DNA of 64,000 bases, from NCBI RefSeq assembly GCF_037975245.1, contig NC_092568.1, positions 62,001 to 126,000 on the forward strand, read 5' to 3'. A program made the position numbers and the translations under genes. Of this stretch, positions 1 to 64,000 are shown one piece after another; position 1 is the first letter of the stretch, and the number at the start of each line of letters is the position of its first letter. The notes under the pieces were generated by a model, which saw nothing but the letters and a program-made list of their open reading frames with translations, searched no databases and had not been told where the DNA came from. This DNA is from Apostichopus japonicus (lineage: Eukaryota > Echinodermata > Holothuroidea > Aspidochirotida > Stichopodidae).

Positions 1-504
1 ATTTAAGTCAATTTTATAGAATATAGTCGATGTAAAGTGACTCAGTATCTAAAGTAGACTTTTAAGCCTCTCTCTTCCATTGGTGCAAATTCCTTGGTGC
101 ATGTATCCTTGACTTCTAGTCAAATTTAAAATGTGGAACTACAAAAAATTATCATCCTCAAAGTTTGTTTTTGTCCAGTAGAAGGATTAAAACCAACTGA
201 GCAAAAACATTGAGATATTTTTTGAAAACTTTATGAAGTTGTTGCATGTTTTTTTAGTTTTTCACAAATTTTCAGATTGTTGACATTAATAACAAAATGT
301 TATAACAATAAAAAAAGAAGCCATTTCTGTTTTCTAAATTGAGAGCTTTTCATTTATGTAGTTGCTCATTCCACTCATTACTAGCTACAGGGCGGGACTA
401 CTTGAGAGAATTTGGCAACAGTCGCTGTGAAATCCGTCTACATATGTGGCTATATTTTCAGTCCTTTTTTGTATGTAATGTGCTATTCTTTTTCTCCTCT
501 GCAG
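1..504 (+). other. Upstream intron of OST-alpha copy 1
   Basis: No sequence matches the N-terminal exon of copy 2 (PTTEQLL type), and the segment ends in a good acceptor tract at 504. It is read as intron; nothing else was seen. Confidence 0.6.
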
Positions 505-665
505 TCACCAGTGGCAATGTGGGTTTCATCCTTTTCATTGTCATAATGACTCTATTGTCTTTCACAACCTTCCTCATGTACGCTGAGGCTTACGTGTATC
601 TCAACAAGAAGATCCTCGCCAGCCGAAGAAAGGTTAGACTGCTCATCGTCCTAGGAATATTTCCA
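505..665 (+). CDS. OST-alpha copy 1, exon 2 (TM1)
   Basis: The acceptor is a pyrimidine-rich tract ending CTGCAG at 504, and the donor is GTAAGT at 666. The exon enters in phase 1 and leaves in phase 0. It encodes TM1 (GFILFIVIMTLLSFTTFL) and the basic linker ending LLIVLGIFP. The matching exon in copy 2 is one codon shorter (158 nt against 161). Confidence 0.92.
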
Positions 666-3600
666 GTAAGTGATTCAATTTCCTGATGAGGAGAATTTCT
701 TATTTGAAAAATTGTGAGGTCTGTCAATACACTTACTTGCAGTGGATGGCAGAGCCAAGATTTCTGGAAATGTTTGGGAAGGGAGAGGGGGGTGGGGGTG
801 TTGAGGGTTTAGGAATATTTCCAGTAAGTGCTTCGATTTCCTGATGAGGAGAATTTCTTATTTGAAAATTGTGAGGTCTGTCAATACACTTACTTTCAGT
901 GGATGGCAGAGCCAGGATTCTGGAAAGGTTTCGGGAAGGGAGAGGGGGGTGGTTGGGGGTGTTGAGGGTTTAGGTAAGACAATTGTTTTATATCAGAACG
1001 TAGTGATGCATGTGAAAGCACTACTAACATTTAAGGAATGCGCATGCAGAAATATGTATGAAATTTGTCAACTATGTTCCTTGTTATGATAAAAAATGAA
1101 CATGGATATAATTATGCTTTTTTACCACCCAAAATTTTATTAAGGGGGGAGGGGTGGCCCATACACTCCCTGATCCACCATCGTATTAGATTTGATGTTA
1201 TTACCCAGACCGATGGCTCTAATTTGTTTGGGTCATAAGAACAAGTTCTATCAGCATCTTTTTAATATTGAATTTTATCAACATCCTTTGAAATACCATT
1301 TTCTTTGTAAAACCTCTATAATTATGTTCTGTGCGACAAAATAAAATTAACCTCTGCTGTAATGGTTGATACCACGTTATACGTAATGACCAAGGGAATG
1401 CTGTGCCATAGTTATAATTTATGGCTTCCCAGGTTATTTATATTCAGAAACAAGATTTCCCGTAATAAGATAAATTAAAGTTACCCTTGTTTCCACTCTT
1501 ATGCACTACGGTAGTCTTCCTCTCCATGTTACGTTAACATTTGTTTCTCAGTATGAGTGGATATCATTTTTCAGTCTCCTCTTTCTCTCTCCACGACAGT
1601 TCATTAGCGTGTGTGCCTTGCTGTCACTCTACATGCCACGATCCCATATGATCACCTTCTTCACAAGTACAATGTAAGTCTCTTAATTCAATGCAAGATT
1701 TCTGTACCCCTCTTCCCATCACCCTCCCCCCTTCCTCTCCACTTAGTGAATCAGCTGTTTAAATTTCATGATTAACATTATACGATAATTAAAATGTGTA
1801 AAAGTAAGTTGGCCTGACGTTTCGATCCTAGCAGGATCTTCTTCAGAGGCTAAATGACAAGTAACAGTACAGTAACAGAAGGGACAAAAACATGCACAGA
1901 ATACAGACAGGTTAATGAGCATGGTGAACACAATGAGATAGATGTAAGGGGATTAGTAGACAATGGATGGAGAGCAAAAAGCAACAGGGGAAGAGGAGAG
2001 GATAATTAAAATGCAGCACTGCATGCGAGTTAGATTCACTTGTTTTTTCACTTGTGTTTACTTAATTGTGCAGTAATTGTTCCCCTACAAATTAGTGATC
2101 AGTAGGTCATTAGGGATCAGTAGGTCAGTTGCTTGCTTACTTACTTTGTATGTGAGTATTTCTAAAGTGCTTATCATGTTACACACATGATCTGTTTTCT
2201 TGTGGAAAATGTCAAGGTGGACATTTGGGGGGAGGGGGTTGTGGGGAGGTTTAGGTTGTACTATTGAAGGAAGGGGAGAAAGGTTCAAGTAAGATGGAGA
2301 AGGTTGAGATCGGACCCTGAAATACCATTTCTTGTCATTAAGTGACACTTTTAGACTTGTTCTTGAACTATTCCTAATTGTAGGACACACGTTGCACCGT
2401 GACATAATATTTTCTTCACATCTGCTTCCATTTGCGATATTTTTTCGAGGAATTCTAAGGCCACCAATTCAACTGGATTTCTGTTTCATTCCATAATTTT
2501 GCTTTGTGAATGAAGACTTTAATTCATTTCTGTTTTAATGTCTTTGAATATTTAATTTAAAGCATATTATTTGAATGGAGTTTACTCATAAGGAGCTGTT
2601 AAAATTGTTCCAAGCTTTTAAGTTTTAAAAGAAAAATGTTAAGCTATGCAAATGTTACATAGCCTATTTATAACAATTAAAATCTATTTAAAACTACAGT
2701 ATTCTATTATCACGATCTCTACTTTAGTGAAACAATTCTTTTATTTTTCTCGATAGTTACTTTTCTCTGGCCATCTACCAATTCCTGTATCTGATCTTTG
2801 ACTATTACGGTGGCAAAGAGGCCCTGGTAGAGCTCCTTAAGGATAAAACCATCCCCCTGGCTGGCCCCCCTCTCTCCTGCTGCTGCTATTGTTGCATACC
2901 ACCTCTTCCCATGACACCGTAAGTTCGTTAAGTCATCCTTCAGTTAGCTATGTACGTCTGTCTCCAAAAATCATGTTGTCTTGTCGGTGTAGTATTAAAA
3001 GTTGAGTTGAATATGACAAAGACGGTTTGTTCACAGGTTACATCTGACACTGGCATAGGCATAGGAGGCCAAAAAACTTGGTGAAAATTCAGGCAATATG
3101 ATGAGAATTTTTGGGCACCTACTGAAAGAAAAATAATTTGCAATTTGTTTTTCAATGGTTAAACTGATATTATTATCATCATTATTATTGTAACAACGCC
3201 CCCAATACTTCTAATCAATATGGAAGTGTAATAACACGGCAAATGATTGTATGTTATTGGCCTGCAATGTAATAACCGATGCATACCTATATGATATGCA
3301 CATTAACATGTTGAACACGCGCCACGTGCGCAAAAACTTTGGTTATATTTTTCGGGCAAGTCGTTACAGCCCCCCAAATCAAATTGGGCTCCTACACCTA
3401 TGACTGGCACCTCTTGCCTTTGGTGCTCACTGTGGCATTAAAAGTCCTAACAGTGTTAATATAGACATCCTCCTGTAGGACAGGAAGGAGGGAGGGGGAG
3501 GGGGAGGGGGGAGTGTCGGAAGATACCTCAGATAGCAGAGAAATATAGTCATGTCCCTCAATGTATCGGTATCAGCTTTATCTCATTCCTTCTTCTTGTT

Positions 3601-6545
3601 TTCTTTACAGGCGAAATTTGAAGATCATCAAGAGTCTAGTCCTCCAAGTTACCATCTTGAGACCCTTGGTTTTGTTCATCGGACTGGTCACCTGGGCGGA
3701 TGGAACCTACGTTCCAGGAAACGTGAGACACCATCTTTTCATATATGTAGAATAATTGGAATACCTGTGGATGGGGGAACAGGACCAGTGTTGTTAGGTT
3801 GTCAGGCCTCTGAACCTCTGTACATAACCTCAGTGTCTTAGTGATTTGGTACCACCCACTTGGTACAATTTTTTCTATACTGTAGTGTCATGTCCTACTT
3901 CAGAGCACTCGTATTGTCAGTACGAGCAGTATTAATATCATGTTTCTATCAGATCAAGGTTATGAACTGTTTGTACTGACAATACCAGGGCGTTGAAGTA
4001 CAGTTTAGAGAGGTTTGGGAAATTGTCCCAACTGGCTATTTGATACATATGCCATATTGCATGTTCATAAGCAAGGTTTTATACATGATTCTATCATGTT
4101 CACTGATTAACTCGTGTTGTGTTTAGCTTGAAAGCTATAAAGTATAAAAGTTTAAGTAGTCACCCCCCTTCTTCCCACCTCTCCCTCCCCTACTCCCCCT
4201 CCCTTTGTACTATACCTATTGCACATCAATAAATCAAAACAAATAAATTGCTTTAAATGTTTGAACTTATAGCTTTTAACTTTCTCTGTTTTCATGTTGT
4301 TTTCTTTTGTAGCTGACATTTACGTCCATCAACCTCTACGTACAATTGCTATCCCTCTGTTCCACCCTGGTGGCCCTCTGGGGCGTCATCATGTTCGTCC
4401 GAGTCTCCAAAGGACCGCTCGCCAAGTACCGTGTGACCCCAAAGTTCCTGATTGTCCAAGTATGTCTGATCACAGTCTCTTCCCAGGCCATCATCATCGC
4501 TATCATTGGCGGATTCAACGGCATTCCCTGTACAGCAGTATTCAGATCGTTGGATAGAGGAAACTGTAAGTAAACTTCACTCTTTATCTGTTCAAATATC
4601 ATTTCCCTTTTCACCGATGCTCAAAGAACTGCGAGTGGGATTTGAATTGATTTGATTTGATTCAGCAGTTCCATATATGTTGTGCAGTCTAGCTGCATGC
4701 TTCCTAAATGGTATTGATTGAAAATTGTAATCACATCTTCAATTGAAATGTCGATTGATAGAAAAGCCATGCTCAATGTATGGTTATAAATTCAAAATTT
4801 GAGATGGCACTTAATTCCTTGATTGACACCTTTGTACTCTGGACGAAAAACTGAAATCTTGTGACAAATATCGTGGATTGAAATCTTTGCAGACACATAT
4901 CAGACTGAAATCTTTCTAAATGATATGGATTGAAATCTTGAAAGTCGCATCTCCGCTTGTAACGTTGACAGAGCAATTGAAGGTAGCCATGGTGTATGGC
5001 TATATATTCAAAATATAAGATTGAACTATATTCCTTTAATAACAGCTTGTACTCTTAAGGAAAAACAGAAATCTTTTTTTCTATGTTTTATTCTGGTTGG
5101 ATCATTGAAAGCTCAATGGCAAAATTATCAGATTTGAAACTTACAAATTAAGACTTTAAAGAGAGGTGCATGTAAAACTACTGGAAATGAAATAATAAAA
5201 TGGAAAAAACTTCTTACCCTTTATATTTTATTCCTGCAAGAATTATTTGTTACTACATCTATAGCTTGTTTGTAAAAGCTTGACTATCTTTCAAAAGTTA
5301 ACTAAGATAATTTGTGACATAGTAAAGAGGGGGTGGCAGGGGGGGGGGGGGGGAAGTCACTCCTAATCAATTATTTATTTCTCTCTACAAAAGAAAAATA
5401 TTTATCAACCTGTAACTTAAACAAGTTGAAAGAGAAAATGAATGAAGCCAAAGACTGAGTAACTTCTCCCTCTGAGATTAATTTTCTTTCATAAATATGA
5501 AAACGAGCCCTTTAAAGCAAAGTACACAAGTGAGTTGAAGCTCATGTAGAGCCTACAGAACTAGCAGAATTCATCTTGTAATTCCTGAAGTCGCTCTGTC
5601 ACATACCCTCCAAAGTTTAACCGTACTTTACATTTCTGTTGACAAGAATGCGAGTGGTTTATCCAAACAGCTTAGTTCAGAAATTTGTGGTTACGATCAA
5701 ATGGATAAAGGCTCAATGATTCAAGAAGTATGCCAGTTAATCACTTTAGCACACTAATCTATTGGAGGAGAATTCATTTTATTTTATATATAAATTTTTC
5801 TAAATTATTTATTTTTATTGGTGTTTTGAACAACCATGAGATCAAAGAAGATATGTATCATAGGCAAGGTCTTTCTGTTCTTAAAATCTAATGAGCCACC
5901 CTACAGCAAAGGCTGCCTTTGCTCCTGTCATGATTTGGTTTAGAAGAAATTGGAAGGTAGGGAGATTGTGGAGGAGGGGGGGGGGGGGGGTTGAAGGAGG
6001 TAGGAAGGTGTCATTTCAGAGGAAATGTTGTTTGAGAGGGCAGGGGAAGGGTGGGGAAAGAGGTATCACTTTAGAGAGAAATGTAGTTTGAGAGGTTAAG
6101 GCGGGTGGAAGGAGGTAGGAAGGTCAGATATATGTGTTCTGCATGATAAGGTATGCACTGTTCTATTATAACACCCCCTCCCCATCTCTTGTTCCTGACA
6201 GACATTAATGATATGCTACTGGTGATAGAGATGTTCCTCTTCAGTGGGGTGTCCCGTTTAGTTTTCCGATCTCAGCACGGAAACACCGGGACCTTGCTCG
6301 ACGACAACCTCCCAAACATGGAATCAGCCTTGCCAGCAGAGACCAAGAAAGAGTTGGAAATGATGTCCAACAACAATGGCAACACTAACCACAACAATAA
6401 CTCTGTCCTCACCCACGGATACTCTAAAGAAGATGAGGCGGAAGTCTCCGTGGTAACCGACGGCAAACTCCAAGACATCGTCGCACTCTCAAGTAGCGAT
6501 GTCCGTCTCAATAGTCGAACAGTCATTCACCAGAGTAATATTTAA
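505..6545 (+). CDS. SLC51A-like: Organic solute transporter subunit alpha, copy 1 (5'-truncated by window edge)
   Basis: Coding exons are 505-665, 1600-1673, 2757-2918, 3611-3722, 4313-4565 and 6202-6545 (stop TAA), giving 367 residues plus a split first codon. The first coding exon (about 48 residues in copy 2) lies before the window. Family landmarks seen are SRRKVRLL after TM1, LYMPRS in TM2, GGKEALVELLKD after TM3, the cysteine run SCCCYCC in the TM3-TM4 loop, and YVPGN before TM5. OST-alpha is a seven-pass plasma-membrane protein that, with single-pass OST-beta, moves bile acids, steroids and other organic solutes by facilitated transport. That role is family knowledge; whether this copy needs a beta partner is unknown. 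The tail after TM7 is about 95 residues, Asn- and Ser-rich (NNNGNTNHNNNS), and longer than in vertebrates. All introns are GT-AG. Confidence 0.93.
652..974 (+). repeat. Tandem duplication (about 158 bp x 2) spanning an exon-intron junction
   Basis: Units 652-809 and 810-974 are near-identical. Each starts TAGGAATATTTCCAGTAAGT and ends in a G-rich run plus GTTGAGGGTTTAGG. The unit includes the last 14 bases of exon 2 and its donor, so a second intact donor sits at 824. Using it would add 158 nt, which shifts the frame and meets a stop soon after 665. Confidence 0.93.
1600..1673 (+). CDS. OST-alpha copy 1, exon 3 (TM2)
   Basis: The acceptor ends CGACAG at 1599 and the donor is GTAAGT at 1674. 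The exon is 74 nt, exactly the length of its copy 2 counterpart, entering in phase 0 and leaving in phase 2. It encodes FISVCALLSLYMPRSHMITF, where the MPRS turn corresponds to the WIPRS motif of vertebrate OST-alpha. Confidence 0.9.
1765..2410 (-). mobile_element. Penelope-like element terminal fragment (candidate)
   Basis: This intronic segment contains a hammerhead-ribozyme-like motif of the kind carried in Penelope-like retroelement terminal repeats. No reverse transcriptase or GIY-YIG coding remains. The limits are approximate and the assignment rests mainly on the ribozyme motif. Confidence 0.4.
1812..1850 (-). ncRNA. Hammerhead ribozyme motif (minimal, dimer type)
   Basis: Read on the minus strand: stem I strand GCCT (1850-1847), core CTGAAGA (fits CUGANGA), an extra A, stem II GATCC / loop TGCTA / GGATC, core GAAA, then CGTC with cleavage triplet GTC, then AGGC (to 1812), which pairs with GCCT to close stem I. 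Stem III would be the palindrome ACGT, which can form only between two copies, as proposed for ribozymes of Penelope-like elements. The extra A beside stem II and the 4-bp stem I leave activity uncertain. Confidence 0.6.
2757..2918 (+). CDS. OST-alpha copy 1, exon 4 (TM3 and Cys-rich loop)
   Basis: The acceptor ends GATAG at 2756 and the donor is GTAAGT at 2919. The exon is 162 nt, the same as in copy 2. It encodes TM3 (YFSLAIYQFLYLIFDYYGG), then KEALVELLKD and a loop with six cysteines in SCCCYCC plus the following stretch. In vertebrate OST-alpha this cysteine cluster is conserved. Confidence 0.93.
3611..3722 (+). CDS. OST-alpha copy 1, exon 5 (TM4)
   Basis: The acceptor ends TTTACAG at 3610 and the donor is GTGAGA at 3723. 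The exon encodes a basic start (RNLKIIK), then TM4 (ILRPLVLFIGLVTW) and YVPGN. It is 112 nt, against 124 nt in copy 2; the four missing codons fall at the 5' end. Confidence 0.9.
4313..4565 (+). CDS. OST-alpha copy 1, exon 6 (TM5-TM6)
   Basis: The acceptor ends TTTTGTAG at 4312 and the donor is GTAAGT at 4566. The exon is 253 nt, the same as in copy 2. It encodes TM5 (LLSLCSTLVALWGVIMFV), the RVSKGPLAKYRVTPKF linker and TM6 (LIVQVCLITVSSQAIIIAII), then GFNGIPCTAVF. Confidence 0.93.
4764..5076 (+). repeat. Diverged direct repeat in copy 1 intron
   Basis: About 90 bp beginning GCCATG and ending CAGAAATCTT / CTGAAATCTT occurs at 4768-4859 and again, diverged, at 4987-5074. Short GATTGAAATCTT units lie between them. 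The repeat is intronic and no coding was seen. Confidence 0.6.
5340..5353 (+). repeat. Poly-G tract
   Basis: An uninterrupted run of G follows GGGGGTGGCA inside the long last intron of copy 1. Similar G- or C-runs recur through the window. Confidence 0.9.
6202..6545 (+). CDS. OST-alpha copy 1, last coding exon (TM7 and tail)
   Basis: The acceptor ends CCTGACAG at 6201. The split codon gives Tyr, then INDMLLVIEMFLFSGVSRLVF (TM7), then a hydrophilic tail rich in Asn, Ser and acidic residues to TAA at 6543-6545. The tail has no visible similarity to that of copy 2. Confidence 0.92.
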
Positions 6546-7337
6546 ATTGTTATCTGGGGAGGTGTGGAGGGGGAACGGGGAGGGGGGGTATGAGTGGGTC
6601 AGCTCTCTTTCACATGGCACTCAATTCTAAATATAGGAGGCTGTTAGAGAGGATCGCATAAGCTGTGGAGGTAATGGTACTTTATGCTAATTCAGATAAC
6701 AGAATCTGATTTTGGTTTGTAGATTAATATATATAAATATATATAATTTAACAAAATATTATTGCAAAATATGTATTGGCAGCATCCACCAAATTTCTTA
6801 AAAAATGAAAAAGACCTCTGCAGTGCAAAGCAATGTGTGAGATTAATTCTTCAGAGACGTAATTCACTTTTATTTATGATTCATACTGTCGAGCAATACA
6901 AACACTAAGAAGGACAACATTAATGTATACAAGTGACACTAGTTTAGAAATTTGATTCATATTAACACTCTGTGGAAAGATTGGTGGAATTTTATAAGTA
7001 AATGACTCTTTTTTTTTAACGCTATTTTGATTTTTTTTTCTTGTGATTCCATACACTGGTGTCTTTCATTTTTAAATTTGGCATGCTCAAAACTTTTCTG
7101 ATTTGGAATTTGGATAAAATTATGCACTTTATCAGTACTCAAATTTATCATTTTGAACAATTTTGTCTTCCGTGGTCATTTTATGCAAACATTTCATAAA
7201 TTATACAAAGACAAGGTATTGTCAAAAGCATGAATCAATTTTAAGAAATATTATCATTTTACTCCCTTCATATTGTTGAGAATTGTAGGGATGTAATTTT
7301 GAGGGTGGTATTGTTGAATTTGTATGCATGTGTTTTA

Positions 7338-7370
<33 letters not shown>

Positions 7371-9180
7371 CAGCATATTTAATCTTAAAATTTTTTTTTT
7401 TAAATTTTTTAAAAAGATGTAAATTATCTTAAGTGCCTTTAAGTAAGTTTGTCATAAGTCAGATGTTTATCTGACTTTTGTCATGATTTGTTTCATCAAA
7501 GGTGATGACTTTGACCGTTTGTTTTCTTAGTATTATGAGTATAAGAAAGCAAAGGCAAGCTGAAATGCCTTCAGTATAAACAAAATTTGTGTGTTTTTAT
7601 AAGTTGATAAATGTCACATTAATACCACAAATGCCTTCTACATCTATGCAACATATATCAATGTAGAAATAACAGTTATTGCCAGCCAATTCATCCTACT
7701 TCAATGGGACGAGGGCAGCATTGCATTATGAATAGAGTTTTTATCATATCAGAAGCTATTGGTTCGTCTAGAATCTAGTAATTTCAAAAGTAGAACCAAA
7801 AAATCTTGTACTTTTATTTAGTAAGACTGAAGGCTTTTCATGCTAGAGTTGGTTGGTGAATTTGAATTGGAAAGCTCTCTCTTCTGTTTCCTTTTCTGCT
7901 TGGGAGGGGGAGGGGGGTGGGAGGGAGGGAGGAATGAGGAAGGGAAAATGATGACCATAAACAACTGTTACAAATATTTGCCACAATTTCACATTATTGG
8001 TGAAGCTGAAGCTAGGTAGTCATAGAAACATATGTTTATGTGTTTTGATAGTTGCTAAGGGAAAAAAAATTTGTTTTCAATATTTTATCAGAATGGTCAA
8101 GGACCCCACCAGATAAATACAATTTGCATCTAATTAACATATTTAATTCAGATCGGTGTTAAGTTCATTCCATTAGTGGTAACCATGGGTTACAATCGTT
8201 GCAGCAACAAATCCTTTCCGTTCAATCATTCCAGTTGTTTCACAAAGTTGATTCATAAAATTTATTTCTTTACTTTTTAGACTTTCAGTTGCCACTTTTT
8301 TTCATTTGATTTTAAGACTGTATTTAATAATGACATTCATCAGAACTTTATCCTCAATAACAGGTTAGTAACTGAAAGTAGTCATTTGGTATGGTGACAG
8401 TTGTGTTTCATCTCTAGATAGTTAAGAAGATGTGGTAGCATTTGTATATAGCCAGAGATGTATTGGTAGCTTTTACACGGACCAAATTAGGACTGAGCCC
8501 TCAATCTCAGAATTAAAACTTTAAAAAAAAAAATGACAAAACTAGAGGTGATTACTTTTAGTAAGTTTTGTCAACCTCCTAATGTTGGTTTTCATTAACA
8601 GAAGTATAAGTGTAATTTGTAAATAAAAACAAAACACCTGCAAAATGTCAACTTCACAGAGCAGATGTAACTGTGGTTATCTCCTGCTTAATTCTTTTCA
8701 GTAAAATATTCCATTGAAGAAGAATTAAAATGTGTATCGGTAATGGCAATTGTTGAAAGGTGCATTTATAATATACATATATATGCAATCATGTAACATA
8801 TAGTAATTCTTCCTTTTGTTTTTTAAATGAAAATTACTGTAACTTTATCTGACTCAACTTTTTCTCAATTAATTCTTGAAAGTTTAATCAACCTCTTCAG
8901 GTGTGAACTTAATTGTTCACAAGACGAAAAATTTCAAATTTTCTTTATTCGTGTTTAGTTTGAAGTTTGTTTCATCACAAATTATTCAAGTATTTTTATG
9001 CTACTATAAAATAGTTTGTATTCCCGTGTGGTATCATATGATCGTAAATATTTAAAGATTTTACATGACCTTATTTCTTTGATCTTTTAACTAAAATAAA
9101 TTGAGAAAAGTCACAATTATGTGCCGTTTTAATTACTTTTTGCCATAGTTTCTCAATTTATGTCAAGTGTAAAAACAATC
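6546..9180 (+). other. 3'UTR and downstream region of OST-alpha copy 1
   Basis: AT-rich sequence with no supportable reading frame. It contains a (TA)n tract at 7335-7370 and candidate AATAAA signals at 8622-8627 and 9095-9100. The true 3' end of the transcript cannot be fixed from sequence alone. Confidence 0.4.
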
Positions 9181-12100
9181 TTCCATCCCCACCCATAAGC
9201 CTGCATGGTCCCGTCTCCAGCACCTTTGTAATCTTGCTTTAACTGTTAAACGTGATTAAAAGCAAAACAGAGAATGGACTAGTTAACTTTTTAAACATGC
9301 CTGACGAGAGGAGGATGAGTGTGGGGGGGGGGGCGGACGAGGGGGAAGAGTTAATATACCCCAACAATCCTGTGATCAATAAGGGCGCACTGGGATAATA
9401 TAGAGGGACCTTTGTAAAGGAATACAAGAATAATGCATTCTCATTTTCATAATTAACTGGAGGAAATATGAAAGATTGCAGAAAGGGGGGCATGGTGAGG
9501 TAATTATCCCTGGTGTCCAGTCTGGCCCTCGAAAAGAGTGATCCCTTTCCTGAGACATCTCATGGTTGCTTTTGCAGTGTAATCTTTCACACCAACAGAT
9601 ACCCCAAAACAGAAACAATTTTACTAAAGGTACTTAAAAAATATATATATCGAATTTTCTGATTTGAAACGAGCATCGTCTCACATAGTTGGCAAGAAAA
9701 CAGACACCATCTTAACATGGAAGATCAGAGGTAGGTCAGTGCCCGGGGACAGTTATATGTTCATGTATTCCAGTACATCCATGGGTGGATGAGTATGTTC
9801 TTGACCCAGGACTGTATTTCCTGACCGACACCACCCCTCCCTCTCCTCATCCATCCCATCAGGCCTACCACCGTAGCATATGCATCGGGCTATAGCCTTC
9901 TTTACATGCTGGAGTAAAGTAACAATTGTATTGTATGAAATACGAGAAGAAAAAATTTGACACCTTCATGCCCTTTTCCTCTTATTTTCATACTTTGATA
10001 CAGTGCTCCCATCCCCACCCCCTCCCCGACGCGCTGTTCACCTTAATCACTATACTTACGTCACCGTTCCACCAAAACCTATAAACATCAAGCTGTTATG
10101 CCACCCCCCTCCCTCACCTCTCACCATGCCGATTCATACCACACCTGGCTGGTCAGGTTACGCATGCTTGTCCTATTTAGATTAAATAGATTCTGATGTA
10201 AAGGTGTTGCATTACGTGAGAGCGTTAGGAGAAACAAGCAAAGCTAATCCCTTTTCCTTTGCACCCATTTCCATCCAACTCCCTGACTTGAAAATTGATC
10301 TTTTTGTTGGATAAATAAGTAAGGCTACAATCAACCGTCGGCCCCTGCCCCCCCCCCTTCCCACCCGGAGTTGCCTCTAGTTCAAGTATATCTCTACATC
10401 GCCAAAAGTATGTTAACTATTCTCCTTTAGAAAGGAATATAATAAAATAACGTTTAACAATCATGGTATTGAATCAACATATCTATACAACAGTTGATAT
10501 TTGTAAAATATTTGGCAACTCTTGAAGCTATTGTTCTTTAGACAATTTATTCAAAGCAACGCCCCCTTCAACCATTTGATCTAATAGCAGGAGCCGCCTC
10601 ACTGCTACAATATAAGCTGATCGAAAGAATTGATTGGTTAAGAGATGAACACTTTTGAACCAATCAGGCGATCGTTCCGAAGGACGCTCTGGTATGCACA
10701 AATATTGATGTAGTGCGCCCTCCTATATACTTAAAGTTTATACGCCACCAAAAGATAGTGTGTATATTTGCTAAAACGATAAATATGCAATTAGTCAACA
10801 CCTAATACCTAGTTATAAAAAGATCAATTTTATTTCTTTACCTGCTTAAATAACGTGCCAATCAATGTCAAAATATCTCTTAAAGATTTCGCCATCCAGA
10901 AATTTGATTATCTTTACTGACCAGCGCGGTTGTTACTAAAACGGACCATGCATGATAAGCCTTTTTTTTCTCAATTTAAGTTTGCCTAGCGACCTGGAGG
11001 TGTTGTCCCGCGTGAAAATAACCGTACAAAGTCATGGAAAGTCCCTGCCCCCTCCCCACCCTCCCCAATCAGTTACGCACTCCGTATTTAAATACAGAAC
11101 TGCACCCTGCAATACCGGCTCCTTTATACTCCCCCTCCCCCCCCCCCCGCCTTATTGTCACTCTCCAACACTGGGTCCACCTCCATACGCATCCACTCCA
11201 CATACCCACTAAACACACCTCAATGCTCTATATACAATAACGTACATCACAGCTAGGTTACGAAATACATTATGGAAAGGTAACACGTCGGAATGAAGAA
11301 GCACCACAAACAATGAAAAACTGTTACCATAGACCCCTTACGGTACTTTATCAAGGACCCACAATTTGAATTAAATTAATATACGGTATATAGGCAAGCT
11401 AGCCTGACGAGAGGGGAGTGGTCAGGGGGTACAGCCCCGGGCGCGGTGACATAAAGGGCCAGGGAAACTATGGAGGGTGCCCGGGAAATATGAGATAAGG
11501 AATAGTGTATTTTCATATTCATAATATGCCCAATGAAAAGTAAAGCGTGCAAAGAAAGAGCAGGGGTGATACCATTGGCTACCACCGCTTAATCCTAATT
11601 GATGGTGGTTCCTAATAAAGCACAAAACATTACAGGAAAAGTTGCCCAAGGAAGTGGATTTTAGCCCATTTGCAAAATTATGTGTGAATATGTTGCTGTG
11701 CTTAGCTAACAATATATCCATCAGTTTTATTTACATCTGATGTTTTAGACTGAACCTCAAGTAGGAAATTTTCATTTCCATATTTTAAATGTTATCATGC
11801 ATGACTAAAGGTAACTATTAGTCAAAAGTAACGTAACTGTTTATGACCTTAGCCCTAGGGTAATCATTAATGGGGAAACAATTATCTTGTAACTACAAGC
11901 CAAAACACATCTAAAGAATAAAGTCGCCGTTGTTACATCCATATCATAAAACAAATAATTATTTGATAATTTAAGCTTGTTTAATCTTTCGAATATCAAA
12001 CTTGGATAAGATACAACTCACGATTTTGTAGTAGGGGCAACCTTAAAAATGTCATCATAACCTTACAAGCGAAAGATACCAAAATCATGTTGAAAAGTAA

Positions 12101-13891
12101 ACAGTTTGCGTGTACTTTTTTATCTTTAGTTTTGTTCATTAACTTCCTATCACACATTTACATTATGAAACGAAGGTGGCGAGAAAAAAAAATACTGTTT
12201 GTTTTCCATGGTAACAACAGCAATCGATCAAAATAATGTATCAATGAAAATTCATCGTACAAAATAAATTCATTAGATAAGCAGTGGCAAAATAGTCGTG
12301 GGAACTTGAGTTTTTGCCAAAGTTACGTCAGATGTCTGCAGCATAGCTTTAACAAGTCGTCCCTAGATTTCGTTATGTCATTGAGCTGAAATATAACCAC
12401 AGAATGTGTCAGTTATATGTAATAATAAATACAATAATTAATTAGGGAGTTATATTGTTCTATTTTTAATATTGCATAACTTATTTTGTTCTTCAATTAA
12501 GTTCTGGTGTAATTTTTGTAATATGCGTTTTAATAGATACCTGAACTACATTTCTTTCTCCTTTTTGTGCCTATGCTTATTTCCTCCTTTTTTCATGCAA
12601 TATTATCATTTTTAACCTCTTTTATATGTACTTGTTTCATAATATTCATGTAGATACGTGGAATACATTTATTCATATATTCCGTAGCAGTGAAGGGTTT
12701 ATTCATTCTCTACTATATGTAAGTTATTTAATAATTATTTTACAAAATTCGCACATGAAATACATTTCGATATGTATGTTGCGTAAAATTCATTAAAAGA
12801 ATTCAAATTAATTAACATTTCATTTCTTTACTTTCTTATCTATAGTTATGTTGTTTATTTCTTCGCACTGATTTTTTTCAGGCTTTTTTATACGGTACGT
12901 ATAAGTTTATCGATTTGTAAAGAAAGCATTGTATATCTTTTCGTCTTCAGTTTGTTTCACAGATCTCATTTTAATTCTCAAAGATTCCAGTTCCTGTTTA
13001 TGGTTAGATAATATTAATTAAATAGATACATGAAATAAAGATACGTATTTATATCATTTATAAATAAAATTGTATTAAGACAAGACTGATTTCATTCTTC
13101 AAGCTTTTTCCACCAAAACAACAACAACATTTAGTGTATCCCGCAAACAATTTCTTAACCCCCCTCTTTTACCAGCAGGGTCATAGTCTCTTATTATTGT
13201 TTATAATATTATAAAGAGGAACGAGACTCGAGATGTAATAACAATATGGATACTCAGGATAATTAACCATTACCATGCAACTGTTGCTATGGCATAGCAA
13301 CATATGACCCAACTGGCAAAGGAAGTACAATATCCCATCTTCCCTATGGGAGCGATGATATATATAACGATATGGGTACAGTGGGAAAGCAGACTTTCAT
13401 CTGTTTTGGTCAAGTAATCAAGAAAAATGTACAAAGTAAAAAGTTATGTAACACAACTGTGATTAAAACTGATGGAAATGATCGCACCATTTTAATTGCA
13501 TCTAAGACCCCTCACCCAAACCAAATTTGTATAATGCAAGGTTGGGGGGGGGGTGCCTTCATTATGTCTTTCGCTCGTATGCATGCATGGTTTATTCCTG
13601 GATATAACTCTTCATAATTAGGATGCGGAAATCTGTTCTAAGTTAAAGAACAGTACCGCTGCAGAAACACTTCACATATGCTACTTTATGCTAAGGTATA
13701 CGTAGCCTTTGTTAAGGCGTATCGGTCAATTTTTCTTTGCCAAATGCGCTGAGTCGATCCTTACTCGATTCATCACGCTGTGAGCGATTCGTTCCTGTGT
13801 GAAGCGTATGTAGAAAGGGGAGGAAAATAAAACAGCGGTAGAATTTTCCTCTTTGTATATGTAGGGAGACTCATGGAGCAGACTCATCAGA
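9181..13891. other. Intergenic, no gene seen
   Basis: Short frames here are C-rich or P-rich low-complexity translations. Features seen are several poly-C/G runs and a 9-nt exact inverted pair of CCAAT boxes (TGATTGGTT at 10631-10639, AACCAATCA at 10658-10666). Confidence 0.5.
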
Positions 13892-14464
13892 GTCTAAGGC
13901 AGTGGTTCTCGAAGTGGTCCCTGCCGCCCCCCCCCCCGGGGGGCGTTGTGAAGTCTCAAGGGGCGCTAGATGGTACACGGGGAGTAAGGGGTGTTGGCAC
14001 TGATTTGGGGTCCCTGGCGATTACGACACATCACTGCAGCGATCTGGCCTTGATGTTACTGGGAGAGGCGATCTGCGTCTCTTCCTCACTAGGATGGAAC
14101 CAGACATTCGTTATCTCGCAGCGTTACACCAAGCTCACCCTTCACACTGACTGAACGACATTTTGGCTCTCTATACCAGTTTCACAGGGTGCCTGCTTTC
14201 TGCGGGTTTTTGTTGTTCTTGCAAACAGAAAAAGTTAACTGAGAAAAAAATATTGTTGAGATAAAATTCATCATCTTGTAGGGAATGTAGGCTATTTTTT
14301 TATTCCTATATGCATATCTTCGGACAATCTGATTGCTCGCTTGGGCGGCCGACTATGAATGGTAGGTCGAGGGGAGGGGGTCGAGGGGAGGGGGACATTG
14401 GGATAGTTCAAGATGGTTGAAGGGGGCGGTCGTCTAAAAAAGTTTGAGAACCACTGGTCTAAGG
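13892..14464 (+). mobile_element. hAT-family non-autonomous DNA transposon with 8-bp target duplications
   Basis: The element (13900-14456, 557 bp) starts CAGTGGTTCTCGAAGTGG and ends with the inverted form of CAGTGGTTCTCAAACTTTTT. It is flanked by exact 8-bp duplications GTCTAAGG (13892-13899 and 14457-14464). The terminal inverted repeats and 8-bp duplication are typical of hAT elements. Inside, 14067-14150 reads in one frame as a hAT transposase C-terminus. Most of the transposase is missing, so the copy cannot move itself. Confidence 0.92.
14067..14150 (+). pseudogene. hAT transposase C-terminal remnant
   Basis: The frame reads GDLRLFLT followed by RMEPDIRYLAALHQAHPSH and a TGA stop. Endings of the form L..L...HQAHPSH are characteristic of hAT transposases of the ZBED/SCAND3-related type. 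Only the last part survives between the element's ends. Confidence 0.85.
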
Positions 14465-16280
14465 TATACGTAGATCTAGTCTATAAATTACCACTAAAAT
14501 CATGTACAGTCCTTGTATTTTAACTATATATGCAAACACCCGACCGTGGTGACTTATTTTACCAAATTTATCGAGCTACTGTTACTGGGGGAATCTGTCA
14601 ATCTTATTTCACATGCCACAGGTGTTTTAACCTAATCACTTTGTTTTTAGTTCCTTTCAAAGAAACCGAGATTTATCGATCAAACATTTAAAAACCCATT
14701 AACGCTTTTATAACCACGTCGGTGAATTCAAACACCTTTGGAATGTAACAGCATTTTCATAACCAGGGATGATGTGTTACTTTGTATATTGAACCTTTGT
14801 CAATAGTTACCGATGACGTTTACCTCATTAAACCAGATAATTTCAAGAAATGGAGTAAGAATTTTAGTTCGGCTATTGGCCATTGCCAGTACAGTATACT
14901 AACATATACGTGAAGGCCTATAACGTTTATTACGTAACTATATTGGCCGTTGCCAGTGCAGTATGCTAGCCTATATACGTAACTATATCGTGACCCTGTT
15001 GGGGTTTATATGACCCTCTTCCTCTTTACAACAATTTACTATGTTTATTACGCGTTTTGGAATACAGAAGATACCGTAACTAAGGATTTACAATTTATAC
15101 GTCATGCTTAAGGTAGCGTATATGGGTTAACCAAACTTCCTCGAATTTCTCTCACATGAAAAACTGGAGGGGGTGATTTCAACCGTAAACTGCAGAGCAA
15201 ATAACGTCCTGTCCCTAAATAACGATCGGGTATGATGATAGGGAACACCCCCCCCCCACCCACCCCAAATAGTGTTGACGCGAATTTGTGCCAGAACACA
15301 TTTTTTTCTCGTTTACTGTTGTTTAATAGATGACATCAGAATCCAAAAATAGTAATATTCAGTAGTGATTTTATAGGGACATGAGGATGTGATATCTCTT
15401 CATATTTATCTCCTTTAGCTGATTAATTTACCTTCGTTAATTGTGTCGATGTTTTTGCTAATCCGATCATTCCACAAAGCATGACATTATTCTCGTCACG
15501 TTTACAAAGAAAACCGTTAACTGAAACTCGCTGGTAAATAACATAATTATATTCCATTATTATATATATCTAATATATTTGGTTGGTTCTTCTCATAGAA
15601 GAAATTCAACAAATTAATATACACATTTTTATTTTTTTTTATTTTTTTATTTTTATTATGGAATAGCGTATCTACCTGCAGTGATACTATTTTGTTACTA
15701 TAGCAACACAAACATAACCAGGTGTGAAAAGGTGCATGTGAACTTTATGCCAATATAGATCCATATTTTTGTTATATTATCTTCTTAACCATATATTAAC
15801 ACACAATGTGAAATGAAAATGTGTGAATTCCAACACAGTTTTACTAATGTGGTTTTAACAGGTAGATAAATGGCGTTTGGTCGATTTCTCGTGATGAAAT
15901 TTTCACTATAACCGTTGCTAAAGTATTGTCTTGAAATACGATATAGTGTCTCAATCATCCAGCCGTTTTTCTCAGTAAAATCAAATAAATCGACACCAAA
16001 CGAATCTGGAGTGACGTAAATGCATGTATTACCAAATAGTTCAACAGGTGAACTGATGTCCAATTTCTCTTTTATTACAATGATTAGGCTGTTGTTCTAA
16101 GAATGCGTAATTTTCTTACAATGGCATATTATGTAGTTGCGATACAATATCTTAAACCTTTTATCATTATTAAGTATGCATAAGTATAGATAAATTTCTT
16201 ATAAAAGGTAAAGGTGGAACTGCATAGCACATATGCTTCCAAGTTTTGTACTCAAGTCATGCTGGATTTACATCATAGAG
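14465..16280. other. Intergenic, no gene seen
   Basis: AT-rich. A 92-codon minus-strand frame at 15785-16063 has no recognisable domain or splice context and is not called. Confidence 0.4.
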
Positions 16281-16625
16281 TTATCATTGTTTTTCAAATA
16301 AGTATTTTTAATTAAATATTTTTAATTGTTTGTAAATGTTAATGATGGAGCTAAATGACAGGGACGTTTCCAATTTAATTTGTGCTAAACTCATGCTAAA
16401 TATACAGAGTTGACTTTTTTAATTGGTATTATTAATATATATATATATATATTTTTGGTATAAATGTGATTGATGGAGCTGAAAGACATTACCAACTTAA
16501 TTTGTGCTAAAATCATTCTAAATGTGATTATCTTTTTCATTAGTATTATTAATAACTATTTTTATTTGTTTTATATATGTTAATGATGTAGCTGAATGAC
16601 ACGGATGTTTCCAACTTAATATACT
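16281..16625 (+). repeat. Three-unit degenerate tandem repeat (about 114-127 bp period)
   Basis: Units begin near 16338, 16465 and 16579. They share TTAATGATGGAGCTAAATGA followed by TTCCAATTTAATTTGTGCTA, with T-rich or (TA)n spacers between units. Confidence 0.8.
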
Positions 16626-16904
16626 ATAGAAATATATATATAACATGATCAGTGATCATTAATTTTCAATTAATTTTTTAATAATTAAATAAAAGTCTTA
16701 TCAGAATTACACATATATACGAACAAAGTGGTCCAAGAGTGAAGCTGTCACCGACACTTTATTATACAACAGAATGTCATATTCTGTAAGTTATAGTTCG
16801 TACCACTGTTATCTGATGTCAGTAATTATGAGGTTTGATAAAGTTGATGATATTTGCACAAAAAAATTATTTCTTTTTGCAAATTTTTTGAAAATCACAT
16901 GTAA

Positions 16905-17215
16905 GGTACCTCTTTATATATGCCTAATAGATGATTGGAAATGGTCGATAACTCAGTTTACATCCAAAGCAAAAATATACGGTACCTCTCTTTACATATT
17001 TCTATATATGATTGGAAATGATCGATAACTAAGTTGATAAAAGCACTGATGTATGGTACCTCTCCTTATATATGCATAATAGATGATTGGAAATGATCGA
17101 TAACTCAGTTTATAACCGAAGCAATGATGTACGGTACTTCTCTTTATATATGCCTAATAGATGAATGGAAATGGTCGAAATGGTTGATAACTAAGTTTAC
17201 CATAGCAATGATGGC
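16905..17215 (+). repeat. Four-unit minisatellite (74-78 bp period)
   Basis: Units start with GGTACCTCT or GGTACTTCT at 16905, 16981, 17055 and 17133. Each contains GATTGGAAATG(G/A)TCGATAACT. The first copies are well conserved and the last carries a small insertion. Confidence 0.9.
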
Positions 17216-18303
17216 ACCGTGTCATCAGCGTTTTGATTTTCTAGAAAGTTAATGACCTCCCTTTGTAAACACCTTAGGTTGACCAATGCAATTCAGGATA
17301 CACTCAAAATGACACCCGAAGATAGAAAACTGCAGTTTTTTGAAATATTGTGTTTTCTTGATATCTTTTTCCTTGTCTTATGCCAATTAGACAGGTTTAA
17401 AAATAAACCTTATTTACTCCACGACAAGTTCTCACTACTTAGTCATGGCCGTCTTCCACACCACCATCCTTCTCTGTCCACATCTGTTCCTTTCATACAA
17501 CTCGCCCCCCCCCCTTCCCCTCTCCAAAAAATGTTCCACTGAATCTCAGTGTTAAATATCTTCCTTATATATAGATGATCAAGCCTTAGATATTAAAATT
17601 CAAATTATAATAAGCTTTTGCTATAATCTATGGTTTACACCGAACTGGGCCAATGGCCAACGCTCGTTAGGGGAGTTCTCTGGTAGCGGTAATATTTAGC
17701 TACGGTAAAACACGTGCTGCTTGAGAGAGCATATTGCGTAATATTACACCTAAAGAGAGAGAAAAAAATCGTTTGCCCTTTCCCAATCCCATTATTTAAT
17801 AGTCAAAAGTCACTGTGTCACAGAACTCTTAGCATATTTCATTTTTGTTTACAGATACGATGACTGGCAGAATAAACAAATTCTGAACCTCGTACCCCAT
17901 TCAAAGGAACCAAAGTTTGCACCGATACGATGAATTGGTATCAAATTTTATGAGCCGGTGTGCTTCCAAGCCCAGCCTCTCTCTAAACAACGTGGTGGAT
18001 TGGGCAACCCTTACGATCTGTGAATAAAGCGACAGTTGTGTTGGTTCACAAGTGTAGCTAGCTAGCTCCCAAAACTGGTTACAGTTTGATTCAAAGACTT
18101 CTGTCACTTTCATTCCGTTGTGCGTGTGCGTCGCTCGCGGTTCAGTTGAAGTTTTATTTTACGCGGCATTCTTTGTCCTACCATTCATGCTGCGGGCCGG
18201 ACGTACGAGTGCATATTCACACCAAGGAGGTTCAGTCGTGAGCGCATTGATGCAGACGACAGGTACGCTTACGTTTCATCGTTTGGTTTATATATAGGTA
18301 GGC

Positions 18304-18366
18304 TATATCTATCTATCTATATATATATAGATAGATAGATATATCTATATATATAGATATATATAT

Positions 18367-18448
<82 letters not shown>
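18304..18448 (+). repeat. (TATC)n/(TA)n microsatellite with palindromic core
   Basis: ATCTATCTATC, TA repeats and GATAGATAGAT follow each other, forming a self-complementary start, then a long (TA)n run. Confidence 0.95.
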
Positions 18449-18450
<2 letters not shown>

Positions 18451-20363
18451 ACTTTCGAAACACTTCGTAGCAGGCAGGTTAACAGTACCTACCGGTATAA
18501 TGATAATGATTAAAAATAGAAATAAAGATGCACTGCGTTATTCCACTGTTATCAATGAACTTTGCCTTCCTGTAAACTAGTGTGGGGTTGCGCATATACA
18601 TTTAGCATATTGCTAACGTATTGTTTAGAAAAAAATTTAAATAGATAAATATGACAGTCATATATCTATATGTGGGCATGAATGTGTACTCTAACTAATT
18701 TAATTAATTTATTAAGCTGTACAGAAGAACATTCTTTTACATACAAGCTAGCAGCCTAGGTTAACAGAAGTCAGTTTTAAGTTAAGTCAGTATTTTATAT
18801 TTATGTATAGATGATAGAGATAAATCTGAGATCAGGCTCTTTTTCGAGTCGCATTAACTAATCAACATGAGTTTGTACCCTAATTCCCGAGTAAAGGAGC
18901 TTCCATCACCATTCCTACCTTCTGTTTATCTCCTCCCCCACCCCACACCCCCACCCCACCCCCACCCCGTGATGGTGACGAAGTTGTAAGACGTTCATCT
19001 TCCTCTTTTATAGGGCTATTCATTCTGTACCATACATCATATACAAGATAAGTTTGCGTTAACTGTTTATGGTAATAGCCATAACTTCCATTAGCTACAA
19101 TACCCACGTAGTTCATGTACATCTTAACGTTGAAGATAACAATCAGAACGCCACAAGTTTCACAAAGTTACGGTACAAAAACAGAGAGGTATGCTCTGTT
19201 ATACCCAAACTTGACATTGATGTCATGAGATCTTTCTCACATTTCAGAGACTATCCATCACCCTCTCCAATAACAAGTCAAACTGCTTTACCAAACAAGT
19301 TCACGTTAGAGAGCCATAGATGCTATAGAATAGGATCATCCTTCGAGTCCGATGTTTGATGCAAGCAAACTTAGTTGAAAAGCCCGGCAAATAAAGTATA
19401 TATGCTTTCTGTATACATAGTCTGCTTGGTGAAGTCATATATAGGAATCGCTCAATTCACGTTGTTCAGGTAACTTTGTTCGTATGTATAGTAGATAATA
19501 TCTGTACACGCAAATAGTACAACTGACATATAACCCTTCACCCTTACTAGTTCCAGCTAGTGCAGTAAAAGTGTCTTCTGAATTATTAAAAAGAAAAGAA
19601 AACTAAAACGTATGAGCCATTGCTTGAAGGATGACCTTTGACACCGTTCAATTAATTAAGAATTGTTATTGGCCATTAGAAGCAATTTCATTAACATTTA
19701 CAACTTTTTTTTAAATCGTCCATGACTCAATAACCAACGTGTCTGGACTCTTAATATCATATACATGATCACAATACATATGTTTCAATCAAAACGAAAT
19801 CAACTTTGATAGATAGATGACATGTATGAACTCAAAAACAGTTTTCCATTCTTTTGTTGGACCATGAAATATAAAAACTAGAAGCCTTCTGCCAAATTAC
19901 GAATTGTGAAACTCACCTCCAGGTACAAATATAAGGAAGGAAATAAGAACGCATTGTTAAAAGAATTAGAATGGGGTCGCTGATTAACCTGAAAGGAGAA
20001 GTGATATTCCGTCTGCAAGCAAGGTTGAAATGTTGACTCAAATGCAGGTCGAATTAATGATGTTGTTGTGTAAAGGAAGCGATGAAGTACGCCTCATTGA
20101 CAATTCATGTTATCATCAATTCAATATACCTTACACGGTACTTCCTATGGTAAGCATGGTTTTTCATACATGTGTACATGCATCACATGGGTTTTTCATT
20201 TTACCTAATAAAAAGAACGAATTTATTATGATGGAAGTTTTAAACCATCTTGGGCATAGATTATATTTTAATATTTATTTTGAAAGATCAGATTTTCAAT
20301 GATTAGTTAATTATTATTCAGACGATTAGCATATAACGCCCCCCCCCACCCCAACCCCCACAC

Positions 20364-20385
20364 CTCTCTCTCTCTCTCTCTCTCT
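20364..20385 (+). repeat. (TC)n microsatellite
   Basis: Eleven TC units follow a C-rich stretch. Confidence 0.95.
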
Positions 20386-22804
20386 GCCCAATCCCGGGAC
20401 CCAGAATGAAAAGGCTTGCCTTCTGCAGTACAATTTCGACCAGTAAGTTAACATCAATATAGTAATTTCTTTCGGTAGTACATCATCGTCACATCTTGTT
20501 AGCCTTCATGGCGTTCCATAGAAGCAAGTTTACTGCGATCATGAAGGATCTTTCAAAGTTTTTTTCTTCTTCTTTGTTTACAATTTTGCGGCCATTTTTG
20601 TTCCCGATATTTCTGTTTATCATACAAAGACCAATGAATGAAGACAAGCGAGCGTGAATTGAGCTCGATAAATAATGGTGATCTTTTGAACTTGTCTAAG
20701 CCTGTTTGAAGGCGATAGTCGTAAAATGAGGAGAATAACCACATTCTTTAACTATACCGTCAATCATGATATTTGGGCAAAATCGGTGAATGGGTGCGTA
20801 TGACTACATATATCTTCGACTTAAGTACGAGGCACCGGTATGTGTTTAATCATTTGTAGTAAATTTCAATAAGACAAATAGTGTATAAGTTTAGTCCTGC
20901 ACACGATGGTATTGTAATTAACTCTCTCAATTTTGAAAATTTCAAGATTAAGCTTCGATAAGAACTGCGCATGTCCATTTCTCTGATGTCACAACGGATG
21001 ATTGTGACTACGACAAGATATGATAACATGTGAACTGCATTTACGTTAATTCGTTATCATAAACAGAGATATGGTTTGTCTAGCCCTTTTGCTCCCCCCC
21101 CCCCCCCATAACTCATCACCTCTCGACTCCCACGCCCATTCTCAGGTGTTAACTTGGTCCGTTGTTGCAGTATAAATGTATATACATGTACATGTTGTTA
21201 GAAAATAGTTACATGTAAATCATAACTTCAGTAATGTAAGTTTAGAGCAATATCCTACAATTATCAATTGACACCAAAACTACCGTCTATGCATGCATGG
21301 TATTGTTCTACACGACTGTAACCTTCAAACAGATAATTAACAAAAAGATAACTCTTCTATCTTGTTAAACTAGATATAAATAGGTTAAACAATATCCACG
21401 TCTACGACAACAATTATTGAACACAAGCACGCACCACGCATGTTTTGGCGTTCCATATAACTGAATAACTACGCAAGTGATTGTATAGGCATCTTATTAA
21501 AGTATTGTACTCTTATATGCGGCATCAGACTAATACATGCACGAATGACTGTTGAAGATGTCAGCCGGTATTTTGCGGTATGACAACTTACTGATACCAA
21601 TCAACTAGTATGATTGGGTTTCCCCGTGGCCTTTACCCCAGTAACCCCAGCGGTTTCCCTTTGGCAACGTCAACAAAGCTGTTTTACCTCAAAAATCGAA
21701 CAAAGGGAAAAGTCACCACAGCCCACTGGAGTGTGACAAGTTATTGTTCCCGTTCTATTATAGGGCCATTCTGCAGTACTTTATGTACCCGTCTCTTTCT
21801 CTCTCTCTCTTTCTCCACCTCCGTCTCTCTCTGTAAATACGTTTATTTTCGCGGGTAATTGTTTGCGATGCCAACAACTCGAGCGCTTCATTTACCTATT
21901 ACCCATCGGCTATGTGTTAAAGGTAACACTCTTCTCGTTGTATAACCCCCAAGAGATCACACTTACTATGACTATATCTATAAGCATAAGGTTTAATAAT
22001 AAGAAGAAAAAAATGTCGGAGTCAATTTATAAAATGTGTCAGTCAAGTGGAGACATTCAATTGCTAAGGTATACCTATGAAATTTCTTCTTCAAATTGTT
22101 AAGTTTTTATTCAACAAACTTCTGACGAAGATAATAAGGGCTTTCTGAAGCAAGTGAAAAAGAGCTGCAGGCATGATACTGTTCTTTGTAGCAAATTGTA
22201 CAGATTTTTAAGGAGATTAAAATAGTGATGATTTTGGTATAGCCTATAGTTTCTCCAAGTCATATAACTGTATGTCCAGCCATATAGTAAGCCATATAAA
22301 AGTGTTTATCTATTTGCGATGACAACAAACAAATAGTTTTTGTTAATGGAACTTTGCATCTATAGTATCGTACAATACAGAATGGGTCTATTTGTTTCCG
22401 GCTTATGACAAAGGACCGGGAAAGCCCATTTTTTTCTTAAAGCGATAGAGCCCTATGTACGGCTCTGTTTGAGTGTTCATTCTAGCGCCCTCTTTATATA
22501 CCAGATTCTTTCTTTTTCTTTTCTTTTTGGGGTTAAAGTTCAAATCTTCCTAAAATAGACAGAATCAGTTTACTAAACAAATAATTTTTGGATTCGATAA
22601 AGTTCTGTATAAATATGACACCGCTTCCAAAAATAAGTCAGAAAATAAATAAATACAACAAATAAATACAAAATATACACAGGTCTTGTTAATTTTCTGC
22701 CTTACACTTAATTAATGGGATGAGTAATTTGCCGTTCTACAAAGTAAACATATTCGTTTTCAATGTGAAGTGAGGAGGTTATGGGAAGGTGCGGGGATCA
22801 GTGG

Positions 22805-22930
22805 TTTGTTTACTATATCTCAGGTAAATGTTAAATAACACCGGTCCCAGCACCGAACCCTGTGGAACACCATAGGATACGCCAACAGCATTAGAAACAA
22901 ATGTCTACAATGCGAACTCTCTGGCTACGA
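22805..22930 (-). pseudogene. Non-LTR retrotransposon reverse transcriptase fragment
   Basis: On the minus strand the sequence reads YGVPQGSVLGPVLFNIYL, the reverse transcriptase motif before the catalytic FADD box, seen in LINE elements of the Jockey/CR1 type. Upstream, SQRVRIVDICF is in a different frame, so at least one frameshift has occurred. No FADD box or endonuclease was found. This is a dead fragment. Confidence 0.85.
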
Positions 22931-23040
22931 TTAGTACTAAAGGATTTACAGCATGTAACTCCTATCGATTTACACTTGTCAGTTACATGAGATTCACTGC
23001 ATTTTGAGCAGGATGGGCTAGATGGTGTATATAAGACATT

Positions 23041-23075
23041 GACCTCAAGTTGAAGTGGCCGAAACGTTGGCAGAT
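23041..23075 (+). other. Possible decayed hammerhead / Penelope-like terminal motif
   Basis: TTGAAGTGGCCGAAACGTTG resembles the 3' half of ribozymes of Penelope-like elements (stem II GGCC, GAAA core, ACGT). The CUGANGA core is broken here, so this would be an inactive relic at best. Confidence 0.25.
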
Positions 23076-23403
23076 GTTACATCTTTTGACGAAAAATCGA
23101 TCTTAAACAATGCACAAGGATAAGCCAATATTTAGGCGGTTGCCACGATTATGATTAAGTTCACGTATTTCATTACTAACTGATAAACCAGCTTGGAAAA
23201 CTTCAGGATTATTTTTTGGTTGGCTTAATAGAACTTTCAGATGATCGTTAATAGCATTCTTAACGACAGAGTTTACATCATGATTTTGATTAACAATCGA
23301 TATAAGAAAGAATATAATATATAATAAAATAATGACGATAATGGTGAGGGACTGGTGTGTGGAGGGGGTTAGTAGTGGTGGAGTTGATGGGATGATATGA
23401 TGG

Positions 23404-23640
23404 TGATTGACAGATAGTGCTGGAGAACGTGATGTGATAAGGACGGGAATGGTGATGATAGTAGTGATGGTGATGGATGTGATGATGGTGCTGGTGGTGC
23501 CGATGATGATGTTGATAATGGTGATAGTGTCGGTAGTGGAGGTGATGGTGGTAATTATGGTTTTGGTGGTGGTAGTGGTGATGATAGTGGTATCGTCGGT
23601 GGTGATGATGATTGTGATGAAGGGTGATGGTGATTGGGAA
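23404..23640 (+). repeat. (GTGATG)-type degenerate simple repeat
   Basis: Trinucleotide-like GTG/ATG/GTA repeats open long frames on both strands that are compositional artefacts. Confidence 0.9.
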
Positions 23641-23699
23641 ATATCTTCTAATAAAAGTTGTGTCATACAATCGAGTAACAGGAGTGGGATTTGTAGTAA

Positions 23700-26600
23700 C
23701 CATTTGCTATTTTAGAGCATACATTTGACCCTGTTATTGTTTTTATTCTCAGAATGTCTCAGAATGTAGGCTACGGTACTAACACACACTTCTCTCCGAT
23801 TCAGTCGGTATTATTTAGAACCTTTTTCCCTCCACGAGCGATGAAACAGTTATTAGTAATAATTGTAACTGTTGTGGCATTGCTATTCGTAGTGCGGGAA
23901 TGTTGCAAGTATGCCAGATATTTCATACCTAAGTCATATCAAACTATATGACATGTACATTTGTAATAACAAGGTCTCTCCTATAGCAAGCTGTGCGGTG
24001 TCTTTGACCTGGACAGAAACTACTGCGCATGCTCAAATTAGTTCATCTTGGCCAATGATAATCCTAAGACGTGTCGTGCATTTGGCTACAGATTAAACTC
24101 TCCGATTAAATTAAAACATAAATAAGTTACAGAAGGCACGTCCCTTCTAGAAGTGGAATGCATATATCTATTACATATTCATAAGTTTTTATCAATATCA
24201 CAAAATATATTCACAGCCTTCACGAACGGTCACAGCAGCAGTCAAATACTAACCAAATTATCCAATTAATTGAGCGTTCAATTAACCGAATAATTCCGTT
24301 GGTATGGTATATGCAACCAAGTAGTCTAAAACGATATGATTACGAAAAGGCATTTATTAAACTCATTGCAAGCCGTCTGTGCACACCATGCGAAGGCACG
24401 TGCATCCGAAACACTGTTGCTTGTTTTGAGTTAGGCTTAGGGCCTTCGTGTATCAGCAGTTTCTATATTTTAAATACAATACCCTGCATGTTTATTATCA
24501 GCATGCTTGGGTTGCCAAGCGAAGCCCGGCTCCATGCACGTAAAACCACTCCATCCCTACCAACTATAGATCTAAAGGCCTTTTCCGACAAATGACGTCT
24601 GTTTGCCATAAATATGTAATAACCCTGTTGCATATTCATATATTCAGAAACAACTTACTACAATGACAAAGGGACTCGTGATACACATGTGACGATGATC
24701 ACAAAGTCACAGTCTCGATGCAAGGGGACGGGGCCGTGAGGGGGGGGGGGGTGAGAGTGGATCAGTTCAGTAGTGTGGTTGACGTCCCTAGGTTCTTTCT
24801 TGAGTGGCTTTTCTTTACAAGAAAATAACAGTGTGACATTTTGATCGTAAACAGAATGTTCTCTTAGCCTATATATCCAAGTCCCGCAGGCGTAATGTTA
24901 CATATATACCACTTCCCGATGTCTTTCCTTCAACAGGTCACATGTCAGATGTCAAAGGTCACATGCCACGGACAGTATATAACGTTTAAAAGAATTAAAA
25001 ATTGCCTTATGACGTCACCTAGATTGTTGCACTATTACACCTCGGGCAAGAACTGAGGTTAACTACCGATATATTTCCTTCCTTAACCGCTATAGCCTTT
25101 TCACACAATAACCTTAATACACTGATAGGTTGTCTCGGATCATATGTAATATCTGTTTCTTTTCCAAGGGAATCATGATACTGCCGCATGCATAATGCAT
25201 ATGATCACGTGACCGTGATACTATACTTGGAGGGGATTGTAGGGATGGCAGTGTAACAATATAGAGTATAAATTCGATCTTTCGTGATCTATCTCGTATT
25301 GTGAGTATAGCCTGTTGCTATATAAAATGAGAAAGTAACCATATAGCTTTGCAAGATCTTTCCAGCCTTCAAGGGAGGTTTTGAATCAATATTTCACTTC
25401 TAAATGAATGACTCATAAATATTATATAGCTATAGACAAATGAAAGAGATCTATATATATAAAATACCTACTATCTTAATATACGGTAGCATATATAGTG
25501 AAAATATAGCATATCCGCAATATCATTATTCTTCTCCCTAAGACTGGCCGTACCCGTCGAACCACGACATGCCCTGGTTAATCATTAACCTTTCTGACCG
25601 CTTTGACTTCGAAAAGTGAGAGAAAGCTTTCGAACTACAGAGCTTCAGGTTGATCATTAATTCCAGCTTCTTCTATGTTGTCCAGTAGTGCACAACTAGC
25701 CCCCCACCCCACCACACCCCACCCCACCGCACCACATCCTACTCCGTCCTGCTGATCCACCGAATACTTATCACGTTATGTGAACTTATTGGGACCCCCC
25801 CACTCCCCTCCCAGGTCTACTCAGTCCTGACAGGGCTTCCACGTCAGCTACAGACCTCCTGACTACGTGTCGGCTTATTTACCCTCCCCGTCCCCCCCCC
25901 CCCCATCTTCTCCTTTGATTCCACACGCTCTCCTCCAACCTCTATCCGTTCGTTTTCCTCCCTCACCCTCTCTGCCTTCCCCCTCCCTCCGGCTCGCCCT
26001 CACTCTTCAAGTTGTTTATATATAATTTTTTATACTAGCCTCGACTATATTGATTAAACTTACTAGTGCACTGTGAAGGATACAATTCTTCATACTAAAT
26101 CCTATGAACGTGATGGTGTAACCACATGATGGGGTAACATTAAGTAAAACCTTCGTCAGTAGATGGTATACTTTGATCTGTTGACGCCATACCAATGAAA
26201 GTACAAGATAGTAATTCCATGGTCGTCGTACCAGGGTGCTGACTCTCTGGTAAGACATTTTCATACTGTTAAAAATATTTCATGGAAATATATAGCAGGT
26301 TACAAACAGCTATATATTCTTGCAGACATTGTATATAATTCCATTGTTAACAATACAGTTCATACAGCCCTTCTAGTCACGTTTATATGTTTTCATTGTT
26401 TATACTTCACTTGGAAAATTATGATTTCCAAAAACAAACGGAGGGGGTGGGGGAGAACGGGTGATATAATGGTCCCTGGTCCAACCTGTCTCTCTTCGCA
26501 GCACACAGACGTACACAAGCATATATACATATATATACATACAGACATATTCACAAAAGCAGAGTACAATCTGCGCCAATACCTATATATCTATATTCTG

Positions 26601-27505
26601 TATTTTATCTGATGTATGAAAGTAAAATATTAACAAGAGCTTCTGGAATTTGGTGTTTTGTTGTAACCTTTATGTAAATATTAGATAGAGAACGTTGAGA
26701 TATAATTAGTTAAGTGTTTACATATCTAGTTCGTTGTGGCCGAGGGCATTGGGCTATTAAACATAACCCCGAATGTTATCGCATTGCAGGGATATAGGAA
26801 CAGTTAGAAGTGGTAGCCAAGTCGAACAATGCCACAAAATCGTTTTATCGCTTCATCATTACTTATTAAGTTCCAATTATGATAATAATATTTTAACAAG
26901 CCAAAGCTCGTGGGAGCTTTTATCCTGTTTAACCAGCTACGCGTGATTTAGAATTGTTTCTCGGTCTGTTTAAATACCTATATGATAACTGTATGATATT
27001 GTATTGTGGAAATGCTCGAGATTAAATTGAGTATAAACGAATGGCAAAGACATAAAGGATATCATTATTAATTTTATCAAGTTTTTCTTGAATCATATAA
27101 ACCCAAATTTAAGCAAACTTTGTCATGGTGACCATATAACCCCTGTCTGCATAATTAACTTCAAATATTCACTTTAACATTTTAAATAAGTTCAAAATAC
27201 CAAAGGAAACCGTTTCACACTAGTGACAGGAGAAGGATTTCGCTAAGAATATTATCTTTGCAGACAACAAGGAAGGTCAAAAATATAACAATGAAATATA
27301 ACAATGAGGAAGTATTTGTCTTTATAACATATTTGTGACATTTTGAACTTTTGAGAATAAGCCAGAAAGCGAAAATATCATTCTTAAATAGAAAAAAAAA
27401 ATGCATTTCGTCTTTTCTCACGATGTTGTACGACACTCAACTATTCTGTGAATGTTAGGAGTACCTGATAGGGGAGGGTGTAGGGGAAGCGGGTATGCGA
27501 GTGCA
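23700..27505. other. Intergenic, no gene seen
   Basis: C-rich tracts at 25690-25990 and AT-rich flanks. No frame with recognisable similarity. Confidence 0.4.
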
Positions 27506-27507
27506 TG

Positions 27508-27600
27508 GGCGGGTAAACGGTTAGGGTGGGTAAACGGTTAGTGTGGGTAAACAGTTAGGGCGGGTAAACAGTTAGTACGGGTAAACAGTTAGGGTGGGGT
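27508..27600 (+). repeat. Five-unit 18-bp minisatellite
   Basis: The unit GGGTAAACGGTTAGGGTG is repeated about five times, with variants CAGTTAG and TAGTACG. Confidence 0.9.
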
Positions 27601-30600
27601 AAGCGGATGGATGGGGAGTACGAGACTGGGATAGATGAACAACAAACTCGACGCTTTTAATAAAATCGTGTCAATCTTAGATAATATAAACAAAGCACTT
27701 GTGTTTTATTATCAATTAATCAATTCTGAACAATTTAATTCTATTTTCGTCTCATAAAAACCTGCAATTTTATCTCATTCAGACCACGCCGCCCGTCCTC
27801 AATATATGCCTTGCCCGTTCCACGTTCCTTTATTTCAAATTAGCCATTTCCTTTTTAATTCGTATCAGGGATATCGTTAATTAGCCTATACAATTAAAAA
27901 ATATATGTGATGCAAATAAGAGATAACTAAATTTATATTAGAGATATTTTTTACTCCTTTTAGAGATATATTAATAATCCGGAGAAATATCGTTATCTTC
28001 TCAAATCCAATCTCTTCTAATTTAGAGATATCTCTTGGGAATCAATGCTAAAATGGTTTGCCATGTAAACGGACTATACCTTCTTAAAGGTTACAATGAC
28101 GCAATAACATGGATTACTCAGCCAGCTAATTTCCAGATCTTTGGTATAACTTGGTTTTAAAGCAGATAAAGTGAAACTATATAGTCTGTTACTTATCACT
28201 ATTTATAATAGCGCCCGCTAGTTTCATTTTTGTCCAATTGAAATTCAAAACATCATATTTACATGGAAGAAAAAAATTCATGTAGGAAATCGTTTGTCAA
28301 CTATGTTGTAGAATAACCAACCAGAGACAAGATTAGGTTGTACAGTTATCTTGAAATTAAGTCAAAGTTCAGTTGACAATATACTCAAGTGGGTAACCTA
28401 CACCCACCCCTATCGTGATATAAAGTTCATAAGCAGCACGCCAGGAGGCCTGATCTCATTTCAGTTTCGTGTGAGGGTTATTAATACTGTACGAGTTACA
28501 TTTAACCGGACCGGACTGCATCTTTCTGTGTTGGTTACGGAGGTTAGCCTTAGCTATTTTTTTTTCAGTATTACATTTTCCCAATCATTAATTAGTCATA
28601 TATAATTATACACATCATAATTATATTTTAAGTTAGTATTTTCGAGACGACCTTAACCAATGTTTCCTTCAATTACAAGTCTCAATAAAAAAAAAACTAA
28701 AAAAACAAAACCCGAATGGACAATTCAGAGCTGAAACTTCATATTGCTAAGTGTTCTAAGAATTTGTTGACAAATTTTTTTTTGTTTTTTAGTCTTAAAA
28801 GACAACTGAAGGCAAACTAATTAATGTTGAGGTGTTTGTATAGACCGCTAAAAACAATACCACTGCCATCCGTTCAGGTTTTTATTATTTCTATATCAAT
28901 TTCATTTTGTGAGAAAAGACTTTTAAGACATCAGACGTCAATCAATCAAAATGGCTTGTCTACTTAGTCTATAGCAGACAGACTCAAAAGTAAAACAAAA
29001 CAAAACGTATTGGAAAAGCAAAACAAGTTTGATGGTTTCATATTTCATATGATTTAATACAATGCTTTGGAAATTTATGAAGGTTACTTTCTGCAGTATA
29101 TTGCATAAACTGATACTCTATTGTTTGTTTGAAGTAAAAAAAAAGGAGAACAATTTGTGGGCGAGTTGTTAGAATTTAATAATATATGAATAAACATTAA
29201 TTCTATTTTTGGAGTGAATTAAGGAGCCGCCGTCATCTTTGATATTGAGCTTCAATTTGAATGAGAGTATATTCCAGATATTAATTAATCTTTAAAGGTA
29301 AAGTATCTTAAAATTACCGAAATAGCTACATAGAGATAGACTTGTAGTAAGTCCATACACTTATTCTACTAGCATACAGTGTTGCCGGCAGGCTCTTACT
29401 CGCCCTGATGGTGGATTTCTACTCGTATACATGTGTACACTCTAGTGTAAACTTAAGTATTCTCGCTCAGACCCTTGTACTCATATACGCGTACTCCTGC
29501 ATTGAGAGGGGGAATTCTCCCTGTGCGCGTCCTACGATACTGTTCGGTACTCGAACAATGCGTATGAAAGTCTGTATATAAATATATTATTAACACTTAT
29601 TTTCCCCTGTATTTGTTGTAATGTATCGTGGCATATCAATACTACACTATAGGCCGCCCTCACATAACCATCATCATTCAACATAATAAAAATAATTAAA
29701 CACATAAAATTGGTATATTATATATCTTTCGTAATTTGAACAACTAAATTATATACAAACTCTATGAAAAGAATTTTCGGAGATCAAAGTACGACTGAGT
29801 TACTGATATTGGTAAATCGTTTTGGATTTATTCAGATAAACAATGAACGTTATGACATGCCCAGGCTATCTCAGCAGTAAATGCTAAAAGTATACAGGTT
29901 AACATGTTGTATATACTAATCATGGAGTGAGATGCGTTAACCTTTTTTTAGGTACAGCTCCAAAAACAAACCCAAAAATTTAGGTTTATTTGTATTTAAA
30001 TCATATAAAAAGCTACAGCAACTGGATTGGGCTGGAGTATCATGTCGCTTATCGATCGAAATGGTGGTAATCGGGTTGATAGAAGACGGGAATCACGTGT
30101 CACAAAAACCGATTAATTGTGTAACTTAACGTCAATCTCCCGCATGCAGGAAAATTTGTTTTAACATTCCAGATATGTACCCCTCCTCCCCCCCCAAAAA
30201 GAAATCAATATACCGCTAGCTGTACAGTATATCCATGTACGTATAGTATAAACATATGCATCAAATGTGAATCTGTGTAGACCTTGATGAAACTCAGTAG
30301 CTACTTATCGAAAAGTTGCAGGTTGCCAATGGTGATACTGCTTCACTAGTTAGGCCTACGATGTATTTATGCAGGTTGAAGCATCAATAGAGAGACCACC
30401 TCTTAAGTTGTTGATCCATTCGAAAGACATGTTATATTACAGTTATATAGGCCTATATATCTATCTATATATCGCTACTTGTCTTAACGGGATGTATCGT
30501 AAATAGCCTATAGTCCAGTATAGCTGATACATGCACCTCAACAACGCCAATCTCAACCTATATCACATTCACTTTTTTGCTCAAATATTATGCTATATAT

Positions 30601-31225
30601 ATATATACACAATTATAGCAGTGATTCAATTGGATTCCAAAGACTTATTTTATGTTTAAAATAAAATGAAAAATTGAAGATCACTCGAGAAAACATATAT
30701 GTTGTTTTATTTGTGTGTGTGCGTGTGTGTGTGTGCCACTGAAACATATAACAAACAGCAACTTAAGTATGGAAATTACCTATAGCTGCATATTGCGCAA
30801 CATTCACGTTTATCAATTTTCTCTTACGTAACTTTTTCTGATTGCGTATACAAGACAGGCCGCTCTCCTACTCGCACCCCCCCCCCCCACTCCCTTCACA
30901 TATATCCGGGTGAGAACAAAAGGAGCATTTCATGCAACGGCGGGCATGATAGAAACTATTATATGACCCGTACCTGTCACCTCCTACCCTTGTGGACCCT
31001 TGCTTACCCACCCCCCCCCCCCACAATCTCATCTCCATTCTACATTCAGTACGTAATCATTATCAAGAGACATTAACGGAAAACTTTTGAAAATAAGCTA
31101 GAAAGGTCTGAAGATTGTGACCGCCCTAAAACGTTTACGGCAATACGGTATAGTAAACCAATCTTAAGACATATATGAAGTGGCTATATTTGTCTTCTCA
31201 GTGAAGCAGATAAAATAGCATATAT
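27601..31225. other. Intergenic, no gene seen
   Basis: AT-rich, with a (TG)n tract at 30712-30735 and poly-C runs near 30880 and 31010. Nothing coding is supportable. Confidence 0.4.
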
Positions 31226-31229
31226 ATAT

Positions 31230-31490
31230 GCGGGGGGGGGGGGCGGATCCAAGTGACGTGGGTGTGGGTGTATATTCCCTTCCCCATTTTCCGACCCCAC
31301 ACCAAAAAATCTACAAGAAGTTATTGCACAGTCTTGCGTGTGGACCTAAATATCATACACAGTTAGACATACTAATTTATTGGGTAAAATATGCCTCATA
31401 ACTTGTTCTATTTTCATGTCAACATTTTCTATTTCTGCATGGAGGAGGACGACTACCCTCACCTTTTTTAAAAATCCTGGATCCAACTCA
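31230..31490. mobile_element. Possible small element with GGATCCA-type ends
   Basis: A G-run followed by GCGGATCCA at the left and AAAAATCCTGGATCC at the right are roughly inverted. A related end (AAAAATCCTAGATCCGC) occurs at 59569-59585, and a looser one (GAAAATCCTGGATACGC) at 51594-51610. Confidence 0.35.
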
Positions 31491-31948
31491 TATATAATAC
31501 CCATATAATATATGCCAACAAATAGCGAACGAACATATTTTATATTGCTTACATAATAATAAGTTCATTAGCCTCGCCATGCAGACAAAAAATTTTTTAT
31601 TAAAAGTTGCATTCCTGGGAATTTTTTATCACTACCGCTTTACAGTACACAAATTAGGCATAATTCAAGGGTACTTCTTTTAAATTATGATTAAACTGTT
31701 TTATAACTCATCTTAATGGTTGTGATGTCTATATAGAAATGGAAGGAATCTTCAAATTTCTCATTTCGTAGGCTCTATTTATAGTCTAAACGCCTAAACC
31801 CATTCACGTATAATCTCAATACAGATGTCGGATGAAAAATGCCTCACTGAACACAGACAATATTAAAACCATAATTCCCTCCCTGCTCAGTTATGCATTT
31901 TATATGAAATTTAAATGAAATGAATGGATATACTATTTGAAATTCGTT

Positions 31949-31979
31949 GCGCATGCGCATGCGCATGCGCATGCGCATG
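31949..31979 (+). repeat. (GCGCAT)5 microsatellite
   Basis: GCGCATGCGCATGCGCATGC and onward: about five hexamers of alternating purine and pyrimidine. Each overlap contains the palindrome GCGCATGCGC, the core recognised by NRF-1 factors in animals. Confidence 0.93.
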
Positions 31980-34900
31980 GATGCTTGGTTAAATTTTCGA
32001 TTCCATTCGACCTCAAATTCCCTTAAAGTGCAAGTTGAGGTACATTGAGTTAGTTAAGGTATATAACTTATTATTCACTAAAAAGTCAACAATTTTTGAG
32101 AATTTCACTGAGACTTTAACCCGTTGCATGTGCTTACTACCAACACAAGTGTCTGACCGACCAACTTATTTTACACTCGAAAGGATTATTAATAATTGAT
32201 TTATTCAGAATTTTAATCTGAGCATGTTATATTCCGAGAAAAAAAAGAGAAAACATTGTTGATGCTAGTAATGTTTCTATAGTAGTTCCGGTTTTCTCGA
32301 TATTGACCTTTAAAATTTATTAAATCTGGAATGCTCCTTTAAGGCTAAATTGATGATGATGTCGGTTCCTACGTAAACAGGCCTTAATATCATTGTTAAT
32401 TCATTCTTCTTCGAACTTTATATACATAACAGTGTATCGCTAAATGACATTCAACACCATTTTTTCCCCTTGAAACATTTTTAAGAGATTGTAAACATGC
32501 ACCCGATACACACAGAATCGGCTGAAACATGTCATTTGAGGTCATAGAACTCTAATGTATTTCCAATGAGGGTTTTGTTGCACGGGAGGAATTTACCTAC
32601 GGTCGGTGTTATAAACTATGTAGCTGTTTAAAGATCATTTCTCAAAAATCGAGATTGTGTTATAAAAATACAACCTGGATTGGGACATGAGTGTATTTGA
32701 ATAGTCTTGTTAATTTGTGCCTATGAAGCCATGATCATGTCTTTAAATAAATTGTCACAATAGATATTGAATATCCTAAAATATTGCGTTATTTTTTCAA
32801 TATAAGTTTAGACTGTTATAACTAAGAGTCAGTTTTTGGTACCAACAATTAAAATGTATATGCAAATAAGTATAATTTAACAGCTAATCGCACCATTTTT
32901 GTGCGAAAGCAAAAAAATAACATACGGTACAAAAACTGGATGACAAAACGAATGAAATATAGGTCATAAAAAATTTGTAATGCTATAAAACATTTTACTA
33001 CTTTAAGTTGCCGCATGTATATAGCAGAAGGAAAAGCTATCACGGTATCATTAAAAGCGGAAAATCAAAACAAAAACTCCCCATGCATGTATTATATACA
33101 AATACATTGCACAGTACAAAAAGTTCATTCCAAGACTTACATATTGAACTGTACACCAGAACATGAAGGTGTTTTTACCTCCATGACCAGAACAAGCACG
33201 ATTTAGCCTGCACAATATAGGCCACAAGGACTGGGGCACGAACATATCGAAGCTTATTGTATTGATGACAATTGTCAATCACAGTGCGCCTGAATTGGTC
33301 GAGGTAAGCTTATTGTTCGGTTTTAAATTGCTGTTTTCGGGAAGCTATTCAAAGCCATCTTTTGTCTAATTGGAGTTTATAACTGTACCACTAGTGCGGG
33401 GATCTTACAGTCATAGTTGTGTAGAGGTTTGTATTCAAAATAGGTCAGTGGTTCTAAGAATATCGATTATGAGTTAGGCATGGTTGTCAGTGAGCAAAAT
33501 GAGTCCCTGGATTAGTACGAGTAAAGTCGCCAGCTAGTGTTTATAGGTGTACAATAAAGACCAACAGATTAATTCTTACTATACGGTGTTTGAAAATGCA
33601 TATTTTTCAGAAACAAGTTTTGGATTTTAGAAGAACTTTGGTGAAATAATCACGTTATGTACAGTTTCGTGCTGTGGATATATTGTCAACAGTGTTTGCC
33701 GGTGGCCGGTGATATACGGCAATATATACCCGAACCATATCGGTATGTGAGTATCTATATAGGCCTATAGTTATGTCATATGTGACTCATGTGCCATCTG
33801 ATAGTGTCATGATCATACGGTTACATTGTTGATGTAATAGGACTGGGGATTGACAGTGGCTCAAGTAGTTTGGGTTTCGTGCCCAGGCTCTATATCTAAG
33901 GTGACTTTTCTATTAAAAAAATACCTTCTGTTGGCCAGGAGTATAGTCGGAATGTAACGATAAAAGATGATGTCTATATGTAAAGTATGAGATGGCGTCT
34001 ATTTGACCCGATTCAATCCCTATAGTGGGACCCGTAGTTATAACTACCCCAAGGGCCCAAGTCATGACTCTTGGTCAACTACCCCTAGTCATAACTTCGA
34101 GTCGTAACCCCGCATTTCACCCCTTGTCATATATACGAAACAACTATATAGCCCACCAGTAAAGTGGCTTAACTAATTAGGGGGTTAGTTGGTTGTGGGG
34201 TGGCGGTGGCTGAGGTAATTGAAGGGTGTGGGTTGGCATGGTGGTATCGTGGGTATGTGGGGGGGGGGGGTGGGGGTATGGTGGAGAGTGGTTCGATAGG
34301 TCGTTCCATGCATATTTATCTGGAAGTTCAATGAAACCACAATATGAATTTATTAGTCACGTGGGTACGATATTTACATGCGCTATCAGAACACGGATCG
34401 CATACCTTCTGCTAGATTAATAATTACATTAAACTTGTTTTACAACCGCGAGATAACAATAGCTATGTCAGCAGTATGTAATCAACTGGTGGTTAAATTG
34501 TCCTTTAAGATCTAATTAATTATCCGGCAGATAAGTCGTCAGTGATAAGCAAGCAAACACTTCACTTTTGAACTTTAAAACAAACCAGGAATAGTTTCGA
34601 TTTAATCGGTCTGTTTCTTGAACACCAGATCATCAAGTTTCTCCTTTCTTTAGTCTCAGGTTTTCTTTCACTTTTTCTTTGTCGCGTTGTTTCTTTAAAC
34701 AACACTTTCTCTTTCTAATTTCTTTAATTTCTCCTCTTCCCCCTTTTAGTTCCTTTTTTGTTGTTGGCTTAACTGTGATATTGTATTTTGTATTCCTTGG
34801 TGAAGGTAAAACGATGATGCATTTATGTGTGTGTGTGTCAGTGTGTATGGATGTGTGTGGGCTGTGCCACCTTACATTGGAGATATTGAACTTGTTTAGT

Positions 34901-35030
34901 ACATGAACTATATTCTGTTTTGTCATAGTCAAAGGTCAGCAGAGGTCAAAATTTGAAAACCTGGCAAATTCTTAATGGAACTTAATGGAAACTATAGATA
35001 TGTATAGTTATATATAGTTATATATATATA
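31980..35030. other. Intergenic, no protein gene seen
   Basis: Contains a strong donor-like GAG|GTAAGC at 33304 that could end a non-coding upstream exon of OST-alpha copy 2, and a G-run at about 34259-34270. Otherwise nothing supportable. Confidence 0.35.
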
Positions 35031-35036
35031 GTATTC

Positions 35037-35091
35037 GATTCGAACCCGGGCCTCCCGCTTTATATGCGGACACCCTACCTAACTATAGGTC
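35037..35091 (-). repeat. tRNA-derived repeat head (SINE-like)
   Basis: The minus strand has a good B box (GGTTCGAATC), an A-box-like TAGTTAGGTAGGG and a 5-bp anticodon-type stem TCCGC / loop ATATAAA / GCGGG. The T-arm 3' strand and acceptor do not pair, so this is a tRNA relic or SINE head, not a working tRNA. Confidence 0.55.
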
Positions 35092-35205
35092 ATGGACGCT
35101 GATTATCTGTCCAGAGGTTCGAAACCAGTAAGGAAGGTCGTAATTCCACTGTAAGCGTTTGTCACCTGTATCGAACAATGCTAGTTCTGTTTTGGTGACA
35201 TGTTT
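35091..35205 (+). repeat. Dispersed repeat A, copy 1
   Basis: Contains GTCCAGAGGTTCGAAACC, then GTAATTCCACTGTAAGCGTT and CCTGTATCGAACAATGCTAG. The same order is found at 47.1 kb (+) and 63.2 kb (-). It carries a B-box-like GGTTCGAAACC and adjoins a (TA)n tract and the tRNA-like relic. Confidence 0.85.
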
Positions 35206-35573
35206 TGTCTGACTCGAAAGTATATCCTATACTTCTGCAAGCAAAGTTCAAACACTTCAAACCAATCGTTTCGTCTGTTCTGATGACCTTTCACTTAATT
35301 TTTGTCGGTTGTCTGCTAATCGTTAAACCACCTAGGCCTATAGATATATCCTTGTAGAAAACTAATACTCTGAAGAATTGCTTTGACCTAATTCAAAGTT
35401 ATCGATGTTGGTTATAAAATGTTCTATCGAAGATGATGCGGGTTGAATCGAATAAAGGACCCGTACACATGAAGTAATAACGATGTTTGTATAGGTATGA
35501 GGTATCAGATGTACAATATACAGGCAAGATTGAATAACAAAAGAGGACAATGGCGTCTTCTGTAACTAGTAGA

Positions 35574-35621
35574 ATATATATATATATATGTAATATAATA
35601 TAATATAATATAATATATATA
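35574..35621 (+). repeat. (TA)n/(TAATA)n microsatellite
   Basis: A TA run followed by TAATA units, about 330 bp before the copy 2 5'UTR acceptor. Confidence 0.9.
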
Positions 35622-35940
35622 GTTCAAGGGAGATGTGTCAAAGGTGCTTAATGAGTTGATAACTGCGATTCATGTCTACTTAAAGTATGGATTCCTTACC
35701 GACGGAGCCCAAAAGTAAAGTGGTGGTAACCGGCAAATGCTGCCCCCATCCTTCAACCACATCAACTCACCCTCATCATCCTCATATTACCACACAAGCT
35801 CGCGCCATCGTGTTTTTCATTATTCGTGTATTTTCTCTAAAAAATCCTTTTGCAAATAACAACCTAACTAATAACTTCATAAATACTGCTACATATATTG
35901 ACATCATCTAATTTGATCAATGTTTGAATTTTTCTTCTCT

Positions 35941-36013
35941 CGTCCACCGCAGGAAGCTCTTAGCCAAGAGATAGAGAGAGAACAAAGCAAAGAGAAATAG
36001 GAAGAATTTCAAT
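35941..36013 (+). promoter_or_regulatory. Probable 3' splice site and 5'UTR of OST-alpha copy 2
   Basis: A pyrimidine-rich run ending CCACCGCAG at 35952 looks like a splice acceptor. It would start a 61-nt purine-rich untranslated segment ahead of ATG 36014, so transcription may begin in an upstream non-coding exon. No TATA box or initiator was convincing nearby. Confidence 0.45.
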
Positions 36014-36155
36014 ATGGCAGACGACAATGACACGTGGTACACTACTGAGTTAGCGCTTGGAGTGGGTTCTACACTAGCACCGGAAAAACCAAAGTATCCA
36101 TTTGGATGTGATGGACCGGTCTTAATCAAACCGACGACAGAGCAGCTCCTTGCTG
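36014..36155 (+). CDS. OST-alpha copy 2, exon 1 (N-terminal domain)
   Basis: The exon encodes residues 1-47 plus one base and ends at donor GTAGGT (36156), leaving in phase 1. The start context is TCAATATGG. The segment is hydrophilic, with one cysteine (C32) and the PTTEQLL family motif. Confidence 0.9.
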
Positions 36156-39100
36156 GTAGGTTAGGCCAGACAGTCGTTTTGATGGAAGGCCTTATGGGCG
36201 TTACTAATAGAAGGGCGAGAGAGAGGGGGGGGGGGCGGCGGGGGAGATAAAAACACGTAGATGTGAGAGTAACGGACTGTACAAGTTCGAGTGCAGCATA
36301 TTGAGTACCATAAACAGCGTGAAACTACAAACGAGTACTTAAATTATATATATGTTTACTCCGCTTCCTAAAGTAGCAGGTACGACTATAAAGTTAACCC
36401 ACCCGATGAAAGCGTATGGTATCTATTTACGAAGGGGGTGGGGGCGGTCACTCCCAAATTTTGTTTTATACATCGGTCAGACGTCACTGTAACATCATCG
36501 TTGCCATTTGTCAAACCATTTGTTGGAAGATTTGACAAGTCAATTATTACAACATGTTTCATTTCCACTCTTCCTCAACTAATGGTTGCGTCCCAACTCA
36601 GCGTTTTACGATGGGTCTAGCGCTGGATAGCGCGGGAGGGGGATATTCAAGGGTATAGCAGTTAGCCTTGGGGAATGGCACAATGTGAGTCGTCAAGGAA
36701 AGAGTTAGGCTAAGCAGCGCTGTAACTGGATGAATTTGGGTGATAATAATTTCAAGAAAAATTCCTAATCCTGATATCTCTTCTTTTTTATTTGGTAGCT
36801 TTGGCCGAAGAAAGAACCATTTTAATCCTCTTGGCTTTCGCAATTGGACTGACTGTTCTGACCGTCGGTATCTTTATTGAGAGTTTAATTTACGTCTGCA
36901 GAAAAATCCCAAGCCGGAGGAAAGTTCAACTTGCTTTTGTCATGGGTATATATCCAGTAAGTATTACCTCCCCTCCCCCATCCCCACCCCACCCGATAAC
37001 ATGTCCGTCCCTATCCTAACACCTCTCCTGCAGAGGTGAGAAGCATTGTAAAAAGTGTTATTATATAACTTGAAGAACATTCATGTTAGAGTAAGAACTA
37101 CGGCGTTACATGTTTATTAGCCGTGATTACAGATTAAACATCCCCCCCCCCCTGTCAAATGTCTTTCTATTAGTTTGACCCCTATGTAAATACAGGTCAC
37201 ATATGATGCATTACATATCGTGCTCTTTAAGGCTTTAAGTAATTCATTCACACGGTTCGCCAAATTGTGGTTTGGAACATTTGATTCAAAAACAGCCAAA
37301 AATCCGAGTCCTCGAATATAACCCATTGTTTTCCCATGCATATGTCGGTTTGCATTGATACGTTAACATTCCGGCTGAAACAAATGAACGATCGATTGAA
37401 GGTTACTCTATGTAACGTGGATACATGAGATGTGGGCAGATACAATGTACCCGCAGGATTGATAAACACAAGAGAAAACAATGGCAATATATCACGGTTG
37501 GAAATGTTATATATATTGCAGTACACCGGTAACTTTATATGAGCAAATAATAACACAATAAGTATGATGTAGCATCCCTTGTATGTAAAGTTTATGTAAG
37601 TTTGAAAACACGGATAGTGGTGTACCCGCGCAACATTAGAAACTTTGCACACACTCGTAATTTGCGTTTGCGATGATAATTAGGTGTCTTTGCAATTAAA
37701 GGGGTGGGTTCACATGCAGTCTTCGGCAAAGGAATCATTGTTGTGTCTCTCTTTTTATCCAACAGGTATTCTGTACGACCTCCTTAATGGCCCTTCTAGT
37801 ACCAAATGCTGCCCTCCTAACTCATTTTACAGCCCAGGTGTAAGTTTATCAAACCATCACTTCATGATTTCATATAGATATATTTATAAATATACTACAC
37901 AAATACGTTTGAAAAAAAAAAACAGACCGGGAAACCGTAATTCTTGAATGGAGTAAATATATTGATATAGGTTGTTAAATCGGTGTGATGTTTATTCTGG
38001 TGCAATTGTTTAGAAACAATGGTATAAACGTTCTTTAATGAAAGTATACATACCTTTGTTCTTTCTTTGCTTGTTATAACAATCAACATTTGTCAAAGGG
38101 CCATGATGCAGAATCTGTTCTGTGTCACAGAATTGCGATATATTTGGAACTATACAAGAGTAGATGTGTAACATGTGTCACATGTGTAACATGTGTAACA
38201 TTTGAACATTTGTAACATGTGTAACATGTGTAACAGCCTACAGGTGTAGATGTGTAACATGTGTAATATGTGAAACATGTGTAACATTTGTAACATGTGT
38301 AACATGTGTTACATGTGTAACATGTGTAACAGGTGTAACATGTGTAACAGGTGTAACTGGTGTAGATGTGTAACATGTGTAGATGTGTAACATGTGTAAC
38401 ATGTGAAACATTTGTAACATGTGTAACATTTGTAACAAACCTTGTTTTCTTACCTTAGGTATTTTTCCGTGGCGCTCGTCCAATTTATTATGCTGCTAAC
38501 GGGTTACTATGGTTCCAAAGATGGCCTGTTAAATCTACTCAAAGGGCAAATCATTCCTCTCGGCAGTCCGCCTCTACTTATTTTCTGTACATGTCTTTGG
38601 CCGAAGATACCAATAGTTCCGTAAGTAAATCCACGTGAATGTTTTACATTTTCAAATCGATTGCGTCAGTGTTGCACTCCCTGATTTCCTCCTCAATCTA
38701 TTCCATATTCTCTTTCCATATTTGTCTCCTCATTCTCCTCATCTCTTCCTTATTCTGCCCCCAGTTCACCTCTCCATTTTCTTCCTCCTCTCATCTTCCT
38801 GATCATTCTCCACCTGCTCCAACCCCCCTCCCCCCACACCCCACCTTACCGCCAATTCTCTTTCACTTTCCCCATCCCCTTGTTTCTCCTCATTCTCCGC
38901 CTTCTATGCTGCCTCGTACCGAAGTCTGCCCCAAATTCTTCTCCCAATTTTCTCTACTATTTTATTCACCAATATCCTCATTTTTTTCTCTTTTCATTTC
39001 CTCCTCTATGCTCCTCACAATGCGCCTCCTCATCTTTTCTCCTGCATTTTCTACTAATTTCCCGCCTCTTTTTCTTTTCGTACTTATCCTGTTCAGCTAA

Positions 39101-42100
39101 CCAAGCTTCTCCTCATTTTCTTTCCCACTCGCCTCCTCATTCGGCCCTTCATTCGCCTCCTCACTCTCATCCTCATTCCGTTACTGATTCTCCTCTATAT
39201 GCTCCTCCTCATTCTTCTCATTCTCCTCAGCCTTCTCGTTCTACTTGTACACGCAATACTCTCCCTTAGTCTCCTCCCATTATCCTCCTCATCATGCTTC
39301 TCTCGTGTAGCCTCGTCTCTGATCTGCGGATCTACATAGTGTACCCACCCCTAAGATGGGGTTCTAAATGTGGTTATCCTCCTCGACTCACCAACTTTTT
39401 CTCTCTTTTTCCTTTCAATATTTGTCAACTATATTTGATCTTCATACGTCATAGAAATTGTCATCAAATACACCAAATTAATCTTACTTCAAAGAAATCT
39501 TTACATTCTTTCCATTTTTGGTCTAAATTTTCGTGTTTTTTTCCCCTTCTTTTCCAAACAGACCCACATACAAGAAATTTATCCGTGCCATCCGGTTTAT
39601 GGTGATTCAGACAGCAATATTCAAACCGATGATGTTATTTATTGGCGGGATGCTATGGAGTAACAATAATTACACGCCAGGAAATGTAAGTCATTCACGT
39701 CGAACTTTACAATACATAAACATGAACCGTTCAAACATTCTTCCTTTCATTTTACGAAGAAATAATAAGGAAACCATATGCGGTTAGCGCGGTTCAAATA
39801 CTAGAATTTTATAAACATCCTGCCCTGTTTAATGGTCTGGTATATATGTAACCATTGAATGGCAAATGTGAATGCATAAAACATGCCGATCACTATAATA
39901 TCAATTGGAGACTTAGAGTGATGTGTTTTCTTCTCCCCCAATAACCCCCCCTCCCCCACTAACCCCACCCTCATCCGTCCACGTCTCCTCTCCCCTCCCC
40001 TCCCCTACTCATGACGTTAGACTTCTAGAGAAATTAGTACAACTCATATAAGCAACTTGTGTGCTTCAAAAGACATTTTCAATATAACGTTTAATTGGTT
40101 AAAATAGTTGCCATGTCTTCTTGATCCGATTCAACCATGTTACTTTTTCTCTTCATCGAAAAAAAAAAGATTAAAATTAGCTAGTTGCATTGCCTCCAGT
40201 AATAGTTGCAATCATGTATTCAGCCCAGATTCCAATATGCAAAGTAGACTGGGCTAGGTTAATCTGCTATGAAAGTATGGCAGGTCGATAAGTGATTCTC
40301 TATATAAGTGTTTTTTTACCTAAAAGCAATAGACCTTCTCAAAATTGTAATTTTTATGTTTTGACATGAATGCGACACATAAGTGACAGTGAAGTTTTAC
40401 TAAGATTAAAATGGGTAGGTACAATATACGCTGTATATGTCACATGCTACTTGTTTGCTAGGGAATTCAAACATATAGCCATCATTGTTCATGTACGTGA
40501 TGGAGATAATTGTCATGGACAAATTTTCGAAACAGTTGAGAAAAATCACATTCCATTTGGGAGATATCACCGATTTATTGTTCCTTCACACACATGGATG
40601 AAGACTTGATCAAGTCTAAATATGACGTCATCGAGCCACATTATTTTTTTTTTTTTAAATAGTTCCTTGAAATCTTCTGTAATGGAGATGGGCTTTGGAA
40701 ATGTTGCGTGTAAAATATTGCAGCGCTTTATATGGCCTAATAATTGCATTGGTTTCAATATCAGCAATGTTAACAATTTACCTGATATAATGTTAACTTG
40801 TTGCCTTGAAATATAATATGGAAAGAAAAGCAGAAGGTTTCAGATCCTGGTGCATGGCACTATAATATCACAGATTGAAATATGACGGCTCCCAGACACG
40901 ACCTCTCCCAAACGGAATATGTTGTTCATCACCATGGACTCTGCATGATAATCATAGAACAGGGTTGTCCAACCTACGGCCCGCGGGCCACAGTCCGGCC
41001 CGCCGCAGGGTTGCGTCCGGCCCGCCAGAGATGCACTACGGTGTGAAATTTATTGAGCAGATTTATTGATAACAATTTGAAGCTATATAATCAATCATTC
41101 GAACCTTCTGGGTCCAAAAAAAAATGCATACAGGTCAGTTTGTGTGACACTCTCTCAGCGGAGGGGAGGGGGGGGGGGAACCGGCTGGACTTTATTTATC
41201 TGTTTTATCAGGAAGGAAAATAAATCAGTGCGCTCCGCGCGCAGTGCTTACATTTTGTTGCCTTGGGCTTCGCGCAAACTATCGAGCGTAGGGTTCATGC
41301 GGCCCCCTCCTTCATCATAACCATTCCATGTGGCCCTCCTCTGCAAAAGGTTGGACAACCCTGTCATAGAATGATGGGTTGGGCTTGTGTCTCCTTAAGA
41401 GGTTTCCAAATGATCTTTAAACATTATTTTATCCACATTTCACAGTTCAGTGGCTCGGATCCGTGGCTGGTGATGGAAATCATGATGCTGTTTTCATCGA
41501 TGTTTGCCCTGAACGGTATCATTATTATGTTCCGTATATCCAAGGACACCATGAAGGAATTTCATCTGGTGCCTAAGTTTTTCACAGTTCAGCTGACCCT
41601 CATCTTGACCAGCGTGCAGGGTTTTACCATCAGTCTTATTGTGTACTTCGGAGGAATTGCATGTAGGCCACCATTCATCCCGCCAATGAGGGGATTGTGT
41701 AAGTCCAACGGTTGCATATTTAAAATTTCAAAATAATGAATATTCATGATTAAGTTTGACATATTTTATCATTTACGATGACATACGAGAGTGTTTGATA
41801 TTATCTTTGGGAGTTGATTTAGTTGGTATTGGCAGGAAAATAAATTATTTCGTTTTCTGTGTCGTTTATATATGTACATTGTGCACACAGACACACATAC
41901 AAAGATTTCCTTGTTATTCCCCTTCCCCCCCCCCTTTCTCGAGTATATGGTTGTCAGACGGGGAAGCGGTAGGTAGGGGGCATGCTGAGTGTATAATTGA
42001 GCGGAACATCTAATTTAATTCTGTCACCATTTGCTACCAATGTTGTTTTATTCTTATCACTCATGTTTACAGATTACGATAAATTCCTCAACATTTTTGA

Positions 42101-42503
42101 GATGTTCATCTTCAACCTGTTCGCTACCATCTGGTTCCGAAGACTAGACGGAAATCTCGACGAAGTTCAGAAGGAGCGCCGCCTGTCAAAATATTCGCGA
42201 CTTTCAGGCAGTATCTCCGGTCCACCAGGAGGCGAGAAGCCGTCGAACATGCCTACTCTTAGTACCTCCTTGGAAGGCGGAATGGACGATTTCGACCAAA
42301 AAGTTCTCAACAATAATTCGCGGAACGCGTTCACCGTCGAACATGACGACGAAAAGAAAATGCCATATTTAAATCACTCCAGTATTTCCAAGAACGGAGG
42401 CATCACACCGCCAGAAGATCAAAGAAGTGAATACGAGGGCGAAGGAATGACGTCATCCTCACCTCTGGTGAGATCCGACTCGGATCGTGAGACCAACGTC
42501 TGA
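36014..42503 (+). CDS. SLC51A-like: Organic solute transporter subunit alpha, copy 2 (complete, 447 aa)
   Basis: Exons are 36014-36155, 36799-36956, 37766-37839, 38459-38620, 39562-39685, 41446-41698 and 42073-42503 (TGA), with an unbroken frame of 1344 nt. Predicted segments are TM1 about 55-80, TM2 93-121, TM3 125-142, TM4 192-211, TM5 227-247, TM6 262-285 and TM7 308-327; a soluble tail runs 328-447. The extracellular N-terminus carries an N-glycosylation sequon (NDT, residue 5) and PTTEQLL at 40-46, which matches the PTAAQLL region of vertebrate OST-alpha. IACRPP after TM6 is another family match. The expected role is facilitated transport of steroids and bile salts with an OST-beta partner; no such partner is in the window. 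Against copy 1, the TM3-TM4 loop holds only two cysteines (168, 170). ATG 36014 is chosen because it gives the expected N-terminal domain and follows a probable 5'UTR acceptor. Confidence 0.95.
36799..36956 (+). CDS. OST-alpha copy 2, exon 2 (TM1)
   Basis: The acceptor ends TTGGTAG at 36798 and the donor is GTAAGT at 36957. The exon encodes residues 48-100: TM1 (ILILLAFAIGLTVLTVGIFI) and the basic linker PSRRKVQL, which parallels ASRRKVRL in copy 1. Confidence 0.93.
37766..37839 (+). CDS. OST-alpha copy 2, exon 3 (TM2)
   Basis: The acceptor ends CCAACAG at 37765. The donor GTAAGT at 37840 is the only one that keeps phase 2, giving 74 nt as in copy 1. The product is VFCTTSLMALLVPNAALLTH and a short linker. 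Confidence 0.9.
38160..38440 (+). repeat. 9-bp minisatellite in copy 2 intron
   Basis: The unit TGTGTAACA, with variants TTTGTAACA and GGTGTAACA, is repeated about 25 times, ending just before exon 4's acceptor. It opens cysteine/threonine- or valine-rich frames on the minus strand that are artefacts. Confidence 0.95.
38459..38620 (+). CDS. OST-alpha copy 2, exon 4 (TM3, Cys-poor loop)
   Basis: The acceptor ends TACCTTAG at 38458 and the donor is GTAAGT at 38621; the exon is 162 nt. It encodes YFSVALVQFIMLLTGYYG (TM3), SKDGLLNLLKG and a loop with only C168 and C170, where copy 1 has SCCCYCC. A 9-bp minisatellite ends about 20 bp before the exon. Confidence 0.92.
38670..39270 (+). repeat. Pyrimidine-rich degenerate repeat (TCCTCATTCTCC type)
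   Basis: Intron 4 of copy 2 is almost all C and T for 600 bp, with recurring CTCCTCATTCTCC. The long frames on + are Ser/Pro/Phe-rich translations of this repeat. Confidence 0.85.
39562..39685 (+). CDS. OST-alpha copy 2, exon 5 (TM4)
   Basis: The acceptor ends CCAAACAG at 39561 and the donor is GTAAGT at 39686. The exon encodes residues 180-220: TYKKFIRAIRF, TM4 (TAIFKPMMLFIGGMLW) and YTPGN, which parallels YVPGN in copy 1. Confidence 0.92.
40952..41371 (+). mobile_element. hAT MITE with 8-bp target duplications in copy 2 intron 5
   Basis: The 404-bp element (40960-41363) starts CAGGGTTGTCCAACCTACGG and ends with the inverted form CAGGGTTGTCCAACCTTTTG. It is flanked by exact 8-bp duplications TCATAGAA (40952-40959, 41364-41371). 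The left end continues into CCCGCGGGCC, common in hAT elements of this type. No transposase remnant was seen. It lies 74 bp (82 bp counting from the element end) upstream of exon 6. Confidence 0.93.
41446..41698 (+). CDS. OST-alpha copy 2, exon 6 (TM5-TM6)
   Basis: The acceptor ends TTTCACAG at 41445 and the donor is GTAAGT at 41699. The exon is 253 nt, as in copy 1. It encodes TM5, the RISKDTMKEFHLVPKF linker (RVSKGPLAKYRVTPKF in copy 1), TM6 and IACRPPF. Confidence 0.94.
42073..42503 (+). CDS. OST-alpha copy 2, exon 7 (TM7 and tail)
   Basis: The acceptor ends GTTTACAG at 42072. The exon encodes DKFLNIFEMFIFNLFATIWF (TM7), then about 120 residues rich in Ser, Gly and acidic residues, ending SDSDRETNV and TGA. 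The last residues (TNV) resemble a C-terminal PDZ-binding type end, which is inference only. Confidence 0.93.
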
Positions 42504-42800
42504 TAGCTAACGTCAAGTTTGGCTGGTTTCGTTGGTCAATGGCTCGCTTCGACGTACGCTATGCAATAAGGAGGCCGAGATCCAATACGGCCGCGGTTCG
42601 GATTGAAAAATAATAATAGTAATATTAATAATAATAATAATAATAATGAACAAAACCTTAAATATGATTCAAGAAGGTCCTCGTGGGAAGTGTCACGGAC
42701 TGTATTATGGTCGCGTTGCCATGGTTACAAGCATGTGCAATCACAATCGATCGTAAATTTATCACGGAGCATGAATAAAGATAACACAAAGGTTTTTAAA
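42504..42800 (+). other. 3'UTR of OST-alpha copy 2 with candidate poly(A) signal
   Basis: After TGA 42501-42503 the sequence holds an (AAT)n tract at 42607-42650 and a canonical AATAAA at 42774-42779. This is the first good polyadenylation signal downstream of the stop. Confidence 0.5.
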
Positions 42801-45390
42801 AATTGCAAATAAGAACTAATTTTATGAATTAAGCAGTACTATTTTTTCATTCATGCAAGTGGCCTTTTCGTGTTTTTTTTTCTTTTCTTATTTTCTTCCG
42901 ATTTTTGCCGTCCGTCTTAAAAACAGCTTACACTGTAAATGATACAAAATATGTATTGGAGTTCATGCAGTATAGCTACATGTTAACACCATTGGTTATT
43001 ACGTATGAGTTGCAACGAATGTCTGTAACAGTGGCGTAATCAACCTTTTGCTTTCGGAGGGGCTGATTCGGGGAAGGGGGAGAGACAATGGGGTGGGACA
43101 GGGGTAAGCATACTTGACGATATCCTAATACATAATTTAATGCGGACTATTGATAATTCATGCTTGTAACTATATCTATAACGGTGTAACATATATAATA
43201 CGTGAGTTCTTTAATCCAATTTGAACAAGTTAACTTTAAAGTCTCCGTCCATCATATGGACAAAATTATAAGTTTATCTCAGCTCTGTTGAATAAATTGG
43301 GAGTTTGATTAAGTTGATGATTTAAATGATTTCTATATGTTATCATATGTATTCACTTTTAAACATATATCAGTTATTTCACGGTTTAGGGATGATGTTT
43401 GGCATTCTTCTCCGTCTCTCATCATGAGGCAGAATACACAGAAGATGGGACAAGTGTTTTAACCGAGATGATGGCATCCCTGCAGGAAATTAGCTTTGGA
43501 AAATGTTAGCTATATTAATTAATGTCAACTTTGGGACGAATTCCTTTTTTACATATCGTACTAACTTAAACGCTGTATACGGCATAAGCTTACAACTTTC
43601 TAACCAACAATCTGACCAAAGAATGGAATATTTACATCTAATTTGCATATTCCTCAATCCATTATGAGATCTATATCTATGTGGCTCTTTCTTGTTTCTT
43701 GTAATTATTAACATTGATTATTGTTATTATTGTTATACTTATTATTATTATTATGATTATTTATTTATTTTAGCACTTATCTCTCACATACCTGAAAAGT
43801 GAAATACAATTAATATCAAAAACTTTTAGAAAAGATAATTCCTCTCAACAAATTAAACCGACTGATAGGTTGAGTTTAACTCTTATGTCGACAATGTTTA
43901 ACATCCATCTGGCTTCAACATTTGAATTTATGCAAATGTATGATCATTGTTTTTTGTGCTGGCATAAGAACTTTTATCAGGATAAAAATGATGCCTTACG
44001 CTAAATTCTACTATAACTTATTTCAACGGTTACCATGGTAACAGCCTGCAAGGACCGGTGTAAGGCTACTGTTATTTTATTTATTTTTTTAAATAAACAT
44101 AAATTTACGAATTGTTAATCGAGAGTTTCTGTTTACTATACGCTACAATTACGATGACTAAAACAAAATATCAGAATTATTTATCTTTAGTTTAGGTCTT
44201 ACGGCTAATAATATTACTATTTAATAAAGGGTAAATCGTAAACGACAAACCGAGAACCGTAAAGTTTTAGCAAATTTCATTTACGGATCACCGTAATTTA
44301 ACAAATTTTGGTCAAATATGGCAATTATAATTATATCCAATGCGAAGTGTTACATGTTGATCTAGTGAACTTTTTGACATCATGGACAAGAATTTGAACA
44401 TTTCTGTTTTTACCTTTCAGAAAGGGCTCTTGAGATATCGTGGGAAGTAAATAAATATGAGAACTGCCCATATTATATATTAATATTATAACGATAGTAT
44501 TCTAGTAAAACATGGTAACCTTCTATCGTTGAATATCCATTTATCACAATTTATATTGGACGTATACCCACGAAAAGTTTGTTAACAATAGTCTCGTGTT
44601 AATGTAATCTCTACCTATAAACCGTTTAAACATTTTTTTGTAGTGGGGGAGGGGAGGGGGAGGGGAGGGGAGGGGGAGAGACCTTTCTTATTTTGTTGGT
44701 CATTTTTATGTTAATTTTTTTTTTAGCACTGACGGGTTTAAATGGAACATTCTTCATTTTTCTTGTTACGTGTTACTGCGATTGTATTAATTTCGACCAA
44801 GTTGTGTTACTTAAATCAACCATCAGTTTTGTGTTATATCAGAAAACAAAGAAAGTTGACCAAAGAAAAGAGAAAATAGAGAGGAAATATCATGAAATGA
44901 CACAACTATAAGACTGACATATATGTATCATATTTTGCTACGAAATAAATCGGATGCAGAGTAATTTATTGAATATTCATATGATGTAAATTTTGAAAAT
45001 CCTATTGGAAGAGAGGAAAGCAGTGAATAAAATATTTCAAATCTAAGTGTTCCTTTTTTCTTTTCTTTTTTAGTTGTCCTACGTACTCACAATAAATGGA
45101 ATAATCGAATAACGGATGGTCATATGGGGGCAGAGGGATTGGGGCAAGGTGGAGGGTGGGGCTAGATTTTCTGAAATAATGTACTCTCCAGAATACGTGC
45201 GGTTTGCATAGCGGAAACCGAACCATTGCGCACTTAGAGCATATACCTGTGTCCATATTTTCTATTGCAATAACAGTGTATTATAAATGACAACCAGCTG
45301 ATTCCGGTTACAATATCTTCCGTAGATTACCACTAACCCCTTAACTATCACCCTCCTAACAGCGCATATAATCACCCCACCACCGCTATA
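42801..45390. other. Intergenic, no gene supported
   Basis: AT-rich, with a G-rich run at 44644-44680. A 72-codon frame at 44693-44911 follows an acceptor-like T-run but has no recognisable similarity and is not called. Confidence 0.4.
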
Positions 45391-45795
45391 CTGAGGGCAG
45401 GGGGTAGGAGCCGGAGGGCACTGTGGGCACGTGCCCCACCCCACACTTTTTTTTCAAAATAGCAAATGTTCCCTACTGGCAAATAAAATGTGCGCCTTTG
45501 ACGAAGAACTGTCTTTTGGATATCTTAAGCCTTTGTTTATTTTAATGATTTATTTTTAGTCTGTACATGATAATTTTTTAAATGGCATCCCATATCTTTT
45601 TGTAGCACGGTTAACAATAAACAATCTCAATAAATAGTATATTAAATAGCCTACTAACACATCATATATATATGGCCGGTGTGTATCGGTTTATAGCATA
45701 ACTAGTGGTGGTTGTGGAATGCGAAAGTGCCCCTCTGATGTTGTGCCCCCCCCCCACACTTTTTGGAAGCTTCCTACCCCCCCTCCCCGACTGAT
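45391..45795. mobile_element. Possible MITE with imperfect inverted ends
   Basis: The left end runs CTGAGGGCAGGGGGTAGG then GTGCCCCACCCCACACTTTT; the right end, inverted, runs CAGTCGGGGAGGGGGGGTAG then AAAAAGTGTGGGGG. The ends are similar but imperfect and no target duplication is clear. Confidence 0.35.
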
Positions 45796-45982
45796 GGGTT
45801 GGTAAAGTTGTCAACGAAGTTAAAGGTAGTTTAAAATATCTTTCGATTATTTACCCGGTGTGACAGTTAGCGTCCAGAATCTTATGTGAAGGCGTCCTAC
45901 ACGAACGTGCCTGAGTAAGAAATGCCTCTTTATAACCTAATGAAACGTTAATAATTAATTAATATTTACTTATTATCAGCTT

Positions 45983-46067
45983 CCTTCGATAGCTCAGTTG
46001 GTAGAGCGGGAGACTGTAGTTAGATAAAGTCATCTCTAGGTCGCTGGTTCGATTCCGGCTCGAAGGA
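45983..46067 (+). tRNA. tRNA-Tyr: tRNA-Tyr (anticodon GTA) with 12-nt intron
   Basis: The acceptor CCTTCGA pairs fully with TCGAAGG (46060-46066); the discriminator is A. The D arm is GCTC...GAGC, and the anticodon stem GGAGA / TCTCT flanks the loop CTGTAG-A. The anticodon GTA is at 46016-46018. The intron 46020-46031 follows position 37, as in eukaryotic tRNA-Tyr genes. The T arm contains GGTTCGATTCC (B box). Spliced length is 73 nt before CCA. A T6 run at 46071-46076 is a pol III terminator. All stems are intact, so it is probably functional. Confidence 0.96.
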
Positions 46068-46070
46068 TTC

Positions 46071-46076
46071 TTTTTT
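46071..46076 (+). terminator. RNA polymerase III terminator of tRNA-Tyr
   Basis: TTTTTT four bases after the discriminator. Confidence 0.85.
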
Positions 46077-46335
46077 GCGAAATTCCAAGACATTTAGAAC
46101 ATAGTAGTCTTCATAGCTTTTGACTTGTTGACTAAGCAGGACTTCATATCAAGCAATCATAAAGAAAGGTAAAACATATTCTTCAGCGATGGTGAGAAGA
46201 CAGTGTGTCTATATAAATAACTTGATAAAGTGGAAAATCATCTACATTTATTAATCAATCATTTACGAGTCTAAACTGGTGAAGAATATCTGGAACGTTT
46301 TGGTAAATTACTCTTAAGTTTTTTGCAACAAGTGT

Positions 46336-46418
46336 CCTTCGATAGCTCTCATTTGGTAGCGCGAGAACACTGTAGTTAAATTGACGACTTCTATGTAGGT
46401 CGTTCGTTCGCTTCCTTG
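46336..46418 (+). pseudogene. tRNA-Tyr pseudogene, decayed copy 2
   Basis: TCCTTCGATAGCTC is kept, then an insertion in the D loop (CATTTGGTAG), ACTGTAGTTA, and a damaged T arm (GTCGTTCGTTCGCTTC). The 3' acceptor strand is lost. It is preceded by AACAAGTG, as is the third copy. Confidence 0.85.
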
Positions 46419-46584
46419 TAAATTCAACCTCCATAACATTATACTTGTTGACTTGACAGGACTTTCATTTTTGAAAACCTACATTATATCTGTCTATAGA
46501 AGTTCTGACTACGAATAACTTTGTCATTTGTTAACTTATTCTTATATTAATTACCATAATTAGTCAACAACCCGTAACAAGTGT

Positions 46585-46625
46585 CCTATGACAGCTCGGT
46601 TGGTAGAACAGGAACACTACAAACA
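46585..46625 (+). pseudogene. tRNA-Tyr pseudogene, decayed copy 3 (5' half)
   Basis: CCTATGACAGCTCGGTTGGT then AGAACAGGAACACTAC matches the 5' half of the tRNA-Tyr gene with many changes; the rest is gone. Confidence 0.65.
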
Positions 46626-47054
46626 ATTTCCAAAATGTATATAGTTTGTGTAATAATCTTGCATAATTTGCATATTTGTCAATGTTTTCTACAATGGTTG
46701 TAAATAGACTGAAAGAAAAAATACCATCATTGCTACAGAGATAGTGATGAATAAGAAAGAGCGGCCAAATGAAAGTAATTTTGTTGCGCGACACGTGCTA
46801 AGTATACCTTGTTTTGAACAAATTGATCTTTGTCCCCAAAGTAAGTGCCAACAGATCTCACCATAGATTGTAACAAATTTCAATGCGCTTTATATTGAGA
46901 AGAGGAGTGCTGCCCTCTTCTTGATATTTCTGAATTCACTGCTATTATCATGTTTCTTTACCTGTTGGCTGGCAGTTGTGCTGGCCCATTTATCTTTCAT
47001 CCAAATCATTAACCCGATACCCGACCCCCGATCCCCCACCCCCATCCCCAACCT

Positions 47055-47168
47055 ATGACTGTGGACGCTGGTTGTATGTCCAGAGGTTCGAAACCGGTAA
47101 GGTTTAAGGTTATAATTCCACTGTAGGCGTTTATCATTTGTATCGAAAAATGCTAGGTCTGTTTTGGT

Positions 47169-47171
<3 letters not shown>
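47055..47171 (+). repeat. Dispersed repeat A, copy 2
   Basis: TGTCCAGAGGTTCGAAACCG, then TAATTCCACTGTAGGCGTTT and TGTATCGAAAAATGCTAGGT, colinear with the copies at 35.1 and 63.2 kb. It runs directly into a (TA)n tract. Confidence 0.87.

Positions 47172-47231
<60 letters not shown>
47172..47231 (+). repeat. (TA)n microsatellite
   Basis: An uninterrupted TA run of about 60 bp. Confidence 0.97.
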
Positions 47232-47233
<2 letters not shown>

Positions 47234-48039
47234 TTGCAATTGAATTTCTCTGATATATATAGAAAGAGTGCCCTCAAAATGACGCCCTATATTTTGCAAG
47301 GACGTAAAAATGGAATTACGCCCTCTTTTTGTTGCGCCCCATACATTTCACTAAATAGCATGTCATGTGAATGCCAATGCAAACACAATCACCACCCTCC
47401 CCCACCCCCTCCCCCACCCTAAATAAAACATGAGTAAGCTAGTTTTCACAAGTCTCCCTTTGGGTTTTTCATTTAGTTCTTCATCTTTTTCTTCTCACTT
47501 TCATTTGCATCTGGAAAGTGACTTGTGTCAGTGCATGACACACACATACACACCAGAAAGTTGTTTTAGTAAACTCTGAGATTGATTTAATTTCAATTCA
47601 ATAGGATTATCTTTATTAAGCTAATCAAAAAGAAATAATACAGGCAGGGGTAAGGGTAGAGGTAATATAGGGGGGGGAGAACTTACGTGATCTTTGTGTA
47701 GGTGATTACCTCACATGGGGAAGTTATATGTGACAGAACTAAAATCAGAAAATTTCATTTTGGCATTTAGTATTTCCGTTACGGTCCACAGGTAATATCC
47801 TTCCATCAATTTATTTCGCGTTGCGTCGATTCGGATACTACTAATCTGGAGTTCATTCATACTTAGTAAAGATTCCTAAATCCTATTGGTCCATTCAGGT
47901 CAGCTGACAGTGGTTAATCCTGTGAGTAACGCACGGTAAAATTACGGGGCATCACTTTAATAAATCTTTGGTTATATGTAACCAAAAATGTTTTGTTTTA
48001 TGATTTTTCCCCCACACAAATGGTAGTGTATAAATGAAC

Positions 48040-48205
48040 GGGGTTAATCAACGGTCTAGCGTGCGTTACTCACAGGATTAATGCACTCCGGGTGTTAATG
48101 CTATCGCTGGATGCACTCGGGCTCCGCCCTCGTGCATCGCTTGCATTATCCCCCGATCGTGCATTAATCCTGTGAGTAACACACGCTAGACCGTTGATTA
48201 ACCCC
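48040..48205. repeat. Foldback element: 47-bp inverted arms around a 72-nt hairpin loop
   Basis: The arms 48040-48086 and 48159-48205 are complementary with one mismatch. The loop has its own near-inverted pair (GATGCACTCGGG / CCCTCGTGCATC). A further related piece, GGTTAATCCTGTGAGTAACG, sits at 47923-47942, suggesting a longer parent element. Confidence 0.9.
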
Positions 48206-48854
48206 TTATTATATATCTCAACATTTCATAAATACTGCCAAGTTCTAGGTATTATATCATATAAAATATTCATATGGTTCTTGGGTTTTATAATAAACGT
48301 ATGGATAAGTTGACAAATTATTTAATCTCACACTCGGTTTGAACCAGGTGTGTATGTGATTCAATCGCACATATTATTGGAAATTACTACACAATAGGAG
48401 AAACAAAGAAATCTCACCTTTAATTAAATTCTTCGTATCACAAGGCAATTAGTACTGGAAAATATTACCTAATTTTAGGCTTATGGCGATTATTGACTAA
48501 GCTTGTTACATACTAATCGTACATAAAATAAAGTAACCTATTTAAACAAGGACCACCATCATCTTGTATACTCTCAGTTTTGTGAAACAAAATCTAAAGT
48601 GCCCCTCTTTTCCATTTCTGTGAGTAAACTGTCCCCTTTTGTTTTATAAATAGTATACCTTTGTTGAAAACTGAAATTTTTTAATTAAAAACAAGGGCCA
48701 TGCGTTTGAAAAGAAATTAAGAGAAAACGGTATTTAATGTTTACCCTTTGTGAGATGTTCCCAATCACATCAAGGTGATATGTATGTTCCATAACCCCCA
48801 ACTAGATTAAGCCCTCTACCGCCGCCCCTGAAGTATGGCGTATCAAGTTGACCA

Positions 48855-48920
48855 GGAGAGTTAGCTCAGTGGTTAGCGCCGGTGCCTTTCAATCATAAGC
48901 TCCCGAGTTCGAGTCACTCC
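48855..48920 (+). repeat. tRNA-like sequence (tRNA relic or SINE head)
   Basis: The A box TTAGCTCAGTGG and B box GAGTTCGAGTC are clear and correctly spaced. The ends GGAG / CTCC pair, but the inner acceptor pairs and the anticodon stem do not form, so it is not a working tRNA. Confidence 0.6.
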
Positions 48921-49464
48921 AAGATTAATGTATGTCGTCATGCAGTTACAGAGATGTTGACAATTGACAATTCATCATCATGGACTTTAACTATGAATCT
49001 AAGAGACTGACTTGGGTCAGCTTGCGGCTTTGATAAGCCAATGATATGCTTCTTCGCGAGTTCCTGCTTGCAGGAGGATCTAAAGAAATACATAGATACA
49101 AATTGACCTTTACTTCATTCGAAAGACCTCTTATTATAGATGTGTCTATATTGCGTAACAAGCGTACAAATGAATCATTCAAAACAATGACGACAATGAG
49201 TTAGCTTTTAAGGCCTTTTGTCTTTAGTAATCATTTATCTACATTATGCGCAATTCGATGCATTAAATAAGTTGTTGAAAGAAAGAAATATGAAGAAATC
49301 TTGATCGGGTGCATCTTGCAAGCTTTACTTCCTTCTTGAGACCGCTTGCTGCGGAGTCTCCAACACTTCCCGGAAGTATGAAACTGAGCTAAGGGACTAT
49401 ATGATACCACTACGTATACAGGTGCGTATCCAGGGGGGGGGCGTTGGGGGCGCGCGCCCCCCGG

Positions 49465-49632
49465 GTAAGAAAAAGAGGAGAGAAAAAAAAGAGAAGAAAA
49501 AAGGAAAAAAGAGGGGAAAAAGAGGAGGGGGAGAGGAAGGAAGGGAAAAGAAAAAGAAGAAAGAGAGAAGAAGGAGAAAAGGAGGGAGTAAAAGAAAAAC
49601 GCGAAGACACCGGGAAGAGAAAGAGGAACAGT
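49465..49632 (+). repeat. Polypurine tract inside the 2.2-kb element
   Basis: Almost pure A/G for 165 bp. It gives Lys/Glu/Arg-rich frames on + and Ser/Phe/Leu-rich frames on -, which are artefacts. Confidence 0.92.
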
Positions 49633-49968
49633 GACATCATTACAGCGCTGAAGGGTAGCCAGTGACGGATCAATGATTTCGTAAAAGTGTGCCTCACCCT
49701 ACCCCCTTACACCGACAACTCCATTTTTTTGACGTTTCCATTTTCCTCTCTCACTAATGATCTATATATATACTATATATGGTCTATCATAACGCGTGTG
49801 TAGAATTGTGCTATGAAACCAACTGTGGCTGGTCTCGAACTCGACCGTGTCGTCGGGGAACATGACGCATTTTGGGATGGGGGCGACCGCCCCCCCCCCC
49901 ATTCAGCATTTTTTTTAAATGATATCGCTAAGTAATTTCAAAATAGAAAGTGCTTAGATGCAACTTAC

Positions 49969-51570
49969 AAGGCCTGGGAAGTGTCATTTCCAGCGATCTG
50001 GGAGACATTTTCGGCCAAAATTTGCTTGTACGCTTCGCGCTAACAAATGGTCCTGGGTAGAGCCATTTCCAGCGATCTGGGAGGCATTTTCGGCCAACAT
50101 TTTCTTGTACGCTTCTCGCCAACCTATGGTGGCGCTACGCTTAGATAATTTGCCTACAGGCTTCGCCCCTCCCTTGGCAAATTCCTCGCTACGCGCCTGT
50201 TCGAATTTGTAACGCAAACAGCAGATATCACATCATATCAGTGAGCATGAAATGGCGTTCCAGGATGAAAATCCTCAAAACTGTCCGACTTGCCTGAAAA
50301 AATAACCAAAAATTTTCAAGCGCGAAGCGCGCGTTCAACGTGTCAATGTCAATATCATATAAGCAAGCATCGGTTATTACATCGCATGCCATCATGTACC
50401 GTACGGTCCGTTAAAATTGCGCAGTATACCGCGGGATGCTAATGTAAACAACGACATGTCTCATGTAGATGTATAAAAAGCATGGAGGTCCAATTATGTC
50501 AAAAGTTTCTTTTACATTATGGCGAATTAGGGGCTGCACCTCCGCCGCGCAGTGGTGGAGCGTCCATACGGTCAGGGGGGCGGATGCCCCCCCCCCCCGA
50601 CGGACTCAAATGGATTGCTGGCGCCTTTTTCAGCTCTTTACCACTTTTTACTTATTCGTGATTTTTGACTTTTTTATTGCGCTCTCATCTACTTATTGAC
50701 ATTTGTCACATTTTGTTGGTGTAATTTGGCGATGACACCCTATTCTTCGTTTATCTGCAAATTAGCCAGGCCCTGAAAGGGTCATTTCCGGCGATCTAGG
50801 GAGCATCTTTACTCAAAAATTGTCTGTGCGCTACGCGCCAACCAGTGGTGGCGCTCCGCTTAGATAGTGTCCAAAGCGCCCCTACAGACCATTCTCGCCC
50901 CTCCTGACCAATACCCCTAGCTCGCCACTGCCGCCGCGCCTCCTACGCCTATGTGTGTAGTGTTCGCTTTCGGAAATATCTGCTATTTTTTTCATTTCCT
51001 TCAACCAAGTTTTATAATAGCCGTTATAAGAGGTTTTAATATTTCTACACCAATAAATTAACTGTGTCTGGATTTTAGAAAATTTCTGACCAACATTCTG
51101 CATCACACTTCCCTCTACTCGTGCAATTTTGACCGGTCTGTTAGGGGTTGAAGGAAGTTTTTCTATATTGGTTGTCCTTAGATGAAATTTTGTACAACAT
51201 TATGGGTATGTCATGAAGTGAGTTTATTCACGAGAAATGTGAATTTTCAAATTCTGAACAAGGGGCTTAAAACCTTGAAAAGTGGGGCCGACGGGTATTG
51301 TGGGCCGCGACGTAGAATCACCTACAAAAGCAAAGATCCACAGGAGATGCGATCAGGTCGAACATGATGTGTGCCGGGTTGACAATCTTCAAAAAGGTTA
51401 TGGATGGAAAAAAAAAACTATTAGGAAATACTTGGTTCTCAGGCAAAAAGTGTATATCTGGTTGGTCATTTCAAGCCCGAGAAGTGCCGTTTCCGGTGAT
51501 CTGGGGGGTTTCAAAACAAGAAATTTTCTTGTACGCTGCGCGCCAACCGATGGTGGCGCTCCGCTTAGAT
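49969..51570 (+). repeat. Internal module repeated four times within the element
   Basis: The core CATTTCCAGCGATCTGGGAG ... TTCTTGTACGCT(T/G)CGCGCCAAC ... TGGTGGCGCTCCGCTTAGAT occurs at about 49969-50050, 50051-50150, 50767-50868 and 51473-51570. The first copy lacks the 3' part. Confidence 0.85.
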
Positions 51571-51620
51571 AGTAATTCGCGCCCCCCGGGTTTGAAAATC
51601 CTGGATACGCGCCTGGTATA

Positions 51621-54600
51621 TACATTGATATTTAAATAACTTTTAAATCAGTTTTAAAAACTAATAAATCCATAGACCTATATATAGTTATTTTTGGCGG
51701 AGCAAAATACCACAAATTTACGTCATCAGTTGAGATCATGTCCACTTTGGCACATGATGTTGTGGTTGTACTCGTCCGTTACAGGGACGATACAATATAC
51801 ATTAAAAAATAGTCTGCTGATTTAGCCCGCGAAAAGTCGCACCAGAAGAGATCAAATTAGGCATAACACATTTCAAGGGATTGCGAATAAAAGACTAAAG
51901 AAATTTTTTGACACAAAAATTTCTACGGTTTGTAAATCTCTAACAAGGAGCGGGCCAAATGGTAGTAACTACTCATATATTTTGTTAAGACTAATATCAT
52001 GTCTGAAAATTACAAGGTTTGGTAATAATATCGAAAAAAAATACAACCAAAGTCCAAGAGAGCCGGGTAGGACCCGGCGACAATAATGTCACCGGTACCC
52101 CGTCATAATCACTCTTCGGAGCCTCCTGGATATTTTCTCGGACCTCTATTTCACAACACGTCCGGGATGCATCCCGCCCCACGTCGCCCCCTTAACAGCC
52201 CTGGTTGTAACCCAACGCAATATGTAGCTTAACATAATCGCTACAAAACCAACAAAAATATGTCTGTGGGTTTGAAAATCGCAACTATGTAAACGAATAT
52301 ATACGTATATAGGCATATAATCAAAACTCGCCTCTTTGCGGCACAACTCACCCTATATACATACTTAACACCCCCGTATTGTCGGTAAAGTATGAAAGTG
52401 AAAATGGAGGTAAACTTTCTGATTTTGATTTAGAAATGTGATCTACAATAAAAGCAAATACAACCAATAATACGAGTAATTGTATATCTCTCTTTCTCCA
52501 TATGTCCCCACCTCTCCCCCTCTCCCCCTCCCCACCCATCTCCGCCTCTCTCTCTCAACCCCCCTCTCTCTATCTCTTTCTTTGCATGTATGTCTTATTA
52601 TTATGAATTTAATAATTAATTGAAATATCTGCGACTGTTTGACAAGTTAATCGACTCAAGATGGATCATCTTTGAAATATAAATTGATCTTTATTAATAC
52701 ATTTATATTTATACATTTAATTGATATGTAATTTGTTTTCTTTATTCAACCTGACTTTATACGTTACTTTCATAAACAGCGAAAATACAAGAATACACAA
52801 TGGACAATCATTTCCTTTTGGTGCTACTGTTGGCACATTACTTATAAGTATAGCCTAAATCAAATACATAATGCACTTCCTTCCTTTATTATCTCTGATC
52901 GATTGTTTGACTTCCTTTGTCTGTTTAAGGTCAGTATATAGTGTCCCCCAAAATATGTTAGAAAGTCAAATAATGTCCACTGATCATCTGTTTTTAATAT
53001 GCTATAATACTGTCACTTTGAAAGTATTTGCCGCACTGAGACAATTCAAACAACAGTTTATGGAACCACCGGGACAATCTGTGGGACACTTTGACGATCT
53101 AAGGACCCCCCCCCCACTCTCCCACCTGTGCGGCACTTTATTTGCCCTATATTCCATATACGGCTCTTATATCCATATCATGTCCATGCGCTTCAGCGAT
53201 CACTTTTTGGCAACCGAATAGTATATATACCGAGGCTATCAATCACTGGTAGTCCAGTATTTTGCCAGCTATTTGAAAGGTGAGGTGCAGGTGGATCCCT
53301 GGGAGGGGGTGGGGTGGAATGGTATAGCGTTCATTAGCCTCTAGTTACGTCGCCATGATCCTAAATGGTTAAATTGTATAAGATGGTCTGTTTACTTCCA
53401 CTTGGTGAATGCGAGTCATCGTCAAATGAATTGCTTTGTAACTGTTCTAACCTAATTTTTAATCACAAAGGTTAAAGTACACAAAAGACTTTCAAAGAAC
53501 CTCACACACACACAATTTAAAAATGGCACTGACAATATACGCGATTGTCTACTTTAAACAAGGAAGTTTGGTTATATATGGTTCTATTTAGAACTGCTAT
53601 ATTGTACTGTCAAAGTCCAAGAAATAAATGTTTACAAAGTAACTAATCCAAGGGAATTTTCTCTAGCTTATTGTTCTTCGAAATGTGTGAGATGCCATTC
53701 CTTTGTGTAAGTATAATGTGACCTCTTAATAAACGAACCCACGATTTTTGTTATAGAAATAGAAGTCAGTTGAACCCCAATTACCCCTTTTATATGAAAT
53801 AGTTCAAAATGACATAGAAATAAGGTATCTTTCCTGTTTCGGATATTGAGTGTAAAATAGGAAGATGCGGCGGGGCAGAACTCGAAGATAAAAGGACTAA
53901 AAATGAGTTCTAGAAATGTTGAGAAATTGTCATCTTTAGCAGACAGTGGTAGATGGCTTAAGCAGAAAGTTAGTGTTATTTGCTGTAATAGTTCGATAAC
54001 AAATTATATTTTATTCTTTATTTTGTAAAAGATTCCAGTTAATGACCTCTTTGATTACTAATTTAAGGCTAAATTGTTGATGACGTCGGCTTCTCCGAGG
54101 AGTTTTAATTGTTTTAATGCAAATTCGTTCTTTTATAAATTCTATTAATCTAATGAAAATAAGCAAACAAAAATAACAAAACAAAAACTCTTTCAAATTG
54201 ATTATCAACAGAGCACCTATGCATGCAACATCATTAACAAAATTTGTGTCATGTATTTTGAAGATGCAATATAAACTTGAGGGTATATACGTTGGTGTAA
54301 TGTTATTGATTCTGGCTTCATTTGAGGAGCTGACGTAATGGAGGCTGTGTGCTAGACTAGGTAGTTCAGCCACTTTCATTGATGACTGTTCTTCACTATT
54401 TAAAGAGTAATTTCTTTAAGGAAAGCATTCAAGGTGAATGGTAACCAGTGCCGACAAGTTAGCTTGCTTATTGTGAGGGCCTCAAAGAACTCCTTGAAAT
54501 ATTGAACATGTATCGATGACCATTAAGTCGAATTTTTAGCATATTTAAGGGTAATATTGATGACCTGTTGTTATTTGCTTTCATTCCCCAAAACATATTC

Positions 54601-55660
54601 CTGGATGAGCCTGAATTTATGAAAATATTTGTCAACTTTTTTCATTATTTTATTTTGTATTCGTCGATTGCCACATAACGTGGACTATGGATTAGTATTT
54701 CAAGGAAATATACTTTAAACTATACATGTATGACCACATAATCTGTCATCGATTTCATATAAAAGTGGTTGCCCGTTTCAACATGAATGGGTGGTGCCGG
54801 TATTACTCACGTCAGTAATCCATATACATGCCCATTTATACTCATTGGACTTGATTCAGTGTAAATAAGTCATAAAGGCATCCCACTCGGTGTTGGTATA
54901 TTAATCTTTCTCAATAAATAATGACTTGTTCCTTGTTTCCAGATCGGTTCCCTCCCTGATTGTTATTCCATAGATACAAGCTATCGATCATGTATAAACT
55001 TGTATATTGTAATTGAACCCACGCAACAAAACTTCCCCGTCGCACTGACACATGAGTGGGTGTTGACTCTGTTAAAACCCATCTATGCAGATTCCGCGAG
55101 TTAATATTTGCATTAAACAACATGTGGTGGACAAAAGAAAAAAAAATGAAAAAGTTGCTAAAAGGGCGTGCGGTTTGTGAGTATCAGAAAATCAGAAACT
55201 TAAATTTCTTACAAATTAATACAAAATGAAAGTTTGTAGTCGGTAGAACTTTGTGAATGAAACAATACGGCCAATATAAACGATAATGAAATGAGTCATG
55301 TTTATATGTTACAAGTGTTACACTATAAATGTTACATTTACATCACGTAGCTGTTAACGCCCACCGATGTTGTAATGCACACCGTACAGATCAAACGTAT
55401 CATCGGTTGCTATGGGAGATTAATCCTACATGATGTAAACAATATACTCAGCATCCCGGCCTTTTGTCCTAAATGTACACCTGGAACAGGAAATTCAACC
55501 TAGATAGATATTTATGTTTACGATTGCTTATAAACATTCACTGACTCATAACACGCTTCCAATATATTTGATTATTATTAGTTAAAGTATAGGAGAAGTT
55601 AACAATAATAATAATAATAAGTCACAACACAAAAGCGGCGTGTTTTGCAATACTTATATT
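51621..55660. other. Intergenic, no gene supported
   Basis: Includes a GC-richer patch at 52050-52200 with the palindrome CGGGATGCATCCCG, probably repeat-derived, and C/T-rich runs at 52500-52580. Frames of 116 (+) and 122 (-) codons at 52871 and 54011 show no domains. Confidence 0.4.
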
Positions 55661-55990
55661 TATAATGATGATCATAATCATCATTGTCATCGCCATTAAT
55701 ATCGTCATCACTATCGAATCGATACCGTTCCTGCTATGGTATCGTGATCGTTATCGCTGCCGTCATTGTCATCGTCGTAAATCATTTGCGATTGTCATGC
55801 TGCCTTTATCGTCATCGCAATCGCCATGGTCATCGCTGTCGTCATCGTCATCACCATCGTCATCGTCATCGCCATCGTCACCGCTATCGTTGTGTTATCG
55901 CTTTCGTGATCGTGATCGTCATCTCTGCATCGACATCAACATCGTCATCATCATCATCGTCAGCGTCATTTTCCGATCGCCACCCGTAGC
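55661..55990 (+). repeat. (ATCGTC)n-type degenerate simple repeat
   Basis: ATC/GTC/CATCG units for more than 300 bp open Ser-rich and His/Arg-rich frames that are artefacts. Confidence 0.93.
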
Positions 55991-57678
55991 ATTATCGACA
56001 TCGTCATCACCCGCAGTATATACCGTAGTTTCCTTGTTAATTTTGAAAAGAAACATATACCAGCGGCATGTTCTAAGTATACATCATACAATTAAAAAAA
56101 ATCATATTGTATTCACATGATCACACACTTTGTGAATGTACGCATGCGTATATGACAGCAAATTATTGAGGCACACTTGACATTACTGGTTCCCCCATCT
56201 CATGAAATACATATTAATGACTAAATCATTCCTGGTTCTTGCTTGTAAGTTAGAGACAGGATACATTATTTTATTATTTTATACAAGTTTTTATAAAGTT
56301 TATTACACAGAAATGTAAATCCTCAAGATATTCAACACCTGTTGAAGCATCAATGAAATATGGTTTTGGGAAAAAAAAACATTAATAGCAATGTACGAGC
56401 AAATTTTTGGGGGAAGAATTTTTTAGTGGCGACAATAGTTACGCTTCAAAAGCGAGCAGACTCTTGAGACTGAGTTATTTCCTGTTTTTCTCCATAAATC
56501 TTTGCTAGGACATGCCGTAAAGTGTGTGTGTGTGGGGGGGGGGGGGGTTGAAACTGAGTATGCTATAAAAATAATAGAGTGTTTTCTGCCACTCTTTACT
56601 TGTTTACTAGAAATGTAGACATCCCTATTCAGTACTTAAAAAAAAAATCAACACAGAAGAAAAACCATTGCACTGTATCGTACAAACTTCACCCAAGATA
56701 TATTTTATCTTCGCGTCTTGGTGTATAAGCTATACTAAGGGAAATGGCAAATAATAATATTCGCCCAGGTTTTTTTTAAAGTGCAATTAAGACTCAGGGT
56801 TATTATGAAAACCCTGTTATGAAGGTGTCCTCGGAAGTTAATAGGCTCCCGTCACACTGATGTTTGTTTGAAAAAGAATCGGATTTTCAAGAGGAATGAA
56901 ATATCTATAGTCAGAGTTACTTTCCAGCTGCATATGAAATTTAAACTTTACCAATGTCTGCAACCGTAAAAAGAAAAGGGTGGTATAAACAGTTATGACG
57001 GATAATTCCAACGTCGACCCTTTGTGGTTACGTCAACCCATCGGAATTAAAACAAAGATTTATGAAATGTATCAAATATTTCAAAAGTCTGTCGATGCGG
57101 AAAAATGGAGACTTGCATTATATTAACTTTGTGGGCATGGGTGGAGTATAACCCTAGAGAAAACATCTTGAACATAAATGACTTCAAAAGTTACAAAATA
57201 AAACACTGTTTTTTAATCTCTTAGCAATATTACTCATATAAAAAACGTCTCAATTTATGCGTGGGAGGAATACCTCATCCTCTTAGGCCCCAACTTCTTT
57301 CGCTAATATGGGGGAGGGGTGGGGGTGGGGTCACCAGAATGATCAATATGAAAAAAAGGGTGTCATGAAACCAAAGAGTTTGAATACTAGGTCTTTAAGA
57401 CATATAGAGTATATACACAGCATCTTAATCATTTCCTCTTTCTCAATGTCTATACATGTCTACAACATATCCAAATCGGAAAGTTACGTCAGGTGCTGAT
57501 TTTAGGATCCATAATAATAAACAAACTGGCTGCAGAGATAGGATGTCAACACTGTTCTAATAACATTGGTTTCCTTTTAACAACACTTCTTTCATTTGCT
57601 GTTGTTTTGTTTATAGACATATAAGGATATCTTTACAATATATACATATTATTATTATGATATATATATATATATATA

Positions 57679-57738
<60 letters not shown>

Positions 57739-60700
57739 TATATATTGTAAAGATATGCTCACATTACCTGATCTTCCATCCACATATGTTTCTATCTCTT
57801 ACAGAGGTTCGAAGGGGAGGGGAGGGAAGGGGGGAGTATCGATCTACATACGTGCTTGAAATCTTCTTTCATTAATGAATGTCTCATGTATATATCTGCT
57901 CATCGTCATGGGTTCAATCAAGAAAGACTACACTAATGTCAACTTTGTACATGAAACCATAATTTAGGATATTTATGAGATCATTTACTATATATAAGCC
58001 TCTAAAACGTACAATTTTTATTCGTACCGCAAAATTCATCCGAAAAATTCAAACGAAAACTACATGAAGATTTCTTGCACATTCAACGAAAAGTTCGAAG
58101 AATATAGCAAACGTGTTTTTCTGTTTATGTCAATGACGTCCAGTTATTGCACAATGACAGTCGACGTACGATATTGCGATATTGCGTAACATCAAATAAG
58201 CAATATTCGCAAACGTGCTTTAGGATAAATAGTACACTAAGGGCGTTGTTGCTATGATAAATTCCTATCAAAACTGGCTCTATACAAACAACAGAGATAA
58301 AACAAAAGGAGAGATATCGTACGAGTTTTGCTGAGAGATACATGTGTATAGATCGCCATGATAGCAACACGAAGTTAGAGCGAAACAGACTCGGAAACCG
58401 AAAATATTATTTGGATTCAAAACAAAGAAGGTGAATGTCCTACAGTGTGTTCCTTAGTTTTTACACATCGTTGTTGTTGTAACCCGACACCAGTGCCCAA
58501 AACTGAAACTGAAATTGAAGATATTTAAAGGAAATTTATACAGGAATCATTGACCTGCATGACGGTAAATAGAGGCATGTATACTTGATCCAATATACTA
58601 TCAAGTTAAAACCCGTAATATTCCAGAAACTGAATGGGAAAGTCCCACAAATTAAACGGACATAAAGGAAATCATGGAAGTTGAGAGAAAGAAAGGAATT
58701 TGACCGAATGCACTGAGATATGTTAAACAGAATTCGATACTGAATATTTAAATATATGAATATGCAGGATTCATTGAATTTTGTGATAAGATAGTCCACG
58801 GGTGTAATTGCGGTATAGTCCGGGTGACGGCATTGCCAGATGGGGCCAAAAGGGATAATTCTTTGAACTTTTGGAAGTTTTTATGTTTCTCTTTGTTCAG
58901 TATGAAAAAATAACTGAAAATGCCTTTATTCTTAACCCATGTATAACTGGCCCTCTACACCCCCCCCCCCCCCAGATACTGAAAGGCTGTAGCCACTCTG
59001 ACATTACACTCTCATTTGTAATATTGTAGATCCGCGATCCATCACAATTTCAAAGGGTTGTTTAAAACCTGGCTAATTCGAACACCGGGAAATTGATGTT
59101 TATATACTGTAAAGTTATAGTGAATATTGGTCACGGGAAGTCGATAAAAACAAAACGGACAGGGATTTTATTGACATTTCCGTGAAAGAAGTCCCAATTA
59201 ACGATGTGTCTGTAATGAAAGTTATCATAAAAGTAAAGTATTATATACAACAACAACAACAACAAAGTTTCGCCACAAATGGAAATAGATTACAAATTCA
59301 CTTCAATTCCAAGCAAAAGTCTTCTTTCAATAATTAGTAATAAGACTCGGATCCGCCTCACACAAAACGTATAAAATGATAAAAGTAAAAGTATATAAGT
59401 TATTAGAGTACAACCGGCTTATCACGCAATCTAAAGCCTAAAATATGCTTCAGAATGCTTGCATCCTATTCACGTTTATTTTTATTTATTTCTGGCGGAG
59501 GAAGCCCCCCCCCCCCTACACGGGAGTCCGCTTCAAAGACCCCACATCAGCCACATTCCTCCTTTTCCAAAAATCCTAGATCCGCCTCCTGGTGACCATT
59601 TAACCGCCATCAAATTGGATATTTTTCGAAGAAAAAGGTGGATAAACAACAAGTTGTATACTCGTATACCTGAGCGTAGCTATTTTCATCCATATGACGT
59701 CAGAGAAATATAATTGTTGACAAATTTGACATTTTTGTCATTTTCAGAGACGGAACCAGCAAATCCTCAGGTACCTTCGTTTTACCTGTATAACGTCTTT
59801 TGTCTATATGTGAATATGTAATTACTTTTACGACCCGTCATCGCTACAGTCGTTTATTAATCAAACCCTTCTTTACCCTTACCCCCCTCCCTGAAATAAA
59901 AAAAATTAAGAAATCACCACTTTTCATATTTTTTTTGTACACTATTTCATTTATTTTAAATTATATGGCATAAAAAAAAACTTTCTAAATTTTGGAATAA
60001 AATTTTTAAAAATTATTCTTTAATTGAAATTATCTCTTGAATCTCGACAAAGATACTTTTATTTCTTTCTTTAATTAACTCTTTTTTTTGTTCATTGTTT
60101 TGGAGAATTTTGTCGCTATATACTGTTCAATACTCAAGTCTCATTTCCATTCATTATTGTAAACAGAAATATGAAATGCTGGAAAAAGCTTAACTTTTAT
60201 GTATGTGGTCAAAAAGTGACGAGAGTCATTACTGTACTAATTAACTAATTAACCACCATTTGGCAGGGCTATACGATATCCTGCTTTCAATATTTATCCC
60301 ATTCATGCTGAATAATACGTTTCGGTGAAAATTACTGAAAATTGGCGCCGATTATCGAAACCGTTAAGGAAACAGTCTGTAAAATACAATCACTTGAAAA
60401 ACAGTCCGCGCTATCAATATTTGTTTCTTTCTCAAACACTCTCTCTCGCCATGTGGCTTGATTTCCTCAATAAAGATATAAAATAAAATCCCCATTACAT
60501 CATAATACCAGAATTAAGACATTAGAAAGAATGTATGTAGGCTATAACGGTAAACAAACATACTGTGTAACAGGAACTAAAACCTATATGTGTCTATATA
60601 CAGGGAACAAGAAATAAAACCCGATTTAAAACGATCTACTGGAAGTGTCGGATTATATTTGGTCATTTTATTTTAACGAAATAAAGCACCAATGGTACAC

Positions 60701-63180
60701 TCCCCTTGGTTCCTTTTCTGTTTATGATATTTCATCATATTTAGTGGAACCTTTATCTATCCTATAATTGATTGTATGAAACCTCAGACCTATAAATAAA
60801 TATGTTTATTTATCCTATAAACCACATTACAATGATATTGAGTAAAAACAAATAAATAAATCGCATAAACTATGATAACAGAGTGTTGACTTTAACTTCA
60901 GATGTATAAAGTTTTGTAAATCCTGAAAGTAACAGAATTGCATGTATATTGAATGTATATTTCATGTATGATATGAAATGGCCTATACTTCTGCCAGAGA
61001 ATGTGACAGGGCACAGAATGAATGAATTAAGTATTCTATCACTATATACGTTTAGTGAAATGTTTCTTTGCCAAATTAGAGTGTTGAAAAGCTTTATTCG
61101 GATTACAATCTTATTTCAAAAGAGCGAACAAATTCTGCATATAAATTTGATGTATAGTGTATTATAGTACAAACGATGTGCGTTTCGAAAAGTGAAATTC
61201 CCCTTTTATCCTTGGATGACGTCACGTCAGTGTATATTTACCGTATATGGCCATAATTAAACAATGGTCAGTGTTTTTTTTTACAACATTTGCAGGAATT
61301 TACCCAGCTGTGGAGATTTGAGAAATACGTTTCATTTGAGAAACTTTCAGAGAGTAAATCCTGACTGTTTGGAATTAGGGTGGAGTATTGTCCGGTATAC
61401 ACCTGCATACTCATGTAGGTTTTGAATTTTCACTGCAAATGCGATATATAATATACTATTAAGGTAAAATATATCATAAATATATAAATGTTTAAAACAC
61501 TTAGATTTGTATATTGCTTTCTCGTATAATGAACTCGCCTCTTTTAATTACATACATTGAAATTTTATCAATCGTAAACACTCCCACAAGAAATATTCAA
61601 CCATTTGATCATAACGATTCAATATCTTGTATATGAACACATGTCGCTAAATTCGGAAGCGGCTTATTGCTTAATAACGCGTTATTAATATAGACCACTT
61701 CCTTTATCACCATATGTATAACCTCAAATTTTGTCTAATACGGGCGAAAGCGTGGATCGAATGAAATAAAATCTAGATTATATTCCAACACTTCCGTATG
61801 GCCACTAATTTCAAATAGGTTAGGCTAACAGTTCCATGGTTATGTATATATGTTTATACCGTGTTTAATATATCGCCTATCATTGATGTTACTCCAATCG
61901 TGTTTATTTTCTCACTAAATTGTTTTGTAACCAGTATGACGTCATACCTGTTTGTTTCAAATTCTGTTTCAAATGTAAACAACTCGATAACTCGAAGCAG
62001 GAATTGAATGCAATGTTCCTTCTTTCACCAAACAAAGCTAAATTTACCACTGGACTATCCTTTTTAAGAAGGAAACTTGATTTTAATGAAATGTCATTTG
62101 TTATCATGGGATTCTCAGTATCGCACTTATTACATCATCGACAAAAACGTGTAAAAAAGGTGTATTAAAGAAGGAGATAAAAGATCTTTCTTTTGGTTCA
62201 ACTCTTCACATAAAGAACTCTCAGTGAACGTTAAAAGAACGTTCTACCTGTACATGTATTAAATATTTCACCGAAAGGATATTAATTCTATCCCATTTAT
62301 CTGCATATAGATGTAAAATTTAAACAAATTAAATTTTAAAAAAGAGGTACAAACATTAACTTGAAGAGAAAGAATATTTCACACAGGTTATAGTAGAGCA
62401 ACTCATCTCAATAATAACTCATCCCTAATTTGATATATGATGAATGTGGCCGTGATTGACTGGTGAACAGTCCTTCCATGAAGTGGACCACAACAAAGGA
62501 GGTCCGCGATATCGGGACCTAGACACTATTTAAAAAATCCTCACTTCGAATTTAATCTTCGTTATCTGTGAATTGTGATTTATTTGAATAGTTTTATTTC
62601 ATTTACTTTAGCGGTTAAAGTCGTCTGTATTTCGATTTCATCAAAATATAAACATTTTGGCCTTTCCACTACCCCCCCCCCCACACCTTACACACCCTAA
62701 AATGTGATTTAAATGCAATGCATGTAAAAAGACAAAACCATTTTTAGTTCAATTTTCATGATGATGCTATTCACTCATTTAAGAAATGCCTCCAAATATT
62801 TTCATGACAAGAAATGCATCTGAGGATGCAGTAATGTCAAAATGTCAAAATATTCCAAGCAAATTGTTTAGCATCTATATATATGTTCAGCCACCTCAGG
62901 GACTTCCCTTTAATCATTCGTGGTAATATCAGATTGTGGCCAAAGGTGAAGTCATAAGCTGTAACGGTGTACTCGTTGTAACTATAAGTTATAGGCCTAG
63001 AGTCATAAAATAGAGACACGGTTTGATAATTATATAGCGTTGGTCGTTACTCCTCATTTCATTCTACTGAGTTCTGTTCAAAGTATCTCTTTCGAGATCC
63101 GGCTGTAGTATTCACAAATGATTTCGAGTTGGTTAGCATCCTGATTGATCTCTAGAGTAAGGCAAAAGTTTTTACCAAGA
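55991..63180. other. Intergenic, no gene seen
   Basis: AT-rich with a long (TA)n tract at 57660-57746, G- and C-runs near 56535 and 58965, (CAA)n near 59248-59264 and a related small-element end (AAAAATCCTAGATCCGC) at 59569-59585. No supportable coding sequence. Confidence 0.4.
57660..57746 (+). repeat. (TA)n microsatellite
   Basis: TA run of about 85 bp with two interruptions. Confidence 0.97.
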
Positions 63181-63184
63181 TCAT

Positions 63185-63280
63185 AGGACCAACATTGTTC
63201 GATACAGGTGGCTAAAGCCTACAATGGATTAACAACCTTCCTTATTGGTTTCGAACCTCTGCACATATACAATCAGTGTA
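63185..63280 (-). repeat. Dispersed repeat A, copy 3 (inverted)
   Basis: On the minus strand: GCAGAGGTTCGAAACCAATA, then AATCCATTGTAGGCTTTAGC and CACCTGTATCGAACAATGTT, in the same order as the copies at 35.1 and 47.1 kb. It adjoins a (TA)n tract. Confidence 0.85.
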
Positions 63281-63283
63281 TCA

Positions 63284-63286
<3 letters not shown>

Positions 63287-63332
<46 letters not shown>
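63287..63332 (+). repeat. (TA)n microsatellite
   Basis: Uninterrupted TA run next to dispersed repeat A. Confidence 0.97.
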
Positions 63333-63335
<3 letters not shown>

Positions 63336-64000
63336 CGTCATAGTAATACGTCATCACTGTACATATCTCTCCTGCATAACTATACAACAAAGTACCCGGA
63401 CACATGTTTCTTCTTTATCTGTTTGTTTGTTGTTTATTTTGTTTGTAAGAAACTACAGCTGTAAACAAAATGTAATGTATTACTCATATAGAGGTATGCT
63501 ATATATATAGGGCGCAATATACTGACTGCAACCATTACATGGTAAATTAATCATTACAACAACTTGTGTAAATTCCAGTCTCTTCAAATATCTATATCTG
63601 AAAACCACAAACACAAATCAAATAGAATCTCTTCTTGTCGGCAAATCTGTTTCAAGCATATCTAAATTTATAGTACACGTGGTACACACAGTACATGCAT
63701 GGATGGTACTCCGAGACTTGTACTCCGAGTACAATCTTCCTGATTATTCGGAATATAATTCGGAAATCTTTAGGCGAAAACCACTTCCTCGTATCGCGAA
63801 AGATGAATAGAGTTCTCAAATGTTGTGATACTTTCTAAATACATGTCGCAACAGCAGAATTTAGGAATGATGTCATCAGGGCACTTCCGAAGAAAATGTG
63901 TTCCATTTTTTTGTTTATGAAACTTTAAAAATAATTTATCCACAGAGGAAAAGGAATATTTCTACTCTAAAAATAAAGATACATTCTGATCGAATTCTAA
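63333..64000. other. Intergenic to window end, nothing seen
   Basis: AT-rich, with no coding frame, RNA or repeat recognised beyond short TACTCCGAG doublets near 63705-63730. Confidence 0.4.

Follow-up and report, generated by a model that had tools for sequence, protein, structure and literature searches.

A repeat-flanked 204-bp segment in a predicted OST-alpha-like intron, with a minimal type I hammerhead motif near one end

A minimal hammerhead motif with complete core letters is present on the minus strand at 1812..1850 of the window, the 64-kb stretch of DNA analysed here. What this analysis adds is its position in a 204-bp segment between the two copies of a perfect 13-bp direct repeat: the predicted cleavage site is 19 nt away from the 3′-end of this segment. 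The motif probably represents the hammerhead carried by a short Penelope-type retroelement insertion. Earlier descriptions present such hammerheads as common in animal genomes, and we regard this one as real but ordinary.

Structure of the motif

The motif was recognized by sequence inspection and by pattern and descriptor matches. Read from 1850 to 1812 on the minus strand, its letters are GCCT-CTGAAGA-A-GATCCT-gct-AGGATC-GAAA-CG-T-C-AGGC. They comprise stem I (GCCT/AGGC, 4 bp, 1850-1847/1815-1812), the CTGAAGA core (1846-1840), an extra A (1839) located between A9 and G10.1, stem II (1838-1833/1829-1824, with its loop at 1832-1830), the GAAA core (1823-1820) and a predicted cleavage site between 1816 (C17) and 1815. 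Both stems appear in the predicted minimum-free-energy fold. Stem II, which is itself palindromic, can be drawn as 6 bp with a 3-nt loop or as 5 bp with a larger loop. In hammerhead numbering, we take the core positions to be C3 U4 G5 A6 N7 G8 A9, G12 A13 A14, A15.1-U16.1 and H17=C.

The motif has the core CUGANGA...GAAA...UH, stems I and II, and an open end at stem I, as expected of a type I hammerhead, and a stem III inside one molecule is absent. All that is found in its place is CG between A15.1 and U16.1. The resulting self-complementary ACGT (1817..1820) is the sole possible stem III and could provide 4 bp between two copies. An earlier sequence-only reading of this DNA had named the two core boxes, the cleavage triplet, stem I, a 5-bp stem II, the extra A beside it and the ACGT palindrome as the only stem III, and each of these parts was found again on inspection.

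Rfam searches, chance matches and fold energies

The same reading had listed the lack of a hammerhead model hit as one of its two refuting outcomes, and formally this outcome occurred. No hammerhead family matched in the window at the gathering score, and the hammerhead models gave no match to 1500-2200 or to the 204-bp segment at E-values up to 10, their sensitivity to minimal forms not being established. This negative result was weighed lightly because the motif is devoid of stem III. The Rfam match that does cover the motif comes from a CRISPR repeat model; its score of 18 bits stays far below the cut-off of 37, and it is generic hairpin similarity.

A control with viral contigs chosen for core letters and a good stem II shows only how strict the curated cut-offs are, since these contigs are not known ribozymes. 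Five of them (L072, L073, L008, L061 and L107) had no Rfam hammerhead match at the gathering score. When L061, L120, L072 and L073 were scored by E-value, three of the four showed weak hammerhead scores (E 0.0005-0.48, all below the gathering score) and L072 showed none. The core matches in L061, L073 and L120, which combine a stem II of 5-6 bp with these sub-cut-off scores, are possible hammerheads; L120 carries three core copies sharing one stem II.

To describe the motif as a pattern, a descriptor was composed after the motif was known; it requires the core, at least 4 bp in stem II, where 0-1 extra nt are allowed, and at least 3 bp in stem I. Over both strands of the window it found one site, the motif. 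Across 500 dinucleotide shuffles the loose descriptor produced 0.012 matches per shuffled window and the strict descriptor produced none in total, and plain patterns taken from the motif matched once each in the window and not at all in 100 shuffles. Real DNA was used as a further control by scanning for the bare core in viral (33 and at least 123 matches) and prokaryotic DNA (at least 118), with one contig, L015, included in two sets. Among the 274 viral and prokaryotic core matches listed, stem II reached at least 4 bp in 24 and stem I at least 4 bp in 8, and none reached 4 bp in stem II together with 3 bp in stem I. Of the viral contigs that share letters after the cut site, L124 and L121 were inspected; stem II is absent there, and these matches were judged to be due to chance.

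The fold energy of the motif is modestly below that of shuffled sequences (z -1.63), with 14 of 200 shuffles folding equally well. The unconstrained dimer of the motif adopts a long duplex at -30.8 kcal/mol, the double hammerhead fold of the dimer reaches -21.3, and two monomers sum to -23.0. The double hammerhead is not favoured by these energies.

These data bear on the possibility that the motif is a chance or decayed look-alike, a hairpin beside core-like letters with no ribozyme ancestry. The missing Rfam hammerhead match, the CRISPR model that scores in its place, the extra A, the short stem I and a fold only modestly better than shuffles are all compatible with such an origin. Nonetheless, we find it very improbable: the shuffled windows hardly ever yield the loose pattern and never the strict one, none of the core matches listed elsewhere has both stems, and the motif is placed near the end of a repeat-bounded segment.

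The repeat-bounded segment

The segment that contains the motif extends over 204 bp (1797..2000, minus strand). It is bounded by two exact copies of GATAATTAAAATG, to which no strand is assigned, at 1784..1796 (left) and 2001..2013 (right), the presumed target-site duplication. The repeat is AT-rich, with G or C at 2 of 13 positions, and contains ATT. On the element strand the segment ends in ...CTTACTTTTACA, and the distance of 19 nt from the predicted cut to this end holds if the repeat marks the end. Local shuffles produced a repeat of at least 13 bp across the motif in 1 of 3000 trials when 200 nt on each side were shuffled and in 3 of 3000 when 300 nt were. When positions were drawn at random from the window, an exact repeat of at least 13 bp surrounded 149 of 5000, tandem arrays counted, and the window includes a few other isolated direct-repeat pairs, e.g. 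5993/6108, 41438/41580 and 47914/48164. The 13-bp repeat is suggestive of a retroelement insertion with target-site duplication and is not proof of it. The pair at 47914 and 48164 is an isolated 17-bp direct repeat starting TTAATCCTGTGAG, its copies 250 bp apart, and could flank another short insertion.

Base composition changes in the same region. The GC skew in 100-nt windows is -0.60 at 1650-1749 and -0.54 at 1700-1799, lies between +0.10 and +0.57 within the segment, and is +0.06 at 2000-2099, so that at this 100-nt resolution the skew shifts around the segment. The 64-kb window holds no further copies of the segment except 13- and 23-nt matches (E 0.43), and the motif has no cis partner there. 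An open frame on the minus strand (1743-1952) runs through the motif and beyond the segment end; its peptide (...SEEDPARIETSGQLTFT...) had no Pfam match, and the frame could be where an element ORF starts or could have arisen by chance.

The Pfam scan covered 18 ORFs of the window, namely 13 of the 19 ORFs of at least 115 aa and 5 shorter ones; the six other ORFs of at least 115 aa start at 23103, 23290, 38639, 38685, 46890 and 55593. It returned OST-alpha pieces and one sub-threshold CENP-I match, and neither a reverse transcriptase nor a GIY-YIG domain was matched among the 18 ORFs. Because of this result, and because 204 bp leaves no room for a reverse transcriptase, we refer to the segment as a Penelope-type sequence and not as a Penelope-like element.

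Proposed origin of the segment

The best reading of the segment is a 5′-truncated copy or a solo pseudo-LTR of Penelope type. In the pathway that we propose, reverse transcription of a parent-element transcript would have begun about 19 nt 3′ of the ribozyme cleavage site, and the copy would have stopped after 204 nt. It would then have been inserted antisense to the gene at an AT-rich spot of the OST-alpha-like intron, generating the 13-bp target duplication. Where a parent element has tandem copies, two motifs could pair ACGU with ACGU to form a 4-bp stem III, and the RNA would be cut between the units. With one copy at this locus, the motif would be an inert passenger. It is most likely inert because it is a single antisense copy that has no partner in 64 kb. 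The motif, the repeat and the single copy in the window are observed; the insertion event with its ends, the Penelope parentage, cleavage as a dimer and inertness are inferred.

Rotifer Penelope pseudo-LTRs are about 180-220 bp long and have 8-10-bp duplications in the cases seen, and several solo pseudo-LTRs described in the same report have no target duplications (PMC3846280). Since the rotifer solo forms are found without duplications, the 5′-truncated copy fits the repeat better than the solo pseudo-LTR.

Many metazoan genomes are reported to contain minimal type I hammerheads by the thousands, with stem III usually missing; they are described as mostly dispersed in non-coding DNA, with some in Penelope pseudo-LTRs, and may cleave as dimers (PMC7761336). 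According to the same account, their role in Penelope-type elements was unknown as of 2020 (PMC7761336). The motif shares with the minimal hammerheads of Penelope-like elements (Cervera & De la Pena 2014; Lunse, Weinberg & Breaker 2017, as presented in PMC7761336) the type I order, the lack of stem III, the presumed dimer cleavage and the dispersed non-coding location. It seems to differ from them in the extra A that follows A9, and it has no Penelope ORF attached. The assignment to a minimal, dimer-type hammerhead of Penelope-like kind made in the sequence-only reading is thus borne out in part: the architecture fits well and the 13-bp repeat adds evidence, whereas Rfam is silent, the window holds a single copy and none of the 18 scanned ORFs encodes a recognizable reverse transcriptase.

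The Anolis Penelope-like element PAc (Poseidon) carries a hammerhead at the start of its ORF, its reverse transcription begins 111-118 nt into the ORF, the point at which its copies end, and its target preference is for AT-rich DNA with 5′-ATT-3′ (PMC11167929). Insertion in vitro does not require cleavage by the PAc hammerhead; such cleavage was observed only when protein was added (PMC11167929). PAc and the motif share stems I and II with loop II, a position upstream of the 3′-end of the copy, and an AT-rich target, presumed here from the repeat; the segment ends 19 nt past the cut, in contrast to 85-92 nt in PAc, as computed from the published numbers (PMC11167929). In Terminons, the hammerhead is described as the 3′-terminal fold (PMC6431247).

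The extra A alone does not bar activity, because an A occupies this place in a hammerhead of chrysanthemum chlorotic mottle viroid too. Stem III of that viroid RNA is not known to be reduced in the way that it is in the motif. Similar motifs bearing the same extra A may occur in teleost repeats. In the plus hammerhead of the viroid, the unpaired A lies between A9 and G10.1, as it does here, and is reported to lower trans cleavage moderately (PMC3705267). A further proposal would be that the segment represents a short, free-standing, non-autonomous family with a hammerhead at its end, mobilised in trans by a Penelope-type enzyme. Its A10-bearing hammerhead would then be a variant of the published minimal class restricted to one lineage; we put this forward tentatively and with more doubt than belief.

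The segment could instead be a monomer of a metazoan non-LTR retrozyme, a non-autonomous circular-RNA element, and not a Penelope sequence. Its 204 bp and its type I hammerhead are within the range of about 150-450 bp given for retrozymes, and the amphibian retrozymes described likewise have a weak stem III and depend on dimers (PMC7229834). The retrozymes presented in that source are tandem repeats, many with loop-loop contacts (PMC7229834), whereas the window has a single copy and no tandem array of units in this size range, and the motif is without any stem III. In addition, the 204-nt RNA is not unusually structured: it folds no better than shuffles (z +1.18), with 176 of 200 equally good. 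We therefore regard a retrozyme origin as unlikely.

The Penelope-type insertion would provide one likely bounded example of the origin of dispersed minimal hammerheads, in which they are the ends of short, target-duplicating retroelement copies and not free ribozymes. With its intact core and probable ends, the copy could serve as a test substrate; it leaves current views unchanged.

The host gene and other features of the window

The host gene is OST-alpha-like as judged from its predicted exons. An exon upstream of the intron was read by eye at 1600..1673 on the plus strand and is followed by the donor gtaagt at 1674. Further downstream on the same strand, an ORF stretch with an OST-alpha-like exon (4313..4570) matches PF03619 with an E-value of 5.8e-13. 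The two exons that precede the intron, joined by eye, match PF03619 only weakly, with an E-value of 0.0081 that is below the cut-off, and show weak matches to three other families as well; for the next exon, whose peptide was also read by eye, Pfam gave no match. From the exon end at 1673 and the donor at 1674 it follows that the motif is intronic and antisense.

A further alternative is a retained host-function ribozyme, for instance one that cuts an antisense transcript of the OST-alpha locus. The core is complete, and conserved amniote hammerheads, some of them in human introns (RECK, CTCL), have been described (PMC7229834; PMC6155905). We nevertheless consider such a function extremely improbable, as the motif is antisense to the gene, the window offers no second copy that could act in cis to complete stem III, and the 13-bp repeat, being perfect, points to a fairly recent insertion.

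Other features were observed in the window. A tandem duplication at 652-974, at the end of an OST-alpha-like exon, has a period of 157 bp, 2.0 copies and 92% matches, and it repeats the splice-donor context ATATTTCCAGTAAGTG, with copies near 657 and 815. A second OST-alpha-like stretch at 41224-41733 (PF03619, E 1.3e-12) indicates that the window may hold tandem paralogues. At 45983-46067 there is an Rfam tRNA match (58.7 bits) that was missed by ARAGORN and that looks by eye like an intron-bearing tRNA-Tyr; a degraded second tRNA copy, also recognized by eye, begins at 46335, about 350 bp downstream.
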